This document shows, in pieces, positions 1-64,000 of a stretch of 64,000 nt of DNA. Origin of the DNA: Leptonema illini DSM 21528 (GTDB taxonomy: Bacteria; Spirochaetota; Leptospiria; Leptospirales; Leptonemataceae); assembly GCF_000243335.1 (NCBI RefSeq), contig NZ_JH597773.1, positions 686,489 through 750,488 on the forward strand. Direction: 5' to 3'. The first letter of the stretch is position 1, and each line of letters begins with the position of its first letter. The notes under the pieces are model-generated. The model made no database searches and was not told the DNA's origin. It worked only from the letters and a program-made list of their open reading frames with translations. The translations under genes were made by a program, and so were the position numbers.

Positions 1-1712
1 TCAATCTGAGCCTGGATGCTATCGCGCGCCTCGGCCGAACTGTTCTTGCGGGCGCGGAAATCACGCAGGTTCAGCTCCATCTCCATGCGTCGCTGCTTCT
101 CTCGCTCAATTAGAAGAAGCAGCTCTTTGCGTTTCTCGTTCAAGGAACGTATCTCGATCTGGCTTTTCTCGCGACGCTCATCAAGCTCTTTCATGCGTCG
201 ATCGATCTCGTCCTTGCGCGAAAGCAGACCGGTTTCGCCAAAAAAAAGATCGCGGAACTCTCCTTCGATACGCTGATATTCGTCAAATTCAGAAAGCACG
301 TCAGAAAGGCGGATCTTCGCAAGCAGCTTCGTCGCCGCGGTCGCATCGCCGGCGTTCAATTTCGCAAGGGCATCGTCGGCCAGGCCGGCCTTTGTCTGTA
401 GCTGCGAGCGAATCGACTCGCCCACCTTGCGTCGTTTCTGCTCGCCTTCGCGCAGATCTTTCTGCCGATTCTCGATGCTGACGATGAGGTCTTCTGTTAT
501 AGAACGCAGCTCTTCAAGAAGGGACTTCTGCTCGCGATCCAACCCTTCGATTTGCTGAACCAGCTCTTCTTCTCTTACAAGAGTAAGACGGTATTTCTCT
601 TCATGCCCCTGCAGCGCCTCGCTGCTCTTGCCGATGGCCACCTGAATCGTATCGATCTCCTGACCGAGATCGAGAACAAGCTGCAACGACTCCTGAAGCT
701 TCTTCTCGATGGAGGCATGAAACTTCTTCTCGCCCTTAAAGCGATCGCGAATCTGTTCGAGCTTTCCCCGGCGGTCTTCGATATGCGTGTCGATTTCAGT
801 CAGACGTTGAACCAGGGATTCGATCTGACCGATGGACTGATGATACTCGCGATCGAGATTCTGCATCGATTCCAGGTCGGCCTGATTGCGTTTCTCGAGT
901 TCTTCGGCCTCAAGCTCGCGTGCGGTGATCTGTTCGAAGATCTGGTTCTTCTTTTCAAGAAGCTCGCGCAGCTTCTCAGCCGCCTTCTTTTCTTTCTCTT
1001 TGAGATCGACATGCTTCAGGTAACGCAGGTTCACGTCATGTAAATCGAGGCGCTCTTTCAGCTTCAGATACTCGCGCGTCTTACGGGCCTGTTTATCAAG
1101 ATGCGATAGTTCCTTTTCTTTCTCGCGCAGGATGTCGTTCAGACGCAGCATGTTCTGCCGCGTATCTTCGAGCTTCTTCTGCGTTTCCATCTTCTCGGCC
1201 TTGAAGCGCGAGATGCCGGCCGCCTCGTCGAAAAGCGATCGACGTTCTTCGGGCGATGCCTTGAGAATCTCAGACATCCGACCCTGCTCCATGATCGAAT
1301 AGGCCGTCTTACCGATGCCCGTATCCATGAGCATCTGATCGATCTCCCGGCGCGTCGCCCGCTTGCCGTTCAGGATGTATTCGCTGGGTGAACCCGGATA
1401 GATGCGACGACCGATCGCCACCTCGTCCATATCAAGCGGCAGGCCGCGATCGACGTTATCAAAGATGATTTCCACTTCGGCCATACCGGCCGGCTTGCGC
1501 GTCTCTGCTCCGAGAAAGATCACGTCTTCCATGCTTTTGCCGCGCAGAGCCCTGCCGGACTTTTCGCCCAGCACCCAGCGCACCGCATCGACGATATTCG
1601 ACTTGCCGCATCCGTTCGGACCGACGATGGCCGTCATACCGTCTTGAGGACTGACAACGGTTTCGTCGGCAAAAGACTTGAAGCCGACCATTCTGATCTT
1701 TTTAACACGCAT
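1..1712 (-). CDS. smc: Chromosome segregation ATPase SMC, 5' part (cut by window edge)
   Basis: SMC is the ATPase core of condensin, which compacts and segregates the chromosome. Read on the minus strand, the frame opens MRVKKIRMVGFKSFADET and carries the Walker A motif GPNGCGKSNIVDAVRWVLG near residue 30, followed by the GRRIYPGSPSEYILNGKR block and the QGRMSEILKASPEERR/LFDEAAGIS block typical of SMC heads. From about residue 170 the sequence is charged heptad coiled coil that runs off the window at base 1, so the hinge and C-terminal head are not visible. The ATG at 1710-1712 is the natural start because family homology begins there. A plus-strand reading frame inside it at 552-1043 is a shadow. 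Confidence 0.95.
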   Translation of the reverse strand, partial: MRVKKIRMVGFKSFADETVVSPQDGMTAIVGPNGCGKSNIVDAVRWVLGEKSGRALRGKSMEDVIFLGAETRKPAGMAEVEIIFDNVDRGLPLDMDEVAIGRRIYPGSPSEYILNGKRATRREIDQMLMDTGIGKTAYSIMEQGRMSEILKASPEERRSLFDEAAGISRFKAEKMETQKKLEDTRQNMLRLNDILREKEKELSHLDKQARKTREYLKLKERLDLHDVNLRYLKHVDLKEKEKKAAEKLRELLEKKNQIFEQITARELEAEELEKRNQADLESMQNLDREYHQSIGQIESLVQRLTEIDTHIEDRRGKLEQIRDRFKGEKKFHASIEKKLQESLQLVLDLGQEIDTIQVAIGKSSEALQGHEEKYRLTLVREEELVQQIEGLDREQKSLLEELRSITEDLIVSIENRQKDLREGEQKRRKVGESIRSQLQTKAGLADDALAKLNAGDATAATKLLAKIRLSDVLSEFDEYQRIEGEFRDLFFGETGLLSRKDEIDRRMKELDERREKSQIEIRSLNEKRKELLLLIEREKQRRMEMELNLRDFRARKNSSAEARDSIQAQI

Positions 1713-2092
1713 TGTTCAAGGAAGCCCGTATCATCGATTTCATTCGTATGGAATCTTTTCTTTTCTATTTCTTTTGATAGCGTACCCGCTTTTCGGCGGG
1801 CCGCCATTGCAACAGCCAATCACGATATGGCCATTCCGTGAGTTTTCACCGACCTGGATCAGGCTCGACTGAGCGGGCGAGCCGTCAAGCTCAGAAGCCC
1901 GACCAATCGACCAATTCGACCGCTCATCATTTCTTCCTCAGCACGCATTTTTTTCTTCCGTATCACGAATATGTCCCGTATTATGTCACATATCTGGGAC
2001 ATAAAGTCGCCGAAGCGTTCCCGGTTTCTTTCGGAGTCTTTTCGAGCCTTATTCTTTATAGAAGCCACTGTTGAGATAGCCGAAATAGAAAA
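1713..2092. other. Divergent intergenic region smc / Maf-like gene
   Basis: About 380 bases lie between two divergent genes with no convincing gene. It should hold the promoters of both. A small hairpin (CCCGC 1785-1789, GCGGG 1796-1800) has no T-tract. The only other notable structure is the inverted repeat at 1971-2002, described separately. Confidence 0.6.
1971..2002. promoter_or_regulatory. Inverted repeat with ATGTCCC arms (candidate operator)
   Basis: The arms ATGTCCC (1971-1977) and GGGACAT (1996-2002) are perfect complements spaced 18 bases apart, with a further related ATGTCAC at 1983-1989 between them. The site lies about 90 bases upstream of the Maf-like gene start, where an operator or activator site would sit. 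No regulator can be named from the sequence. Confidence 0.35.
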
Positions 2093-3913
2093 ATGGATAC
2101 TGCAAGCATACTGAAGCGAAAGCCTTATTTGCATTCCCTTTTCGCAGGGGCAGGGACTTTTTACCGCTTTGAGACGGCACGAAGCGGCGAACGATTCGTC
2201 GTCGGATCGCGCCCGCTTGCCTCTCGCTTTGCTCCAGGCGATGAGGCGTCGCGGATGCTTGCCGCTTACAGGCCGCAGCGCATCCTTGTAGTTTCCGGAG
2301 CCGGCAATCCGCTTGTGATCGAACGATTGCTACGGCTCAGATCAGAGACGCAAATCTGCATTCTTATCGATCACAGACAGGAGCTTCTGCGGTTCCTGGT
2401 TAACGAAGATGCCGCTGTTCGCGAATTCGCCGCCACGCCGAACTGTCATATCTTTTCGCCTTCCATGCTCGACTCTCTGTGGAGTTACCTGGCCGGCCTG
2501 CCGGTGGACGGGTTTCGCGGCGTAACCATGATCCGTCATCCGGGCAGCATGTCTGACGACCCTTCTTTCTATAGAGAAGTCGAAGGTCGGATTCACGGAT
2601 TTCTGAAATCAGGGTTAAGCGACCTTCTTACAAGATTTGAATTCGAATCGCTGTGGCTGCGCAACACGCTTCTCAATCTGCGCTTCCTGCCGCCGCACGA
2701 TTCCGTTCGGGAGCAATCGCCCACGCCGCAATCCGGCTCATCCCCGGAACGATCGACTCAGCTTCCCGCATCGCCCGCTCTGCTTGCGCACTGGCAGGGC
2801 TGCTGGAAGGGTCCGGCTCTGCTTGTCGGCGCCGGGCCGTCGCTGCGCGAATCCCTGCCGCTTATCAAGGCGCTCGCACCGCACTGTCTGATTGTCGCCT
2901 GTGATACCGCTCTCAAGCCTCTTCTGCGTAGCGGCATCCGTCCGCAGATCGTTCATGTGCTCGATGCCCAGCCGCATACACTGCTTCATCTGCGCGGCGA
3001 AGATTTAACCGATACCGTAATCTTTGCCGATCTTGTCGTTCATCCTCATCTGCCCGAGAAGCTGCGTGCTCCGTTTGTCTTCTCGACGACGGCGAAATAT
3101 TACTTCGACGCAGCGGGGCGCTCCGTGCAGCTACAGACGCCGGGGGCCGCTCTTGCGCAGATGCAATGTGGAGAGATCGGTTCATTACAGTCCGGCGGTT
3201 CGGTGGCCACGTCGGCCTTTGATATGCTGCGTTTCTTAGAGGCGTCGGCGATTCTTCTCATCGGAACGGACATGGCGTGGACGCATCGCCAGCTGCACTG
3301 CGTGAGCACGCATCATTACGAGAAATGGGCCGGTACGCAGCATCGCCTGCAGAGCCTCGAGCATATCAATGAATCTCTGATGCAGCGACGGCAGCTGCAA
3401 CCCGTCGAATCGGTGAACGGAGGCAGCACTTCAGGCGACCATGTTCTTGATCTCTACCGTCACTGGTTTGAAGAGAGCATCGGCAATCTGCCCGATCTTC
3501 CTGTATGGAATCTCACGGCAGACGGCGCTCTTATTAACGGGGCCTATCGTCCGGCCGCGCTGGATTCGCAGTCCGTGCTTGCAGAGTTGCGAGATCGACG
3601 ACTGCTTTACAACGGCTCCGCTCAGCGTATATTTGCCGAAGCTCCGCCCGTAACCGAAAGACGCTCTGACATTCTGAATGCCTTCGCCCGCGACCTCGCT
3701 GAGTTCTTTTCAACAGAGCCTACCGACGAGACCCTATCAGAGTTCTTCGATCGTTATCCAGATGCCCTGGCCCTGCGCAAGAAGGCCGACTCATATATAA
3801 AACGCAATGCCGATCGGTTAACAAAGGAGCGCCGACAGGCCGTCATGCAGAAATATGTCGGCCGGGAGGTGCGACGACTGCGACGCTGGATGTACGGTAG
3901 ATCAGGGGCCTGA
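2093..3913 (+). CDS. Maf/DUF115 family protein (motility accessory factor-like)
   Basis: 606 residues. The central block from about residue 239 (GPALLVGAGPSLRESLPL, then IVACDTALKPLLRSGI and IVHVLDAQP) is the signature of the DUF115/MptE-like fold found in Maf proteins, which in other bacteria transfer nonulosonic acids to flagellin. A later segment (LLIGTDMAWTHRQLHCVSTH, about residue 386) also fits the family. The N-terminal 230 residues resemble the variable Maf N-terminal region. The gene stands alone and overlaps the 3' end of the convergent lipoprotein gene by 12 bases. A role in glycosylating a flagellar or surface protein is inference from the family; the glycan and substrate are unknown. 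Confidence 0.8.
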   Translation: MDTASILKRKPYLHSLFAGAGTFYRFETARSGERFVVGSRPLASRFAPGDEASRMLAAYRPQRILVVSGAGNPLVIERLLRLRSETQICILIDHRQELLRFLVNEDAAVREFAATPNCHIFSPSMLDSLWSYLAGLPVDGFRGVTMIRHPGSMSDDPSFYREVEGRIHGFLKSGLSDLLTRFEFESLWLRNTLLNLRFLPPHDSVREQSPTPQSGSSPERSTQLPASPALLAHWQGCWKGPALLVGAGPSLRESLPLIKALAPHCLIVACDTALKPLLRSGIRPQIVHVLDAQPHTLLHLRGEDLTDTVIFADLVVHPHLPEKLRAPFVFSTTAKYYFDAAGRSVQLQTPGAALAQMQCGEIGSLQSGGSVATSAFDMLRFLEASAILLIGTDMAWTHRQLHCVSTHHYEKWAGTQHRLQSLEHINESLMQRRQLQPVESVNGGSTSGDHVLDLYRHWFEESIGNLPDLPVWNLTADGALINGAYRPAALDSQSVLAELRDRRLLYNGSAQRIFAEAPPVTERRSDILNAFARDLAEFFSTEPTDETLSEFFDRYPDALALRKKADSYIKRNADRLTKERRQAVMQKYVGREVRRLRRWMYGRSGA

Positions 3914-4966
3914 GACGCAACGGACGGCGGCCGTGCCCGTCTTTCCCGAATCAGAGTAGCTTCCACCTGTATCAAAATTGATGGCCAGGGCGTTCAGCAT
4001 GGATGAAGGGCTCGTCGTAGAAGACCAGAAAATGCCCGAGGTATTCGGGAAAGCCGACGCGTCAATCGCCGGAAACTCAGCCAATCGCAGTAGGGTCTCT
4101 AACTCCTGGATTGCCGGCAGGCGCCACCGACGACCGTCTTTGTTCAGGTTGTGGCAGTATTGTAAAGCGGAGGTCCAGTCCACAGCAGAAGGCGTGCCTG
4201 TACAGGCCTCTGTTTCATTCTGCCCTGCCGCACAGCGCGTGAAGACAAGTCCCGTATCGGCATCGCGAACTACACCTCCCGCTATTACAGCGAAGTTACC
4301 CGGATTGATAGAGGCGCCACTTACACAACGAATAGAATAGCCCGTACCGGACGTATAACTCATACCATAGTTGAAATCAAGGTACAGTGCCATTCCACCG
4401 GTCGTGCTCTCAGACCAAACTGGAACGGCTGCTCCGCCTGGAAAGGCTACCGTATCATAGTACGGTGGGGCCATTACATGAATCACCAGCGTTTTCAGAT
4501 CGCGAATTGTCGGCACATGCCAGTCTGTCAATCCGCCAAACTGCCGGCTATTCAATGCGCTGCAATAACTCCGAGCAGTGGCAAGATCCGTTCCAACAGC
4601 GGGGCCGACACATGTCGATGTATTATCGGGACTGCCTCCGGTGCCCAGCAGGCAGCTCGTCCAGATCAATCCTGTTCCGTAGTCGATCGTAACCAGATCG
4701 CCGTTTGATTTCTGAATGGGAGCGCTGATAGACCGCGGCTTTGGTACTCCGACATAATCGGCATCCTGACCTGGATAAAGAGCGTTCTGGCAGGATACAG
4801 CGCTGCCCGTATCATAGCACTGGTTCTGCCCGGAATCAACGACGCGTCCCTGAGTCATCGCTCCGAATAAAAAGCCGATTCTCTCCAGGTCTTTCGAGAA
4901 ATCAGCTTCTGCGCTGCAACCTGCGAGTAGAGAGAGGAGCGTCAGCATAACGGAAAAAGAGCGCAT
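3902..4966 (-). CDS. Lipoprotein with two DUF1566 domains
   Basis: 354 residues. The N-terminus is a lipoprotein signal peptide with lipobox LLAGC, placing the lipidated cysteine at residue 17. Two DUF1566 (Lcl-type) repeats follow, roughly residues 95-215 and 225-350. Each has the typical order: an IDYGTGLIWTSC or DADTGLVFTRC opening, A-x-x-YC-x-x-LN, a WHVP or WRLPAIQEL turn, and a WSESTT or WSSTTSP end. Such proteins are usually surface exposed, often with paired cysteines; function is generally unknown. The gene is monocistronic and tail-to-tail with the Maf-like gene. Confidence 0.85.
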   Translation of the reverse strand: MRSFSVMLTLLSLLAGCSAEADFSKDLERIGFLFGAMTQGRVVDSGQNQCYDTGSAVSCQNALYPGQDADYVGVPKPRSISAPIQKSNGDLVTIDYGTGLIWTSCLLGTGGSPDNTSTCVGPAVGTDLATARSYCSALNSRQFGGLTDWHVPTIRDLKTLVIHVMAPPYYDTVAFPGGAAVPVWSESTTGGMALYLDFNYGMSYTSGTGYSIRCVSGASINPGNFAVIAGGVVRDADTGLVFTRCAAGQNETEACTGTPSAVDWTSALQYCHNLNKDGRRWRLPAIQELETLLRLAEFPAIDASAFPNTSGIFWSSTTSPSSMLNALAINFDTGGSYSDSGKTGTAAVRCVSGP

Positions 4967-5086
4967 ACTTACTGGGACGGCCTGCTCGGAAAGAATGGCG
5001 TTTTTTTTCCACGAGAGCCTTCGAAATTGTTAAGATAGCGTCTCAAGAGCAATTAGAAAGGCAGCCATAATGGTAGCCAGCTCCTC

Positions 5087-5689
5087 CTACAGGTGCCGCA
5101 ACGCCAGACGGATGAGCTCCGATGCAGAAGCTCCGGGAGCCTCAGAGCGAGCAAGCAGAAGCGCCTTCTGCACCTGCGCCTCTTTATAGCCGAGCTGGAC
5201 TAACGCCTGCTCGGCAAGCTCCGTCTCTTCGTCGGCGGCCGGCTTTTTCGTTTTCTGCTCTTCGGAGTCGAGAAGCTTGCGAAAGCGCTCTTTCTTCTGG
5301 TTTACCTCGAAGACAAGGCTTTCGGCCGTCTTCTTGCCGACGCGGGGGATGCGCGAAAGGGCGGCTGCATCGCCGCGCTCACAGAGATCAAGAAGGCCGC
5401 TCAGATCAAGATGTGAGAGCACCGAAAGGGCAAGCACGCTGCCGAATCCCTTCAGCGAAAGGATGGCGCCGAAAAGCTCTCGCTGCGAGGGCTGAAGAAA
5501 TCCGTATAACCTTTGCTCTTCGGACGTGAAAAGATGATAGATATGCAGAAAGTGCTCGGCATCTTTTTTCTGCTGTAAGAATTCAAAAACATTCAGCGGA
5601 ACGTTAACCTCATATTCGACGGAGCCGGCCAGCAGATAGACGCGTGACGCTCCGAAACGCTGCACCACTCCGCGAAGGCCCGATATCAT
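5087..5689 (-). CDS. ruvA: Holliday junction branch migration protein RuvA
   Basis: 200 residues, the normal length for RuvA. RuvA tetramers bind four-way junctions and load the RuvB motor. The sequence starts MISGLRGVVQRFGASRVYLL (OB fold), has helix-hairpin-helix elements in the middle (KGFGSVLALSVLS and IPRVGKKTAESLVFEV), and an acidic linker leading to a C-terminal domain (LVQLGYKEAQVQKAL) that binds RuvB. Its ATG overlaps the stop of ruvC (ATGA at 5686-5689), so the two are translationally coupled. ruvB lies about 17 kb away in another operon. Confidence 0.96.
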   Translation of the reverse strand: MISGLRGVVQRFGASRVYLLAGSVEYEVNVPLNVFEFLQQKKDAEHFLHIYHLFTSEEQRLYGFLQPSQRELFGAILSLKGFGSVLALSVLSHLDLSGLLDLCERGDAAALSRIPRVGKKTAESLVFEVNQKKERFRKLLDSEEQKTKKPAADEETELAEQALVQLGYKEAQVQKALLLARSEAPGASASELIRLALRHL

Positions 5690-6162
5690 GCGATCACTCC
5701 GGGCAGCGCCGAACCGGCTATGGCGCAGGCGATGGCATCGACCACGTCATCGGGACGAATCGGTTCTTTGATATCAAGCAGGCGCTCGACCATGATGCGA
5801 ACGTCTTCTTTGGAGGCCTTTCCGCTTCCTGTTACGGCAAGCTTTACCTGCGCCGCCGTCGGCTCGATCACCTCGCATCCCGTAAAGCCGGCGGCGGCAA
5901 GCACGACGCCCCGAGCCTGAAAGACGCCCTCCGCCGTCGTCATGCTCTTGCCGGGATGAAAACGTTCGAGCACCATACGCTTCGGCATGAGACGCGAAGA
6001 GACGGCCATGAGCTGGTCGAATATGCGGTAGAGTCTTTTCGATAGCGGATCTTTACCCGACGTCTCGATCAATCCGTATTCAAGCAGGGTTAACGATCCC
6101 TTCGTATCGATGACGGCCCAGCCCGTCCGCCCGTAACCGGGGTCCACTCCAAGAATACGCAT
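5686..6162 (-). CDS. ruvC: Holliday junction resolvase RuvC
   Basis: 158 residues, matching RuvC. This endonuclease resolves junctions held by RuvAB. The RNase H-like fold is clear: ILGVDPGYGRTGWAVID supplies the first catalytic Asp (residue 6), VLERFHPGKSMTTA the Glu, and DDVVDAIACAIA the C-terminal acidic pair. It sits 12 bases downstream of yebC and overlaps ruvA by 4 bases, giving the common bacterial order yebC-ruvC-ruvA. Confidence 0.96.
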   Translation of the reverse strand: MRILGVDPGYGRTGWAVIDTKGSLTLLEYGLIETSGKDPLSKRLYRIFDQLMAVSSRLMPKRMVLERFHPGKSMTTAEGVFQARGVVLAAAGFTGCEVIEPTAAQVKLAVTGSGKASKEDVRIMVERLLDIKEPIRPDDVVDAIACAIAGSALPGVIA

Positions 6163-6174
6163 CTTGATACTCTC

Positions 6175-6927
6175 TTACGAGAGCGCCTCCATGATCTCGT
6201 CGCTCATCTGCATGTTATGATATACGGCCTGAACGTCGTCATGGTCTTCGAGCAGCTCAAGCAGCTTCATCGTCTTCGAGGCCTGTTCGGCGTCCACAGG
6301 CACCTCTGTGCCGTCAAGAGGCAGATACTTGATGCCCGACTCCTGAATCTCAAGGCCTGCCTTAACAAGGGCCTCGTTCACCGAGGCGAAATCGGCGGGA
6401 GCGGTCAGAACTTCAAAGCCGTCTTCGTCGACGCGCACGTCTTCAGCGCCGGATTCTATGGCAAGCTCCATAAGGCGGTCTTCATCGACGGCCTTTTTCT
6501 CGATGAGGATCTGTCCCTTCTGCATGAAAAGACGGGTGACGGCGTTCGATTCGGCAAGCGAGCCTCCGAAGCGATTGAGCATACTTTTGATTTCGGGCGT
6601 GGTGCGGCTCTTCTTATCGGTCATGGCCTCGACGATGACGCCGACTCCGCCCGGCGCATAGATCTCATAAAAGACGTCTTCGTAGGTAAGGCCTTCAAGT
6701 TCACCAGCGCCTTTCTTGACCGCACGCTCTATCGTATCGGTCGTCATGTTTGCCGATCGCGCCTTCGTCATGGCGATGCGCAGACGTGGATTGGCGTCAG
6801 GGTCTGAGCCGCCCAGCCTGGCGGAGACCATCAGCTCCTTCGAGAGTTTGGTAAAGATGCGTCCGCGGCGACGGTCCGCTCCGTCCTTACGATGTTTGAT
6901 ATTCGCCCACTTCGAATGTCCGGCCAT
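6175..6927 (-). CDS. yebC: YebC/PmpR family protein
   Basis: 250 residues from the ATG at 6925-6927. The start is fixed by the family N-terminus MAGHSKWANIKHRK and by a purine-rich GAGGGG seven bases upstream; the same frame stays open about 117 codons further upstream but with unrelated residues. YebC proteins are described as transcriptional regulators and, more recently, as translation factors that relieve stalling at proline stretches. Family marks include GGSDPDANPRLR, YEIYAPGGVGVIVEAMTD and the C-terminal YLPL segment. It precedes ruvC by 12 bases and follows the YciO-like gene by 124. Confidence 0.95.
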   Translation of the reverse strand: MAGHSKWANIKHRKDGADRRRGRIFTKLSKELMVSARLGGSDPDANPRLRIAMTKARSANMTTDTIERAVKKGAGELEGLTYEDVFYEIYAPGGVGVIVEAMTDKKSRTTPEIKSMLNRFGGSLAESNAVTRLFMQKGQILIEKKAVDEDRLMELAIESGAEDVRVDEDGFEVLTAPADFASVNEALVKAGLEIQESGIKYLPLDGTEVPVDAEQASKTMKLLELLEDHDDVQAVYHNMQMSDEIMEALS

Positions 6928-7051
6928 GTGCCCCTCGACTGTAAAGAAATGCGTCTCAGAGCCGGCCGGCGTCGGGGACCGGATCTGAACCGTAAAGAAA
7001 CAGATCGGTAACGGGCATCTATCTGGCAAATGCTTTTCAGCCGGAACGCTC

Positions 7052-7678
7052 TCAATCCTCGTCAGCGAGATAATCGAGGTCGTCGATGGGGCCGATGCCG
7101 GAGCGGATGAGCTTGAACTGATCGCCCTGCCCGTCAAGGATCGTCGTGTATTCGTTCTTGCGCGGACCGGCATCAAGCACGGCCTCAACCTGATAGCCGT
7201 AGATATCTTCAAGGGTTTCGGGCGAGGTGACGAAGGCCTCGACCTCACGCACGGACGTCGATACAAGCGGCACATCAAGCTGCTTCATCAACTCGATATG
7301 CAGAGGATGATCGACGATACGAATGCCCACCTCTTTGCGCTTGCCCATGCCGCGGCGATCCATGTCTTTGCTTGCCGGCAGAATAAACGTATAAGGGCCG
7401 GGCGTATGTTGCTTCATGAAGCGAAAAACGTAGTCGGGGATGTTCTTCGTAAAAAGGCCGGCCATCGAGATATCACGACAGAGAAGCGAAAGCGGCTGTT
7501 TCTCTGACATATCCTTGATGCGATACAGCGACGATATGGCCTTCGGATGCTCCAGATGGCAGATGAAGGCGTATACGGTATCGGTCGGAACGATATAGAT
7601 CGCTCCGCGCGAAAGGCCGTCCAGCACCTTCTGGATCGTCCGCTTTTCCGGATTCACCGGATGACAGGGAAGGATCAC
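7052..7678 (-). CDS. YciO/TsaC-type threonylcarbamoyl-AMP synthase family protein
   Basis: 208 residues if the GTG at 7676-7678 is used. I prefer it to the ATG at 7795 because GAGGAG lies just upstream, the length then matches YciO proteins, and the start falls 16 bases after the preceding gene instead of overlapping it by 100. The Sua5/YrdC fold is visible: GAIYIVPTDTVYAFICH, YRIKDMSEKQPLSLL, TPGPYTFILPA, then VGIRIVDHP and PLVSTSV. The STSV block replacing the SAN motif points to the YciO branch, whose activity in tRNA t6A synthesis is weak or uncertain. It is the fifth gene of the pdxJ to ruvA run. Confidence 0.85.
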   Translation of the reverse strand: MILPCHPVNPEKRTIQKVLDGLSRGAIYIVPTDTVYAFICHLEHPKAISSLYRIKDMSEKQPLSLLCRDISMAGLFTKNIPDYVFRFMKQHTPGPYTFILPASKDMDRRGMGKRKEVGIRIVDHPLHIELMKQLDVPLVSTSVREVEAFVTSPETLEDIYGYQVEAVLDAGPRKNEYTTILDGQGDQFKLIRSGIGPIDDLDYLADED

Positions 7679-7694
7679 GATTGCTCCTCTTCGG

Positions 7695-8426
7695 TTACAT
7701 CGTGCTTGATCGGCCGACGGCGTCAATCGCTTCTGCAGCCATTCTCGCGGCAGTCGGACGATCCTCTTCGCGAAAAAGGACGGGAATAAGATCATCCACC
7801 GTCGGCTTCGAATGGCCCGGAATCTCGAACGACGTAGGCCCGCAATCCTGACAGAGACGCAGCCGGACCAGACGCTCCATCAGCGCCGGAGCCGCCTTGA
7901 GGACGCTTGCCGTGTCGCCGATGGCCTCGACTAAACGATAGAACATCGCATCGCCGATGATGCGCGTATACACCAGAGCGTCGCCCTCAGCGATATGCAG
8001 CGCCATCGTTTGCCAGCCTTTACTGCCATGCCTTTCGGCCTCTTCTTTATTAGCCTCTTTCTCTTTCGCACGACAGTCATACGACTGACATATCGTAGTC
8101 CCATAAAACGACGCATTCTGACTGTTCGGACGGCCGGTGCGTAGCGGATGAATCAGGCAGCCGGCACGCCCCTCTTCGATCCATCCGACGAAAGGACAGA
8201 CATAGACCGTCGCATCATAACGTTCCAGCGATGCCTCGATCTCTTCTCGGGCAGAACGATAGGCGACAAGCGAGGCATGATCGGCCCTCCCTGCATCGGG
8301 ACATTGAGAGGTGCGCTCCGATAAAAGATCGCGCAGCTGTTCTGCGCGCAATCGCAGGTTCAGCGTTCCGCAACAGGCGACGCAGGAGCTTTCATTCTGA
8401 CACATCGACATGCATTTCAAGCTCAA
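7695..8426 (-). CDS. Cysteine-rich protein of unknown function
   Basis: Up to 243 residues; starts at 8426, 8411 or 8405 are possible, the first overlapping the upstream gene by 35 bases. It has about eleven cysteines: CxxCCG at residues 15-20, VCPFVGW, GCLIHP, TICQSYDC and LCQDCG. The CxxCC and CxIHP pattern resembles the putative zinc- or iron-chelating YkgJ-type domain (PF03692), which is a resemblance and not an assignment. No signal peptide or membrane segment is seen, so it is probably cytosolic and metal- or cluster-binding. It lies between an unknown gene and the YciO-type gene downstream of a CHAT protease. Confidence 0.7.
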   Translation of the reverse strand: MSLKCMSMCQNESSCVACCGTLNLRLRAEQLRDLLSERTSQCPDAGRADHASLVAYRSAREEIEASLERYDATVYVCPFVGWIEEGRAGCLIHPLRTGRPNSQNASFYGTTICQSYDCRAKEKEANKEEAERHGSKGWQTMALHIAEGDALVYTRIIGDAMFYRLVEAIGDTASVLKAAPALMERLVRLRLCQDCGPTSFEIPGHSKPTVDDLIPVLFREEDRPTAARMAAEAIDAVGRSSTM

Positions 8427-9126
8427 ACAAGGAGGATTTCAGCATCCCCTCTTCAAAAGAAAATCCGTCTGACAGATCGATCAACATCTTTCGTGAAGGA
8501 ACATAAACACAGAGATGATGAGCGAAGGATTCGAGCTCTTTCTCAAGCGACGAAACCCTTGCATACGCGGGAAGAATGCGAATCGTCGACGTCTTCTGCC
8601 CGCGAAAGAGGATGGCCGGCCAGGCCGGGCCCGTATTCTGAAAGTACTCCACCCGCCCGAGAAGCGACAGGTCGACGAAAAGGTTTTCCAGTAGATATTG
8701 AAATGTGATGAGATAGGAGAGCTGCTCGGCCTGGTTATCCGCAGTATCGCTCGACTCAAAGAAGCGAATGATTTCGATCATCTTCACGATGTTGTCGCGA
8801 TGAAGCAGAAGCGGCTGCACAAGCCCCGGCAGACGGCCTTCAAGATTCAGGACGTGCAGACGACGGGCGAAGCGATGGATATGAGCGGCGCAGCTTTCAT
8901 AGTTACCGTCCTTCCACTGTGGCTGCTCTCCTTTCAACGCAAGCTTGCGATACAGACCAAAAAGAAGTCCGCCGGTGAAAGACATCATCCAGAGGAAGCT
9001 GCTGCGCAACAGCTTGAAGGCAGACGGATCGGGAATACCCGTCTGTTCCTGCGCCTCTACAAAACGAGCATAATGCAGGGCGACGGGAAGCGGATAATCC
9101 TCAAGAACCCGTCGAACGTTGAGCAC
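8392..9126 (-). CDS. Unknown protein, CHAT neighbour
   Basis: 244 residues of no recognised family. It is predominantly helical by eye, with one hydrophobic stretch around residues 44-62 (SSFLWMMSFTGGLLFGLY) that could be a membrane or amphipathic segment, and a second half rich in aromatic and leucine residues (LSYLITFQYLLENLFVDLSLL). It begins 6 bases after the CHAT gene stops, and its 3' end overlaps or touches the cysteine-rich gene, so the three are probably cotranscribed. CHAT proteases often act on or with products of adjacent genes, so this is a candidate partner or substrate; that is inference only. Confidence 0.65.
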   Translation of the reverse strand: MLNVRRVLEDYPLPVALHYARFVEAQEQTGIPDPSAFKLLRSSFLWMMSFTGGLLFGLYRKLALKGEQPQWKDGNYESCAAHIHRFARRLHVLNLEGRLPGLVQPLLLHRDNIVKMIEIIRFFESSDTADNQAEQLSYLITFQYLLENLFVDLSLLGRVEYFQNTGPAWPAILFRGQKTSTIRILPAYARVSSLEKELESFAHHLCVYVPSRKMLIDLSDGFSFEEGMLKSSLFELEMHVDVSE

Positions 9127-9132
9127 GCTTCG

Positions 9133-10197
9133 CTATGCATCAAAGCTGCGACGTGCCGGATACCGAAACAGACGTTGCCCGGGATTTCCGTGCAGCGAAT
9201 AAGCGGCCCACGTAAGGTCGCAAGTGCGATTCCTTTTACGGGCCTTCTGCCGCGCTTCGAAAAGCGCCTCACCGACGGAGCGCTCAAGAAAGATGTTGCG
9301 GTAGAATTCAAGGGCGAACTCGATCACCTCTTCGGTATCGGCGATATCCCACGACGTGCCGATATAACCCGAAACCCCGGAACGCAGAAAAGCTGAGGCC
9401 ATTCGATTCGCTTCGTCCAGCGAATACGATCCGAAGCTCGAGCAGCTGTTGGCAAAGACGAAATTCGGAGCGCTGCGCAATTGCTCGATCTCGCTCGATC
9501 GCAGGATCTTGCCGCCATGCAGCAGCCATCCCGTTTCGCCCTCTTCGTCACGGCCCGTATGCCCGGCATAATGAACGATATCGGCTCCCTGCATCTCTTC
9601 GAGCAGCGCAAGCCTTCCTATCCGCCTGCCCGATAAGAAACGAATGTCGATCAGGTCAGAGCTGATCTCGGCATTCAGCGTCTCGTAGAGCATCTGCCCT
9701 TCGCGGGCCGCCGAAGGAAGGTCGTTCGTCGGATCAGCGACGATAAGAATACGAAGTCGGTTTCGATCCTGCCGGCTACCATCCCGGTAAGAATAGGCGC
9801 CGGCAATATTACGCCCTATGATAAAGCGGTCGGCAAGAAACGATACGCCGTCATGCAGCAGCTCCCACGGAATATGGCCAAGGGCCTGATCGACATGCAA
9901 GAAAAGCACGCCGCCCTCTGACCGGCGCAGAATGTCGCGAATGCGCTCGGGAAAGAACTGCCTGAATACGATCTCGCCCGCTCTGAAAAGATGACCGGTC
10001 AGATCGCCCTCTTCACGATCGTCATCGATGCTGCCCGAGAGCAAAGCCACACGACGCACGACGCTTAAAAAGTCGTCGATCAGATCATCCTGAACGCGGG
10101 TCTGTAGATGCGCCTCTCGTCCCGGTGTTCTTCCCGAGAACAGGTTGAAGACGTTACGATCGCCGACGCGATCGATGATGAGATTGAACGCATCCAT
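9133..10197 (-). CDS. CHAT domain protein (caspase-like cysteine protease)
   Basis: 354 residues. CHAT domains are clan CD cysteine peptidases related to caspases and separase. The catalytic His block reads ADIVHYAGHTG (His213) and the Cys block FVFANSCSSFG (Cys252), both intact. LFLHVDQALGHIPWELLHDG, the usual CHAT opening, is near residue 105, and the end GEALFEARQKARKR...WAAYSLHGNPG is typical. The first 100 residues have no recognised domain and there are no TPR repeats, unlike many CHAT proteins. It starts 6 bases after pdxJ. Target unknown; a linked effector or immunity role is possible but unproven. Confidence 0.9.
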   Translation of the reverse strand: MDAFNLIIDRVGDRNVFNLFSGRTPGREAHLQTRVQDDLIDDFLSVVRRVALLSGSIDDDREEGDLTGHLFRAGEIVFRQFFPERIRDILRRSEGGVLFLHVDQALGHIPWELLHDGVSFLADRFIIGRNIAGAYSYRDGSRQDRNRLRILIVADPTNDLPSAAREGQMLYETLNAEISSDLIDIRFLSGRRIGRLALLEEMQGADIVHYAGHTGRDEEGETGWLLHGGKILRSSEIEQLRSAPNFVFANSCSSFGSYSLDEANRMASAFLRSGVSGYIGTSWDIADTEEVIEFALEFYRNIFLERSVGEALFEARQKARKRNRTCDLTWAAYSLHGNPGQRLFRYPARRSFDA

Positions 10198-10203
10198 AGC
10201 GGG

Positions 10204-10932
10204 TTAATCGGGCGCCTGCGCTCTTACGAGATCGGCCATCTCGCGAATGGCTCGCTCCAGTCCGACAAAGACGGAGCGACTAACGATGCCATGACCGATC
10301 GAGAATTCCTGGAGGCCTTTTATGGCGGCCAGCGGTCGTATGTTCTGATAGTGAAGGCCGTGCCCGGCGTTCATCTGAAGGCCGAGAGAGACTCCGTACG
10401 TGACGGCGAGCTCGATACGGTTCAGCTCTTCGCCATGCCTGCGCTCATCGAAAAGCTCGGCGTATCGCCCCGTATGCAATTCGACGGAGTCGGCGCCAAG
10501 AGCGCGCGCCTGCTCGATCTGATCACGCTCCGGCTCAAGGAATAAACAGGCCCGTATTCCCTCTGACTTCAAAGCGTCAACTACGGGTTTCAACGTGGAG
10601 GCCGATCGAATGGCGTCGATGCCGCCTTCGGTGGTGATTTCGAGACGATGCTCGGGCACAAGCGTTACCGTACGGGGACGTTGCTTGAGGGCGATACGCA
10701 GCATCTCTTCGGTAGGGGCCATCTCCAGGGTTACAGGCAGAAGGCTGACCTCAGAGATCAGTTCAAGATCTCGATCCTGAATATGGCGGCGGTCTTCGCG
10801 CAGATGAAGGGTGATGCCGTCCGCTCCGGCGATCTCGCAGATTCCGGCTGCCGTCGTTAACGATGGATAGGCCGTTCCTCGGGCCTGACGCAGGGTTGCA
10901 ATATGATCAAGATTTACGGATAAGGCTCGCAT
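10204..10932 (-). CDS. pdxJ: Pyridoxine 5'-phosphate synthase PdxJ
   Basis: 242 residues, the family length. PdxJ condenses 1-deoxy-D-xylulose 5-phosphate with 3-amino-2-oxopropyl phosphate in the DXP-dependent route to vitamin B6. Recognisable blocks are LSVNLDHIATLRQARG at the N-terminus, GITLHLREDRRHIQDRD, the PRTVTLVPE strand, CLFLEPE, VELHTGRYA and LQMNAGHGLHYQN. It is the first gene of the minus-strand run, diverging from acyP across 133 bases. Confidence 0.96.
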   Translation of the reverse strand: MRALSVNLDHIATLRQARGTAYPSLTTAAGICEIAGADGITLHLREDRRHIQDRDLELISEVSLLPVTLEMAPTEEMLRIALKQRPRTVTLVPEHRLEITTEGGIDAIRSASTLKPVVDALKSEGIRACLFLEPERDQIEQARALGADSVELHTGRYAELFDERRHGEELNRIELAVTYGVSLGLQMNAGHGLHYQNIRPLAAIKGLQEFSIGHGIVSRSVFVGLERAIREMADLVRAQAPD

Positions 10933-11065
10933 CGCATCCTCTGTAACGGCAGCTTTTCAGGGAACGATTCTTTTTTTTCATCGCTGCAAGGCAATCCATT
11001 CCGCTCCTTGCATGTCATGGAAATAAATGGCTGACAGCCGCTTTTCCTGGAATTGATCTGACATC

Positions 11066-11356
11066 ATGGACTCCGCTTCGCCGCAGATCTCTTCGCTACG
11101 CATCGTTGTACACGGCAGAGTGCAGGGCGTCGGATTCCGGCAATTCACGGCCGGGAAGGCCCGTCAGTATCGCATACGTGGGCAGGTGCGAAACATGCCC
11201 GACGGCACGGTGGAGTGTATCGCTCTGGCCGACGAGGCGACGATGAAACGTTTTCTCGCCGATCTACAAAAGGGGCCTCTTTTTTCGAGAGTGGATCGTG
11301 TGATAACTGAAAAGATACAGGCAACGGAGGTCCCTGACTTTCGCATAGTGTATTAG
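11066..11356 (+). CDS. acyP: Acylphosphatase
   Basis: 96 residues, the usual size. It hydrolyses carboxyl-phosphate bonds of acylphosphates. The phosphate-binding loop and catalytic Arg are in VHGRVQGVGFRQFT, and the catalytic Asn is in GQVRNMPDGTVECIA; both are intact. It precedes mgsA by 9 bases and heads a plus-strand run. Confidence 0.95.
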   Translation: MDSASPQISSLRIVVHGRVQGVGFRQFTAGKARQYRIRGQVRNMPDGTVECIALADEATMKRFLADLQKGPLFSRVDRVITEKIQATEVPDFRIVY

Positions 11357-11365
11357 GAGATATTC

Positions 11366-11833
11366 TTGAACGATATTCGAACCACCATGCGCGACAGAAA
11401 GCGAATCGCTCTTGTCGCCCATGATCACAGAAAAGAGACTCTGCTTGAATGGGTGGAGTTTAACAGCGGCTCTCTCTCACGACATCTGCTCTATGCTACC
11501 GGAACGACCGGTCGCCTGATCGAAGAACGCACCGGCCTGCCCGTGCAGCGACTGGAAAGCGGTCCGCTTGGCGGCGATCAGCAAATCGGCGCCATGATCG
11601 CCGAGGGCAAGCTCGACTTCCTCTTCTTTTTCTGGGATCCTCTCATGACGCAGCCACATGATCCCGATGTGAAGGCGCTTCTTCGTCTTGCCGTCGTCTG
11701 GAATATTCCGGTCGCGATGAACCGCTCTTCGGCCGACTTCATGATCTCGTCGCATCTGATGCGCGACGAATATGATCGACTCGTTCCCGACTACCACAGC
11801 TACCGACAGCGTAAGATCGAAAGCGATTCCTGA
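11366..11833 (+). CDS. mgsA: Methylglyoxal synthase
   Basis: 155 residues from a TTG start with AGGAGA just upstream. MgsA converts dihydroxyacetone phosphate to methylglyoxal as a glycolytic bypass that releases phosphate. Family marks include [54 protein letters not shown] (split here across the phosphate loop), [23 protein letters not shown] and the C-terminal [11 protein letters not shown]. The catalytic Asp is in [11 protein letters not shown]. Its TGA overlaps the ATG of the next gene, so translation of the sigma-54 activator is coupled to it. Confidence 0.96.
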
Positions 11834-12819
11834 TGACGGAGCAGAACGAGCAGGATCCGCAACGACTGAGCAGTCGGTCCGGCGCCACATTCGTCTTTCG
11901 CGAAGACGGACCGATGGCGCGCATCCTCGACAGAGTAGAAAGGTACGCTCCGCTCGAACATCCCGTACTCATCACAGGAGAAACGGGCACCGGCAAAGAA
12001 CAGGTGGCCCGGCTTCTGCACGCTCATTCCAGAAGACCGGGTCGCCTCGTCTCGGTTAACCTGAGCGCTATTCCGCACGATCTGATCGAAAACGAACTTT
12101 TCGGGCATACGCGCGGCGCCTTCACCGGAGCCGACGCGACGACGGTCGGCTATGTGGAGCGCGCCGGCGAAGGAACGCTATTTCTCGACGAGATCGGCGA
12201 AATCCCCCTGCCCTATCAGGTGAAGCTTCTGCGCCTCATCCAGGAAGGCGAGTTCGAGAAGGTCGGATCACAGCGCACGCAGAAAAGCACGGCCCGCTTC
12301 GTCTTCGCCACAAATCGAAACCTGGAGGACGAGGTTCGCCGTAAGAACTTCAGGACCGACCTTTACTATCGTATCAGCTCGTTCACCCTGCATGTGCCGT
12401 CGCTTCGCGAACGCAAAGACGACATCCCGCTGCTCATCGATCATTTTCTGTGGTTTGCCTGTTCGGCGGCCGGACGGCCTCTGATGAAGATCAGCTCCGC
12501 TGCTCTGGAACGCTTATTAAAATACGACTGGCCCGGCAACGTTCGGGAACTGGAGAACATCATCTACAGGCTTGTGGCGCTCGTCGATGGAAACATAATT
12601 TTGCCCGAGCATCTTCCCGATATCTTTCGCGACGATCTGTTTATTTCGAAGCAGAAGGAGCTTGACTTTCACAAACGTCGCGCGAAAGAAATCGAGCGAG
12701 AACTCTTTCAGATGGCGATGATACGATCGGGCGGGAATATCAAGCAAGCGGCGCAGTTACTCGGCATTTCGCGAACGACGCTTCAGTACCGAATGCAGAA
12801 GGCGGCGGACGATGATTGA
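11833..12819 (+). CDS. Sigma-54-dependent activator, AAA+ plus Fis HTH, no sensor domain
   Basis: 328 residues. The AAA+ domain opens almost at once: Walker A GETGTGKEQ, the sigma-54 contact loop GAFTGA, Walker B GTLFLDEIGE, sensor I FVFATNRNLE, the R-finger region LREREKDD-like (LRERKDDIPLL) and WPGNVRELENI. A Fis-type helix-turn-helix ends it (NIKQAAQLLGISRTTLQYRM). There is only about 20 residues before the AAA+ core, so no receiver, GAF or PAS domain; activity must be set by expression or by a partner. It overlaps mgsA upstream by one base and the next activator by 8 bases. Confidence 0.93.
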   Translation: MTEQNEQDPQRLSSRSGATFVFREDGPMARILDRVERYAPLEHPVLITGETGTGKEQVARLLHAHSRRPGRLVSVNLSAIPHDLIENELFGHTRGAFTGADATTVGYVERAGEGTLFLDEIGEIPLPYQVKLLRLIQEGEFEKVGSQRTQKSTARFVFATNRNLEDEVRRKNFRTDLYYRISSFTLHVPSLRERKDDIPLLIDHFLWFACSAAGRPLMKISSAALERLLKYDWPGNVRELENIIYRLVALVDGNIILPEHLPDIFRDDLFISKQKELDFHKRRAKEIERELFQMAMIRSGGNIKQAAQLLGISRTTLQYRMQKAADDD

Positions 12820-14011
12820 AGAGGCGTTTGAGAAGCTCTTTCGCAACGGCTGGATCTCCAGGCGACAGTATCGCATCCTCAACGGCGAGCAATCTCGCTT
12901 TCATTCCGTAAAAGACGTCCTCGACTTCATCGAAGAACGGCAATGGACCGACGGCGCCGACCATGACGAGATACACGCCATCCTGCGACACAGCGCTCCG
13001 CCGCGAGACTTTCACCTGCTGCGCGGCTCGCTCAATCCGCGCATGGAGTCCATCTACAATACGGCGAAGAAGATGGCCGAGGTCGACACGACGCTTCTCA
13101 TTCTTGGCGAATCGGGCGTCGGCAAATCCCGCCTTGCCCGCATGATTCACGAACGCAGCAAGCGCAAGAGTCATCCGTTTATTACGGTTTCTTGCGGAAG
13201 CATCCCCGAGACACTGCTTGAATCGGAGCTTTTCGGCGTCGAGAAAGGAGCCTTCACCGGAGCGCATCGTTCTCGCGAGGGCAAGTTCTTTCTGGCCAAT
13301 CAGGGAACGATCTTTCTCGACGAAGTGGCCGAACTGCCGCTCTCATTGCAGGTGAAGCTGCTTCGCGTAATTCAGGAGAAGATGATCGAGCCGCTCGGCT
13401 CGGGCCAGGAGATCATGGTCGACGTGCGCATCATCGCCGCCACCAATCGCAACATCGAAGACGACGTGAAGAAAGGGCTTTTTCGCGAGGACCTTTACTT
13501 TCGCCTGAACGTCGTTCCTCTGACGCTTCTTGCGCTTCGCGAAAGACGCGAAGATATCGAAAACCTGACGCGCTACTTTCTCGATCAGTTTCAGAAGAAA
13601 TACGGCCGACCTTTTGAGATCCACGATCCCATCCTCTGGAATATCCTCAACGAATACGATTGGCCGGGCAACGTGCGTGAGCTCGAGAACACCATCGAAC
13701 GTCTGTGCGTGCTTGCCGAAGGCAGCCGTCTGCGTTATGAGGACCTGCCCGATCGCATTCTTGAACGCTTCCAGAAAATGATCGCCCATCAGGAATCGAC
13801 GCTGCCGTTAACCGAACGTCGCCTGCGACAGGAGACGACCGGATATCCGACGCTGGAAGATATGGAGCGCGATCATATTATTCGCACTCTCGTATATACG
13901 GGCGGCAAACTCATCGAGGCCGCCGAGCTGATGGGCATCCATCGCAACACGCTTCGCCAGAAGATCGAGCGCTACGGCATCGACCTCACCCATCTTTCGA
14001 TACAGAGATAA
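12812..14011 (+). CDS. Second sigma-54-dependent activator with short novel N-terminus
   Basis: 399 residues. An N-terminal region of about 90 residues (starting MIEEAFEKLFRNGWISRRQY) matches no sensor domain I know. The AAA+ core carries GESGVGKSRLAR (Walker A), GAFTGA, GTIFLDEVAELP (Walker B), IIAATNRNIED and WPGNVRELENTIERL. The C-terminal Fis HTH reads LIEAAELMGIHRNTLRQKI. It overlaps the preceding activator by 8 bases; such pairs can form hetero-hexamers, as HrpR/HrpS do, but that is only an analogy here. Confidence 0.93.
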   Translation: MIEEAFEKLFRNGWISRRQYRILNGEQSRFHSVKDVLDFIEERQWTDGADHDEIHAILRHSAPPRDFHLLRGSLNPRMESIYNTAKKMAEVDTTLLILGESGVGKSRLARMIHERSKRKSHPFITVSCGSIPETLLESELFGVEKGAFTGAHRSREGKFFLANQGTIFLDEVAELPLSLQVKLLRVIQEKMIEPLGSGQEIMVDVRIIAATNRNIEDDVKKGLFREDLYFRLNVVPLTLLALRERREDIENLTRYFLDQFQKKYGRPFEIHDPILWNILNEYDWPGNVRELENTIERLCVLAEGSRLRYEDLPDRILERFQKMIAHQESTLPLTERRLRQETTGYPTLEDMERDHIIRTLVYTGGKLIEAAELMGIHRNTLRQKIERYGIDLTHLSIQR

Positions 14012-14115
14012 CGGCGTCGAATCGTCCTGCTTACTTTCATGCCGGCGGATCTCCGTTCTCGAACGTCCTGACTGAATTTCAGTTGCCGCTATGAGCGGAA
14101 TTACTATGGTGAATC

Positions 14116-14523
14116 ATGCCAGAGACAGCCAGAGAACTCATCAACCGCTACTACAGGGCTTTCAACGACGGTAATATGACCGTATTTCTCGATCTGTTAA
14201 CCGCCGACGTCGTCCATGACATCAATGAAGGCGGGCGAGAAACGGGCAGAGAGGCATTCGCCGTTTTTATGGAACGCATGAACCGTCATTACAGAGAAAG
14301 GCTTACCGATATCGTCGTCTTTGCCAGTGCAGACGGGCGTCGAGCCGCCGCCGAGTTTATCGTGAACGGAGAGTATCTGGCTTCAGACGAAGGCCTGCCC
14401 GAGGCAAAGGGCCAGCGCTACACGCTTCCCGCCGGAGCCTTCTTCGAAATACGGGACGGAAAGATCGCCCGTGTAACGAACTACTACAACTTACAGAACT
14501 GGATCAAGCAGGTCAGCCAGTGA
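14116..14523 (+). CDS. SnoaL-like / nuclear transport factor 2 fold protein
   Basis: 135 residues. The opening ARELINRYYRAFNDGNMTVFLDLLTADVVHDINEG and the ending GAFFEIRDGKIARVTNYYNLQNW are the standard pattern of SnoaL-like (ketosteroid-isomerase fold) proteins; the central GREAFAVFMERMNRHYRERL also fits. Members are small-molecule isomerases, hydrolases or binding proteins and the substrate cannot be inferred. The stop overlaps the GTG of the GNAT gene, so it is the first of a tightly coupled trio. Confidence 0.85.
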   Translation: MPETARELINRYYRAFNDGNMTVFLDLLTADVVHDINEGGRETGREAFAVFMERMNRHYRERLTDIVVFASADGRRAAAEFIVNGEYLASDEGLPEAKGQRYTLPAGAFFEIRDGKIARVTNYYNLQNWIKQVSQ

Positions 14524-15119
14524 CGATCACAATCAAGCATGTAATCGGGCCCGAGCTGGCCCCGTATATCGAAGATCTGGCGCGACTGCGTATTCACGTC
14601 TTTCGTGATTTCCCGTATCTCTATGACGGCACGATCGCCTACGAAGAAAGGTATCTGAACACCTATCTGCAATCGCCAGACAGCGTCGTCATACTGGCCC
14701 TTGACGGAGAAAAGGTTGTCGGAGCTTCGACGGGCCTGCCTATGGCCGACGAAACGCCGGATTTCCAGGCTCCGTTCTTGCAGAGTTCGTTTGATGTGAA
14801 CCGCATCTTTTACTGCGGAGAATCCGTTCTTCTCAAAGATTATAGAGGCCGCGGCATTTATAAAGAATTCTTCAGCGGCCGAGAAGACCATGCGCTTGCG
14901 CTGCGATTCACCTATTGCACCTTCTGCGCCGTCGAGAGGCCTGAGGATCATCCGCTGCGGCCTGCGGACTATGCTCCGCTTGACGAGATCTGGCGACGCT
15001 TCGGTTACGAAAGACACGACGAAATCCGCACACAGTATCGCTGGAAGGATATCGATAACGATGCCGAAACCGAAAAACCGATGGTCTTCTGGATGAAGCG
15101 CATCGGAGGCTTTGCCTGA
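14520..15119 (+). CDS. GNAT family N-acetyltransferase
   Basis: 199 residues from GTG at 14520-14522, in a GTGA overlap with the SnoaL gene. The fold is suggested by LARLRIHVFRDFPYLYDG, YLNTYLQSPDSVVILALDGEKVVGAST and the acetyl-CoA loop region CGESVLLKDYRGRGIYKEFF (R-x-G-x-G/A type, here RGRGIY). The acceptor is unknown. Its TGA overlaps the ATG of the nitrilase-family gene. Acetyltransferase-plus-nitrilase pairings occur in other bacteria, sometimes as fusions, suggesting consecutive steps on an amide or amine substrate. Confidence 0.85.
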   Translation: MTITIKHVIGPELAPYIEDLARLRIHVFRDFPYLYDGTIAYEERYLNTYLQSPDSVVILALDGEKVVGASTGLPMADETPDFQAPFLQSSFDVNRIFYCGESVLLKDYRGRGIYKEFFSGREDHALALRFTYCTFCAVERPEDHPLRPADYAPLDEIWRRFGYERHDEIRTQYRWKDIDNDAETEKPMVFWMKRIGGFA

Positions 15120-15988
15120 TGCGAATCGCTTCGGCCTCGTACGATATCGGCTTCTTTGCCGGAGCCTCTTTCTCTGACTATGAAGCGAAGATCCGGCGCT
15201 GGATCACGTCGGCGACGGGGGCGCAGCTTCTACTCTTTCCCGAGTATTTCAGCATGGAGCTTGCCTCGCTTTTCACACCGGACGTTTACGGATCGTTATT
15301 TAGGCAGCTGGCCGCCATGCAGGATCTGCTGCCCGACTTCAAAAGCCTTTTTCAGAAAGTGGCGGACGATCAGGGAGTCGTGATCGTCGCCGGCTCTTTT
15401 CCAGTCGCCGTAACGCCGACCGACTATCGCAACCGCTCCTTTCTGTTTCGTCCGGGTGCGGCGCCGGATTTTCAGGATAAGCTGCTGATGACGCGCTTTG
15501 AAAAAGAAGAGTGGAAGATCTCGCCCGGGCATGACATTCGCATCTTCAATACGGATCTCGGAAAAATCGCCATCAACATCTGCTATGACAGCGAATTCCC
15601 GATCATTGCTCGCAGGCAGGTCGAGGCCGGCGCCGATCTGATCCTTGTGCCAAGCTGCACCGATACCAGGGCCGGCTATCATCGCGTGCGCATCGGATGC
15701 CAGGCGCGGGCCCTTGAGAATCAGTGTTTTGTCGCACAGTCCTGTACGGTTGGCGAGGCGTCCTGGTCGCCGGCCGTCGATCTGAATACGGGCGCTGCAG
15801 CGATATTCACGCCCGTCGACCGTGGCTTTCCCGATAACGGAGTTCTTGCAATGGGTGCGCTGAACGAGCCGGGATGGGTTTTTGCCGACGTCGATCTGAA
15901 TGATATCGATCGAGTGCGAAAGGAAGGACAGGTCTTCAATTATCGAGACTGGCCCGATCAATTCCGGGCTACAGGGCCTGTGGAGTAG
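15119..15988 (+). CDS. Carbon-nitrogen hydrolase (nitrilase superfamily)
   Basis: 289 residues. The Glu-Lys-Cys triad is complete: LLFPEYFSMEL, FQDKLLMTRFEKEEW and INICYDSEFPIIARR. Nitrilase-superfamily enzymes cleave or form C-N bonds in amides and related compounds. The sequence most resembles the Nit/aliphatic amidase branch that co-occurs with GNAT domains. It is the last gene of the SnoaL/GNAT/nitrilase unit with one-base stop/start overlap upstream. Substrate unknown. Confidence 0.9.
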   Translation: MRIASASYDIGFFAGASFSDYEAKIRRWITSATGAQLLLFPEYFSMELASLFTPDVYGSLFRQLAAMQDLLPDFKSLFQKVADDQGVVIVAGSFPVAVTPTDYRNRSFLFRPGAAPDFQDKLLMTRFEKEEWKISPGHDIRIFNTDLGKIAINICYDSEFPIIARRQVEAGADLILVPSCTDTRAGYHRVRIGCQARALENQCFVAQSCTVGEASWSPAVDLNTGAAAIFTPVDRGFPDNGVLAMGALNEPGWVFADVDLNDIDRVRKEGQVFNYRDWPDQFRATGPVE

Positions 15989-16412
15989 CATCCCGTGGTG
16001 TGGCTCCGCCTATCGTGACTGCCGGTCGTGGCGGAAAACCGAATAAACCACTGAGGACACGGAGAGAATCAAAGGTCAGGCAAGACAATCAGGAGGAATT
16101 TACCGCAGAGGCCGCTGAGGGCTCAGAGAGAACATCATAGAAGGGATGACACCTTATTATTATGCAGGGCCCCTCAAGATTTCCTCCGTGTCGCCGTGGT
16201 TCACCTTCTTCCTGGCTATTCTATGTTGATAAAGAGAAGAAGAAATACCCACGGAGGCACTAAAGGTCGGTTATCTCTAACCCCTCACTCCCTCCTTTCT
16301 CCGCGTCCTCCGGTTTCCTCTGTGGTTAGATTCTGGTTTTTCAGCCTGTTTTTTTTCTTCAAAGCTTTCTGCAAGCGGCCGAAATTGAGAGCAGCCGCAA
16401 GAGGTGTGAACC
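15989..16412. repeat. Gene-free block with about five degenerate CCACGGAGG-type repeats
   Basis: This 424-base gap has no credible gene but holds at least five degraded copies of a short element related to ACCACGGAGGACACGGAG. They lie at about 16045-16066 (+), 16102-16130 (+), 16183-16202 (-), 16248-16260 (+) and 16298-16329 (-). Comparable CTCCGTG/CACGGAG intergenic repeats are known by sight from many environmental bacterial genomes. Alternating orientation would allow long imperfect hairpins in RNA. Confidence 0.55.
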
Positions 16413-17186
16413 ATGCAGAACAGCGAACTTATTGAACGCACCTGGGAACTCTACTCCCAGCAGAAATTCCAGGAGATCGTTTCGGTCGCCGACGGACTGA
16501 ACGATACGAGCCTCGCCGAGATTCAACATCTGGCCCTGATGGAACTCGGGCAGCATCGGGATTTCACACCGACGGGCGATGGCATGTTCGGCGAGCTCTA
16601 TCGCGCCATGCACTCCTATCATAAACGCAACTTTGAAACGGCATCACGGGGCCTTGGCGGATGGATTCTCAACCGCGGATACTACGGCCAGTGGCTGCTT
16701 GATCGTTTTGTGGAGTCCTGCCGTCGCTCCTCTCAGTTTGATCTGCTTTTCAAAGTGGCCAGTCGTCTGATCCAGACGAATAAAAGCCCGCGAGTGGCCG
16801 AGGCCGTATTCCTTGCACTCTATCATCTCGGAAAATACGAAGATGCTCTGAAAATCTTCGACACGTATCGCGAACATTTCTCAGACGGTTCGCTGATGCA
16901 ATATGCAGGCGAATGTCTCATGAAGCTGCAGCGCTATGATGAGGCCGAGCGCTTCTTTCTCGCTCTTTTCAAGAAGATGAGCGGAAGGGATTATCAGGAT
17001 AACTACGAAGAGGTTCGGGATCGTTACGTAAAGGCGATGCCTGGCTTGAAGGCCCTCGAAAAGAAACAGGGGTTGAGCGAAGGGGAATGGATGGAAATAG
17101 GAATGGGGTATCTTTTCTCCGGTGATTACGCCCGGGCACTCGATATCTTTCAAAAGATTAAAAAGTCCAAACAGAAGGCCGCCTGA
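16413..17186 (+). CDS. Helical-repeat (TPR-like) protein of unknown function
   Basis: 257 residues. The sequence has TPR-like helical pairs, most clearly FLALYHLGKYEDALKIFDTY, CLMKLQRYDEAERFFLALFK and GYLFSGDYARALDIFQKIKK; the N-terminal half (QQKFQEIVSVADGLND, FGELYRAMHSYHKRNFETASRGL) is more diverged. No signal peptide is seen, so it is probably a cytosolic scaffold. The start ATG has GAGGTG upstream. A strong terminator overlaps its stop codon, so the gene is probably transcribed alone. Confidence 0.75.
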   Translation: MQNSELIERTWELYSQQKFQEIVSVADGLNDTSLAEIQHLALMELGQHRDFTPTGDGMFGELYRAMHSYHKRNFETASRGLGGWILNRGYYGQWLLDRFVESCRRSSQFDLLFKVASRLIQTNKSPRVAEAVFLALYHLGKYEDALKIFDTYREHFSDGSLMQYAGECLMKLQRYDEAERFFLALFKKMSGRDYQDNYEEVRDRYVKAMPGLKALEKKQGLSEGEWMEIGMGYLFSGDYARALDIFQKIKKSKQKAA

Positions 17187-17200
17187 GCGGCCTTTTTTTT
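17175..17200 (+). terminator. Rho-independent terminator
   Basis: An 8-bp perfect stem AAGGCCGC / GCGGCCTT with loop CTGA, followed by a run of T to 17200. The stop codon TGA of the preceding gene forms part of the loop. Confidence 0.92.
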
Positions 17201-17266
17201 ATCCGGAGCATAGCACGCCGATCAAGCATACCCACATGTAGCGGCTTTTCCTCTCCAGAACCTGAG

Positions 17267-17947
17267 TTAATTTACGCCAAGCAGCGTTAACAGTTCAGAA
17301 AAAGATTCAATGGTAGCGACGGCGCCTTCATGCTCGTCGGCGCTTCCATGGTGTCCGTAAAGGGTCGCCACAAAGGCCACATCGTTCGCCTTACCTGCAT
17401 CACGATCCGTCGTGCGGTCCCCGACGATGATACACTGCTCTGGCTTCAGCCCGTAGTCCTGAAGCGTACAGGCGACAAGCTCGTTTTTGTTAAAGATGCG
17501 AACGTTGTCAATGGCAGGCACGGCCTCGAAAAGGTGATCGATTCCGGCCGCTTTCAGAATGGCATCGACGTAAGCCTTGCGTCCGTTTGATGCCGAAAAG
17601 ATACGAAATCCCGCATCATGCAGCCTCTTCAGCGTATCGGCGACGCCGTCGTAATGAACGCCCTGACCTTCTTCGATGCGTTTTACAAGATCATCGAGGA
17701 TCTGTGCGGCTATTTCGTCACGATCGCTCTCAGCCAGCTCAGGCAGAAGATTCTGAAAGATCTTCTTCACGGGCTGCCCGATCTGAGCCATGATAGCAGG
17801 CAGATCGGGCAGCGTTTCGGGCCTGCCATGACGTTTGCGAAAATCGACCATCGCCTCATGATAGACGTCAAGCAGCATATCTTCGCTTGAGAAGAGTGTT
17901 CCGTCGATGTCGAGAAGAACGGCCTGAATGCCGCGAAGAACTGTCAT
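17267..17947 (-). CDS. HAD-superfamily hydrolase (phosphoglycolate phosphatase-like)
   Basis: 226 residues. HAD motifs: LLDIDGTLF (nucleophile Asp13 and acid Asp15), FSASNGRKAYVDAIL (motif II, Ser/Thr position in SASNG), the Lys in FNKNELV and IIVGDRTTDRDAGKAN (motif IV). The helical cap between motifs I and II places it in the beta-phosphoglucomutase/phosphoglycolate phosphatase group. Substrate unknown. It lies downstream of the 18004-18879 gene by 56 bases on the same strand. Confidence 0.88.
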   Translation of the reverse strand: MTVLRGIQAVLLDIDGTLFSSEDMLLDVYHEAMVDFRKRHGRPETLPDLPAIMAQIGQPVKKIFQNLLPELAESDRDEIAAQILDDLVKRIEEGQGVHYDGVADTLKRLHDAGFRIFSASNGRKAYVDAILKAAGIDHLFEAVPAIDNVRIFNKNELVACTLQDYGLKPEQCIIVGDRTTDRDAGKANDVAFVATLYGHHGSADEHEGAVATIESFSELLTLLGVN

Positions 17948-18003
17948 TGATGATGAAATTGCGGGCGGAGTCGTAGCGTCAAGTCGCTCTCGGGCGAGCG
18001 GCG

Positions 18004-18879
18004 CTACTCGATCATCTCAAAGCGGATGCGCTTCAGATGACGGACGATGCGCGTGAAGTAATCCTGGCTCCAGATCGTGTCGCCGAATTCCGGATCAATG
18101 AGATGGATCATCTCTCCAGGAACCCAGTGAACCTCCTGTCCGTCCTGGTCGCGAATACGGCCTTCGGCAAGGGCGTTTGAGATGCGACGCGCCCCATGTC
18201 TGCGCAGATCACGAATCAGGGCGCGAAAGAACGCCTCGCGCGCCGGATCATAAAACCGGAACTGCCGGTGAAAGAGAACGGCGTCGTGAAAGTACTCGGG
18301 AATATTGAAGGCGCCTTTTGCTCCGACGCCGAGGGCCAGGTTGAAGACGAAGTCGGCGATCTCGTTGAAGATGCCAAGACCGGGCATATCCTGACCCGGG
18401 AACAGCCGCTCCGCCCTGACCTTGCTTGCAAGCGGATGCCGCGTCATCAGCCAGTCGATATAAAGCAGCTTCTTGCTCGGCGCCCCGGGATTCAGCCGGA
18501 AACGAAAATGCGAGAGCTTGAGGCGCAGATGAAACAGGATCTCGGACTGCCAGCGGATCAGGATGCGCTGATCGAGCTCTGAAAGATACTGAAGTTCTAC
18601 GTGATAGTCTTTGTAATCCTTGCGAGCGATTTCATGAAAGATGCCCGACCAGTCCATCAGCTCGTTGATCTCGCTCTCAGAATACTTCCCGAAAATGCGC
18701 ACCTCGCCCGACGGCAGAACGCCCTGCATGAGCGGCTGCACATGAAGATCTTCAAGGATCTCCTGCTCGTCCAGATCGGGCAATTCGATCTTTTTGTCGC
18801 TATCGCGCGCCGCCTTCGCCTTGCGCAGACTCTGCGCCAGATCATCCAGTCTACCGAACAAACTCATAGCGGCCTGCAT
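18004..18879 (-). CDS. Unknown protein
   Basis: 291 residues of no family I recognise. Visible traits are a charged helical N-terminus (LAQSLRKAKAARDSDKK), then a mixed segment with many aromatic and Arg/His residues (IFHEIARKDYKDYHVELQYL, LRLKLSHFRFRLNPG). No signal peptide or convincing membrane helix. An alternative start is the Met at residue 5 (MSLFGRLDDLAQ). It lies between the HDAC-like gene and the HAD gene on the same strand, which may form one transcript. Reads like a lineage-specific gene. Confidence 0.6.
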   Translation of the reverse strand: MQAAMSLFGRLDDLAQSLRKAKAARDSDKKIELPDLDEQEILEDLHVQPLMQGVLPSGEVRIFGKYSESEINELMDWSGIFHEIARKDYKDYHVELQYLSELDQRILIRWQSEILFHLRLKLSHFRFRLNPGAPSKKLLYIDWLMTRHPLASKVRAERLFPGQDMPGLGIFNEIADFVFNLALGVGAKGAFNIPEYFHDAVLFHRQFRFYDPAREAFFRALIRDLRRHGARRISNALAEGRIRDQDGQEVHWVPGEMIHLIDPEFGDTIWSQDYFTRIVRHLKRIRFEMIE

Positions 18880-18951
18880 ACGTCGAATTGAGCGAATCCA
18901 TGCAAGGATATCGCGTCAACGGTATGACGATTTCGTTTTCTGAGCACCATC

Positions 18952-19893
18952 TTAGATCATTCCGGCGAGAGCTTTTGCCGTCTGTATATGCAGATCGACA
19001 GTATCCTCCGTTTTGATAGCATACCCTCCGGCAAGAACCGCGGCGATCGGAGTGTCGGCGAACATCTCACAGACCATGCGATCGCGCGCCGCCATTCCTT
19101 CTTTCGATATGGAGAGCCCGCCCAGGCGATCGTTTTCGTAAGGGTCGACGCCGGCGACAAAGAAGACAAGATCGGCTTTGTAGCTCTTCCTGACCTTCAT
19201 GAGATTCGTTTCAAGCAGATTCAGATACTCTTCGTCATGCATGGCGGAATCAAGGCCGATATCAAGAGATCCCTTCTCTTTAATCGGATAATTCTTTTCT
19301 TCATGCATCGAGAACGTAAACACATGCCGGCTGTGCCGAAATATCTTCGCCGTTCCGTTGCCCTGATGCACGTCGAGATCGATGATAAGGGCGCGTTTGA
19401 TGCGCTTTTGCTTCTGTAAAACACGCACCGCTATGGCGACGTCGTTTAAGTAGCAGAAACCTTCGGCATGATCGGCAAAGGCATGATGAAAGCCACCCGA
19501 CAGATTCATCGCCCGCCCGTAATCAAGGGCCATCTCGGCGGCCATGATCGTTCCGCCTGTTCCCAGGAAAAAGGCATCTACAATGCTCTTTGTAAGAGGT
19601 AGCTCGCTGCGATAGACGCGGCGCGAAAAGTTCAACGTCTGTAAATCCTGTAAATAATCCTTCTTGTGAACGGTGGCTGCGTCATCGAAAGAGGCCGGCA
19701 TCGGCTCGAAGAAACGATGCTGCGCAAAGGCAGGGTCTTCTTTCAGTTTTGAGTAGATGAGGCTGAATTTCACGGCCGGAAATACATGCGCCTCGAGTTG
19801 CAGGTTATAGCCGGGCGAATAGATGAATACGGGAAGGGCCAGGCCGCCTCCTTGCGCCTTTTCGCTTACGGTCTTTTTTTTAGCAGAAAACAT
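18952..19893 (-). CDS. Histone deacetylase family protein (class II / AcuC-like)
   Basis: 313 residues. Histone-deacetylase-fold enzymes use Zn to remove acetyl groups from lysine, polyamines or small molecules. The active-site pattern is intact: the tandem His in GGFHHAFADHAEGFCYLNDVA, the Zn ligands in LIIDLDVHQGNGTAK, the second Asp in AGVDPYENDRLGGL, and AGGYA near the C-terminus. Bacterial members include acetoin utilisation and acetylpolyamine amidohydrolase types; which substrate applies here is not visible. Divergent from the App1-like gene across 61 bases. Confidence 0.9.
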   Translation of the reverse strand: MFSAKKKTVSEKAQGGGLALPVFIYSPGYNLQLEAHVFPAVKFSLIYSKLKEDPAFAQHRFFEPMPASFDDAATVHKKDYLQDLQTLNFSRRVYRSELPLTKSIVDAFFLGTGGTIMAAEMALDYGRAMNLSGGFHHAFADHAEGFCYLNDVAIAVRVLQKQKRIKRALIIDLDVHQGNGTAKIFRHSRHVFTFSMHEEKNYPIKEKGSLDIGLDSAMHDEEYLNLLETNLMKVRKSYKADLVFFVAGVDPYENDRLGGLSISKEGMAARDRMVCEMFADTPIAAVLAGGYAIKTEDTVDLHIQTAKALAGMI

Positions 19894-19954
19894 TCTCGGG
19901 TTCCGATCTCCTGTTTGACATCATCGTCAGGAAGGGATATCAAGCAAGCAATTC

Positions 19955-21517
19955 ATGAGCGACGAAAATCAGCAAACACCTCCTCCCTCCGACTCCTCAG
20001 ACGTTCCCGTCGTCGGTCGTCGCCGTATCGCCTTGCTCGGCGGAGCATGCGGTACGGCGAAACGCGTTCGCATCACCGGACAGATTCTCGACGTCCCCGT
20101 TTTGCAGAGCCACCTGAACGAGCCGTGGAGCCGCACGGCTATGCTGCCACAATCGCTGGCCCGACGCTTTCGCGCCGTGCAGGATGCGGGCATCAACCCT
20201 GTGCGCGGGCCCCGCTTGCGCATCGAGGTGCTGCATGCCGATACCGAGCATCCGGAGACCGATGCTCCGTTCACCGTATGGGACGACATCCATGCAAAAG
20301 GGGGGACTTCTTTTTCGATTGATGCCGTCGACTTTCCGCCTCTGCCTCCTGGAGAGTATCTGCTGCGTATATCGCTTCTTGCCGTCGAGTCTATCCGGCA
20401 GCATATGACCGACCTCGCCTATCTCGGCACAGGATCGAGCCAGTATTCGCAGAAAGATACGGTCGTCGGCTACGGAAAGCTACGCGTGCTTGCCGACGAT
20501 TTCGACGGCCCCGTCATCATGTCTGATATCGACCAGACCTTCCTCGATACAAAGATCGATAGCCGGCAGGGACTGATGGATGCCCTGTTCGAACGCATCG
20601 AATCGAAACGACCGTTGCCGGGCATGGAGCAGTTCTATCGCGATTTGCGCAAAGAAGGCATTCCGCTATTTTTCGTTTCGGCCTCGCCCAGTTTTTTCAG
20701 GCGCACGCTTGAAGGCGTCTTTGATCGCTTTCAGATCGGTCATGACGGACTCTTCCTCAAGAATCTGCTCGGACCGATCAATAACATCGTTCGCAAAACC
20801 TTCGAGGTCTTATCCAATATCGAAGAGTACATGACGCAGAACATGAGCGATGCGATGGAACGTTCGGCCAAGTTTCTCGGTTCGACGATGCAGAGCATGG
20901 TCGATCAGATCGCCTATAAACTCACGGTGCTGCTCGAGCAGCGAACGATGATGCCGGCACAGGCGTCCGAAATTTTGATCGGCGACAATACCGAAAGCGA
21001 TTACTTCATCTTCACGATCTATCAGCATCTTCTGCTTGGCGCCATTCCTCCCGATCAGATCGAGGATTTCTTCTATCATCTGAACTTTCACGATAGAGAA
21101 GCGATCACCAGAGATTCGGCGCGACGTATCGCTACCCTTACAGAGAAAAACCTTACCGTACATGGCCCGCTTAACCCCGTTCAGGCGGTCTGGATCCATC
21201 AGGCGCGCCCCGAAACGGGAACAGACCAGATGCTTGCCTCGATAACCGAGGCCGTCGCCGAGATACGGCCTCGCATCGAAGCCGGCGAGATACGCCCGCC
21301 GATCGCCTATTCGAACGCTTTCGAACTTGCCCTGCTTGCTCTGAACGAATCGCTCTTCGATGCCGGGTCTGTCTTGCGTGTGGCGCAGGCATGTCTCGGT
21401 CAGGTACTGCGCGACGAACAACTTGACCGACCGACGCTACTTGCGGTGGTCGATCGCTTCCCGTTCAAGAAGCAGGTGCACAGAGAACAGATCAAGAAGG
21501 CTCTCGCCGAATTCTGA
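19955..21517 (+). CDS. App1-type phosphatase (DUF2183 family)
   Basis: 520 residues. The catalytic region (about residues 185-380) holds IMSDIDQTFLDTKI, a DxDxT haloacid-type nucleophile motif; LFFVSASPSFFRRTL and ILIGDNTESDYFIF, the motifs of the App1/DUF2183 catalytic domain, which in yeast App1 dephosphorylates phosphatidic acid. The N-terminal 180 residues have a beta-rich layout, and residues 270-330 are helical (YMTQNMSDAMERSAKFLGS). No membrane segment is obvious. Its TGA directly abuts the stop of the convergent TonB-like gene. Confidence 0.85.
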   Translation: MSDENQQTPPPSDSSDVPVVGRRRIALLGGACGTAKRVRITGQILDVPVLQSHLNEPWSRTAMLPQSLARRFRAVQDAGINPVRGPRLRIEVLHADTEHPETDAPFTVWDDIHAKGGTSFSIDAVDFPPLPPGEYLLRISLLAVESIRQHMTDLAYLGTGSSQYSQKDTVVGYGKLRVLADDFDGPVIMSDIDQTFLDTKIDSRQGLMDALFERIESKRPLPGMEQFYRDLRKEGIPLFFVSASPSFFRRTLEGVFDRFQIGHDGLFLKNLLGPINNIVRKTFEVLSNIEEYMTQNMSDAMERSAKFLGSTMQSMVDQIAYKLTVLLEQRTMMPAQASEILIGDNTESDYFIFTIYQHLLLGAIPPDQIEDFFYHLNFHDREAITRDSARRIATLTEKNLTVHGPLNPVQAVWIHQARPETGTDQMLASITEAVAEIRPRIEAGEIRPPIAYSNAFELALLALNESLFDAGSVLRVAQACLGQVLRDEQLDRPTLLAVVDRFPFKKQVHREQIKKALAEF

Positions 21518-22489
21518 TCAGCGATACACGGGCGGGAACAGAAAGTTGATGCCGAAGATGTTCCCGTGCTGGAAGACCTCGGGCGGAGGCGGGCCGAAGT
21601 TCTGGTTATGAAGCACGCGGTAGCAGGCCTCATCGACGGGAACCTGACCCATACTGGAAACGATGCGCACGTCGCGCACGTTACCTTCACGATCGAGTAG
21701 AAAGAGCACCTTTACGATCTGCGGCTTGATCGGCTGACTGACGACGGTACCCGCCTGGTCGCGCCATGCAAGGTTTAACCCCGGCGGGGCGAAGTTCTCG
21801 CGAATCTGGCGCATCATATCGCGAAAGTACTTATAGCCGGCAAGCTCCTGTGTGGCAATGGAGAAGGCAGGTGATGAATCCCAGCGCAGCGCAAAGTCAT
21901 CTCTGAATCGGTAGTTCATGGGGATGCGCATCGGCAGATTCTCGCCGTTGCCAGGGTTACCGGGTAACGCCCGGGACTGTTCTTCTCCGCCCTGGCCGTT
22001 CGCCGATCGTCGCTCCAGTCCGGTCTGCCCCGGCGCATCGGGGTCAGAGAACTGCGAGCTGCCCGAAGAATCCTCACCGGCCGGCGACGATGAACCGCCT
22101 TCGCCCCCGCCTCCTGAAAGTGAGACAAACAGAGTATCATCGCTCGACATCGTATGAAAGCCTGACTCGGCCGTGATACCGCCTCGCCCGCCCGACGTCA
22201 CATCGGAATAGGCGCGCATCTGCCCCGGCACAGGCGCCGTCGGATTCATCTGATCGACAAGCACCGGATAGATAGACGAAGCGGGATTGATGTCGGGGCC
22301 GAGGCTTTGCTGCATCATATCAAGAGAAAGCGAAGGCATCTGTCGCACGAAGACGGACGCAAAAACCGAAGAGAAGAGAATGCCCACCCACAGGGCGGAT
22401 CGAAAGAAGCGCTCTTCAAACCGCTCGTCGGGATCGGCGGGAATCTCACGCAAAAGGGAGTTCTGGATCTTCTGAAGCGTCGTCATCAT
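21518..22489 (-). CDS. TonB-like membrane protein
   Basis: 323 residues from the Met at 22487-22489, which follows AGAGA; an in-frame ATG lies 27 bases upstream at 22516. A short cytoplasmic N-terminus is followed by one membrane helix (ALWVGILFSSVFASVFV). The middle is a long low-complexity periplasmic spacer rich in Gly, Ser, Pro and Glu (GGGGEGGSSSPAGEDSSGSS). The C-terminus (KVLFLLDREGNVRDVRIVSS, EACYRVL, NFGPPPPE) matches the TonB C-terminal domain. It is the last gene of the rsmI-GT9-ruvB run and overlaps ruvB by about 44 bases. No ExbB/ExbD is in the window. Confidence 0.75.
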   Translation of the reverse strand: MMTTLQKIQNSLLREIPADPDERFEERFFRSALWVGILFSSVFASVFVRQMPSLSLDMMQQSLGPDINPASSIYPVLVDQMNPTAPVPGQMRAYSDVTSGGRGGITAESGFHTMSSDDTLFVSLSGGGGEGGSSSPAGEDSSGSSQFSDPDAPGQTGLERRSANGQGGEEQSRALPGNPGNGENLPMRIPMNYRFRDDFALRWDSSPAFSIATQELAGYKYFRDMMRQIRENFAPPGLNLAWRDQAGTVVSQPIKPQIVKVLFLLDREGNVRDVRIVSSMGQVPVDEACYRVLHNQNFGPPPPEVFQHGNIFGINFLFPPVYR

Positions 22490-23504
22490 TTCTCTGTTTA
22501 ACCGTCGCCGCATCAAGCGGATCGAGACCGAGGTATCGGCGTCCCGATGCCGAAAGCACTCGACCCTGCGGCGTCTTTTCTATAAGACCGATACGCAAAA
22601 GAAAAGGTTCATGATTCTCTTCTATTGTTCGCTCCTCTTCGTCGATCAGAGCGGCAATCGTGCGTAAGCCTACGGGACCGCCGCGATAGCGTTCGGCCAT
22701 CAGATGCAGAATATGCCGGTCGGTTTCATTCAGGCCAAGCGTGTCGATACCGAGGCTCGTCATACACTGTTCTATAAAACCGGGCTCAATGCTCTGCGGG
22801 CGAGCCAGGGTAGCGTAATCCCGCACGCGTCGCAGCAAGCGCAGCGATTCGCGCGGCGTCATGCGGGAGCGTGAGGCCAGCAGCGACGCCGCCGTCTGCG
22901 AGAGTTGCAGCTCATAAATGCGGGCGGCCCGCAGAACGATCGTTGCCAGGCTCTCTTCATCATAAAAATCCAGTTTCAGATGCAGGCCGAAGCGTGCGCG
23001 AAGCGGAGCGGATAGCATGCCCGAACGGGTCGTCGCTCCGACAAGCGTAAACGGCTTGAGGTGCAGCTTCACCGATCGCGCCGACATGCCCTCGCCGAGA
23101 ATGAAGTCTATGAAGCCGTCTTCCATGGCCGAATAGAGGATCTCTTCGCAGTTGCGCTGCAGGCGATGGATTTCGTCGATAAAGAGGATGTCGCCCTCTT
23201 CGAGAAGCGTGAGGATGCGAGCCAGATCGCCCGGCTTGGTTAACGCAGGTGCGCTTGTCGAGTGAAAGCGTCCGCCCATCTCGCGGGCAAGGATGGCGGC
23301 AAGGGTCGTTTTGCCGAGTCCTGGCGGTCCAGAAAAAAGAACATGATCGAGCGTTTCGCTACGCGCCTTCGCCGCCTGAAGGGCTACTCCCAGTCTTTCG
23401 CGCAGCTTCGGCTGACCGACGAACTCGGCAAGCGTTTCGGGTCTGATCCATTCTTCGGATTCGATCTCTTTCGAGCTGTCTGTGCTGCCGGCCATACCTT
23501 TCAC
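22446..23504 (-). CDS. ruvB: Holliday junction branch migration ATPase RuvB
   Basis: 352 residues. RuvB is the AAA+ motor of the RuvAB complex. Clear marks: FVGQPKLRERLGVAL, Walker A GPPGLGKTTLA, Walker B ILFIDEIHRL, EEILYSAMEDGFIDFILGEG, FTLVGATTRSGMLSAPLRARFG (sensor I and arginine finger), and the winged-helix ending GPVGLRTIAALIDEE and ATPQGR-type (KTPQGRVLSASG). The ATG at 23504 lies 3 bases after the GT9-like gene stop; an in-frame Met at residue 4 is also possible. ruvA and ruvC are in a separate run about 17 kb upstream. Confidence 0.96.
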   Translation of the reverse strand: MKGMAGSTDSSKEIESEEWIRPETLAEFVGQPKLRERLGVALQAAKARSETLDHVLFSGPPGLGKTTLAAILAREMGGRFHSTSAPALTKPGDLARILTLLEEGDILFIDEIHRLQRNCEEILYSAMEDGFIDFILGEGMSARSVKLHLKPFTLVGATTRSGMLSAPLRARFGLHLKLDFYDEESLATIVLRAARIYELQLSQTAASLLASRSRMTPRESLRLLRRVRDYATLARPQSIEPGFIEQCMTSLGIDTLGLNETDRHILHLMAERYRGGPVGLRTIAALIDEEERTIEENHEPFLLRIGLIEKTPQGRVLSASGRRYLGLDPLDAATVKQRNDDDASEDPELPFA

Positions 23505-23507
23505 AGA

Positions 23508-24722
23508 TCACGGTCCCTGCGCCAGAAGTAGTTTCAGCTCTTCGAATACGGCCTCGGCTGAAATCGTATCGACGCAATAGTTATGCGAACAGGCGGGACA
23601 ATCGCGCACGCATTCATCGACGTGCGGCTTTAACGATAGTCCTCCGCTAAGCTGAACGGATTCGTCGAACAGCGAACGGTCGTGACTTGCATGAAGCGTC
23701 AGCTCCTCCGCTCGACCGGCATGAAGAGAACGATACGTGAGCATGTCATGAAGGAAAACGATCTGCGATCCGCCCATCTGAGCAAGAAGCAGCTCGGGCG
23801 AAGGATTGCCGATTACGATTTTCGAGAAACGTGCGAGTGAAAGCTGTTCGTCAAAAGAAGGCGATTCGATGAGGCGGATGCCGTCAAAACCGCGCGAAAG
23901 CAACGCAAGCTCTTTGCGAAATACGGGCAGGCCTCTGAGCACCTCTCGATCTTTGTCGTTTGATTCCCGCGCCGATTTCTCATCAAGCGTTACGACAAAG
24001 GGCATGCCGTTCTGCGAAAGCATACGACAGAGGCGCATATAACTCGAGAAAGGCCACGGCGATCCTGTGAACGGATCAAGCGAAACGGGAATCCAGATGG
24101 GATGCGTCGACGGCGCAAGCGCCTCGAACATGCGCCGCATCGTTATGCGAAAACGCAGATTGTGCTGCGACAGCTGCAGATCGGCCTTCTCAAGGTGAGA
24201 CTGCTTTCTGCCTTTTTTATTGCCTTTGCTCTTCCCTTTGCCGTTCCACATCGGAAGAGCATTCCAGAACGAAGGGAAGCGATGATAACTGCGATTGCGT
24301 GATTTCAGCTGAACGCTGGTGACTCCGCGAATCGACGCGGATCTCGATGAGATAAAGAGGTCGGCCCCTGTACCGCGAACGGCCTGTGATAGAGCCTTCT
24401 CTGAAGCGGCCGGCGTCAACGGGTGCATTTCTGTAAAAAGCTGCGACGATGTGAAGAACGGATGCATCGCAGGCGGCGCAAGAAGCATACGCCGATGATC
24501 TCCGCGCAGCGACGAGGCAAAGCGAATCAGTTCGAGCGCCTCTTCAAGGCTGGCCCCGTCGTCGATGTGAAAAAGCAAAGCCTTCTGTTTTTCAGCGGAC
24601 GAGAAGAACATGGAAAACAGCGATTTCTTACGCTTCTTTTCTTTTATCGGAATGGATCTGAGGCCGCCGTTCTGCTGCCCCTGTTCTGGCTCTTGTTTCT
24701 TGCGTTCTGCCGTCGATTTCAT
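23508..24722 (-). CDS. Probable glycosyltransferase family 9-like protein
   Basis: 404 residues, tentatively a divergent member of the heptosyltransferase-like GT9 fold. The support is the two-lobed layout, an N-terminal basic stretch, PIWIPVSLDPFTGSPWPFSSYMRLC at the start of the second lobe (the place of GS-x-x-K-x-W in GT9), FSKIVIGNPSPELLLAQMGG resembling the D-S-G-P-x-H-x-A loop but without it, and the ending CVRDCPACSHNYCVDTIS, similar to the Cys-rich tail of some GT9 proteins. The canonical nucleotide-sugar motif is poorly kept. It overlaps rsmI upstream by 4 bases and lies 3 bases from ruvB. The 180-region is very basic (GKGKSKGNKKGRKQ). Confidence 0.5.
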   Translation of the reverse strand: MKSTAERKKQEPEQGQQNGGLRSIPIKEKKRKKSLFSMFFSSAEKQKALLFHIDDGASLEEALELIRFASSLRGDHRRMLLAPPAMHPFFTSSQLFTEMHPLTPAASEKALSQAVRGTGADLFISSRSASIRGVTSVQLKSRNRSYHRFPSFWNALPMWNGKGKSKGNKKGRKQSHLEKADLQLSQHNLRFRITMRRMFEALAPSTHPIWIPVSLDPFTGSPWPFSSYMRLCRMLSQNGMPFVVTLDEKSARESNDKDREVLRGLPVFRKELALLSRGFDGIRLIESPSFDEQLSLARFSKIVIGNPSPELLLAQMGGSQIVFLHDMLTYRSLHAGRAEELTLHASHDRSLFDESVQLSGGLSLKPHVDECVRDCPACSHNYCVDTISAEAVFEELKLLLAQGP

Positions 24723-25417
24723 GCGTTTCGTTCTTCTCTCGTTCGATCCAGTATGATCACCGGAGCGCCTTTCGGAATCTGTTTTGCCACACGCTCGGCT
24801 TCGGCCAGTCGAAAGCGAAAGACGCGCTCATTCTCGCCGCTCAGATCGATGCCGACAAACACTTTTTCGCTGCCCGGAAGGGCCTGCTTCATCTCTTCAA
24901 GCGTCTTTGCCGTACGATACGGCGTTTCATAAAAGACAACGGTTTCGGCCCTTTTTCCAAGTCCCTGGAAAAAACGACGCCGCTCCGCCGTTTCTCGAGG
25001 AGGGAATCCGGCGAAAAAGAAGGCGCCGTTAATGCCCGCCCGCACGGTCGCCAGGGTCAGGGCGGACGTTCCGGGCAGGACCGTAATCCGCCATCCGCGC
25101 TGCTCTGCCTTCACGAGCATGTTCGATCCAGGATCGCAGAACACCGGCATGCCGGCATCGGATACAAGCAGGATCTGTCGCATCGCAGAGATCTGGCCGA
25201 ACAGATCCTGAACATCTGCTTCAGAGCTGTGTTCGTCCAGAATCAGGAAGTCGGCGTCGGGCCGGGCGATGCCATGCCTCTTGAGCAGCGTCTGCGCCGT
25301 GCGACGACTCTCGCAGACGACGACATCGGCGCTGCGAGCAAGGCTCAAGAAGCGGAGCGTCACATCGTCGGAATTCCCAAGAGGCATACCCGCCAGCACA
25401 AGCTCGGGCTGAGACAT
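24719..25417 (-). CDS. rsmI: RsmI-like 16S rRNA 2'-O-methyltransferase (short, divergent)
   Basis: 232 residues. RsmI methylates the 2'-O of cytidine 1402 in 16S rRNA. The SAM-dependent tetrapyrrole-methylase-like fold is seen in LAGMPLGNSDDVTLRFLSLARSADVVVCE, VSDAGMPVFCDPGSNMLVKA, VLPGTSALTLATVRAGI and FFAGFPPRE. Differences from the usual RsmI: it is about 50 residues shorter, lacking the C-terminal extension, and the loop reads SDAGMPVFCDPG instead of SDAGTPGISDPG. It heads the rsmI-GT9-ruvB-TonB run. Confidence 0.78.
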   Translation of the reverse strand: MSQPELVLAGMPLGNSDDVTLRFLSLARSADVVVCESRRTAQTLLKRHGIARPDADFLILDEHSSEADVQDLFGQISAMRQILLVSDAGMPVFCDPGSNMLVKAEQRGWRITVLPGTSALTLATVRAGINGAFFFAGFPPRETAERRRFFQGLGKRAETVVFYETPYRTAKTLEEMKQALPGSEKVFVGIDLSGENERVFRFRLAEAERVAKQIPKGAPVIILDRTREERNA

Positions 25418-25504
25418 AATGCGTAGAGCTTTCCCGCACCCGACATCAGGTCAAGCGAGAAGCCTACACTTCTCTGTTCTCAGTTGACGTCACAGCCTCA
25501 TCGT

Positions 25505-26590
25505 ATGTGCAGATCCATGCTCTCTTTTCTCACGTCTGCCCTGCTTCTGATGCATGGCCTGATCCACCTCATTGGATTCCGTCGCCAGGATTTATCACGT
25601 CCGGTGCGCTCTGCATGGCTGGTCTGCGCCGCTCTGTTTGTCGTATCGGCGATGCTGGTTTTGCTGACAGAAAGCTGGTGGATCGTGTCTACCGTCGCCC
25701 TGCTTCTCTCACAGAGTCTGATCGCATTTCACTGGAAAGACGCAAAGGCAGGCACGATCGTGAACGTCGCCGTGCTCGTTGTAATCCTGCTCGGTTATGG
25801 CGAGCATCGCTTCAACCGCCTTGCAGCAGACGAACTCAGCATTCTCGAAAGTAATCCTATCAGAAGCGGGAAGAATCCCGAAATCACGCAGGCCGACCTG
25901 AAGCACCTTCCTGCTCCCGTAGGTCGCTGGCTAACCCGCAGCGGCGTCGTCGGCCAGAGGCGCATCACCGGGCTGAGCCTGACACAGACGGGAGAGATGC
26001 GAACCACGCCTGACGGAAGCTGGATGCCTTTTACAGCGCGGCAGCAGTTTCGCGTCGATGCGCCGGGTTTTCTCTGGATGGTTAACGTAAAGGCCGCTCC
26101 GGGTATTGCTCTTCGCGGTCGCGATCTGCTTCATTCGGGAAGGGGAAGCATGAGAATCGAATTGCTGTCGCTTTTCCCGGTAGCCGATGCAAAAGGCCCG
26201 CAGATCGACCAGGGGGCCATCGTGCGCTTTCTTGCAGAAAGCATCTGGTTTCCCACGTCGGCCCTTGAGCCGTATATGTCGTGGACTGCGGTGAGTGACA
26301 GTCAGGCGCGCGTTACGCTGAAACAGAATGCTCAGACCGTTCATGCAGATTTCTTCTTCGATGCAAACGGCGACATCATCGCCATCGAGGCCGATCGTTA
26401 TATGGATCGTAACGGCTCTTCTACGCTCGAACGCTGGCGCATCGACATCGATCCGGCGAGTAAAGAGGTCTTTCCCGGACCGAACGGCATCCCCTTTCAT
26501 CTACCGACAGAGAGTACGGTTACCTGGAAACTGAAAGAGGGCGATTTCACCTGGCTCAAACTGAAGGTTGCGGATTTGAAATATCAGTGA
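25505..26590 (+). CDS. DUF6544-type membrane protein of unknown function
   Basis: 361 residues from the ATG at 25505; the frame is open from a TTG at 25484. Three or four membrane helices occupy residues 1-105 (LTSALLLMHGLIHLIGF, WLVCAALFVVSAMLVLL, SLIAFHWKDA, VNVAVLVVILLGYG), followed by a long soluble part with LPAPVGRWLTRSGVVGQ, a signature of the DUF6544 family. No catalytic motif is visible. It is single, divergent from rsmI and convergent with the patatin gene. Confidence 0.7.
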   Translation: MCRSMLSFLTSALLLMHGLIHLIGFRRQDLSRPVRSAWLVCAALFVVSAMLVLLTESWWIVSTVALLLSQSLIAFHWKDAKAGTIVNVAVLVVILLGYGEHRFNRLAADELSILESNPIRSGKNPEITQADLKHLPAPVGRWLTRSGVVGQRRITGLSLTQTGEMRTTPDGSWMPFTARQQFRVDAPGFLWMVNVKAAPGIALRGRDLLHSGRGSMRIELLSLFPVADAKGPQIDQGAIVRFLAESIWFPTSALEPYMSWTAVSDSQARVTLKQNAQTVHADFFFDANGDIIAIEADRYMDRNGSSTLERWRIDIDPASKEVFPGPNGIPFHLPTESTVTWKLKEGDFTWLKLKVADLKYQ

Positions 26591-26631
26591 CCGGCCGGAG
26601 GCTGTCGAGCAATTCTGATCTGCCGCAGGCC

Positions 26632-27519
26632 TCACCGCTTCTTCTTTGCAAGATAAGGCGTATGCGCAAGCGCCGACTGGCGCCCGGCTTCGAAGGCCGC
26701 TCTTCCCTCGCTCATATCGCCGGGATGAATATACGAGGTTCGGGTAACGATACGAATCAGTTGTTTGCCGTATTTACGGGCAAGCAGATCCTTCAGCTCA
26801 CGCGTTTCGTTCTGGATGATCTGCGAAGAGCCGTTGAAGGCACGAAGCAACGCCTTATCAGAGACGGGGCGGCCGTTTTCGATATCGTGGATGATGATGC
26901 GTTTGATAGACGGATCAAGGATCATCTCTTTGATCGGTTCGGAGTCGACGACGCCACCGTCGAGAAACTCGTCGCCGTCGATAACAGGAATCTCAAACAG
27001 AATAGGAAAGGTCATCGATGCAAGTATCAGGTCGATGGCGTTACCCGACTTGCGCAACTCACGAATTCCGCGCGTGAGGTTCGATACGGCGACGCCCATG
27101 GGAATACGAAAATCCGATAGATCCAGGCCGCCGATATACGGTTCGAGCAGCGAACGGATCTTCGCCCCGCTCAGCATTCCCGAATAACGTCGCAGGCCGT
27201 GCCGGAGGGGCTTGAGCAACTGAGTGAGGCGATTCCCCTCCCAGAAATCGGATTTTTTCAGAGCAAGGATCATCGACGCGATATCGTCGGCATCAATGCC
27301 GGCGGCGATGAGTGAACCGATCAGCGCTCCGGAACTGGAGCCGGCAATAACGGAGGGTCGGAAGCCGATCTGTTTCAGGCCCGAGCAGAATCCTGCATGT
27401 GCGTAGAATCCGAAAAAGGCGCTGTTTAAAGAAAGGCCGTCGTAGGAGCGGCGTTTGATGATGGTCGGCGCTTGCACGTCTTTATGGGCCACGTCATAGA
27501 GAAAATCCGGGCTTTGCAT
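26632..27519 (-). CDS. Patatin-like phospholipase family protein
   Basis: 295 residues. Patatin enzymes are Ser-Asp dyad lipid acyl hydrolases. The nucleophile elbow reads GSSSG in VIAGSSSGALIGSLIAAG, and the catalytic Asp lies in FLDGGVVDSEPI. The oxyanion region (SAFFGFYAHAGFCSGL) is less glycine-rich than the usual GGGxxG. The fold is RssA-like and there is no signal peptide. It may act on membrane lipids from the cytosol. Convergent with the DUF6544 gene. Confidence 0.88.
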   Translation of the reverse strand: MQSPDFLYDVAHKDVQAPTIIKRRSYDGLSLNSAFFGFYAHAGFCSGLKQIGFRPSVIAGSSSGALIGSLIAAGIDADDIASMILALKKSDFWEGNRLTQLLKPLRHGLRRYSGMLSGAKIRSLLEPYIGGLDLSDFRIPMGVAVSNLTRGIRELRKSGNAIDLILASMTFPILFEIPVIDGDEFLDGGVVDSEPIKEMILDPSIKRIIIHDIENGRPVSDKALLRAFNGSSQIIQNETRELKDLLARKYGKQLIRIVTRTSYIHPGDMSEGRAAFEAGRQSALAHTPYLAKKKR

Positions 27520-27576
27520 GGTAAAGCAGGATTTGCGCGACGTTGCCGACCGGGCGTTCCGGTATTACCATGAAAG

Positions 27577-28431
27577 ATGCCACCAAGCATCCTGCCGGCG
27601 CGAAGCGAACAGATCGGCGTTCTACCCGTAAAGCGGGCCCTTCCGCGACGCGAATGTCGCTCGGTCGGGCCCTTTGTTTTCGTCGATCACATGGGGCCGA
27701 TCGATCTGCCGGCCGGTGCTGGCATCGATGTTCCGCCGCATCCGCATATCGGGTTAAGCACGCTCACCTATCTTTATGAAGGGTCGATGCTGCACCGTGA
27801 CAGCCTGGGAACGCAGATAGAGATCCTGCCGGGCGCCGTGAACTGGATGACGGCCGGACGTGGAATCGCTCACAGCGAACGGTCCTCGCCCGCCTCCCGC
27901 GCAAAAGCGGAACGTCTGCACGGTATACAGATCTGGGTGGCGCTGCGTCGCGAAGACGAAGAATGTGATCCACAATTCGCAAGCTATGAGGCAGCCGCTA
28001 TGCCTGAGTTCCAGAGCGACGGTTATACAGCCCGACTCATCGCCGGCGCCTTTGAAGGCCGACGATCGCCGATTCTCAGAGACGATATGATCTGCATCGA
28101 TCTCGTTTTACAGAAAGGATCGTTTGCGCTACCTTTAGCCGAACAGCTTGCCGTCTATGTCAGCTCGGGCCAGTTCAGTATCGAAGGCCAGAGCGTATCG
28201 ACGGGCGATCTTGTTCTGATCAGCGAATCAGAGTTAACCATATCGGGAGAAGGGCGTTGCATGATTTTTGGAGGTGATGCGCTTCCCGAGCAGCGTTTCT
28301 TCTACTGGAATTTCGTCTCTTCCTCGAAAGACCGCATCGTGCGGGCGAAAAAAGAATGGCAGGAGCAGAGCGGGCCTTTCGCTCCACGCCTGCCCGACGA
28401 AACGGACTGGCTTCCTTTACCGGAAGTCTGA
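27577..28431 (+). CDS. Pirin family protein
   Basis: 284 residues. Pirins are bicupin proteins; some are quercetinases, others regulators. The iron site is intact: VPPHPHIGLSTLTYLYEGSMLHRDSLG supplies the His triad and IAHSERS, and the N-terminal block FVFVDHMGPIDLPAGAG is typical. The second cupin (SFALPLAEQLAVYVSSGQFSI) has the usual loss of metal ligands. The start ATG is 27577; no strong ribosome site is visible. Its 3' end overlaps the convergent DHFR-like gene by 15 bases. Confidence 0.92.
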   Translation: MPPSILPARSEQIGVLPVKRALPRRECRSVGPFVFVDHMGPIDLPAGAGIDVPPHPHIGLSTLTYLYEGSMLHRDSLGTQIEILPGAVNWMTAGRGIAHSERSSPASRAKAERLHGIQIWVALRREDEECDPQFASYEAAAMPEFQSDGYTARLIAGAFEGRRSPILRDDMICIDLVLQKGSFALPLAEQLAVYVSSGQFSIEGQSVSTGDLVLISESELTISGEGRCMIFGGDALPEQRFFYWNFVSSSKDRIVRAKKEWQEQSGPFAPRLPDETDWLPLPEV

Positions 28432-28989
28432 TCCCGGAACCGGTGAATCCTTTTCGATTGCGATCGAGTATCGATTCAAAACGACTCCACTTTCATACGA
28501 TGTAGTATTGAGTGGGGTCAATCCGACAGCTGTGTCGACACCGTCAAACAGCCTGATCCCTTCGCCAAAAACGACGGGGTTCACTTTCAGAAGCAATTCA
28601 TCGATCATACCCGAGCGTAGCAACGAGCCGGCAAGGCTGCCCCCGCCGCATAAATAGATCGAAGAACCCTGCGTGTCTTTAAGACTTCGTATCACTTCGA
28701 TCGCATTCTCGCCGACGATATTCAGATCGGCATGCCTCTGTGTAAAAGACAGCGTCTTTGAAACGACGAAATGCTTCATGTTAGGGTAGGCTATATCGCC
28801 AGGCCGAAGACCGAAATCATAGCCCGCCTCATACGTGCGGCGCCCCATGACGACCGTATCGTATTCTTTCAGATGTTCGAGATAGGCGTCGACATGATCT
28901 CCCTTCATCAGGAAGCCGTCGACGGATCCGTTTTTTCGCGCGATAAAGCCGTCAACGGTGACGGCCACATGATAGATGAGCTTTCTCAC
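28417..28989 (-). CDS. Dihydrofolate reductase family protein (RibD C-terminal type)
   Basis: 190 residues from a GTG start with AAGGAG upstream. It has the DHFR/RibD-C layout: KLIYHVAVTVDGFIARKNGS, YDTVVMGRRTYEAGYDFG, KHFVVSKTLSFTQ, IYLCGGGSLAGSLLRSGMIDELLLKVNPVVFGEG. Such proteins (YyaP/YwjB type) bind NADPH and fold like DHFR, but their substrates are mostly unknown. The GGGSLA loop is the cofactor-binding signature. Single gene, tail-to-tail with pirin. Confidence 0.9.
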   Translation of the reverse strand: MRKLIYHVAVTVDGFIARKNGSVDGFLMKGDHVDAYLEHLKEYDTVVMGRRTYEAGYDFGLRPGDIAYPNMKHFVVSKTLSFTQRHADLNIVGENAIEVIRSLKDTQGSSIYLCGGGSLAGSLLRSGMIDELLLKVNPVVFGEGIRLFDGVDTAVGLTPLNTTSYESGVVLNRYSIAIEKDSPVPGSDFR

Positions 28990-29312
28990 AGAATTCTCCT
29001 TGTATCGAAGCAGGCACGGCGGCTTGCTTCGTTGCCATACGAATCAGAGAGACAGCAGAACCTGCGATCGGGCGCTGCTGTCGAATTGAACAGACGGACT
29101 GTTCTGGCATCAAGGACGCAATGTCCTCAGTGGAGAATCTGCATTACCATTGTTCTGTACCGGACTCCTTCAAGCACCGGCAGATCACCGTTGCTTGAGA
29201 AGATTGCCTCAATAGAGAAGACATTAACATCATCGCCGTCAAGCTTTTTTACAGCGAGGACGCCTCGAAGACAGAGAGGCTCCCTCTCTGTCTTCTGTAT
29301 GGCCGGGCCTGC
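28990..29312. other. Intergenic region with a 12-bp stem-loop
   Basis: About 320 bases between two minus-strand genes. No gene was found. The notable structure is the perfect 12-bp hairpin at 29267-29295, described separately; the rest is featureless. Confidence 0.5.
29267..29295 (-). terminator. Long perfect hairpin after the OmpA gene (candidate terminator)
   Basis: A perfect 12-bp stem, GAAGACAGAGAG (29267-29278) and CTCTCTGTCTTC (29284-29295), with a 5-base loop. It lies 18 bases past the stop of the minus-strand OmpA gene, where a terminator is expected, but no T-tract follows on either strand. It could instead be an mRNA 3'-end stabiliser. Confidence 0.5.
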
Positions 29313-31022
29313 TTATTTACGGTATTCGATAATGATAACCGTTCGACGGTTTCTCGGTTCCGAGGCGTTCGTCTGAACGATCTTGCGATCGTCGGCAAAG
29401 CCTTTTACCTCGAGTATGCGACTCGCTGCGATGCCCTTTCTTTGAATGAGAGCCGTGCGCACCGATTCCGCTCTGCGCTGGCTGAGGCGTCGGTTCCCTT
29501 CTTTTGAGCCGGGCGTATCCGTATGTCCGTGCACCCTTGAAACCGTATTCGGATTCGCGTTCATCGCATCACCGAATTTGTCGACGACCTCAAGAGCTTT
29601 CGGCGTCAGCTCGGCGCTGCCCGTTTTAAACGAGATGTCGCCGTCAATCGTCGCCTGAAGATTGACGGTCTGTCCCTTCTCGTTCACCTCTTTCTTCACC
29701 TCGATACCGAGGGCTCGAAAGGACTTCTCGGTCTGCTCAAGCACTTCGCCTTGCTCGTTATAGTCTTTTTGTATCGAATCAAAGACGTTATTCAAATACT
29801 TTGACGATTCGTCGGTGACGCCGTTTTCCGGGGCGACCTCTTCTTTCTTCGCCGGTTCGGGCGCCTTCTCTTCGACGACTTCCTGCTTCTTTATAACGGG
29901 AGCGGCGACGTCGCCGAAATAGGCAGAGACGCCGACGCGAAGATAGAGTTCGGTACGGTACCCCTCTGACGAAGCGGACATCTCACCGAGGCCGATGAGG
30001 TTTCCCTTAGAACTGACATCGCGAGACTGGTTGGAGAGGAAGTTAAAAGACGAATAGCTGCGCTTCCAGGATTCGCGCTCAAGGCCCATAGCGATGGACC
30101 AGCGACAGTAGTTATACTCGGCCTCGATTCTGTGCATCATACCTTTATCAGAGGCCGAGCCCATCTGATAAAGACCCTCGATACGACTGCTTTCAATGCC
30201 GCTCTGATTCCTGTCCTGTATAAGCTGGTAGCCGCCGCCCGAAACGTTCCCGGATCGGTTAATGAGATAGAGGTGGTAGGTCAGGCGGAAGCTATTCAGC
30301 GGATCCCATTTCAGGCCGGCGCCGAATGCCGTTCCTTTCATATCGTATTTTAAACGAGCATCGCCGCCCTGCGCCCATGTAAGCAGCCCCGGATCAGTGG
30401 CTGCCGCCGAAGAGCGAAGCGTATAGGATCCGTAACTGATCAAAAGATCTTCGATATAGGTATGGTAGGCGACGACGGGACCGGCTCGCAGTTTATCCGT
30501 CCAGCGATGAAAGTAGCCGAACTCGTAGAATCGGGAATCATGACGGAATCGCATCAGGCGAACGCCCTCGAACAGGCTTGTCGCATACGTCGCATTGCCA
30601 GGATACAGAAAAAGAACGGCCGGCGATCCGCTGCGGTCGAACTTCTGATCGACGGTGCTGCGGCGGTAGTTCACATCGAATCGATCGCCATACGAATAAC
30701 CGAGAATCGTCCGGTCGGGAAAATAGCGGCTGCCCTGGCCTTCGCCGGCCGGCAGGACGACGGGCTGCGCAGAGTTAGCTGAATTGAGTACGGAGTTGAT
30801 CATCCAGGCCTGGCCAGACTCGGTCATCACGTTCTGCTTTCCCGTTGCATAGCCGCTCCCCACCGAGAACAGGATTCGGTGCATGAAGCGTCCCTGAAAC
30901 GGCGTATCCTGCTGTAGAGGATCTGCCAGGAGCGACGAAGGCAAGCCTGCACCCACAAAAAGCCACAGAGCTGAAAATGCACAAAAGGGCCGAAAAGCTA
31001 CGAATCGTTTCACCGAATCCAC
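29313..31022 (-). CDS. OmpA-family outer membrane protein
   Basis: 569 residues. A hydrophobic signal peptide (FCAFSALWLFVGAGLPSSLLA) is followed by about 330 residues rich in alternating aromatic and polar residues, consistent with a beta-barrel (FYEFGYFHRWTDKLRAGPVV). A Lys/Glu/Pro linker (KKQEVVEEKAPEPAKKEE) leads to a peptidoglycan-binding OmpA domain with FKTGSAELTPKALEVVDKFG, HGHTDTPGSKEGNRRLSQRRAESV and NRRTVII. The C-terminal 170 residues closely match the divergent lipoprotein gene at 31235. It probably anchors the outer membrane to peptidoglycan. Confidence 0.88.
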   Translation of the reverse strand: MDSVKRFVAFRPFCAFSALWLFVGAGLPSSLLADPLQQDTPFQGRFMHRILFSVGSGYATGKQNVMTESGQAWMINSVLNSANSAQPVVLPAGEGQGSRYFPDRTILGYSYGDRFDVNYRRSTVDQKFDRSGSPAVLFLYPGNATYATSLFEGVRLMRFRHDSRFYEFGYFHRWTDKLRAGPVVAYHTYIEDLLISYGSYTLRSSAAATDPGLLTWAQGGDARLKYDMKGTAFGAGLKWDPLNSFRLTYHLYLINRSGNVSGGGYQLIQDRNQSGIESSRIEGLYQMGSASDKGMMHRIEAEYNYCRWSIAMGLERESWKRSYSSFNFLSNQSRDVSSKGNLIGLGEMSASSEGYRTELYLRVGVSAYFGDVAAPVIKKQEVVEEKAPEPAKKEEVAPENGVTDESSKYLNNVFDSIQKDYNEQGEVLEQTEKSFRALGIEVKKEVNEKGQTVNLQATIDGDISFKTGSAELTPKALEVVDKFGDAMNANPNTVSRVHGHTDTPGSKEGNRRLSQRRAESVRTALIQRKGIAASRILEVKGFADDRKIVQTNASEPRNRRTVIIIEYRK

Positions 31023-31234
31023 CTGAAAAGAGAGCGTTCGGGAACATTGGACGAAAAGTGCCTTTACGAACCGGCAGAAAAAACGGCAGATTCAATCCCG
31101 ACAACCTGCATATCCTTGCAGTGGATACCATCTTATGACGGGAAAAAAAATCCGGAATCCCCTGCATCGCTGCGTCTTCATAACATGGTTCACGTTCGCA
31201 AAGGCGCGCCATTCCATTCAAGAGGATTTATTGC

Positions 31235-31894
31235 ATGATTCGTACGGTTTTCGTTCTCCTGCTCGTATCGCTGACGGGGTGCGCCACGTTATCCAGGCCT
31301 CCATTCGGCTACAGCAGCTACTGGAACTGGATCTGCGGATGCGCCTCTGATCTCGCCCCTCCTGAAGGCGCCGATCCCGATGCGGCAACAGAAGAATCGT
31401 CGAATTATCTGAACAAGGTTTATTCCAGTGTGCGAAAGGATTTCAAAGATCGGGACGCAGTTCTCGAAGAGACCGAGAAGTCCTTCCGCGCGCTCGGCTT
31501 CCGACTTGAAAAAGAAACGGACGATAAAGGGCGGATCGTTTTGCTTCGAGCCGCCATCGACGGAGACATCGCCTTCAAAACAGGGAGCGCCGAGCTGACA
31601 GCGGCCGCTCTCGAAATCGTCGATAAATTCGGTGACGCCCTTGCCGCAAGCCCCGATACCATCGCAAAAGTACACGGCCATACCGATACTCCTGGCTCGA
31701 AAGAGATGAATCGACGGTTAAGCATGCGGCGGGCCCAGGCCGTCGGCGATTCTCTCGTCAAGAGGAAGGGCATCGCCCCCGCTCGTATCGTCGAGATCAT
31801 GGGCTTCGCAGACGACCGTAAGATCATTCCGACCAACGCCTCAGAGCCGCGTAACCGACGTACGGAAATCCTCATCGGCTATAAGAAGGGATAA
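31235..31894 (+). CDS. OmpA-family lipoprotein (Loa22-like)
   Basis: 219 residues. Lipoprotein signal with lipobox SLTGC (Cys at about residue 16). After a short spacer, residues from about 53 onward match the C-terminal module of the neighbouring OmpA gene: ESSNYLNKVYSSVRKDF, ETEKSFRALGF, AIDGDIAFKTGSAELT, HGHTDTPGSKEMNRRLS and GFADDRKIIPTNASEPRNRR. This is the architecture of Leptospira Loa22, an outer-membrane lipoprotein that binds peptidoglycan. The two genes are divergent, separated by 212 bases. Confidence 0.9.
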   Translation: MIRTVFVLLLVSLTGCATLSRPPFGYSSYWNWICGCASDLAPPEGADPDAATEESSNYLNKVYSSVRKDFKDRDAVLEETEKSFRALGFRLEKETDDKGRIVLLRAAIDGDIAFKTGSAELTAAALEIVDKFGDALAASPDTIAKVHGHTDTPGSKEMNRRLSMRRAQAVGDSLVKRKGIAPARIVEIMGFADDRKIIPTNASEPRNRRTEILIGYKKG

Positions 31895-31927
31895 GAATCA
31901 TCTCATAATTCGGGGATCTCGAACCCC

Positions 31928-31957
31928 ACTATCACAGCCCAACACGGCTGTGATAGT
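31928..31957. terminator. Perfect hairpin between convergent genes
   Basis: A perfect 12-bp stem, ACTATCACAGCC (31928-31939) and GGCTGTGATAGT (31946-31957), with a 6-base loop. It includes the stop codon of the minus-strand response regulator and lies 33 bases after the stop of the plus-strand lipoprotein. No T-run is present, so it may be a bidirectional, non-canonical terminator. Confidence 0.55.
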
Positions 31958-32630
31958 AAGAGACAAGTTCTGCAAGGGTTTCGGCGCCGATTTTTTCTTT
32001 TAGATTCGCCTTATGAAAGGCCACCGTCCGCAGAGAGATATCAAGGCGCTCGGCGATATCACGATCGCGAAACCCGTTTGCGATCAGCTCCAGCACCTCT
32101 TTCTCGCGGGCCGTGATCTCCACTCCGGCCTTCTGTTCGGCCTGTGCAAGCAGCTCCATCACGCGATCCGATTGCGCCGTTTCGCCGCTCATCACGCGAT
32201 TCACGATATCGAGGATTCGCTCGGCCTTATCGGTCTTTAAGAGAAAACCGTCCGCTCCGGCCCGGATCACGGACGTGATGATATCGGTGTCTTCATACTG
32301 CGTTACGATTACGATCTTAAGATCGGGAAAGCGCAGCCGGACGGTCGCAAGAACGATGGCGCCACCATAAGAGCTCAATATGTTTTCTTTCGAGAGAAGA
32401 AATCCACCCTTTTCGATTTCCGGAACGACCAGGCCTTCCTGCCAGGAAAGAGGCAACCCCAGATCGAGTAGCATGAACGAAGGCCGATGCTCTTCAATGA
32501 ATGGAAGTACGACCTCGCCCGTCGCCGCCTCGGCGACGACGCTGTATAAACCGGATTGCTCGATGATGTATTTCAGTCCGGCCCGCATGAGCGGATGATC
32601 GTCGACGATGATGACTTTATGCATGTTCAA
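31932..32630 (-). CDS. LuxR/NarL-type response regulator with receiver insertion
   Basis: 232 residues. The receiver has VIIVDDHPLMRAGL, the phosphoacceptor Asp in FMLLDLGLP, VIVTQYED and FLLKTDKAERI. The C-terminal LuxR HTH reads ITAREKEVLELIANGFRDRDIAERLDISLRTVAFHKANLKEKIG. Between DLGLP and the next helix there are about 27 additional residues (from LSWQEGLVVPEIEKGG) not present in typical NarL receivers. The ATG overlaps the HAD gene stop (ATGA), making it the last gene of M23-HAD-regulator. No histidine kinase adjoins it. Confidence 0.92.
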   Translation of the reverse strand: MNMHKVIIVDDHPLMRAGLKYIIEQSGLYSVVAEAATGEVVLPFIEEHRPSFMLLDLGLPLSWQEGLVVPEIEKGGFLLSKENILSSYGGAIVLATVRLRFPDLKIVIVTQYEDTDIITSVIRAGADGFLLKTDKAERILDIVNRVMSGETAQSDRVMELLAQAEQKAGVEITAREKEVLELIANGFRDRDIAERLDISLRTVAFHKANLKEKIGAETLAELVSYYHSRVGL

Positions 32631-33502
32631 TCGATTACCGGCATAGCTTCCACGATCCAGCCTTTTTCGTGCGCCTTCGTGCGCAGGGTGACGCTGCCCC
32701 GATCAAGGACCATCGCCGACTGCGCCTCTTCCAGAAGCGGAAGATCCATCATCGAATCGCCGGCGGCGAAAAGCAACGGCTCCTCCGTGATCCGTCGCAG
32801 GGCCTGCACCTTTCCTTCTGCACAGGGGTACGGCTCGACGATATGCGGTCCGAAACGGCCGTCGTCCATGCGCCGTAGCTCCATACCGATTACGTGCTCG
32901 GCCGGCAGATTCCATCGATGTGAGAGAACGGCGATCGGAATGCGAGGCGAGGCCGTTACGATGTATACAGTCCACTTCCGGTCAAGCATCGCATGCACCA
33001 ATTCCTGCATGGCCGGGCGAATGCGGATGCCGACGGGTAACTCGCGACCGCTCGGCAATCCGACTGATGAACTGGCCGTCAGCTGATGATCAAAAACCTT
33101 TCTTGAAAGAGCGCCCATTTCTTCTTCATGAAAACCGGCGAAAAAGATAGAACTCCAGCGATAGGCGGCCTCGGTTCCATGTTCGTTTCGGATGGCCTCG
33201 TACACGTCGATCATGCCGTCCATCCACTCGACAAGCAGAAGCGGATCATCAAAATAACGAAAGCGTTCGTATGCGGCCCTGAGCTCGTCGCGATGACGAT
33301 GCGTCGACGTCGGCCAGTGCTCCCAGAACCAGGGCTCATCGGCACGAACATGACCGCCAAGAACGATCTCGTTCATCAGCGCTTCGCCCTGATCTCCCTG
33401 AATCAACGTGTAGTCAAAGTCGAAGGCGGCAAGGCCGGGCGGGCCTTCAAGCAGAGAGGTTAACTCGCTGAAGGCCTTTGCTGACCAGTGGGATGGATTC
33501 AT
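32627..33502 (-). CDS. HAD-superfamily phosphatase (phosphoserine/phosphocholine phosphatase-like)
   Basis: 291 residues. Motif I is LAAFDFDYTLIQGDQGEAL, motif II YIVTASPRIPIAVL, the Lys lies in CAEGKVQAL, and motif IV is LFAAGDSMMDLPLLEEA. An inserted helical cap of about 150 residues (WFWEHWPTSTHRHRDELRAAYERF) resembles phosphocholine-type HAD phosphatases (PF12710). No signal peptide is visible. It starts 3 bases after the M23 peptidase stop and overlaps the response regulator by 4 bases. Substrate unknown. Confidence 0.85.
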   Translation of the reverse strand: MNPSHWSAKAFSELTSLLEGPPGLAAFDFDYTLIQGDQGEALMNEIVLGGHVRADEPWFWEHWPTSTHRHRDELRAAYERFRYFDDPLLLVEWMDGMIDVYEAIRNEHGTEAAYRWSSIFFAGFHEEEMGALSRKVFDHQLTASSSVGLPSGRELPVGIRIRPAMQELVHAMLDRKWTVYIVTASPRIPIAVLSHRWNLPAEHVIGMELRRMDDGRFGPHIVEPYPCAEGKVQALRRITEEPLLFAAGDSMMDLPLLEEAQSAMVLDRGSVTLRTKAHEKGWIVEAMPVID

Positions 33503-33505
33503 AAC

Positions 33506-34321
33506 TCAGAAAGCGTTCGTTCGAGGAGGAAGGGAGGAAGAGGCGCGAATATCGGGCAGCGTTTCTGTTACGGCGATTCCCGTTGCATCTTCTCTTACGA
33601 TGATCTCGGACTGATGATAGCCATACGGCAGAAAATCTTCGGGATTCAAAGCGACGTCCTGATAGCGCACCTCGAAGTGAATATGCGGCCCCGTCGAGCG
33701 CCCCGTCGAGCCCGAGAAGGCGATGATCTGCCCTCTGTTCACGCGCTCCCCTACTTTTAACAGCAGGTCGTTGTTATGCGCATAGACCGTCTTCTTTCCG
33801 TCTGCATGCGTGATGACGACGGCCTTACCGAGTCCGCCCATCCATGACGAGCCCGTAACCTCTCCGTCGTCGGCGGCAAGAACAGGGGTGCCAATCGGAG
33901 CAGCCACATCAAGGCCCATGTGCATCTCAGAGAAACGTCTTCCAAAGCGCGACGTGTATTCGGGCGTTTCTGCAGGCCAGGTCAATCGACGCGGATCAAT
34001 CTGAAGAATGCGGCGGCCAAACCCTTTTTTCAGCAGGGATTGATAGAACTCCTCGCCCATCGGAATGAAGACGAAATCGCTGCGAGAGAAGGTGTTATCG
34101 TTAATGATGAGGATTTCGGTCGGTGTGGTGCCGAACTCACGTGCCAGCTTTTGAATGCTATCGCCGTCGGGCTTTACCCAGCGACCGATTCGGCCTCTGT
34201 AGGTTTGAATATGCTTGTTGTCGACAGTGACGGTGATGCGAGCTCCGGTCACGGCTTCCAGTGATGGAAGTGCAATCATCACGGCCCCGAAAAAAGCAGA
34301 GGCCAGAAAGAATCGTTTCAT
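33506..34321 (-). CDS. Secreted M23 peptidase with LysM-like domain
   Basis: 271 residues from the ATG at 34321; the frame is open to a GTG at 34339. Signal peptide RFFLASAFFGAVMIALPSLEA. A LysM-like segment (VKPDGDSIQKLAREFGTTPTEILIIN) precedes the zinc peptidase domain: HMGLDVAAPIGTPVLAADDGEV supplies the first His/Asp ligands, and GPHIHFEVRYQ the HxH. M23 enzymes are cell-wall endopeptidases; many spirochaete members are LytM-type with intact sites as here. First gene of the M23-HAD-regulator operon. Confidence 0.92.
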   Translation of the reverse strand: MKRFFLASAFFGAVMIALPSLEAVTGARITVTVDNKHIQTYRGRIGRWVKPDGDSIQKLAREFGTTPTEILIINDNTFSRSDFVFIPMGEEFYQSLLKKGFGRRILQIDPRRLTWPAETPEYTSRFGRRFSEMHMGLDVAAPIGTPVLAADDGEVTGSSWMGGLGKAVVITHADGKKTVYAHNNDLLLKVGERVNRGQIIAFSGSTGRSTGPHIHFEVRYQDVALNPEDFLPYGYHQSEIIVREDATGIAVTETLPDIRASSSLPPRTNAF

Positions 34322-34679
34322 AGTAGTATTCCGTTTCACAAAGTATCTTTTTTAATCGGTCTCTTTCTTTTAAAAGAGCCTCGCCTGTTTCGAAACCAGC
34401 TCTTTCCAATACCAGAGCCATTTCAGAACATCCGCTTTTGCCGTTTTTCTGAGGACGCACCAGAAAATTACAGCTTTTTTCTATTGTCGATCGTCTACGC
34501 GCCGACTGGCGACAGGATATTCGACGATCTCCAGAGACTGCAACCTTTTTTCGACCGGCCATGAGGGCCAGTCTTTTCACAGACGACCGCCCACGCAAAC
34601 CTCTCTCCCGCAGACCTTTCGAGTGTTCTCGACGATTTCTGGTTTACAGACGGCATCTTTCCAGTCATCCTGACCATCG
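34322..34679. other. Divergent intergenic region M23 operon / ispF
   Basis: About 360 bases between divergent starts. It should contain both promoters. I see no gene, strong hairpin, or repeat; it is relatively T-rich on the plus strand near 34340-34370 and 34460-34480. Confidence 0.5.
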
Positions 34680-35165
34680 ATGGATATTCGACTCGGAAAC
34701 GGACTTGACTTTCACCGCCTCATCCAGGACTCCCATCGTCCCCTAATTCTCGGCGGAGCGACCATAGAAAGTGAGTTTGCGCTTGAGGGTCATTCCGATG
34801 CCGACATAATCCTTCATGCCCTTGCCGACGCCATTCTCGGCGCCCTGGCCGGTCCCGACATCGGGGAGCTTTTCCCCGATACGGATCCCGCTTTGAAGAA
34901 TATGGATTCGGCCCGCATCATCGAGAAAGCCAGGTCCTTCGTTACCGATAGAGGTTTTTCTATTTCTAACGTCGATATTACCATAATCGGCGAGCGGCCT
35001 AAGATCAAGCCCCACAAAGAAACGATCCGGCGCAGCCTCAGTCGATTACTCGCCATCGACGTAGAACGCATCGGCATCAAGGCGACGACGACGGAGAAGA
35101 TGGGATTTGCCGGAAGAGGAGAAGGACTCGGATGCCTGGCCACAGCCTTACTCATAAAACTCTGA
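34680..35165 (+). CDS. ispF: 2-C-methyl-D-erythritol 2,4-cyclodiphosphate synthase IspF
   Basis: 161 residues, the family length. IspF makes the cyclodiphosphate in the MEP isoprenoid pathway. Metal ligands and binding marks: [10 protein letters not shown] (Asp-x-His), [61 protein letters not shown]. The N-terminal motif RLGNGLDFH departs slightly from the common R-x-G-x-G-x-D-x-H spacing residues but keeps the ligands. It overlaps the sensor gene by 34 bases. Confidence 0.96.
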
Positions 35166-37396
35166 AGTCAACGCGAAGAACAGCAGCGCTGTTGTTTCTG
35201 ATCGTCAGCTCTCCTCTTCTGGCAGAGGTCGGCTATCCGGTCGATCTCAACTCACTGCCCGTTTATATTCGCGCCGGATTCTCTCTTGAAGATGGGAGCA
35301 TCCCTTCGCCGGACGAAGAGATCGGCGATGACTTCCTGCGACTTCCGGCGGCGAGAAATCGTCCGGTTATCGTTCCCGATCTGAAGCTGCCCGGCATGCC
35401 CGAGCGTGAATTCCCCGAACTGCGTTCCCTGCCACCGGTAGATTTCACGCTGCTCTGGCGTTTCACCCTGACCGACGAAGATCTGACGCATATGCATAAC
35501 CCTGTTCTGCTTTTCGCGCAGATCGGTGAAGGGTGGAAGATCTTTATCAACGGAAGACTTCTACAGAAGAGTATGGACTCTCATCCGGTGAACCGCCGAC
35601 TTCTTCGCGTCGCAGTTAATCCGCGCTTCCTTGTGAGCGGAACGAATCAGATCGTCATCCATTTGAAGGGAGATCCGCTTTCGCGTGAGACCGGCCTCTA
35701 CTACGGCTCTCCTTACCGCATCGAAGAGGCGGCCGCCGCCGAGGCCGACGTCGATCAGACGCTGTATATCGTTCTGATCACGATTTACTCGTCTATCGGT
35801 CTCTTTCATATTCTTTTTATCTTCGGCGACCCGAAACGACGCTTCAATCTGCACTTCGGAGTTTTTGCTCTCACTCTGGCGACCTACTTATTTACAAGAT
35901 CGACTCTGCCCTATCAGTTTACGGATAACGCAAATCTCATCTTTCGTATTGAGATGGCGTCGCTGGCTCTCGGATTGCCGGCCTTCATCAACTTCAGCAT
36001 CAGCCTGCTTCCTTTTCGCAATCGCGCCTTTCAGCTGCTCGGTGCGCTCGTCGTATTGCATGGCTTCACGATCAGCGGTCTGTCGATCGTTCTGCCTGTG
36101 AATCCGCTCTATGATCTGCTTGTGGTATGGCAGTTCACAAGCCCGCCGCTTCTCATCGTCATGGAGGCCTTCCTTCTCGCCTTCTTCTTTCATGATCTGC
36201 GCCGTCTTTTCAAATTGAGAGGACTTCCTGTCGGATTGTACCAGGCGCTGACAGCGAGGATTCCGGGGAATCTCGTTCTCGGAACCACCGTCGTCATGGT
36301 CACAAGCGTGTATGATATCTATGCGGCTCTTGTTTTGCATACGAGCCCGGGGCTGTCGGCCTACGGACTTCTCTTCTTCCTGACTGGATCGGCCGTGCGT
36401 ATCGCTTACGATCTGCTGCAACTTCTAAAGACGAATCAGAGATTGAACCGATCGATGCGCCAGAGCTTCATGAACCTGAAACGTCTTCATCACACGCTGA
36501 CCCGATCCGAAGAGAAATACAGGCGTCTCATCGAAGAAACGAACGACATCGTACTGACTCTCGACGCGAAGGGAATCGTAACGGCAGGGAACAGCTCTCT
36601 TTACAGAGAACTCGGCATTCGCCCCTCTGATCTGATCGGACGTCCATTCAGCGACCTTTTGAAGAAGGAGACTGCAGAAGACGGGCCCTTCAGTCAGAGC
36701 TTTACCGTCGATCGTGTTCAGGACTTTTTTGCTCACGGAGACACCCTGAATATTCGTGTTCCGCTTTTCGCAGAGCAGAAGCGAGGTCATGTTTTCTTCG
36801 ACATCAAATTCGAGAAGATTCGCTCCGAAGACGAAACCGACATTATCGTGAAGGCGTCGACGGTTGAAGAAGATCCGGCGCTGAAATATCTCGTTCGAGA
36901 GAGCGTCAGCTTCGAGATGAATAACGACCTTTTCGCCATCGAAGACATGGTGCGACGTCTTATCGTCGACCTGCCGCGTTTTCTCGACGAATACGAGATC
37001 AGCATGATTCGCATCGGTCTTCGCGAGATCATCGTCAACGCCATCGAACACGGCAACCTCGGCATCACATACATCGAAAAAACCGATCTCTTGAATTCCG
37101 GCAATTATCAGGAAGAGATACGCCGTCGCCTCATGACAGAAACGAATGATCGAAGAAGAGTACGCATCAGACTGACGCTGACGCCGACGCAGATCCGATA
37201 TCGCATCAGCGACGAGGGTATGGGTTTCGACCATAACAGATTCGGCTTTCATATGGACCCCGAGCAGGTCGAGGCGTCGCTGCATGGCCGCGGGATCTTT
37301 ATTACGCGAAACGCCTTTTCGCGAGTGCTTTACAACGAATCGGGGAATTCCGTGCTTTTGATCCGCGATTTTCCCGACAGAGCGGAGCCTGCCTGA
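35132..37396 (+). CDS. 7TM-DISM sensor with PAS and RsbW/RsbT-type ATPase domain
   Basis: 754 residues. Order: signal-anchor ([14 protein letters not shown]), a periplasmic beta-sandwich-like region (about 30-200, with [14 protein letters not shown] and [11 protein letters not shown]) typical of 7TMR-DISM sensors, seven membrane helices (about 210-430), a coiled coil ([15 protein letters not shown]), a PAS domain ([17 protein letters not shown]) and a C-terminal GHKL ATPase ([17 protein letters not shown]-box, [21 protein letters not shown]). There is no HisKA phosphoacceptor, so it resembles anti-sigma/serine-kinase partner-switching ATPases more than a histidine kinase. Ligand unknown. Start overlaps ispF. 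Confidence 0.9.
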
Positions 37397-37431
37397 TCGA
37401 CGACAGCTTCGATCGGCATTATCATGACGAC

Positions 37432-38322
37432 ATGCAAGAACTCATTCTGAAAAGCGAACCGCAGTTTTTCGAGGGAATGGCCTGGTACAGACCTGCGCCG
37501 GGCAACGGTCCTCCGCTTCTCTGTCTGTCTGGCTATCAGGATACTGCAAAGACCTTTCTTTTTCTCGATGAAGTGCTTGGCCGATTTGATCCGATCCTGC
37601 TCGACTGGCGCGGCCAGGGTGCATCCATGCGCCGCGAAAGGATGTATACGATACAGGAGGCCTTTGCCGACCTTATACGCTTCATTAGCATACAGCTACC
37701 TCAGGTAACGGAGGGGCCCGTGCATATCCTGGCGCATAGCATGGGAGCGGCTCTCGCCGCGCGCTTTGCCGGCACGCTGCCAGAAAGGGTGCGCTCTCTT
37801 GTTCTCGTCGAAGGCTTTTCGGGCATCATCACAGCCGATGCTGAGGCGGATCGACTGCGATCCTGGGCCGAGCATCTGACCGAAGACGTCGATCGTGACG
37901 GAAGGACTATGAACGATATCGCCGACGTCGAACGGGTCCTTTCGCGCATCCATCGCGGAGTGCGTAAAGACCGCATTGCCGTGCTTGCCCGCCTGCTTGC
38001 CCGTCCGCAAGCCCCCGCAGAACCCGATCGTAACTTTGTATGGGTTCATGATCCCTTCTTGAAAAACGGCACCGTCCCTCTCTCGTTTGCTCCTGAGATC
38101 AGCAGAGCCCTGTGGCGACGCATTGCTGTTCCCGTGCTGCTCTTTCTTGGCAAGAAAAGCCATCTGCATCCGGGACCGGCTCGCCTTCCTGAAATCCTGT
38201 CACATTTCAAAACTCTGGAGCTATGTGAGGTGGACGGTGCCGGGCATAACCTGCATCATGATCAACCCGAGGCGCTCATTCCCGAGATGCTCGCTTTTTA
38301 TCGAAAACATGGTTTTCTCTGA
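37432..38322 (+). CDS. Alpha/beta hydrolase
   Basis: 296 residues. LLCLSGYQDTAKTFLFLDEV, LDWRGQGAS, the nucleophile elbow ILAHSMGAALAARFAG, LVLVEGFSG and the terminal His in VDGAGHNLHHDQP show the fold. The Asp of the triad is likely in the strand before LLFLGKKSHLHPG. Substrate not inferable. It follows the sensor gene by 35 bases, possibly in the same transcript, and precedes DUF5715. Confidence 0.88.
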   Translation: MQELILKSEPQFFEGMAWYRPAPGNGPPLLCLSGYQDTAKTFLFLDEVLGRFDPILLDWRGQGASMRRERMYTIQEAFADLIRFISIQLPQVTEGPVHILAHSMGAALAARFAGTLPERVRSLVLVEGFSGIITADAEADRLRSWAEHLTEDVDRDGRTMNDIADVERVLSRIHRGVRKDRIAVLARLLARPQAPAEPDRNFVWVHDPFLKNGTVPLSFAPEISRALWRRIAVPVLLFLGKKSHLHPGPARLPEILSHFKTLELCEVDGAGHNLHHDQPEALIPEMLAFYRKHGFL

Positions 38323-38346
38323 ACAAGGGTGAGGACTTTTTGACCT

Positions 38347-39165
38347 GTGACCCGTATCCAGACCATTATCATATTGAGCATCGCCCTCATCGCAATCCCG
38401 CTTGCCGGCTACGGAGGCTATCGCTACGTATCGCAGCAGCGAAAGATCGAAGCAGCGGCCATAGAGGCCTACTTCGATCAGGCCCGCGCCTTCGAACGTC
38501 GCATCATCGATGGATTCCCCATCTATCAGGACTGGGCGACGCCCGATCGAGAACGACAGCTTCGCACACATCTGCTCGAAGATCATCTGGCCGTCGTACG
38601 TTCGATGAACCTTACGGCCATCGAAGATCGCATCGAGCTGGATGCCCGACTGAAAGCGGGAACGTTAACCGCTCTTGAACAGAACAGAGAGACGCCTTAC
38701 TTTTTCTATAACGTAAAGAAAGAACACCGGGCCCTTCTACCGATGGCCTCGGAGGGATTGCACCTCATCGCCGAACGTCTGAACAAACGAACGGGCATGA
38801 AGGACGTAACCGTGAAAATGGCGATCTCGTCCGTTCTGCGCACGGTGGAGTATCAGGATGGACTCCGCGACCGTAATGCGAACGCATCGCTCATCTCTTC
38901 TCATAGCTACGGCATCAGCTTCGACATCTTTTATGATAACTTCTTCGTTTCCCTTGCTCCGCTGCCCGATACGGGCGATGTCGATGTGAACCGCTCTCTC
39001 GAAACGATGCGACTGCGCACGGGCTATTGGCTCGGCGACGCTCTGCGCCGTCAGCTGCACGCAATGTTAGCCGAAACGCTGATCGAACTGCAAAACGAAG
39101 GCAAGCTGTATGCCATTCTCGAAAAGAATCAACGCTGCTATCATGTGACGATTCGACCGCAATAG
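38347..39165 (+). CDS. DUF5715-like membrane-anchored protein
   Basis: 272 residues from a GTG start. One N-terminal helix (IIILSIALIAIPLAGYGGY) anchors it. The motif ASLISSHSYGISFDIFYDN resembles the S-x-H-x-x-G-x-A-x-D zinc motif of LAS-type D-carboxypeptidases, and DUF5715 members share this. If so, His and Asp would bind Zn and the protein would cut peptidoglycan peptides. It ends shortly before a repeat hairpin at 39215-39242. Assignment is inference from motif and layout. Confidence 0.65.
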   Translation: MTRIQTIIILSIALIAIPLAGYGGYRYVSQQRKIEAAAIEAYFDQARAFERRIIDGFPIYQDWATPDRERQLRTHLLEDHLAVVRSMNLTAIEDRIELDARLKAGTLTALEQNRETPYFFYNVKKEHRALLPMASEGLHLIAERLNKRTGMKDVTVKMAISSVLRTVEYQDGLRDRNANASLISSHSYGISFDIFYDNFFVSLAPLPDTGDVDVNRSLETMRLRTGYWLGDALRRQLHAMLAETLIELQNEGKLYAILEKNQRCYHVTIRPQ

Positions 39166-39214
39166 GGACTGTCGGGCCATGCCGTGAGCGGCGACCTTTG
39201 AAGCTGAGCTGTTA

Positions 39215-39242
39215 ACAGACTGCTTTTTCAGCAGGCTGCTAA
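39215..39242. repeat. 28-bp hairpin repeat, copy 1
   Basis: Matches 26 of 28 bases with the copy at 50456-50483. The core TGCTTTTTCAGCAG can fold back on itself. It overlaps the stop codon of the minus-strand kinase-like gene and may act as terminator or be a relic of a MITE-like element. Confidence 0.6.
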
Positions 39243-40318
39243 AGCCCGAACGAATCGATAAATTTCCCGATCACCTCAATATGCTCCTGCTCGGGGCGGT
39301 CATAGCCTCGGGCCGCCGTGTACAGGTGCTCGTCGAAGATGTGAAAATCGAAAACTTTAAGCTCGAATTCCGGAATGGTGATAATAAGGTTCTCGGTATG
39401 GATATCGAGAATGAGCTTTTCTTTCTCGGCAAGCGCTTCCGTAAAACCGACAAGACGCAGCAAATCATCGCGAATCTTTTCGAGCTGTTTTTTCTTCACG
39501 GCGCCGAAACGACCGATATCGAATTCAAACTCGAATTTCGGATTAAAGAACTGCCCGACCCTGCCCTGCTTCGCTTTTTTCCCCGATACCGCCAGCTCTT
39601 TCAGATGCTTGCCCACCAGCATCAGCTGCGTATCCATCGGACGCATCGTCTCCGTATGTCCGCGACCGAAAAGAGATCGGCGATACCGAATGCCCATAAA
39701 AAAGCGGGTCGGCAGAACCATGTCGGGTAACCCCTGCTTGACGATGGCATAGCTGTACCGCTCCAGTCCGAGCCTGAAGAAATTGAAGCGGATCTTTTCT
39801 TTACCCGCCGTCGTGCGGCCACGGCATAAAAACTCCATTAACTCCAGCTCTTCCTTTTTTAGAAACTTCTCGGGTTCGCGCGCCACCTCGCGGAACAGAG
39901 ACCCACAGAGCGGATCGGAGGGCATGATATTCTTCCCGACCTTGACGACCATCCGCCAGGGAAGGCTGTACACGAATTTGTAAGAGCCGCGGCCGATATA
40001 GCTATCGGGACCGACGGGCATGAAGTCGTCGAGAAACGGCCGCTCGTAGCGCATCTGCAGACGCATCACATGCGACAGGGGCACGACGCGCTCGTAGATG
40101 CGACGCGGCAGGGAATGCTGTCTGAGCTGAAAATCGACGGGAATGAGCTCTTTTCGCGGGGCGAGCGTTTCGCGCGCCTTCTCAAGGGCGCGATCGATCC
40201 ATTCTTCGTCAAAGGCCGAACGCATGACGACGGCCGCCTTCTGTCCCTGCTCGCCGACGCGCTCCCGCGCCTCTCTGACCCTGCTTCGAACCCTGCGAAA
40301 AATGTCTCGAATTTCCAT
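39239..40318 (-). CDS. Protein-kinase-like-fold protein of unknown function
   Basis: 359 residues from the Met at 40316-40318; the frame is open 47 codons upstream with an unlikely sequence, and another Met lies 18 bases upstream. Kinase-like marks are a glycine-rich loop and strand VGPDSYIGRGSYKFVYS then WRMVVKVGKNI (candidate ATP-binding Lys), a catalytic-loop-like LILDIHTENLIIT (Asp...Asn) and a metal-binding VFDFHIFDE. The spacing from loop to catalytic loop is longer than in most kinases and the rest matches no family I know. It could be an atypical small-molecule or protein kinase. It is a single gene convergent with DUF5715 and divergent from the PP2C sensor. Confidence 0.6.
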   Translation of the reverse strand: MEIRDIFRRVRSRVREARERVGEQGQKAAVVMRSAFDEEWIDRALEKARETLAPRKELIPVDFQLRQHSLPRRIYERVVPLSHVMRLQMRYERPFLDDFMPVGPDSYIGRGSYKFVYSLPWRMVVKVGKNIMPSDPLCGSLFREVAREPEKFLKKEELELMEFLCRGRTTAGKEKIRFNFFRLGLERYSYAIVKQGLPDMVLPTRFFMGIRYRRSLFGRGHTETMRPMDTQLMLVGKHLKELAVSGKKAKQGRVGQFFNPKFEFEFDIGRFGAVKKKQLEKIRDDLLRLVGFTEALAEKEKLILDIHTENLIITIPEFELKVFDFHIFDEHLYTAARGYDRPEQEHIEVIGKFIDSFGL

Positions 40319-40575
40319 GCAGATGCATCGTTCCATGCACGGTCGGGCGGCAAAGTGTTTTTCAGGCCTCCAAAACGGCGGCCTCGGCCAGAAGGATCTG
40401 CGCTTAATCTGACCGCTTGCTTTAACCGCGCCTCCTCCGTGAGTCAGCGCTGCCGACACAGAAGAGCCTCAACGGAGCCGGCGTAATTGATATTGAAATA
40501 CAAAGTCAGATACTAAAATTTTTAAAGTAAAAAGGTTGCTATATTCACCGTACAATTCGGACTAACGCCCATACC

Positions 40576-43239
40576 ATGCTGAAAAAAAAGACGCTGAAGT
40601 CCGTGATTCGCAACCCCTTTCTCTCGCTGCAATCTATTTCTATTCGCTACAAGGTGGCCTTTCATCTGATTCTTGGCACGATCCTGATCACGGTCGCCGT
40701 CGTCGAATATGCCTACTATGTGGCCCGACAGACCGTCATCGACCAGTTTGAGAAGCAGGTTCGATCAGCAACCCTGCAGATGCAGAGCGAGATCCAGAAT
40801 GTCTTTCTGCGCATGGATAGAAAAGAGCTGAATCAGGAAAAGGCCTTCGATATCATTCGTAACTCCATGGTCGGCCCGATGATGGAGATTCGGTTGACCT
40901 TTCGCCAGTCCGATAACGATAAGGGGCGCATGAAGGAGCAGATCGGACGTATGCTCGGCATATTTGATCCCAGGATAAGCGACGCCTTTGACATAAAAGA
41001 GATAAAGGCCCAAACGCCAGACGGACTTACCGAATACCTCGTCGAAAAGCGTCCCGGTGGCGAACCGCTTGGAAGGGTTCAGAGGCTCGATTCTGAAAGA
41101 GCCCTTTTCCGGGCGCTTGATCCCTGGCTGATTCGTGACATCTATGACGGCTACTACAGACTGTCGCGCAAAGATCGCCAGACGGTGCGCCAGGGATTTC
41201 AATTTGAAATCGTACGCAACCTCTCTGTCTCTTCCTTGAGGCTTGGCAATACGGGCTATGGATTCGCCCTGACCGCCTACACTCCGGAATGGATGATACA
41301 GGGCACAACGTATCCGCGCGACTATACCGAGAATGCAATCAGGAGTCGGTACGCGAACAATTTCTCTGAAACAGGCTACACAGCGGAAGAAATCACCCGC
41401 TACAAAGAGGCGTTCGGTCAGACCGCTGACGAGAATCTTGCTTTTGTTTCGCGCGATATGAAGGAAAGGCATACACCGGCAAATGGATTGATAGCCGTCA
41501 TCCATCCCTTCCGCGAGGATGAAGACCTCGATAACGTTCAGTTCGACGGAACGATGGTCGTTCGCGAGATGATGATGCAGCGTCAGGGTTTCTATCGCTA
41601 TCCGTGGCAGAACAGCGGCGAAACGTCTCCGCGGCAGAAGCTGATCTATCTGACGACGTTCGAGCACCCTCAATTGCAGCAGCCCTGGGTGATCGCCGTC
41701 GGAGGCTACGAAGACGAGGTGCTCGGCCCTATTCAATCTCTGCACCGGAACCTCTATATACTACTTTTCGCCGCCATCGTCGTCTTCGCTCTCAGCTCCC
41801 TGGCTTTTTTGCAGCTGAACATCATCGTTCCGCTGAATCGTCTTCTTGAAGGCATCTCACGCATCAAAGAGCACGACCTGACAGTACGCGTAAAACGCAT
41901 CAACGGAGACGAGATCGGTTTCGTAACGAGAACGTTCAATCAGATGGTGCGCCTGATCGCAGATCACGAAACAAAGCTATCGGAATATGCCCGCACGCTC
42001 GAAAACAGGGTGCAGGAGCGAACGCAGGAACTCAGTGAAACGCTGGCCGAGGTGCAGCAGCTCAAAGAACGGCAGGATGGGGATTATTATCTGACCTCGC
42101 TTGTTCTGAATCCCCTGATCTCCAAAAAAGTAAGCAGCGAAACCGTCAGCGTCGATTTTCGCATCCGCCAGAAGAAGAGCTTCCGCTTTCGCAAATGGAG
42201 CGGCGAGATAGGAGGCGACATCTGCATCGCGCGCTCGCTTTCGCTGAAAGGTAGGGATTACACGGCCTTTTTAAACGCCGATGCCATGGGGAAGTCGATC
42301 CAGGGAGCGAGCGGAGCTCTTGTCATCGGCTCGGTCTTTGAATCGATCCTCGAACGTACGGTTTCGGCGGCCGTCTTCCGGAATCATTATCCGGAGCGAT
42401 GGCTGAAAAACTCCTTTCGCGAACTCGCCAAGATCTTTCTTTCGTTTGATGGGGCCATGGGAGCGTCTCTCGTCATAGGGTTAGTCGATGATCGAACGGG
42501 AACGGTGTATTATATCAACGCCGAGCATCCTTTCGGCGTTCTTTACAGAAAAGGCAGAGCCAGCTTCATCGAAACGGAGGCCGTGCTCAAGCGTATCGGC
42601 ATTCGCGAGTCGACCGAGTCTCAGACCGTCGTGCGCACCTTTCAGATGCAACCCGGCGACGTCCTTCTATTCGGGTCGGATGGCAAAGACGATCTCGACC
42701 TCGGCGACGGCAATCGAAACGACGACGAGTATCTCTTTCTATCTCTCGTCGAACAATCAGGCGCCGACCTCGACAGCCTGACCGAGCAGCTGGGGCGACG
42801 GGGAGAGTTAACCGATGACCTGTCCCTGCTTCGCATCGAATTCTCGGGCATGACGGACAGAGACGGGCGTCGCACGCTCACAGAACTGATCAACCATCAC
42901 ATAAAACAGGAAGATTATGCAGGCGTGCTGTCTCATGCCTGGACGTATCTTGATGAACATCCGGCGACGACCGACATCCTCTATACGTTTTCGTATGCCT
43001 TTCGCAAAGTGAAAGACTATGCCACCGCCGCCGAACTTGGCGAGCGCATCTATCTTCGCGAGCCGGATCGTCCCGGCAATCTTGTGAACCTGGCCTACTG
43101 CCATGTAAAGATGTCGTCGCATCAGCGAGCGGAGTTTTTCGCGCAGAAGGCGCTCGACCTGGACCCCGGAAACGACGTGGCGAGGCGCATTCAGGATATG
43201 ATTGCAGAGGCCCGGCCCTCCCAGGGAATTTTCAATTGA
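40576..43239 (+). CDS. Membrane sensor with HAMP, SpoIIE-type PP2C phosphatase and TPR tail
   Basis: 887 residues. Membrane helices near residues 28-50 (LILGTILITVAVVEYAYYV) and 391-418 flank a large periplasmic sensor region. HAMP follows (LEGISRIKEHDLTVRVK, about 420-470), a coiled coil (VQERTQELSETLAEVQQLKE), then a PP2C/SpoIIE domain: SGEIGGDICIARSLS and LNADAMGKSIQGA supply metal Asp residues, FGSDGKDDLDLG and LTDDLSLLRIEF the C-terminal ones. The last 110 residues are TPR-like (HAWTYLDEHPATTDILYTFSYAFRK). Such phosphatases dephosphorylate STAS-type anti-anti-sigma factors; none is in the window. Single gene before the tRNAs. Confidence 0.92.
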   Translation: MLKKKTLKSVIRNPFLSLQSISIRYKVAFHLILGTILITVAVVEYAYYVARQTVIDQFEKQVRSATLQMQSEIQNVFLRMDRKELNQEKAFDIIRNSMVGPMMEIRLTFRQSDNDKGRMKEQIGRMLGIFDPRISDAFDIKEIKAQTPDGLTEYLVEKRPGGEPLGRVQRLDSERALFRALDPWLIRDIYDGYYRLSRKDRQTVRQGFQFEIVRNLSVSSLRLGNTGYGFALTAYTPEWMIQGTTYPRDYTENAIRSRYANNFSETGYTAEEITRYKEAFGQTADENLAFVSRDMKERHTPANGLIAVIHPFREDEDLDNVQFDGTMVVREMMMQRQGFYRYPWQNSGETSPRQKLIYLTTFEHPQLQQPWVIAVGGYEDEVLGPIQSLHRNLYILLFAAIVVFALSSLAFLQLNIIVPLNRLLEGISRIKEHDLTVRVKRINGDEIGFVTRTFNQMVRLIADHETKLSEYARTLENRVQERTQELSETLAEVQQLKERQDGDYYLTSLVLNPLISKKVSSETVSVDFRIRQKKSFRFRKWSGEIGGDICIARSLSLKGRDYTAFLNADAMGKSIQGASGALVIGSVFESILERTVSAAVFRNHYPERWLKNSFRELAKIFLSFDGAMGASLVIGLVDDRTGTVYYINAEHPFGVLYRKGRASFIETEAVLKRIGIRESTESQTVVRTFQMQPGDVLLFGSDGKDDLDLGDGNRNDDEYLFLSLVEQSGADLDSLTEQLGRRGELTDDLSLLRIEFSGMTDRDGRRTLTELINHHIKQEDYAGVLSHAWTYLDEHPATTDILYTFSYAFRKVKDYATAAELGERIYLREPDRPGNLVNLAYCHVKMSSHQRAEFFAQKALDLDPGNDVARRIQDMIAEARPSQGIFN

Positions 43240-43274
43240 CCCGACAGGTCAGAAACAATTAACGTCTCACAGAT

Positions 43275-43346
43275 GGCGTCGTAGCCAAGTGGCTAAGGCA
43301 GGGCTCTGCAAAAGCCCGACCGCCGGTTCGAATCCGGCCGACGCCT
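43275..43346 (+). tRNA. tRNA-Cys (anticodon GCA)
   Basis: Full cloverleaf: acceptor GGCGTCG / CGACGCC, anticodon GCA at 43318-43320 in loop CTGCAAA, and T arm GCCGG TTCGAAT CCGGC. The CCA tail is encoded (43347-43349). The tRNA-Leu gene follows 45 bases later. Confidence 0.95.
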
Positions 43347-43391
43347 CCATTTTTCTTCCCAGAAAATCCGACCTTTCGGATGTTGATAACC

Positions 43392-43473
43392 GCCCGGGTG
43401 ATGGAATGGTAGACATACGGGACTTAAAATCCCGGGGCGATTCGCCGTGCGGGTTCAAGCCCCGCCCCGGGTA
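43392..43473 (+). tRNA. tRNA-Leu (anticodon TAA)
   Basis: Acceptor GCCCGGG pairs with CCCGGGT (one G-T). Anticodon stem CGGGA/TCCCG with anticodon TAA in loop CTTAAAA. A variable arm (GGGCGATTCGCC) marks a class II tRNA, and the T arm is GCGGG TTCAAGC CCCGC. No CCA is encoded, unlike tRNA-Cys beside it. Confidence 0.94.
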
Positions 43474-43523
43474 TTCAGCATATTCGCAAAACACTCGCTG
43501 CAAAATCGAACGAGCGGCGTTGA

Positions 43524-44744
43524 TCAGTCCGAGGCCTTCGCACCTTTTTTTGCCGCCTTTTTCCCCACGCCCTTTACCGTTTTCGGCGGCCCCTTCTTTG
43601 TAGCCTTCGTTACATCTTTTTTTCCGGAAGTCTGCCGGGAGGGGGTTTCGGCCTGCTTTCCTGGCCTGTCGCGCTCTTCTTCCCTTCTTTCCTTTCTTCC
43701 CGTCGCTGACTTTTTAGCCAGAGGCTTCTCTTCGCGATCAAAAACGAATGCCTTCGCGTCGGGAATGACGGGCAACGTTTCGTCTGCTTTCTTTCGAATA
43801 CGCCGCACCGGGCCTTCGACACGGCGATGAAAGCGTTCGTTCACATCGAGGCGACGTATCTTATTCTGCAGCGTGGACCGATTCACGCCCAGGGCCTTCG
43901 CCGCATGCGATACGTTCTGCCCCGTGCGACGCAGCATCGAGGCGATGATACCGGCCTCCAGATCTTCCATGATCGAATCGAGATCCTGACCTGCCTCAAG
44001 CCGGCTCATGATCTCATGTGGTAGCCCGGCAACCTCGGGATCATGGAAGATATACAGATACCCCATGATGACGCGATCGTGCTCGAGCGTGGCGATCTCG
44101 ACGGTAAGATGAAGCTCGGTCAGCGATACAAAGAGCAGATCGACCGGATGCGGCCCCATGCTGTAGGTGCGCGCAAGGGCATTGCGATTCACTTCGAGAA
44201 AATAGCGCTCGGCGAGAGCCAGGGTATTCTTAAAAGGCCCACGTTCCAGAATACGCGAAACAAAGGTCTCATTATAAAAAAGCGTCTGGCCGTTCAGATC
44301 CGTGGCAAGAAGAGGATGTGGAAGCGAGGCAAGGATCAGTCGGCTCAGCCAGTCCCCTTCGTTTTGCGCTGAAACGACCTCGGCGCGAACGGAATCGCTC
44401 TGAAAGGGTTCGTCACGCTGCTCTTCTTCAAGAGCGGCCATGCGTCGATAAAGCTCAGATTTCGGCCACCGGGTATGCTCCCGCCCCAGCTCATCGAGCA
44501 CGGGTACGGGGCTTTTCTCGCCAAGCGCATGCAGGGCCTCGTCGCCGATTTGCGCATGCAGAAGGGCGGAGGGGATGCGAGTGAACTCTTCCTGTAATCG
44601 TTCGAGGTCAGAGGCGCGACGATCGATCTCTGCGCGCAGAATGAAGCCAAGAAAGCGATCGCCTTCCGCTTCAACGACGGGCAAACAGGGCACAGCATGC
44701 CGGTAAAACTGCTGAAGCAGATGCGAAAGACGCAGAGAGGACAC
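43524..44744 (-). CDS. CBS-like/PAS/Fis-HTH regulator with lysine-rich tail
   Basis: 406 residues. An N-terminal CBS-like half-motif (AVPCLPVVEAEGDRFLGFIL), a PAS-like region (about 140-225: LASLPHPLLATDLNGQTLFYNETF), then a Fis-type HTH (ASMLRRTGQNVSHAAKALGVNRSTLQNKI, about 270-300). The last 90 residues are extremely basic and repetitive (KKDVTKATKKGPPKTVKG, GKKAAKKGAKAS), like histone H1 tails. No AAA+ domain separates PAS and HTH, unlike sigma-54 activators. It probably binds DNA and may respond to a PAS ligand. It lies 3 bases after the fliD-linked unknown gene, so may belong to the fliD transcript. Confidence 0.8.
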   Translation of the reverse strand: MSSLRLSHLLQQFYRHAVPCLPVVEAEGDRFLGFILRAEIDRRASDLERLQEEFTRIPSALLHAQIGDEALHALGEKSPVPVLDELGREHTRWPKSELYRRMAALEEEQRDEPFQSDSVRAEVVSAQNEGDWLSRLILASLPHPLLATDLNGQTLFYNETFVSRILERGPFKNTLALAERYFLEVNRNALARTYSMGPHPVDLLFVSLTELHLTVEIATLEHDRVIMGYLYIFHDPEVAGLPHEIMSRLEAGQDLDSIMEDLEAGIIASMLRRTGQNVSHAAKALGVNRSTLQNKIRRLDVNERFHRRVEGPVRRIRKKADETLPVIPDAKAFVFDREEKPLAKKSATGRKERREEERDRPGKQAETPSRQTSGKKDVTKATKKGPPKTVKGVGKKAAKKGAKASD

Positions 44745-44747
44745 CGA

Positions 44748-45740
44748 TTAGGATTGCTTTTCGGCGACGTCCTCAGGCAAGAACTTTTTCAACTGCTGTA
44801 GCGTCGGCGAAAGACCTTCGATCTGCTCGGCGAGCTCGTATTCGAGAATATCGCCGGCCGCGACCATATCGCTCTCTTCCAGAGCCGACGAAAGATCTGA
44901 GAGCAGCGACAGAAGCGCCGAAGCCGTCTCGTCAAGGCTTCTCTCGCCCACCGATTCTTGCCGCTGTTCTTCGCTCAATCTTTCCAGAGCTGCAAAAAGA
45001 TACGGCATGAGCGCATCGAGATCCTGCATGACGCTATCAAGAAGAGCGACGCCCTGCTCATCCTTTCCGGATTGATACGATTCATTGATGCGCACGATGC
45101 TCTGCGCCAGATCGGGCAGCGCCTTCTCGAAGCGGTCCAGGCCTTCGCGTATATCATCGCCGGTCAGCGATTCGGCATGAAGACGCACGACCAGTCGCCC
45201 GGTGAAGGCCTTGATGGCACGGAGACTCTGAAGCAGCTCATCGAGCTTCGCCTCGCCAGGCATAAGGCTGGCCGCCTCTCTCTCCAGAGCTGCAAGAGCC
45301 GTTCCGATCGGCTCAGACATCGTGCCGTCGGGCATCGGAACGGAAAAAGAATCGAGTTCGAGTTGAAGCATGCCCGCCGCAGAATCCACAAATTCCTTCA
45401 CCCAGGAGATGCCGCTTTGAAGCTCTTCGATATCTTCAGAGCGGATCTCTTCGCTGTAAAAAAGGGCGCTGCCGATCTGATCAAGATAGCGATCGATGGT
45501 GCGAGCCGTCCGTAAAAGAACGGCCTGCGAATCCCCGATCCAGAAATGCATGCTGCGCACGGCATCGAGAGTCGTCTGTTCGAGGAAGTCCTGCGAGACG
45601 TCGCGATCCTCCACCCTGCATTCAAGAATATATCGCGTGTGCCGGGCCGCCTCGGCCTCAATCGAACGATATACGTCGATCAGGGTTTTCTCGCTGTCAA
45701 ACTGTACGTCGACGGCTTCGTCATTGATGAATAGCTGCAT
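44748..45740 (-). CDS. Unknown protein downstream of fliD
   Basis: 330 residues, acidic and mainly helical by eye, with no signal peptide or membrane segment. It starts 13 bases after fliD stops and ends 3 bases before the Fis-like gene. The first 50 residues (MQLFINDEAVDVQFDSEKTL) look beta-rich, the rest alternates Leu/Glu/Asp helices (LLSLLSDLSSALEESDMV). Position after fliD hints at a flagellar export or cap-related role, such as a chaperone, but sequence gives no proof. Confidence 0.65.
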   Translation of the reverse strand: MQLFINDEAVDVQFDSEKTLIDVYRSIEAEAARHTRYILECRVEDRDVSQDFLEQTTLDAVRSMHFWIGDSQAVLLRTARTIDRYLDQIGSALFYSEEIRSEDIEELQSGISWVKEFVDSAAGMLQLELDSFSVPMPDGTMSEPIGTALAALEREAASLMPGEAKLDELLQSLRAIKAFTGRLVVRLHAESLTGDDIREGLDRFEKALPDLAQSIVRINESYQSGKDEQGVALLDSVMQDLDALMPYLFAALERLSEEQRQESVGERSLDETASALLSLLSDLSSALEESDMVAAGDILEYELAEQIEGLSPTLQQLKKFLPEDVAEKQS

Positions 45741-45753
45741 GAAATCCTCCCGA

Positions 45754-47724
45754 TTACTGTCCCGGAGAAAGCCGGTTCTTTAAATACTCAGACGTGGATC
45801 GGTTCTGCCGCATCTGCGTTTCCATACGTCCGAACTTCTCGCGCAGTTGTTGTTCTTTCTGCTTGAGGCTGAGTTCTTTGTTATAGATCTGTTTCTTGTT
45901 TGATTTGATCTGCTCCTGTAAGAGGTCGATACGCGAGGCGATCACGCCTCCCGATACCGTCACATACGGAGCCAGGTCTCTGTTGATGGCGTAGGCGATG
46001 CCGTTATCGGTCACGCCGTCTTCGTTTCCGTCGGCGGCGAAAAGCTCACGCACCGATTCGGGATGACGCCCCAGAGCGTCGTCAAGCTTTGCGTCGTCGA
46101 TAACAAGCAGGCCTTTTTGAATATCTTTCCAGTCGCTGCCGACGGCGCCGGTTGAGATGCCGATGTCGCCAATCACGCGAAAGGCCGGCTGCTGCCGCGT
46201 AGGGTAGGATTGCGCCACCGCCGATTGCAGCTGCGCTATCAATCTGCGCGTCACGGCGTCGCCGGCAAAGATGCCGCTTGCATCTTCGAGCTTGCGCAGG
46301 CCTTCGTCGATCCCTGCGTTCGGATCGGTGGGGCGGTTCATCTGAAACTCGTCTTTAGAACCGAACTTATCGTTCTCGCGCACAAACTGCACAAGTGCGT
46401 TATGCGCCTCCACCCATTCCTTGATCTTCTTCTTGATCTCGTCGGATTGATGCTGCACCTTCAAATGCACGGCCGATTCCGTCACGCGATGGAAATTGAG
46501 TGAGGCGCCTTTAATCAAATCGGTAATGCCTTCGTTGCGCGGACGCGTCACCTCGACGCCGTTTACAAGCAGACGCGTATCCTTTGCCGGCGTCGTTTCA
46601 TGCTTCGGGCCGAAAAGACCTTCTTCTTCGCGCATCGTATCGACGCGAAAGTCTTTCAGTTCGCCCTCCGATGCGGGCACGGGAATGACGCGAATCTCAA
46701 GCAGCTTCGCCGGCCCTCCGGCAGCGGCGGCGATATCGACGGATTGATCGCCGTCGCCGCGCAGCTCCATCTTCAGCTCTTTGCGCGCTCCCATATGATC
46801 ATAAATCACGATAACCTCGGCCTGGAGCGCTCCCTGAAGGGCCTTCTCTTCTCGCGTCTGACGACGTCGCTCGATATCGGGCGCATTGAGCTCAACTCCG
46901 CCGATCTGCTCGCGCACATCGGGACCCGACGTTACCGTCTGCCCGTCAGGCACGTCGGTCTTTGTGACCTTGAAAGCAGAAGAGAAATAGAGTTTTGATA
47001 CGGTGGTGCCTTCGACAAGAACGGGCAGCAGCGTTTCCGCTTTTGCGACCGTAACGGGCGCTGTGCGGTCTTTCAGAGCCAGCGCCTCGGTCGCCGTCTT
47101 CTGCTGCTTCGTTTCGCCGACGATCTCAAGATTGCGCAGCAATCCGTCTGGGTCGGTGAATTTAAACGCTCCGGCAACGCCGATGTTTTTTGAGCGCAGG
47201 GTTAACAGCGAACGATCTGAGGTGATGCGCACCGACGACACCTCGAAATCGTTGCCGGCATGCTGCCGCAGAAGCCGCTCCAGGGCCGGGAACTTTCCGC
47301 CCTGAAACTTCACTTCAATATCTTTATTCCCCGTATTAATGCGAAAGGTGGCTGCAGGCAGATCTTCGGAATCCTGGATCTGTCGCGAATGGATCTGATG
47401 GTAGGTGGCGAGCGCAAGCACCTGAATGCTCTGGCTTACCTCTTCGACGTCGGGCGATGTCGATCCGGTGATGGCGCCCGGATCAGAAGAGACGATCGTG
47501 CGCACGGTGAACGGGCCCGAAAAGGAGTAGAGGTCACGGCTCAGGTTTGACAGTACACGGGCGCGGTTTCGCAGTTCTTCCCACGCCTGGATGCGGATCT
47601 GATTGCGTTTATTCTCTTCTTCAAGACGCATCAGAGGCTTGCGCTCGATCTCGATGAGCTGCTGGATCATCACCTGCGTTTGCATCCCCGATCCGCCTGG
47701 AATTCCTACCATTGGTGCTGGCAT
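45754..47724 (-). CDS. fliD: Flagellar filament cap protein FliD (hook-associated protein 2)
   Basis: 656 residues. FliD caps the growing flagellar filament. The N-terminus MPAPMVGIPGGSGMQTQVMIQQ followed by LIEIERKPLMRLEEENKRNQ is typical of FliD, as are SQSIQVLALATYHQIHSRQI, DLIKGASLNFHRVTESAVHLKV, ALVQFVRE and the helical end (ASRIDLLQEQIKSNKKQIYNKE) that pairs with the N-terminal helix. Starts at 47724; RBS GGAGA lies upstream. In spirochaetes the filament is periplasmic. Followed by two genes on the same strand. Confidence 0.93.
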   Translation of the reverse strand: MPAPMVGIPGGSGMQTQVMIQQLIEIERKPLMRLEEENKRNQIRIQAWEELRNRARVLSNLSRDLYSFSGPFTVRTIVSSDPGAITGSTSPDVEEVSQSIQVLALATYHQIHSRQIQDSEDLPAATFRINTGNKDIEVKFQGGKFPALERLLRQHAGNDFEVSSVRITSDRSLLTLRSKNIGVAGAFKFTDPDGLLRNLEIVGETKQQKTATEALALKDRTAPVTVAKAETLLPVLVEGTTVSKLYFSSAFKVTKTDVPDGQTVTSGPDVREQIGGVELNAPDIERRRQTREEKALQGALQAEVIVIYDHMGARKELKMELRGDGDQSVDIAAAAGGPAKLLEIRVIPVPASEGELKDFRVDTMREEEGLFGPKHETTPAKDTRLLVNGVEVTRPRNEGITDLIKGASLNFHRVTESAVHLKVQHQSDEIKKKIKEWVEAHNALVQFVRENDKFGSKDEFQMNRPTDPNAGIDEGLRKLEDASGIFAGDAVTRRLIAQLQSAVAQSYPTRQQPAFRVIGDIGISTGAVGSDWKDIQKGLLVIDDAKLDDALGRHPESVRELFAADGNEDGVTDNGIAYAINRDLAPYVTVSGGVIASRIDLLQEQIKSNKKQIYNKELSLKQKEQQLREKFGRMETQMRQNRSTSEYLKNRLSPGQ

Positions 47725-47877
47725 ACTATCTCCTGCGAGTGTCCTCTGTAGAGCCTTGCCGTCTCTGGCGCACGGCCTCTATACGTAACATCGGCGTTTT
47801 TGCAAAAAGCACAAGCCCGAAAGGGCGTTTTGTTACGGCTTGACCGGAGCGGAAATCAGGCTGATCTGACGGCAACC

Positions 47878-48216
47878 ATGGCAGCGACGAAACGTCTCTA
47901 TCGCATTCAGTTCCTGAATCAGGGCAAAACCTACGAACTTTACGCCCGATCGGTCACGCAGGGAGCGCTTTTCGGATTCATAGAAATAGAAGATCTTGTA
48001 TTCGGCGAGAAATCGGCCGTGCTTGTTGATCCGACCGAAGAAGGCTTAAAGAAGGAATTCGAAGATACGAAGCGCATCCATGTGCCGATGCACTCCGTGC
48101 TCAGAATCGACGAGCTTGAGAAGACGGCATCGTTCCGGCCGCGTGTCATCTCCATCGATGCCGGCAGTGGCCCGTCCGCACAGCCCGCTCCCGTGCTTTA
48201 TTCGCCGCCGAAATAA
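47878..48216 (+). CDS. DUF1820-family protein
   Basis: 112 residues from the ATG at 47878-47880, chosen because homology begins at LYRIQFLNQGKTYELYARSV; the frame is open to a TTG at 47800. The family is short, cytosolic and conserved across proteobacteria and spirochaetes; GFIEIEDLVFGEKSAVLVDP and LKKEFEDTKRIHVPMHSVLRIDEL are its core. Function unknown. Divergent from fliD, convergent with rlpA. Confidence 0.8.
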   Translation: MAATKRLYRIQFLNQGKTYELYARSVTQGALFGFIEIEDLVFGEKSAVLVDPTEEGLKKEFEDTKRIHVPMHSVLRIDELEKTASFRPRVISIDAGSGPSAQPAPVLYSPPK

Positions 48217-48264
48217 CGGGCCTGCCAGTACCCGATCAAACGTTCTTATGTAAGAAGAAAGAAC

Positions 48265-49275
48265 TTACTTTGACGGGCCCGAAACGAAGCCGCTGTAACC
48301 GTCGGCCTCCAGCTTGCTTTTCAGCTGATCGGCTCCGAAGCGTTCATAGAACGTTCCGACTTTTACAACATATTCGCTACCGCGTCGGAACACATGCACA
48401 GGCTGACCGTAACGATCGCCGAGATAGGTCTTGAGACGCATTGCGTTTTCGAGATCGGTAAAGAGCCCGATCTGTACCGTGTACTGTTTGAAATCCTGCT
48501 CGGTCTTCAGATCCTTTTCCATCTGCGCAAGCTGATCCTTATTCGCAGACTTATCGTCAAGCTCGGCACCGCCCTCGCCCGTTTCAGGGCGTCTGAAGAA
48601 AAGCGCCGTCGCTCCGTCGCCCTTCTCGGCCGCTTCGCCTTTTTTGATGACGCGGATGGCGACGCGGGCTAACCCCTTTTCTTTAAACGCCAGCACCTCA
48701 GAGGCATATTCGCTGACGTCGAGAATGCGTCCTTTTACAAAAGGGCCGCGATCGTTTACTTTGAGGATGACTTCTTTGTTGTTATCGAGATTCTTCACAA
48801 GTATGACGGTACCGAGAGGCAGGGTCTTATGAGCCGCCGTTAACCGTCGACTATCGAAGATCTCGCCGCTTGCCGTCGGTCGGCCGTCGAAGTCGCGTCC
48901 GTACCAGGAGGCGACACCGTCTTCGGTGAAATCCGACAGGTCGGCCGTCGTCGTAGAGGCCGGTACGATAGCGGGCTCCTGCGATGCAGGCTGCTCGTTT
49001 TCTACGACGCTCTCTTTACGATCTGCATAACCCGGAGGAGCGTTCTCGGGTTTGCAGGCACAGTCCTCTGCCGCGGCGACCTCTTTCAGAGCCGGATCGC
49101 GTTTCGACGCCTCTTCGAAATAAGCGTCTTCCTGGGCGTTGCGGTCCTTCACGTCGCGACGCGAACCCGGAGTCGTGCTTTCTACGACATACGGAGGCTG
49201 GTTGACGTTTGTGGTAACACAGGACGTCGCCGACGCTGCAAGCAGGATGAGAGAGATCGTGCGAATCGTTTTCAT
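48265..49275 (-). CDS. rlpA: RlpA-like septal ring lipoprotein with SPOR domain
   Basis: 336 residues. Lipobox SATSC at residue 19. After a variable region the DPBB domain reads GVASWYGRDFDGRPTASGE, LTAAHKTLPLGTVILVKNL and VNDRGPFVKGRILDVS, with the RlpA Asp in NDRGPF. The C-terminal SPOR domain (YTVQIGLFTDLENAMRLKTYL, YVVKVGTFYERFGADQL) binds denuded glycan at division sites. RlpA in other bacteria is a lytic transglycosylase that acts on such glycan. Single gene, minus strand; hemH lies upstream. Confidence 0.92.
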   Translation of the reverse strand: MKTIRTISLILLAASATSCVTTNVNQPPYVVESTTPGSRRDVKDRNAQEDAYFEEASKRDPALKEVAAAEDCACKPENAPPGYADRKESVVENEQPASQEPAIVPASTTTADLSDFTEDGVASWYGRDFDGRPTASGEIFDSRRLTAAHKTLPLGTVILVKNLDNNKEVILKVNDRGPFVKGRILDVSEYASEVLAFKEKGLARVAIRVIKKGEAAEKGDGATALFFRRPETGEGGAELDDKSANKDQLAQMEKDLKTEQDFKQYTVQIGLFTDLENAMRLKTYLGDRYGQPVHVFRRGSEYVVKVGTFYERFGADQLKSKLEADGYSGFVSGPSK

Positions 49276-49344
49276 CCCTCTGTCTATCGACGGCTTAGCT
49301 GAGGGCGTTGACTCTTTTTTTCAACCTCTGTTTTCCAGTGATTC

Positions 49345-50361
49345 TTACTCAGCCTCTTTCAGCCTCTTGTTCAGTTTTTTATAGAGGAAATCGGCCCAGT
49401 CTTCATCGGCGTTGAGCGACGGAACAAGTCGGAACTCTCCGTTTCCGCCGCCCTCTCGATAGACCTCTTCGCCGCGAATCGCCAGCTCTTCGAGCGTTTC
49501 GAGACAGTCCGCCACAAAGGAAAGCGGAACGATGGCGAGAGACAGATTCTGCGCGGCAAGCACTCTGATGCGATCTTCGGTTGATGGGCTCAGCCATTCG
49601 TCGCGTCCCAGACGAGATTGAAAGGCCACAGACCAGTTCTCTTTATCCAGACCGGCCGCCACGGCCACCGCACGAGCCGAATGCATGCACTGTGCCCGGT
49701 AACAATGCGTCGGCGCCTCGCGTTCACAGCAACCCTCTTGCATACAGCGAGAGTCTCCGCTGCGGTGAATCTGACGCACGGGCAGGCCGTGAAAACTGAA
49801 AAGCACATGTGTATCGCGACTCAGGCGCTTCACTCTTGAGGCCCACAATTCAACGAAACCCTCTGCATCATAGAAAGGCGGTTCGATCGAAGGAAAGAGC
49901 GGACGCCAGGCATCGCTCATCACCGCCTGAAAAACGTCGCCCATAACGGTTGCCGTCGTTGCTCCGGCAAACTGCGGATACAACGGAACAAAGTGGATAC
50001 GACTTATGCCCTCTTTGCGCAGACTTTCGCAAACCGAACGCACCGATGGCGAGCCATAACGCATCGCATAACGCACGACGGCTTCTTTTCCGAAGCGCCT
50101 CTGAACCGCATCGGCAAGATCGGCCGTATGAAAGACAAGAGGCGAGCCGCGATCGGTCCAGATGCTCTGATAGGCATGGGCGCTTTTTTTCGGTCGAAAG
50201 CGCAGAATGATGCCATGCAGAAGCAGCCATCGCATCGCTGCAGGCAGATCAATGACAAAGGGATCGGAGAGGAACTCCGCAAGATAGGTGCGTACATCTC
50301 GAACCGACGGCGATGCCGGCGATCCGAGGTTGATCAAAACGATTCCGGTGGTGCCTGCCAT
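49345..50361 (-). CDS. hemH: Ferrochelatase HemH
   Basis: 338 residues. HemH inserts iron into protoporphyrin IX, the last step of haem synthesis. Marks: GIVLINLGSPASPSVRDVRTYLAEFLSDPFVIDLP, YAMRYGSPSVRS, HFVPLYPQFAGATTATV, the catalytic His in VLFSFHGLPVRQI and LAIVPLSFVADCLETLEE (Glu). The 5' end lies at 50361, upstream of which the repeat hairpin 50456-50483 sits. A haem lipoprotein gene lies 140 bases further upstream on the same strand. Confidence 0.96.
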   Translation of the reverse strand: MAGTTGIVLINLGSPASPSVRDVRTYLAEFLSDPFVIDLPAAMRWLLLHGIILRFRPKKSAHAYQSIWTDRGSPLVFHTADLADAVQRRFGKEAVVRYAMRYGSPSVRSVCESLRKEGISRIHFVPLYPQFAGATTATVMGDVFQAVMSDAWRPLFPSIEPPFYDAEGFVELWASRVKRLSRDTHVLFSFHGLPVRQIHRSGDSRCMQEGCCEREAPTHCYRAQCMHSARAVAVAAGLDKENWSVAFQSRLGRDEWLSPSTEDRIRVLAAQNLSLAIVPLSFVADCLETLEELAIRGEEVYREGGGNGEFRLVPSLNADEDWADFLYKKLNKRLKEAE

Positions 50362-50455
50362 ACAGGATAACGTTCTTACGTCCTGCGTGCTGGCTGCGAC
50401 CCTTTTTCAAATCACAACCAGCGGTTTCTACAAGCTATTTCAAGAATGGTTTCTG

Positions 50456-50483
50456 ACAGGCTGCTTTTTCAGCAGCCTGCTAA
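50456..50483. repeat. 28-bp hairpin repeat, copy 2
   Basis: Differs from the copy at 39215-39242 at two positions only. GGCTGCT and AGCAGCC form a perfect 7-bp stem around TTTTC. It sits in the gap between hemH and the haem lipoprotein, just past the latter's stop, so could terminate that transcript. Confidence 0.65.
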
Positions 50484-50501
50484 TCGTTACTTCTTTGTGC
50501 G

Positions 50502-51104
50502 TTACTTCTTTATGAAACGTGCGACAAAGGCGCCGCGAAGATCATTCAGGGAGTAGCCTGTGGCCTCATCGCTCGGGTACGCCTTTTTCAGCGCCGCTGC
50601 CGTCTCGGGCTTGATCTGCTCGCCGATGCCGTGACAGCTGAGGCACATCTCGCCGCTGATCTGAATCGGAGCCATCACAACGCGACCCGTCTCTGTCGGA
50701 ACGACGACGGCTCCGATAGGCTTGCCCTCTTTCAATCGAGCCGCCCAGAGATCCAGTACCATCGATTCTACTTCGCTGGCCCTGTGCTCCGGATTGCGAG
50801 GCTTCTGAGAAACACGCAAAACCTGCGCCTCTCCTGAGAGAGACTTTTCGATTTCCGGTGAAACGACCTGACAGACCTCAATGGCCTTCTCAGGGCCGCC
50901 CTCTTTCATCGCAGCCATCAGGCGATTGGAAAGCTGCATCTTGAACTCGCCGAACTGTTTGACGATCAGGCGATCGGCTTCGTCGGCCGCCTCTCCTTTA
51001 TACTGGATGGTTTCGTATTCGGGCACTGCCTTTGCCGGCGCATCGGGCTTACAGGCGAGAAACAGTAGAGTAATGGAAAAAAACGTCAGGGATCTGAAAT
51101 ACAT
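50502..51104 (-). CDS. Tll0287-like (DUF3365) haem c lipoprotein
   Basis: 200 residues from the ATG at 51102-51104, chosen because GGAGG lies just upstream; the frame is open to 51143. Lipobox LLFLAC gives an N-terminal lipidated Cys. One c-type haem motif, CLSCHG, is near the C-terminus, after a helical sensor-like part (EVCQVVSPEIEKSL, VPTETGRVVMAPI). Tll0287-like domains occur as stand-alone periplasmic haem proteins and as sensors. A palindrome at 51118-51136 immediately precedes the RBS. Redox role inferred only. Confidence 0.85.
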   Translation of the reverse strand: MYFRSLTFFSITLLFLACKPDAPAKAVPEYETIQYKGEAADEADRLIVKQFGEFKMQLSNRLMAAMKEGGPEKAIEVCQVVSPEIEKSLSGEAQVLRVSQKPRNPEHRASEVESMVLDLWAARLKEGKPIGAVVVPTETGRVVMAPIQISGEMCLSCHGIGEQIKPETAAALKKAYPSDEATGYSLNDLRGAFVARFIKK

Positions 51105-51117
51105 GAGCAACCTCCGA

Positions 51118-51136
51118 TATACCCCTAAAGGGTATA
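51118..51136. promoter_or_regulatory. CsoR/CstR-like palindromic operator candidate
   Basis: TATACCC-CTAAA-GGGTATA is a perfect 7-bp inverted repeat. Its ATACCCC/GGGTAT form resembles the A/T-flanked G-tract operators of CsoR/CstR/RcnR-type regulators, which sense copper, reactive sulfur, nickel or formaldehyde. It lies 13 bases upstream of the haem lipoprotein start, and 85 bases from the divergent PGK-like gene. Confidence 0.5.
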
Positions 51137-51220
51137 CAATCATCTCGCGATGCAGCTGCCCTGTAAATCAAAAAAACTTACTTTGCATGATACCGTACAG
51201 GACGAATCTGCCACCCGACT

Positions 51221-52372
51221 ATGAAGCTCGCTCGAATCGATAGCCAGCCGTTACGCGGCAAAAGAGTCCTCTTACAGATTGAACTACCGCCGCCCGGCCA
51301 TCCCTTTGCCTCCTATTATTTGAACGAATGTACAGAAACCCTTGATCTTCTTCGAGAGCGAGGCGCCCACGTCCTCATTACCGGGCATCCCGTACACACG
51401 CAGCGCCCTGAGTCGGTGAGCTTCTCGGCATATACAGATGAGCTCGGTCGACGGTTGAAAAGCACCCTGCCATTCTTTGCAACGCCTGAAGATACGAAAA
51501 AGGCCGTCTCGGCCCTTGAACACGAGCCGGCCGTAATGCTTGATAATCTGCTGCATATTCAGGGTGAGGGCGGCAGCGCGAAGGCGCATGTAAAGATTCT
51601 CGCCGAAGGCATCGATTTTTTTGTGAACGAGGCGCCGGGAACGCTTGCCGACAGTTACTCAAGTTCGGTGCATATGCCCGAGTTGCGCCCGGCTTTCGCC
51701 GGCATGCGCCTTTCAGAACGTGTGGAGGCCCTGACGGAGCTTCAGGCCGGCAAACCCTCACCCTCGGTTTTTATTATGGGCGGACAGGACGTGGCCGCCT
51801 CCATCATTCTACTGAGAAAGAATCTGGCCTCGATGGACAGCCTGATCGTCGGTGGCATCGTCGCCAATACCGCTCTGAAAGGGAACGCCCTGCAGATGGG
51901 CTCCTCTGTGCTTGACGCCCCGCGTCAGTCCGACGCCTTTCAGATCATCGAGCGTGCTCGCCTCGAAGAATGCCATGTTGAACTGCCGATCGACCATATG
52001 ATCGCCGATCGCATCTCTTCAAAGGCAAAGCTGAAATCGTCGGGCCGCGAGGTTCCTGAAGGCTGGATGTCGGTGGACGTCGGCCCCAAAACCCTGTCGA
52101 ACTACGAAAAACTGCTAAAAAAAGCCGGTGTCGTCTTCATGCATGGCCCTCTTGGCGCCTCGGACGTACCTGAATTCCGGGCCGGCACAATCCGCCTGCT
52201 TAAGTTTCTCGCAAAATCAGGTGCGCGGGTCATCCTTGCAGGCGAGGATCTCTGCCATATCGCCATAGAAAACGGGATCTCGTTCCCCTTTCTTTTTCCG
52301 GACAGCCGATCGGTGCAACGTTTCCTTTCTGGCCAGGAGCTTCCCGCTCTGGCGGCCCTGAGCCCTCGATAG
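51221..52372 (+). CDS. Degenerate phosphoglycerate kinase-like protein
   Basis: 383 residues; the PGK fold is recognisable throughout (LDLLRERGAHVLITGHP, FVNEAPGTLADSYSSSVHMPEL, GWMSVDVGPKTL, VFMHGPLGASDVPEF, ARVILAGEDLCHIA). Yet nearly every active-site motif is altered: RVDFNVP is LLQIELPPP, the LRF-x-x-x-E region is MLDNLLHIQGEGG, DAFG-x-AHR is NEAPGTLADSY, GGAKV is MGGQDV, GPMGVFE is GPLGASD, and GGGDS is AGEDL. A true pgk is expected elsewhere. It precedes secG by 124 bases. It may be a pseudoenzyme or a changed-substrate kinase. In Leptospira pgk is near secG by recollection. Confidence 0.82.
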   Translation: MKLARIDSQPLRGKRVLLQIELPPPGHPFASYYLNECTETLDLLRERGAHVLITGHPVHTQRPESVSFSAYTDELGRRLKSTLPFFATPEDTKKAVSALEHEPAVMLDNLLHIQGEGGSAKAHVKILAEGIDFFVNEAPGTLADSYSSSVHMPELRPAFAGMRLSERVEALTELQAGKPSPSVFIMGGQDVAASIILLRKNLASMDSLIVGGIVANTALKGNALQMGSSVLDAPRQSDAFQIIERARLEECHVELPIDHMIADRISSKAKLKSSGREVPEGWMSVDVGPKTLSNYEKLLKKAGVVFMHGPLGASDVPEFRAGTIRLLKFLAKSGARVILAGEDLCHIAIENGISFPFLFPDSRSVQRFLSGQELPALAALSPR

Positions 52373-52496
52373 TCCGAAGCTGGCAGTCATCGCCGATCCC
52401 GTGGGAGCCGGGCATTGGCGAGAGGTTGGTTTTTCGGTTTACGTCATTCGGGCCCGGGAAAAGCATGCGAAGGATCATCGTTCGGGAGCTATTTCC

Positions 52497-52886
52497 ATGC
52501 AGATTCTGCAAACCCTGCTTGTAGTATTATTCTTTGTCAGTTGCGCAGCACTGATCTTCTTTATCCTGATTCAATCCGGTAAAGGCGGATCGCTGGGCAT
52601 TATGGGCGGTGGCGGTTCGGGCTCTCCTTTTGGAAGCTCTACCGTTGATGTCGTCGAAAAGGCAACGTGGTATGGCATCGCTGCCTTCCTTATTCTCGCC
52701 ATCCTTTCGGCCATTGCCTTTGCCGATCACGGCATCAAGATTGAGCCGATTGAGAGTGCAGTGCCCGCCGCGGAAGAGAGCGCTCCGGCGCAGAGTTTGC
52801 CGGCAAACCCCGCTCCGGCACAGAATACGCCGGTTCAACCTGCTCCGGCTCAGAATCTGCCGGCCAATCCGACGCCAGCTCAGTAA
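52497..52886 (+). CDS. secG: SecG protein-export membrane subunit with Pro/Ala/Gln repeat tail
   Basis: 129 residues from ATG at 52497-52499, where homology starts (MQILQTLLVVLFFVSCAALIF). SecG is the small stimulatory subunit of the SecYEG channel. Two membrane helices flank the conserved loop (ILIQSGKGGSLGIMGGGGSG, then FGSSTVDVVEKATWYGIAAFLIL). Unlike most SecG, there is a tail of about 40 residues with a ten-residue Pro/Ala/Gln/Asn repeat (PAQSLPANPA, PAQNTPVQPA, PAQNLPANPT). A terminator follows. Confidence 0.92.
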   Translation: MQILQTLLVVLFFVSCAALIFFILIQSGKGGSLGIMGGGGSGSPFGSSTVDVVEKATWYGIAAFLILAILSAIAFADHGIKIEPIESAVPAAEESAPAQSLPANPAPAQNTPVQPAPAQNLPANPTPAQ

Positions 52887-52907
52887 AAGCCAGCGAATGT
52901 CGCAGAG

Positions 52908-52929
52908 ACCCGCTCCGGCGGGTTTTTTT
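52908..52929 (+). terminator. Rho-independent terminator after secG
   Basis: ACCCGC / GCGGGT stem with loop TCCG, followed by seven T. It ends the pgk-like/secG transcript. Confidence 0.92.
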
Positions 52930-52995
52930 ATGCCTTTCTCGCGTACGACCGTCTGCTTTTTTTAGTTGCGGGATGTGTTTTTTTCGGCAATACAG

Positions 52996-53024
52996 TAAAT
53001 TCAGCGATCGCGATTTCCTATAAT
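52996..53024 (+). promoter_or_regulatory. Promoter candidate for the FcpA-like gene
   Basis: A perfect -10 hexamer TATAAT at 53019-53024 lies 38 bases before the start codon. TAAA at 52996-52999 with TCCTATAA at 53016-53023 partly fits the flagellar sigma-28 pattern (TAAA, then GCCGATAA), but the gap is one base too long. No clear sigma-70 -35 box is visible. Confidence 0.5.
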
Positions 53025-53061
53025 GATACAAAGACTCAGGTTATTACAGGGACGGAAGACT

Positions 53062-53982
53062 ATGAAACGGATTTTCACCACCACAGCGGGAGCACTGGCA
53101 GTATCCCTGTTCGCAGGCGCTCTGATTGCAAAACCCAAAATCATCGACCGTGAAGCAGAGAAAAAGGCCTACCCTGATCTGCAAACCACGGAAAGCATCC
53201 TTGATCGCAATGTTACCGAAGCCTACAAGCGCCTAGCCCTGTTTGGCCCGCTTGTGAACATGGCTAAAGAAGACCGAGACAAGTATTTCAAAGAGCGTCA
53301 GGATCCGCTCGATTTCCGTCATACGCTTAAGAACATCGTCTATACTCCTCGCAACACCTATGTGCGTTACGTCAAGGAAGGAGCGGATTTTCTGCTTGTA
53401 GGCCTCGGCGATACGGCAGAGACACAGGCCAAGATCAGCGAAAAAACGGCCGAAGCGAACAACGCCGGTGTTCAGGTTCCTGCCCTTGCCTTTCAGGATC
53501 GTGAAGGCATCGAACTGACGCAGTTCGAGTTCATCTACGCCGAAGACGAACCCATTCGGGAAGCGATCGGTTCGCGCCGCAAGTCCGTCAGCCTCTTCTA
53601 TAAAAGAACGGGTCAGGGCAACGTCGACACCGAGCAGGATTTTACGCTCGACCTCGTCGTAACTCGCATCGTTCACGATAACTTCAAAAAAGGCGTAAAA
53701 GACATCGAAGTCGTTATCGATCCGAGTCCGATGACCGAGGCCATGGACGATATCATCATCCTGCACCGCTACAATCAGAAGCCCTCCCAGGCGATCGTCG
53801 TGGGCACGATGCCGAACACGCCTAATTTCCCGCAGCGGAATCAGTTCAAGCAGAAATTCTATACGAAGCTGCTCGATCATTACAACATTCTGTATCGTCT
53901 GCTCGACGGTTATGCGAAGAAGGATGGCAACTCGTACAACGATACCGTCCTCGAACTTCTGCGAAAAAGCACGGAATACTGA
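53062..53982 (+). CDS. Secreted FcpA-like flagellar-coiling protein (candidate)
   Basis: 306 residues from the ATG at 53062, with GGAAG upstream and a signal peptide (RIFTTTAGALAVSLFAGALIA). The mature part is charged and largely helical (DREAEKKAYPDLQTTESIL, RNTYVRYVKEGADFLLVGLG, DHYNILYRLLDGYAKKDG) without known enzyme motifs. Size, signal peptide, lack of other domains and spirochaete context resemble the Leptospira flagellar-coiling protein FcpA, which sheaths the periplasmic filament. I rate the name as a recollection-based guess. Strong promoter-like -10 and a terminator suggest high expression from a monocistron. Confidence 0.6.
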   Translation: MKRIFTTTAGALAVSLFAGALIAKPKIIDREAEKKAYPDLQTTESILDRNVTEAYKRLALFGPLVNMAKEDRDKYFKERQDPLDFRHTLKNIVYTPRNTYVRYVKEGADFLLVGLGDTAETQAKISEKTAEANNAGVQVPALAFQDREGIELTQFEFIYAEDEPIREAIGSRRKSVSLFYKRTGQGNVDTEQDFTLDLVVTRIVHDNFKKGVKDIEVVIDPSPMTEAMDDIIILHRYNQKPSQAIVVGTMPNTPNFPQRNQFKQKFYTKLLDHYNILYRLLDGYAKKDGNSYNDTVLELLRKSTEY

Positions 53983-54005
53983 GCGACGTTCCGCGACCTG
54001 AGAAG

Positions 54006-54031
54006 AGGCCTCCTGAGAAGGGGGCCTTTTT
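54006..54031 (+). terminator. Rho-independent terminator after the FcpA-like gene
   Basis: Stem AGGCCTCC / GGGGGCCT, 8 bp including one G-T pair, loop TGAGAA, followed by five T (interrupted after). Confidence 0.88.
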
Positions 54032-54133
54032 GCTTTCAGACCGGAAAGGCCTTCCGCTCGATTCCCGGCCGGCCCGACCTGACGCCCGACAGGGCTCTGA
54101 TTGACAGGATGGGGCATCGTTTGAAGGTGCGCC

Positions 54134-55255
54134 ATGTCGCTGCATGATACGCTCGAACAGCGCCTTGCCGAAACCGAAGCGATCCTCGACGCCCAGCCCA
54201 TAGCGAGCTTTGGAATCGATCAGTTCTTTCGCATCATGCGTCTCAATCATCGCGCCCTGCGATATACCGGCCATGACAGCTACAAATCCGTCATCCAGCA
54301 ATCCTGCCATCGCATGATCCAGAACAGAGGCGATATCTGCCCGTTCTGCCCTCTTGAGAATGAATGGAAGAAGGTCTTCTCTGAAAACGACGAGACGGAC
54401 CGTCCCTACCGCATCATCGAAAAGATCATTCAGAAGCGCGTCGGTAAGGGCGAAAAGAGTTTCAAGATCACCTTTATCCTGATTCGAACGAACAGCATTC
54501 GCATCGTCGAGATGATTGAAGATATTACCGAAGAACGCGAAAGACAGGAAGAGATGCTGCGCATCGAAAACCTGGCCACCATGGGTACGATGATATCGGG
54601 CATAGCGCATGAACTGAACAACCCGCTCACCGGCATATCGCTTACATTGCAGAATCTGCAGGCGAATATATCGACGATGGACTCGTCAGAGGTGATCAAG
54701 AGGCTGCAGTTCATCTACAAAGATCTATCAAAGGCATCTCGCATAGTTCAGGATATTCTCAGCCTCGCACGGCCCGGCATCAAAGAGAAGCATCAGATCA
54801 ATCTCGTTCGTATCATCGAAAAGGCCCGCGATAACACCGCCCGGTTGTATCCCGTACTCTCGCGCAAGATCCGCTGGGAGATTCCCGCCTCAGACGACTT
54901 CATTCTGCCCGCTGATCCCGATAAACTGGAGCGACTGTTTTTCAACCTGTTTCGAAACGCCATCCAGGCCTACGATTATAAAGAAGGCGTCATCAGCGTT
55001 CACCTGAAGCACTTTCGTAACTCTATCTACATCACCATCGCCGACGATGCAGGCGGTATTCCTCCTGAGATTCTGCAGAGGATATTCGTGCCGTTTCATT
55101 CAGGCTCACGCACCGGACGCGGAACCGGCCTGGGGTTACCGATCTGTTTGAATATCGTGAGGGAGCACGGCGGACGGTTGAAAATCAGATCGAGCCGCGG
55201 CCGTACATTCTTCTTCATCTCCATGCCTTCGGGTAAACAGGAGCGATGGGCATGA
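54134..55255 (+). CDS. PAS-containing sensor histidine kinase
   Basis: 373 residues, no membrane helix. An N-terminal PAS domain (ILDAQPIASFGIDQFFRIMRLN) contains Cys-rich CHRMIQNRGDICPFC near residues 57-75. HisKA has the H-box GIAHELNNPLTGI, and the ATPase part shows RNAIQAYDYKEG (N-box), DDAGGIPPEIL and GRGTGLGLPICLNIV. It overlaps the adjacent response regulator by 10 bases. Likely a soluble redox- or ligand-sensing kinase paired with that regulator. Confidence 0.94.
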   Translation: MSLHDTLEQRLAETEAILDAQPIASFGIDQFFRIMRLNHRALRYTGHDSYKSVIQQSCHRMIQNRGDICPFCPLENEWKKVFSENDETDRPYRIIEKIIQKRVGKGEKSFKITFILIRTNSIRIVEMIEDITEERERQEEMLRIENLATMGTMISGIAHELNNPLTGISLTLQNLQANISTMDSSEVIKRLQFIYKDLSKASRIVQDILSLARPGIKEKHQINLVRIIEKARDNTARLYPVLSRKIRWEIPASDDFILPADPDKLERLFFNLFRNAIQAYDYKEGVISVHLKHFRNSIYITIADDAGGIPPEILQRIFVPFHSGSRTGRGTGLGLPICLNIVREHGGRLKIRSSRGRTFFFISMPSGKQERWA

Positions 55256-56202
55256 AAAGCATACTCGTCGTCGACGACATCTTCTCGATCCGGCTCGCCA
55301 TACAGGATTTTCTTTCCCCGCATTTCACCGTAGTTACGGCCGGCGATGGACAGGAGGCCCTGGAAATACTCTCTGAAAGACGATTCGATCTACTTCTGAG
55401 CGATATTCGCATGCCCGGTATGAGCGGCATCGAATTGATTCAGCATGTGCAATCGGCGTATCCTGAGATGCAGTATGCGCTGATGACCGCATATAACGTG
55501 AACGATTATGTGAAATACGCCAGGGAGCACCGCATCTGGAATATCATCCCCAAATCGACCTTCCTCGATTTACAGATGGTCGGCGTCATGGTGCGCAAGC
55601 TGACCGGCCCCGATATCTTCGGATTCTCTCTTTATTTTCCCGATCTTATTGAAGAGCCAGTAAGCATCGGCAGGGTTTATGCGATGCATCGTGACGAAGA
55701 GGCCCGGCTGCCCGCCGGAACGCTACTGCATTGCGAGATCAGCTCGGACGAAGAGCGCTTTCGCATGTGTGATATGGTTGCCGAGCTTCTGAAGCGACAT
55801 CGAGCGCCTGGAGTCATTCGCCTGATACTCGAAGAACTGACGATGAACGCTCGCGACTACGCCTCCGATCAGTTCACACAGCCCATTCAGCTTTCGTTTG
55901 GAGTGTACCGCGACAACCTGCTTTTTGCCGTTACCGATTCAAGCGGCAGACTCGATCGATCCGACATCCTCTATCGACTCGAACGAAACGTATCCTATGA
56001 CGAACGGGGAAGACCGCTGTCGCTCCAGGATTCGCACGGCAGAGGGCTTTTTATTTCGCGAGAGAATCTCGATCATCTCATCTTCAACATTCAGGCAGGC
56101 AAAAAGACCGAGATCCTTGGCCTGCTGCAACCCGAGGCGGAGTTTCGCAACAAGGCCATTTCGATCTACTTCCGGGATGCAGACGGGCGTATCGTACAGT
56201 AG
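55246..56202 (+). CDS. Response regulator with C-terminal RsbW-type ATPase domain
   Basis: 318 residues. Receiver: VVDDIFSIR, phosphoacceptor Asp in LLLSDIRMPGMSGI, LMTAYN and IPKSTFL. The C-terminal half is a GHKL ATPase: LILEELTMNARDYASD (N-box), VTDSSGRLDRSDI and DSHGRGLFISREN. The pairing of receiver with anti-sigma-type ATPase suggests phosphorylation controls a partner-switching output, such as binding a sigma factor or phosphorylating a STAS protein. Overlaps the kinase gene by 10 bases and the convergent unknown by 37 bases. Confidence 0.9.
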   Translation: MGMKSILVVDDIFSIRLAIQDFLSPHFTVVTAGDGQEALEILSERRFDLLLSDIRMPGMSGIELIQHVQSAYPEMQYALMTAYNVNDYVKYAREHRIWNIIPKSTFLDLQMVGVMVRKLTGPDIFGFSLYFPDLIEEPVSIGRVYAMHRDEEARLPAGTLLHCEISSDEERFRMCDMVAELLKRHRAPGVIRLILEELTMNARDYASDQFTQPIQLSFGVYRDNLLFAVTDSSGRLDRSDILYRLERNVSYDERGRPLSLQDSHGRGLFISRENLDHLIFNIQAGKKTEILGLLQPEAEFRNKAISIYFRDADGRIVQ

Positions 56203-57293
56203 CCGTTTGAGTCTTCAATACTGATGCCGCCTTTATGACGCAGCAATCGGTACGGCGAGCTCGGTCGCAGAGTTGCGGCGACGGGCTTCTCTTCCTGATC
56301 GTCGTTTTTAACAAGCAGATACAGGAAGCGCTCCCCTCCGGCGATGGCGAAACCTCCGGTGGCTAACGCATCGCCCTGAAATTCCACTCCTGAAATATCG
56401 GCCCCGGGAGTATCAGCATGGAAGGCCGTTGTGCCGTCTCCGTTCCCCGTCCACGAGATTTCTCCGTCTTCTATCTGCCCGGCAAAGCGACCGGTGGCAA
56501 AGAGGACGCCCGATTCGGTCAGCGCCATCGGCATGCGATGCGGAACGACAAGCGGCAGACGCACAGATTCGATCTCTTTCAGTCGCTCTTTCTCTTCATC
56601 AAGGCGATACTCGCGAATAAAATCCTGATCATCCTGCTGCAAATGAATGGCGATACGGTCGCCGCCGACGGCCACGGATTTGGCAAACGACCGTTCAGCA
56701 CCGGGAATGGTTAACGTGAAGATGCGAAAGTCCGGCTCAAAACGCACGATATAGACGGGCCCCGATGAGAAGAGAACGGCGGCCGTTGATCCGGCTGTCT
56801 GGGCCGAATTTTTCGATTCATCGCTGTGCTCTGCATCGCTGAAGGCATAGTCGGTCATGAGAACGCCCGACAGCGGAAGGCCCGGAGCGGCATTGCCGTT
56901 ATGATCCATCAGCCGCACGGCCGTAAGATCGCCCGAAAGCAGCAGAATCCATTTTCCCCGAGGGTCAGAGACCGGATACGAGGCGCTTTCGCGCTTCCAG
57001 TAGAGCTCATCGGGATGCGCATAATAGGCGATCTCTTTACCGATCTTCTGGTATTCAAAATAACCGTTCCCTTCTGGCGGTACAAAGTACAGCCGATCGG
57101 GATCAAGAGGAACACGCTTACCGCGGTCATAAAAGACCGGACCATCCTCGTCGCGCAGAGTCTGGTAGTCCGCCGACGAAAAGAAATCGGAGCATTGAAC
57201 GGAAATATCCGGCGGAGCATCGTAGCCAACCGCCGGATATCTATAAAAGAGAGCCCCGGAAACGAGGCTCAGTAGAAAAAAGATGCGAATCAT
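56166..57293 (-). CDS. Secreted or membrane-anchored protein, beta-propeller-like, unknown function
   Basis: 375 residues. An N-terminal hydrophobic segment (IFFLLSLVSGALF) serves as signal or anchor. The rest is beta-rich (DRLYFVPPEGNGYFEYQKIG, RGKWILLLSGDLTAVRLMDHNG, FEPDFRIFTLTIPGA, AKSVAVGGDRIAIHL) with a repeated strand-turn rhythm, suggesting a beta-propeller. No catalytic motif. Its ATG directly follows the sigma factor stop (TGAATG), so the two are cotranscribed. Confidence 0.7.
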   Translation of the reverse strand: MIRIFFLLSLVSGALFYRYPAVGYDAPPDISVQCSDFFSSADYQTLRDEDGPVFYDRGKRVPLDPDRLYFVPPEGNGYFEYQKIGKEIAYYAHPDELYWKRESASYPVSDPRGKWILLLSGDLTAVRLMDHNGNAAPGLPLSGVLMTDYAFSDAEHSDESKNSAQTAGSTAAVLFSSGPVYIVRFEPDFRIFTLTIPGAERSFAKSVAVGGDRIAIHLQQDDQDFIREYRLDEEKERLKEIESVRLPLVVPHRMPMALTESGVLFATGRFAGQIEDGEISWTGNGDGTTAFHADTPGADISGVEFQGDALATGGFAIAGGERFLYLLVKNDDQEEKPVAATLRPSSPYRLLRHKGGISIEDSNGYCTIRPSASRK

Positions 57294-58229
57294 TCAGGCG
57301 AGGAAGGCTCCCAGCTGTCTGGAATTTACCCCCGTTCGAATCTTACGAAGCGCCTTTTTCTCGATCTGTCGCACACGCTCTTTGGAAAGACCGACCATCT
57401 TACCAATACGCTGCAGCGAGTAGATCGGACCGCCATCAAGACCGAACCGGAGCATGATCACCTTTCTTTCTCGCTCGCTCAGCTGATCAAGGCTTTTCGT
57501 CAGCTCGCCTTTCAGCTGTTCGAATTCAAGACTGCTATGCGGCTCGACCTCTTTCTTATCCTGAATGTTCTCGCCGAGAGTAAAGTCCTCGGAATCGGCC
57601 ATCGGAGCGTCAAGACTGAGATGATCCTTGCTCATACGGATCAGGTGGGTGACCTCAGACACCTCCATATCCATATATTCGGCAATGTTTTCGATCGAAG
57701 ACTCCATGTCCTCCTGGTTCTCGAACCAGTGCTCTGCCTCGTCGATGCGTTTCAGGTCGGCCATACGATTCAGGGGAAGTCTGATCAGGCTGGCTTTCTG
57801 CTGAATGGCGTATTTGATCGACTGACGAATCCACCAGACCGCATACGAGATGAAGTGGAACCCACGCTCGGGATTGAAACGCTCCGCTGCCTTGATCAGG
57901 CCGAGGTTGCCCTCGTTAATCAGATCCATCAGCGTCAGGCCGTAGGATTGATACCGCTTTGCGATCGTAACCACAAACCGCAGATTGGAGCGAACAAGCA
58001 GGTTTCGAGCCTCTTCATCGCCATCTCTTGCAAGCAGAGAGACACGATACTCCTCTTCTCTGCTCAACATAGGGATCTTATGGATTTCGTTAAGATACCA
58101 GTTCAGGATCGAGTCGTTCACCGTTTCGATCTTTTTTTCTGTCGTACGGGACGGAGTTGGAGCGACAAGCTCGTCAAATTCTGATCCCATCACCTGATTT
58201 TCTGTTTTTTGAGCCGTTTTCTGAGTCAT
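57294..58229 (-). CDS. Sigma-70 family RNA polymerase sigma factor (group 2-like)
   Basis: 311 residues. Region 1.2 (LNWYLNEIHKIPMLSREEEY), region 2 (NLRFVVTIAKRYQSYGLTLMDLINEGNLGLIKAAERFNPERGFHF and SYAVWWIRQSI), region 3 (RLPLNRMADL) and region 4 with its HTH (LQRIGKMVGLSKERVRQIEKKALRKI). It lacks the large region 1.1 and non-conserved insert of a housekeeping RpoD and is about half its size, so it looks like an alternative factor of group 2 (RpoS/HrdB-type). Which stress or stage it serves is not visible. Head of a two-gene unit. Confidence 0.9.
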   Translation of the reverse strand: MTQKTAQKTENQVMGSEFDELVAPTPSRTTEKKIETVNDSILNWYLNEIHKIPMLSREEEYRVSLLARDGDEEARNLLVRSNLRFVVTIAKRYQSYGLTLMDLINEGNLGLIKAAERFNPERGFHFISYAVWWIRQSIKYAIQQKASLIRLPLNRMADLKRIDEAEHWFENQEDMESSIENIAEYMDMEVSEVTHLIRMSKDHLSLDAPMADSEDFTLGENIQDKKEVEPHSSLEFEQLKGELTKSLDQLSERERKVIMLRFGLDGGPIYSLQRIGKMVGLSKERVRQIEKKALRKIRTGVNSRQLGAFLA

Positions 58230-58514
58230 CTGAGCACCTCACACGCCCGATTAGAATCATTCTAAAAGTAAAGACGTTCGAATCAACTTCTTTTCGTATC
58301 AAATTACCGCCGGTTTCATTTTTTTATCGACTTTTGCTGAAAAGTCACTCCAGGCAGACTCAAGGCGCTTACCCGGAAAATTCTGGCGCCTGCCATCTCT
58401 ATTTCGGTCGGGCCTACTCTTTATAGTCCCCGTCCGGGACAAATCGGTGCAAAAAAATGTAAGAAATCGTCGTTTCTGGATTGAAGCCCGGCTTCTCTGG
58501 CCCATCCTGCACCG

Positions 58515-59465
58515 ATGCGTTCTCTTCCAGCGGATCTATTAGAGGCACGGGCCCGCTTTTTACAGTCGGTGCGCACTTTTTTTCAAGAACGCGATATTCT
58601 CGAAGTTGAGACCCCACTTCTTCATAAGACAGGGACCCCCGAACCGTTTATCGAAAATTTGCACGTTCAGGATCCGACCGGTGCGCCTCCGGGCTTTCTG
58701 ATCACCAGTCCGGAGTACCACATGAAAACGGTACTGGCCGAGGTCCGCCGCCCGATATTTCAGATCGCTCATGTCTTTCGGGGCGGCGATGGTGGCAGCC
58801 GCAGCCCTCTGCATACGCGTGAATTCCTGATGCTCGAGTGGTATCTGCCGGGGGCCGACGAATACGCCCTCATGCAGCAGATTATTGAACTGCTGCGCTT
58901 CTTACATGTGCAATTCCCTGATTCCGAACTCAGTACAAACATTCCGATCTTCTCTATGGAAGATCTGTTGCGTGAGCATGCCGGCTGTACAATGGAACGA
59001 TCCTCTCTCGAAGATCGGGCGATCGAACTCGGCCTGGCACCGGCCGATGAGATCCGCAAGGATCGTTACGATGAGGTTTTCTTTCGTGTCTTCTTGCATA
59101 CGGTAGAGCCGGCACTTGCCCTGCACTCCTATCCGCTTTTTGTTCATGGCTACCCCGCCGAGCTCGCCGCCTACAGCGTCATCGAGGGAAATATCGGGCG
59201 GCGCTTCGAGCTATACTGGAAGGGAGTGGAGCTGGCCAACGGCTACTACGAAGTCACAGATCCCGACGAACAGATGCGACGCTTTGCGGCCGACAACGCC
59301 ATTCGGCAAAGCATCGGCAAGCCCGAGCGCCAGATTGATGAAGCCTTTCTTTCGGCTCTCCGAAAGGGGATGCCCGTCGGCTCAGGCGTCGCTCTCGGTC
59401 TCGACCGCCTGTTCATGCTTTTCTCGAACGCCAGCCGCATCGAAGAGATCAGCCCGTTTGAGTAA
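58515..59465 (+). CDS. epmA: Elongation factor P beta-lysyltransferase EpmA
   Basis: 316 residues. EpmA attaches beta-lysine to EF-P. It is a class II lysyl-tRNA-synthetase paralogue without the anticodon domain. Motif 1-like FFQERDILEVETPLLHKTGTPEP, motif 2 FRGGDGGSRSPLHTREFLMLEWY, ELYWKGVELANGYYE and motif 3 GSGVALGLDRLFMLFSN are intact. Partners EpmB and efp are not in this window. Single gene with 285 bases upstream. Confidence 0.92.
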   Translation: MRSLPADLLEARARFLQSVRTFFQERDILEVETPLLHKTGTPEPFIENLHVQDPTGAPPGFLITSPEYHMKTVLAEVRRPIFQIAHVFRGGDGGSRSPLHTREFLMLEWYLPGADEYALMQQIIELLRFLHVQFPDSELSTNIPIFSMEDLLREHAGCTMERSSLEDRAIELGLAPADEIRKDRYDEVFFRVFLHTVEPALALHSYPLFVHGYPAELAAYSVIEGNIGRRFELYWKGVELANGYYEVTDPDEQMRRFAADNAIRQSIGKPERQIDEAFLSALRKGMPVGSGVALGLDRLFMLFSNASRIEEISPFE

Positions 59466-59613
59466 ACGTCATCCGGATAGCTGCTCCTCTCGATAACACC
59501 GATGACTCTCCATGGCGCCCGCATAATCCCCGAAGAGACGAAAATCCGCCCGAACTGTCAAATGTAGCACAAAAACATTCGACGAAACCTTATCCTTCGA
59601 CTAATATGAGTCC

Positions 59614-60927
59614 ATGACACGAATCGGCTACGGGGCCGCAGAGATGGGCCATTTTGCCTCGGAGCTGGTCGTCCGGCTATATCTTCTAAAATTCTATACC
59701 GATACCGTCGGCCTGTCTCCACTTCTCGCCGGATTGGCCATCGCTCTCAGCATCGTCTGGGATGCCGTGAGCGATCCGCTTATGGGATTCCTGTCGGATC
59801 ACACAGCCTGGCGTTTCGGACGCCGTCGTCCCTACATCCTCGTCGGGTCGCTGCTGCTTGCTCTCGCCCTTGCCTTTCTCTTTCATCCCCCTCAAACGGA
59901 GAGCCAGACGGCCATATTCGCTTATCTGCTCGTCAGTTACATACTCTTAAATACGGCTCTGACCGTAACGGCCGTTCCACATGCGGCGCTGGCGGCAGAG
60001 TTAACCGATTCGCCGGGCGAACGCACCGTGCTTTTCGGGTTTCGCCTGTTCTGGGGTAACATCGGCCTTCTTGCCGGCACGCTGCTGCCCGGCTACTTCT
60101 TGAGCAAAGGACGGGCGATCGAAGCCTACGCCGACGCCGCTCTCTGGCTGGCCGTGCTTGTCGTTGCCGGAGGGCTGATTACGTTTTTCACGACCCGGGA
60201 GCCTCGTAACAGAGAGAGGCGCAGCCCCGGCGGCATCGCAGAGTTTGTCGCTGTTCCGACCAATCCGGTGTTTCGCCCTCTGCTTCTGGCCTTCATGACG
60301 GCCTACGCCGGAGTCGCCATCAACTCCGCTCTTGCCCTTTTCTATTATGAAGATCGACTGGCATTCGAACCCGAGCAGACCAATATCGTGCTGGGCACGT
60401 TTCTCGTCGTGTGGACGTCATCCATTCCGCTCTGGGTAATTCTCTCGCGAAGGTTCGGCAAACGTCGGCCGGCCTTTTATGGGCTGCTTCTTCTTGGATT
60501 GATGACAACGTTCACGTATCCCTTTTTTCCCGAGCGGGTTTTATGGCCGCCGCTTGTCGCCGCCGTTGCCGGCGGTATTTTCGTAGGATCCATTATTCTG
60601 TTCGATTCAATCATTACCGATATCGTCGACTATGACGAATGGAAGAGCGGCATCCAGAAAGAAGGCCTTTTCTTCGGATACGCGAAGATGGGCGTAAAGC
60701 TGAGCCGGGCCATGGCGCTGCTTCTAACAGGGCTTTTGCTTGAGTGGATCGGACAGGGCGAAGAGAGAAACAACGTCGCTCTCGGCTGGCTTTTCGGGCC
60801 CGGTGTCGGATTGTTTTTTCTTGTCGGCGCCGGTATCTTCCTGCTTTATCCGATGAGCGACCGGCAGTCACAGGCTGTACAGAAACGCCTGAAAAGGAGA
60901 CGAAATGAAACTGAACGAGCTGCTTGA
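59614..60927 (+). CDS. MFS transporter, GPH (sugar-cation symporter) family
   Basis: 437 residues with about 12 membrane helices. GPH family signature DAVSDPLMGFLSDHTAWRFGRRRPYIL is at residues about 50-77. EWKSGIQKEGLFFGYAKMGVKLSRA, near helix 10, is also typical. GPH/MelB-like carriers move sugars or related solutes with cations; the solute is unknown. Its 3' end overlaps the cyclase gene by 23 bases. Confidence 0.93.
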   Translation: MTRIGYGAAEMGHFASELVVRLYLLKFYTDTVGLSPLLAGLAIALSIVWDAVSDPLMGFLSDHTAWRFGRRRPYILVGSLLLALALAFLFHPPQTESQTAIFAYLLVSYILLNTALTVTAVPHAALAAELTDSPGERTVLFGFRLFWGNIGLLAGTLLPGYFLSKGRAIEAYADAALWLAVLVVAGGLITFFTTREPRNRERRSPGGIAEFVAVPTNPVFRPLLLAFMTAYAGVAINSALALFYYEDRLAFEPEQTNIVLGTFLVVWTSSIPLWVILSRRFGKRRPAFYGLLLLGLMTTFTYPFFPERVLWPPLVAAVAGGIFVGSIILFDSIITDIVDYDEWKSGIQKEGLFFGYAKMGVKLSRAMALLLTGLLLEWIGQGEERNNVALGWLFGPGVGLFFLVGAGIFLLYPMSDRQSQAVQKRLKRRRNETERAA

Positions 60928-62824
60928 ACGTTATCCGTGGTCCGAAGAGTGGAAACGGCATCATCCGAAAAAAATCGAACACTGGAAGCCGGAACTGTGG
61001 AAACGAATCCGGCCGCTTGAAAATCTGTGGTCTTTTCGCGTCGATCTTTCCGTCGACGATCTGTGGAGTCAGATCTCTGACACCTCGAAAACAAACAGAG
61101 CGCTGGGCCTTCCTGAGATGAGCTTCGTCGAAGAAGACGGCGTGCTTTTCGGCAGATCGAATAACGCCGGCTGGGTAATGGAGTGGGAGGATATTCCCTG
61201 GGAATGGCTTTATGGCAAAGAACTGAGCAATGCGCGTATCTACAGCAGAGGACCGGCCAGCTTTGTTAGAGCACGGTATCTTATTGAAGAAGCAGATACT
61301 GCCTCGTCATCGATGCTTCATATTTATTTCGGCTGGATCCCTCGCAACCTAACCGGGCGGCTCTTTTTGAAGCTCGGCATGCTGGCAATGAAATCGCGTT
61401 ATACAGCGCTCCTGAGCAATCTTAAAAAAACCGAGCAGGGCTCAGCTCCTTCTCTGCCCTCCCCGACTGCAGAGTTTCGCTTTGAAGACACGGTTCGCTC
61501 GCGCATTGAGAACATCAAGAAGCGTCTGGCCGGAATCGTGCCGTCTACGCTTCTGAACGATCTGTTTGATTACTTCGAGAAATCCTCTGAAGACGAGCTC
61601 GATCGCATCCGCCCTTATACCGTTGCAGAGAGACTGCACAGCCCGCCCGACGCCATCGTTCGCGCCATGCTTCATCTGACGCGGCAGGGAGCGCTGACGC
61701 TTTCCTGGGATGTGATCTGCCCGCATTGCCGCGGAGTCAGGGATTCGCTTCCTGGATTGGGCGATATTCCAGAGAAGGCCAGCTGCGACGTCTGCGTGAT
61801 CGACTTCGACGCAACGTCTTACGATGCGCTTGAGATTACATTTCATCTTCATCCGTCTATTCGCACGGTGCAGAAGAGATTTTACTGCTCGGCAGAACCG
61901 GCTCGCAAACCGCATATACTGCTACAGACGACGGTAGCTCCATCGGAGCAAAAGACGATGGAACTGAATCTGTCGCCCGCTCGCTACAGAATGCGCGGCA
62001 TCGGACTTCCGAAGACCATCACGCTTCAGGCCAAAGGAGTGGATGCCGCGGCGCTCGATCCCATCGAAACCGAAGTCAGAGTCGACATAACCTCTCTGGA
62101 AGGACAGATAAACGGTGGACTGACGGTTCGCGTGCCCGGCATACTCTCGCTGGTTAACTCATCAAAACGACGTCAGGTCTTCGTCATCGACAGAGCCGAA
62201 GAAAGAGACGATATTCTCAGGCCGGCCGCTCTTTTTCGCTATCAGGATTTTCGCGATCTTTTCAGCGAGGAGGCTCTCAAGCCGGGTCTGCAGCTCGATA
62301 TCGGCACGCAGTATCTGCTGATGACCGATCTGGTCGGCTCAACCCGTCTCTATGACACGCAGGGTGATGCGGCCGCTTTTCGATCCGTCAAGCAGCATTT
62401 TGAGATCGGATTCGCCGAAGTAAAAAAGAACGGAGGAGCGGTCGTCAAAACGATCGGCGACGCCCTGTTCGCCGTTCTGCCCTCGGCAACGGCCCTGGTC
62501 ACGACAGCCCTGGCCATTCAAAAGGCCTTCCAGAATCAACCGCTGAAGCTGCGTATCGCTCTGCAATCCGGGCCGGTGCTTGCCGTAAATCTGAATACGG
62601 GTATCGACTACTTCGGGAATACAGTTAACCTTCTCGCAAAACTTGAAGGCGCCCTTGAATCGGGAGAAATCGGCATGCCTGCTTCGATGTATGAATCGCC
62701 CGAGATTCGTCGCGTGCTGGACGATCAGACCACAGCGCCGACCTTTCGCGAGCTTCGCTTCAGCTGGAAGCAGGAAGGTCTGAGGATCGCCGCCGTAAGA
62801 CCCTTGCTCCCGATGAACGGTTAA
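60905..62824 (+). CDS. Class III adenylate/guanylate cyclase with DUF5939-like N-terminus
   Basis: 639 residues, soluble. N-terminal residues 1-170 resemble a START/SRPBCC-like domain, followed by a DUF5939-like block with a CPHC...CDVC zinc-ribbon-like motif near residues 278-300. The C-terminal catalytic domain has metal Asp residues in LLMTDLVGSTRLYD and KTIGDALFAVL. At the transition-state site the usual N-x-x-A-R is NLLAKLE, with Lys in place of Arg. Coupled to the MFS gene, convergent to the DinB-like gene, whose stop shares the TTAA. Confidence 0.88.
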   Translation: MKLNELLERYPWSEEWKRHHPKKIEHWKPELWKRIRPLENLWSFRVDLSVDDLWSQISDTSKTNRALGLPEMSFVEEDGVLFGRSNNAGWVMEWEDIPWEWLYGKELSNARIYSRGPASFVRARYLIEEADTASSSMLHIYFGWIPRNLTGRLFLKLGMLAMKSRYTALLSNLKKTEQGSAPSLPSPTAEFRFEDTVRSRIENIKKRLAGIVPSTLLNDLFDYFEKSSEDELDRIRPYTVAERLHSPPDAIVRAMLHLTRQGALTLSWDVICPHCRGVRDSLPGLGDIPEKASCDVCVIDFDATSYDALEITFHLHPSIRTVQKRFYCSAEPARKPHILLQTTVAPSEQKTMELNLSPARYRMRGIGLPKTITLQAKGVDAAALDPIETEVRVDITSLEGQINGGLTVRVPGILSLVNSSKRRQVFVIDRAEERDDILRPAALFRYQDFRDLFSEEALKPGLQLDIGTQYLLMTDLVGSTRLYDTQGDAAAFRSVKQHFEIGFAEVKKNGGAVVKTIGDALFAVLPSATALVTTALAIQKAFQNQPLKLRIALQSGPVLAVNLNTGIDYFGNTVNLLAKLEGALESGEIGMPASMYESPEIRRVLDDQTTAPTFRELRFSWKQEGLRIAAVRPLLPMNG

Positions 62825-63360
62825 CGGTTCTCCATTCTGAAGCGAACGACGTTGCTGTGGTATACGCTGTGCTTGAGCACGAAATGTGCGAACATGCGCA
62901 GCGTCATGCCTCCGAAAAGGGACTTCAGAGAATCGAGTTGTTCTTCGGTTTTGCCTTCGATGGCTGCGGCAAGCATGCGCGCCGATTCGAGCAGATCGTT
63001 TATATCCCGGTCAAGTCGCTTCGCGTCAAGAGTCCTTCCGGTACGGTATGTTCCATGATCCGTGATGTGTGGTCGGTTGGTCGGAACGATCTGCTCGACG
63101 GTTAATGAGGCGTTTGCCGGCCTCCCCATCATGCGAAGAACCCAGACCGGAAGACCAATATAACGGGCCATAGTGCGATTCGTACTGGCGATATGATGCA
63201 GGTTCTTGCGAGCCGACCAGCCCATAGGATCGGCAGGTACGAGCATACGATCCAGAGGCAGTTCTTTGTAGAATTCGGCCAGCTCGCGATGCACACGATC
63301 GATCTGTTCGACAAGCTCGGCCTTATTTTTCGAGAAAACGATTACGGGAAGAGAGCGCAT
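62821..63360 (-). CDS. DinB/DUF1569-like four-helix protein
   Basis: 179 residues. The opening VHRELAEFYKELPLDRMLVP, WSARKNLHHIASTNRTMARYIG (Trp/His typical of DinB), and ending FAHFVLKHSVYHSNVVRFRM resemble the DinB superfamily of metal-binding bundle proteins, many of which use bacillithiol or mycothiol. Substrate unknown. It ends convergent to the cyclase gene. Confidence 0.72.
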   Translation of the reverse strand: MRSLPVIVFSKNKAELVEQIDRVHRELAEFYKELPLDRMLVPADPMGWSARKNLHHIASTNRTMARYIGLPVWVLRMMGRPANASLTVEQIVPTNRPHITDHGTYRTGRTLDAKRLDRDINDLLESARMLAAAIEGKTEEQLDSLKSLFGGMTLRMFAHFVLKHSVYHSNVVRFRMENR

Positions 63361-63460
63361 GATGGGAAGCTGCGAAAACGCAGAAGGCGGGCAAGCGGTT
63401 TTTCACGGCGCTACAGGATTTTCAGTTGATCCGCTGAAGGGGCCGTTCCATGACGGATGC

Positions 63461-64000
63461 ATGCTCCAGCTCCTCTGGAATACGATCGCCTATCTGGGCG
63501 TTCCGACTTCTCGCAACCCGGCCGAACACAAACACATCATCCTCGTCAACGGACTGTGTATCGTCATCATCGGATTTCTGAGTATCGTCATTCCGCTACT
63601 CTTGCTCTTTGACCGGCTGCCTGTCGTTTACGCCATTCCATCCTCTCTCTATGCCGTTTCACTGTTTTCCGTGCTTGCTCTGAATGCGCGAGGGAAAACG
63701 TTGAAGGCTCGCTTTTTGTTCATTCTTCTCTCGTTTTTTCTCATGGTTTTCAATTCCATCGCTTCGCGCGGCGAGGCCAACTTTCACCTGTTCCTTCTGA
63801 CCGAGATGGTTGCCGTCTTTTTTATCTTTCCGTCGAACGAAGGCCGTTATATGTATCCGGCGGCTGCCGTCGTTTTTTTGACCTTTCTTGCGTTTCAGTT
63901 TATACCCGCTCCGCTGCTGAACGCAATATCGCCTGTTACTGCTGCTGTCGACTTTGCAGAGCAGCAAAAAACGGTCACGCTCAGCGTAGCCGTTCTCATC
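63461..64000 (+). CDS. Membrane protein, N-terminal part (cut by window edge)
   Basis: An open frame without a stop to the window end, from ATG 63461 (MLQLLWNTIAYLGVPTSRNP); it is also open to an ATG at 63362, so the true start is uncertain. About five membrane helices are visible (LCIVIIGFLSIVIPLLLLFD, LYAVSLFSVLALNA, FLFILLSFFLMVFNS, LTEMVAVFFIFPS, YPAAAVVFLTFLAFQF). This layout resembles the membrane sensor part of Leptospiraceae cyclases or kinases, but no output domain is seen. Confidence 0.7.
   Translation, partial: MLQLLWNTIAYLGVPTSRNPAEHKHIILVNGLCIVIIGFLSIVIPLLLLFDRLPVVYAIPSSLYAVSLFSVLALNARGKTLKARFLFILLSFFLMVFNSIASRGEANFHLFLLTEMVAVFFIFPSNEGRYMYPAAAVVFLTFLAFQFIPAPLLNAISPVTAAVDFAEQQKTVTLSVAVLI

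Follow-up and report, generated by a model that had tools for sequence, protein, structure and literature searches.

The window analysed here is a stretch of 64,000 nucleotides from the genome of Leptonema illini DSM 21528. The locus under study comprises three genes on the forward strand:

51221..52372, + strand: degenerate phosphoglycerate kinase (PGK) gene, 383 amino acids, stop codon included in the coordinates
52497..52886, + strand: secG (PF03840), 124 bases downstream of the degenerate pgk on the same strand, start codon picked by homology
53023..53982, + strand: conserved gene with no match in Pfam; it adjoins secG in each of the 13 family loci with secG after the degenerate pgk

The reading frame of the first gene is unbroken from its ATG start to its TAG stop codon, and its codon-position GC content (0.64/0.43/0.63) resembles that of the adjacent genes. 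The sole Pfam match of the protein is the PGK family PF00162, to which it belongs with 191 bits over residues 9-352 at a curated cut-off of 27. A chance or artefactual reading frame is ruled out by this match, by the coding-like base composition and by open relatives in 17 further genomes. The single NCBIfam match was the bifunctional PGK/TPI model NF010569, of which the protein is no member: residues 6-380 align with profile positions 6-391 of 645, and the score of 152.8 bits lies far under the cut-off of 883. A product name taken over from this model would be wrong for the gene.

An AlphaFold2 model calculated from a 24-row alignment had a mean pLDDT of 92.5 and a pTM of 0.90. It was compared with known structures by Foldseek as well as by a Z-scored PDB comparison. 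All 50 PDB matches shown were PGKs, and the top match 3q3v_A (Z 46.1) superimposed with an rmsd of 2.2 over 376 residues at 23% identity. The protein is thus predicted to adopt the complete two-domain PGK fold. This prediction and the Pfam score agree with the initial annotation of the locus, in which the overall PGK layout had been described as kept.

For a comparison of the active site, 33 canonical PGKs of the same phylum were aligned with the window copy. Residue numbers of the pig/human PGK were carried across by motif, and the places of the PGK motifs in the window copy are the following:

51269..51295, + strand: place of LIRVDFNVP, residues 17-25; Arg21 is Gln19, Asp23 is Glu21, Asn25 is Pro23
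51317..51319, + strand: place of the catalytic Arg38; residue 33 is Tyr
51386..51406, + strand: place of SHLGRP, residues 56-62; His62 is kept as His56, Arg65 is unsure
51542..51556, + strand: place of ENIRF, residues 108-112; Arg122 is Leu111
51632..51664, + strand: place of AFGTAHRAHAS, residues 138-148; His is Ala143, Arg170 is Asp144
51779..51802, + strand: place of GGAKxSxK, residues 187-194; Lys215 is Asp190, Lys219 is Ser194, Gly-Gly is kept
52142..52165, + strand: place of NGPMGVFE, residues 308-315; Asn336 is His308, the ribose-binding acid is kept as Asp315
52235..52252, + strand: place of GGGDS, residues 339-344; AGEDL, the Mg-ligand Asp is kept as Asp343
52295..52312, + strand: place of STGGGA, residues 359-364; FPDSRS

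Five of these motifs had been listed as changed in the initial annotation. All five proved to be altered in the alignment with canonical PGKs: RVDFNVP to QIELPPP, LRF to LLH, GTAHR to GTLAD, GGAKV to GGQDV and GGGDS to AGEDL, the last retaining the middle Gly and the Asp of GGGD. Arg38 of DxxRI (Tyr), Asn336 of WNGPMG (His) and the STGGGA loop (FPDSRS) extend the list. The 33 canonical PGKs of the phylum keep these residues with single exceptions, for example Asp374 to Glu in one genome (G005).

Arg38, Lys215 and Lys219 are catalytic in PGK. The window copy lacks the residues of an EC 2.7.2.3 enzyme both at Arg38 (Tyr) and at the phosphate-handling positions Lys215, Lys219, Asn336 and GGGD[ST] (Asp, Ser, His and AGEDL). 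The 3-phosphoglycerate (3PG) ligands are Asp23, Asn25, His62, Arg65, Arg122 and Arg170 according to section 3.1 of PMC7729029, and that paper also gives the Mg role of the GGGD Asp. This ligand set is likewise not that of the enzyme: Asp23 is Glu, Asn25 Pro, Arg122 Leu and Arg170 Asp, His62 is kept, and the equivalent of Arg65 depends on the alignment, being Arg62 in the multiple alignment and His59 in that of HMMER. The ADP contacts of Bacillus stearothermophilus PGK, as given in the same section of PMC7729029, were read off the HMMER alignment by hand. Identity or a conservative exchange was seen at Val230 and Ala313, which flank the adenine, at Asp315 (ribose acid) and at Asp343 (Mg ligand); the phosphate-contacting Lys, Asn and Ser and a Tyr near the adenine are lost. 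Since Lys219 and the phosphate-touching Asn and Ser are gone, nucleotide binding is doubtful for the window copy in particular.

The initial annotation had offered two alternatives, namely a pseudoenzyme or neofunctionalised copy with the true PGK elsewhere, or a heavily diverged PGK of the whole lineage, and had proposed a genome search for a canonical pgk. The L. illini genome (4.52 Mb, 3 contigs, 95% complete) contains two PF00162 matches, both on one 4.3-Mb contig: C1:2429078-2430217 with 500.6 bits and, 1.69 Mb away, the window copy with 190.8 bits. The former has every motif intact and starts 90 bases after gap. The gap gene (PF02800) and tpi (PF00121) each gave one match genome-wide, tpi being distant from both pgk genes. 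Consequently, the first alternative is supported by the gene content of the genome, and a diverged PGK as the only PGK of the lineage is rejected for the window's genome. With a canonical pgk in the same genome the window copy need not serve glycolysis. The two PGKs share 26% identity (98.6 bits). The window copy matches the best PGKs of the sister family, which we take to be the Leptospiraceae, at 32% identity and 193 bits, although the canonical copy evolves slower.

A PF00162 profile search covered 30 genomes of the order, 22 from the window's family (the window's genome included; most of them draft assemblies) and eight from the sister family. Canonical and degenerate pgk occur together in 17 of the 22 family genomes; contig ends cut the degenerate copy of G019 and the canonical copy of G021. 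In two genomes (G004 and G007, assemblies 78 and 81% complete) no PGK but the degenerate copy was found, which may be their only one. The canonical copy was found alone in G014 (92% complete) and, as a contig-end fragment, in G008 (67% complete), and neither copy was found in G009 (0.9 Mb, 76% complete). When these three genomes were queried with the degenerate protein of a relative, just the canonical genes were found in G014 and G008 and nothing in G009. Apparently, G014 lost the degenerate gene, which is thus probably dispensable. G014 is the fourth genome of the genus to which G020, G002 and G017 belong. A scan of named genomes with two peptide patterns yielded at least six degenerate copies (L096-L101) among the best 80 of 246 relatives, all in metagenome assemblies; they correspond to the copies of G021, G001, G004, G016, G011 and G013 already counted.

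The residue losses extend over the family. In the 18 near-complete degenerate copies, from which the contig-cut copy of G019 was left out, Lys215, Arg170 and Asn25 are never kept; Asn336, Arg122 and Arg65 are kept once each (Arg65 in the window copy, where it is unsure) and Arg38 twice. His62 is present in 10 of the 18, the Mg ligand Asp374 and Lys219 in 13 each, and Asp23 and the ribose acid Glu343 in 14 each. The former active site differs strongly between genera. Canonical PGKs show at least 95% identity in 78 columns. In the degenerate group 59 of these drop below 80%. The other 19 comprise one of the 26 columns in the N-domain (residues 1-165 of the window copy) and 18 of the 52 beyond it; poor N-domain alignment of G002, G017 and G020 overstates the N-domain loss. 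In these three copies (L047, L049 and L046, respectively) the C-domain aligns with PGK and the N-domain barely does.

The gene order around the degenerate copy was compared as well. By its PF03840 match the downstream neighbour is indeed secG, as the initial annotation had stated, and no terminator-like site was found within positions 51000-53100. secG lies directly downstream of the degenerate pgk in 13 of 19 family loci. In each of these 13 the Pfam-less gene comes next, and nine of them also contain a histidine kinase and a response regulator. The N-terminus of the Pfam-less protein (53023-53982) resembles a signal peptide by eye, and a weak match to it exists in G024 of the sister family. 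Among the other six loci, one ends at a contig edge (G019), one has none of the sought neighbours (G012), and in G010 secG and its block lie 5.8 kb away in inverted orientation. The remaining three (G002, G017, G020) keep the neighbours of the other flank, HemH and a Tll0287-like gene, and have no credible secG match. SecG of relatives used as query gave no match in G012, G017, G019 and G020 and in G002 a 17-residue match at chance level (E 0.9); the same query matched six of the eight sister-family genomes, the SecG of the window three.

The canonical copy adjoins gap in 16 of 19 family loci, with no gap match at G006, G008 and G012. In the sister family the native pgk lies within gap-pgk-tpi in eight of eight genomes, one of these genes (G027) being inferred from two pieces split across contigs, and secG comes next in six of eight; no secG match was obtained in G023 and G028. 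This bears out, for the sister family, the statement in the initial annotation that Leptospira has its pgk region at secG. From the order gap-pgk-tpi(-secG) in the sister family it follows that the secG-linked gene sits in the ancestral place and that gap and tpi moved away. The histidine kinase and response regulator genes nearby were not read as a clue to the function of the degenerate copy, as the same order surrounds an intact pgk in G024.

The descent of both copies was followed in two trees. A quick tree of 55 of the 62 rows, from which seven fragments or odd rows were dropped, grouped the degenerate copies with the native copies of the sister family (support 97); it contained several long rows, and its midpoint root fell inside the degenerate copies. 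A careful tree was calculated from 54 PGKs including 11 from other phyla. It left out 19 of the 62 rows: the same seven, the longest or oddest degenerate copies (G010, G005, G017, G020, G002, G012) and six near-duplicates. Here the nine remaining degenerate copies formed one clade (100/100). The sister family's native PGKs grouped with this clade (99/99), and a wider group (100/99) took in PGKs from other families of the class. The 14 gap-linked copies constituted a separate clade outside that group (100/98). The outgroup did not fall on one side of a branch, so the deep root of this tree is not firm. The branch of the window copy is long, 1.61 compared with 0.35 for the canonical copy. For the wider quick tree, a topology in which degenerate and gap-linked copies form one clade was rejected (p-AU 0.002). 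This value and the position in the careful tree rule out that the degenerate copy arose from the canonical one by recent duplication.

The best reading of tree, synteny and gene content is that a PGK of separate origin took over from the native gene, which stayed in the genome. The altered copy would thus have been inherited and the canonical one would have replaced it, a reading absent from the initial annotation. The gap-linked pgk appears foreign by its place among the rows of the careful tree, in which no donor was found. Whether gap came in from outside too was addressed by a topology test, which neither showed nor rejected one clade.

A comparable loss of residues was observed in the sister family. 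The pgk that gap and tpi flank in G025 and G028 no longer has Arg122, Arg170 (now Lys), Asn336 or the third Gly of GGGD. G025 retains both Lys215 and Lys219, and G028 has Arg at each of these positions. Both genes retain gap and tpi and form one clade (100/98). The careful tree did not resolve the fork that joins them, four intact native copies and the main degenerate group. Judged from their family membership and their different changes, G025 and G028 probably represent a second, independent decay of a native pgk. G025 contains an additional PGK elsewhere, with a close relative in G029; in G028 (75% complete) the PF00162 search found no second PGK. The additional PGKs of G025 and G029 (L069, L070) carry SHLGDP in place of SHLGRP (Arg65 to Asp) and form a clade of their own. 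In another spirochete family (G050; also G083, G102 and G108) two to three PGK matches per genome were found. Of the G050 proteins (L090, L091, L092) one is short (168-residue frame) and one has a changed GGAK, both holding masked stretches; this multiplicity could be another PGK replacement.

All 18 near-complete degenerate copies are open without an internal stop codon. For the degenerate copies of relatives, dN/dS was 0.043-0.181 in those seven of eight genome pairs that gave a finite value; these ratios are rough, since the synonymous differences of 0.61-0.77 per site are near saturation, and they were obtained from pairs of relatives, the window copy itself sitting on a long branch. The canonical copies gave 0.025-0.086 in the four finite cases of eight pairs. 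Unconstrained sequences would not remain open and 59-92% identical, as the degenerate copies in those pairs are, at such a saturation. This indicates that the degenerate protein is kept by purifying selection.

The conservation pattern of the two copies differs. Mean identity between genomes (106 pairs) was 33% for the degenerate and 56% for the canonical copies. The C-domain was better conserved than the N-domain in 100 of 105 degenerate pairs (mean 39% versus 27%) and in 73 of 105 canonical pairs (58% versus 54%). The C-terminal tail is the best-kept part of the canonical copies (70%) and the worst-kept part of the degenerate ones (24%). By these comparisons the nucleotide domain decays slower than the substrate domain. 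A kept C-domain and a lost tail are expected of a protein that no longer works by catalytic domain closure and retains a function in its nucleotide-domain core; a purely structural role of this core would give the same pattern.

From these observations we consider it probable that the window gene is a displaced native PGK, retained as a non-catalytic, partner-binding pseudoenzyme after a replacement beside gap. The gene would be the family's own vertically inherited PGK, whose glycolytic job passed in the family ancestor to a PGK of separate origin beside gap, as tree, synteny and gene content suggest. The old copy would have stayed upstream of secG and lost the closing loop, most of its 3PG site and the catalytic residues Arg38 and Lys215. 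Judging from its residues the protein is not expected to catalyse the PGK reaction; the selection measured in relatives suggests that it is still being maintained. Its role may be that of a folded two-lobed body, best kept in the nucleotide-domain core, which would bind a partner and perhaps still an adenine nucleotide. Retention of the altered copy at the old place under selection suggests a job other than catalysis. Going further, and tentatively, one might imagine a pseudo-PGK family born at the takeover by a foreign PGK, and probably again in two sister-family genomes, that now acts as an adenine-nucleotide-responsive regulator or scaffold, for example by binding the new PGK or GAPDH and thereby tuning gluconeogenic flux; we regard this extension as rather doubtful.

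A pseudoenzyme is understood here as an enzyme homologue whose catalytic residues are gone and which is kept by selection. The residues correspond to this description, selection is seen in relatives, and inactivity is deduced. The alternative that the PGK scaffold works as a neofunctionalised kinase or phosphotransferase on another substrate is consistent with purifying selection in relatives and with the frequent retention of Asp374, Lys219 and Glu343. However, Lys215 is lost in 18 of 18 copies and Asn336 in 17 of 18, and the old patch has not been replaced by a new common set of charged residues. By our criterion just two columns, Arg5 and Leu248, are newly conserved, and Arg5 is already found in four of five native PGKs of the sister family. 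The strong unlikeness of the genera at the former active site also argues against a new enzyme, which we regard as unlikely. Thus, the open choice between pseudoenzyme and neofunctionalised copy in the initial annotation leans, on sequence evidence, to the pseudoenzyme, because of the residue losses and the lack of a new conserved set.

The displaced native gene could also be a relic on its way to loss that is temporarily retained because it lies within the transcript of secG. Its shared direction with secG, no terminator-like site having been found in that region, its apparent absence from G014, the strongly decayed N-domain in G002, G017 and G020 and the fast branch of the window copy are consistent with this. 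Yet all 18 near-complete copies lack an internal stop at near-saturated synonymous divergence, dN/dS is far below 1, the fold is kept in the model, and the copies without secG directly downstream (G010, G012, G002, G017, G020) are open too, so that a passing relic is quite improbable. A still-active diverged PGK isozyme, compatible with the full predicted fold and the PF00162 score above the cut-off, is scarcely credible given the replacement of Asn25, Arg122, Arg170, Arg38, Lys215, Lys219 and Asn336 and the canonical copy in the genome.

PGK is highly conserved and most genomes hold one. Most members of this family would keep their displaced original PGK as a dead protein, usually at the old place, with the replacement elsewhere in the genome, and intact sister lineages allow a comparison. 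Together they give a natural series, from active through partly decayed native genes to fully decayed and finally missing copies, with which one can ask what non-catalytic work a glycolytic enzyme does and why a displaced gene stays. Annotation on PGK similarity alone would count two PGKs in these genomes. Our literature search, outside which most subscription papers lay, yielded no description of a second PGK in either Leptonema or Leptospira, nor of any bacterial pseudo-PGK.

Bacterial PGKs of PF00162 with solved structures (3q3v, 1php, 1vpe) share the whole predicted fold, the domain order and the length of the window protein at 23-26% identity over 376-380 aligned residues; the window protein departs from them by having other residues over most of the substrate patch, at the phosphate-handling positions and in the STGGGA loop. 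Its nearest relatives by tree, which also occupy the same genomic place, are the native PGKs of the sister family (L073-L077). Unlike the degenerate copy, these keep the tabulated catalytic residues and still have gap and tpi adjacent. Outside the bacteria, the PGKL proteins of Trypanosoma and Bodo are described in PMC4106842 and PMC7729029 as containing a PGK domain without substrate-binding and catalytic residues that is predicted to be dead. As with the window protein, this dead domain occurs in organisms with other PGKs. For a related T. congolense protein PMC7729029 reports that the 1,3BPGA site is gone and nucleotide-binding residues are kept. T. brucei PGKL carries cyclic-nucleotide-binding and HTH domains after the PGK domain, has predicted membrane helices and is associated with the flagellar axoneme, according to PMC4106842. 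The window protein, with 383 residues and PGK as its only Pfam match, does not have the PGKL layout given there: it consists of the PGK fold alone, has the size of a bacterial PGK and lies at the ancestral bacterial locus. The two are likened here by their descriptions. By this analogy, trypanosome PGKL would be the nearest precedent known to us for a degenerate PGK.
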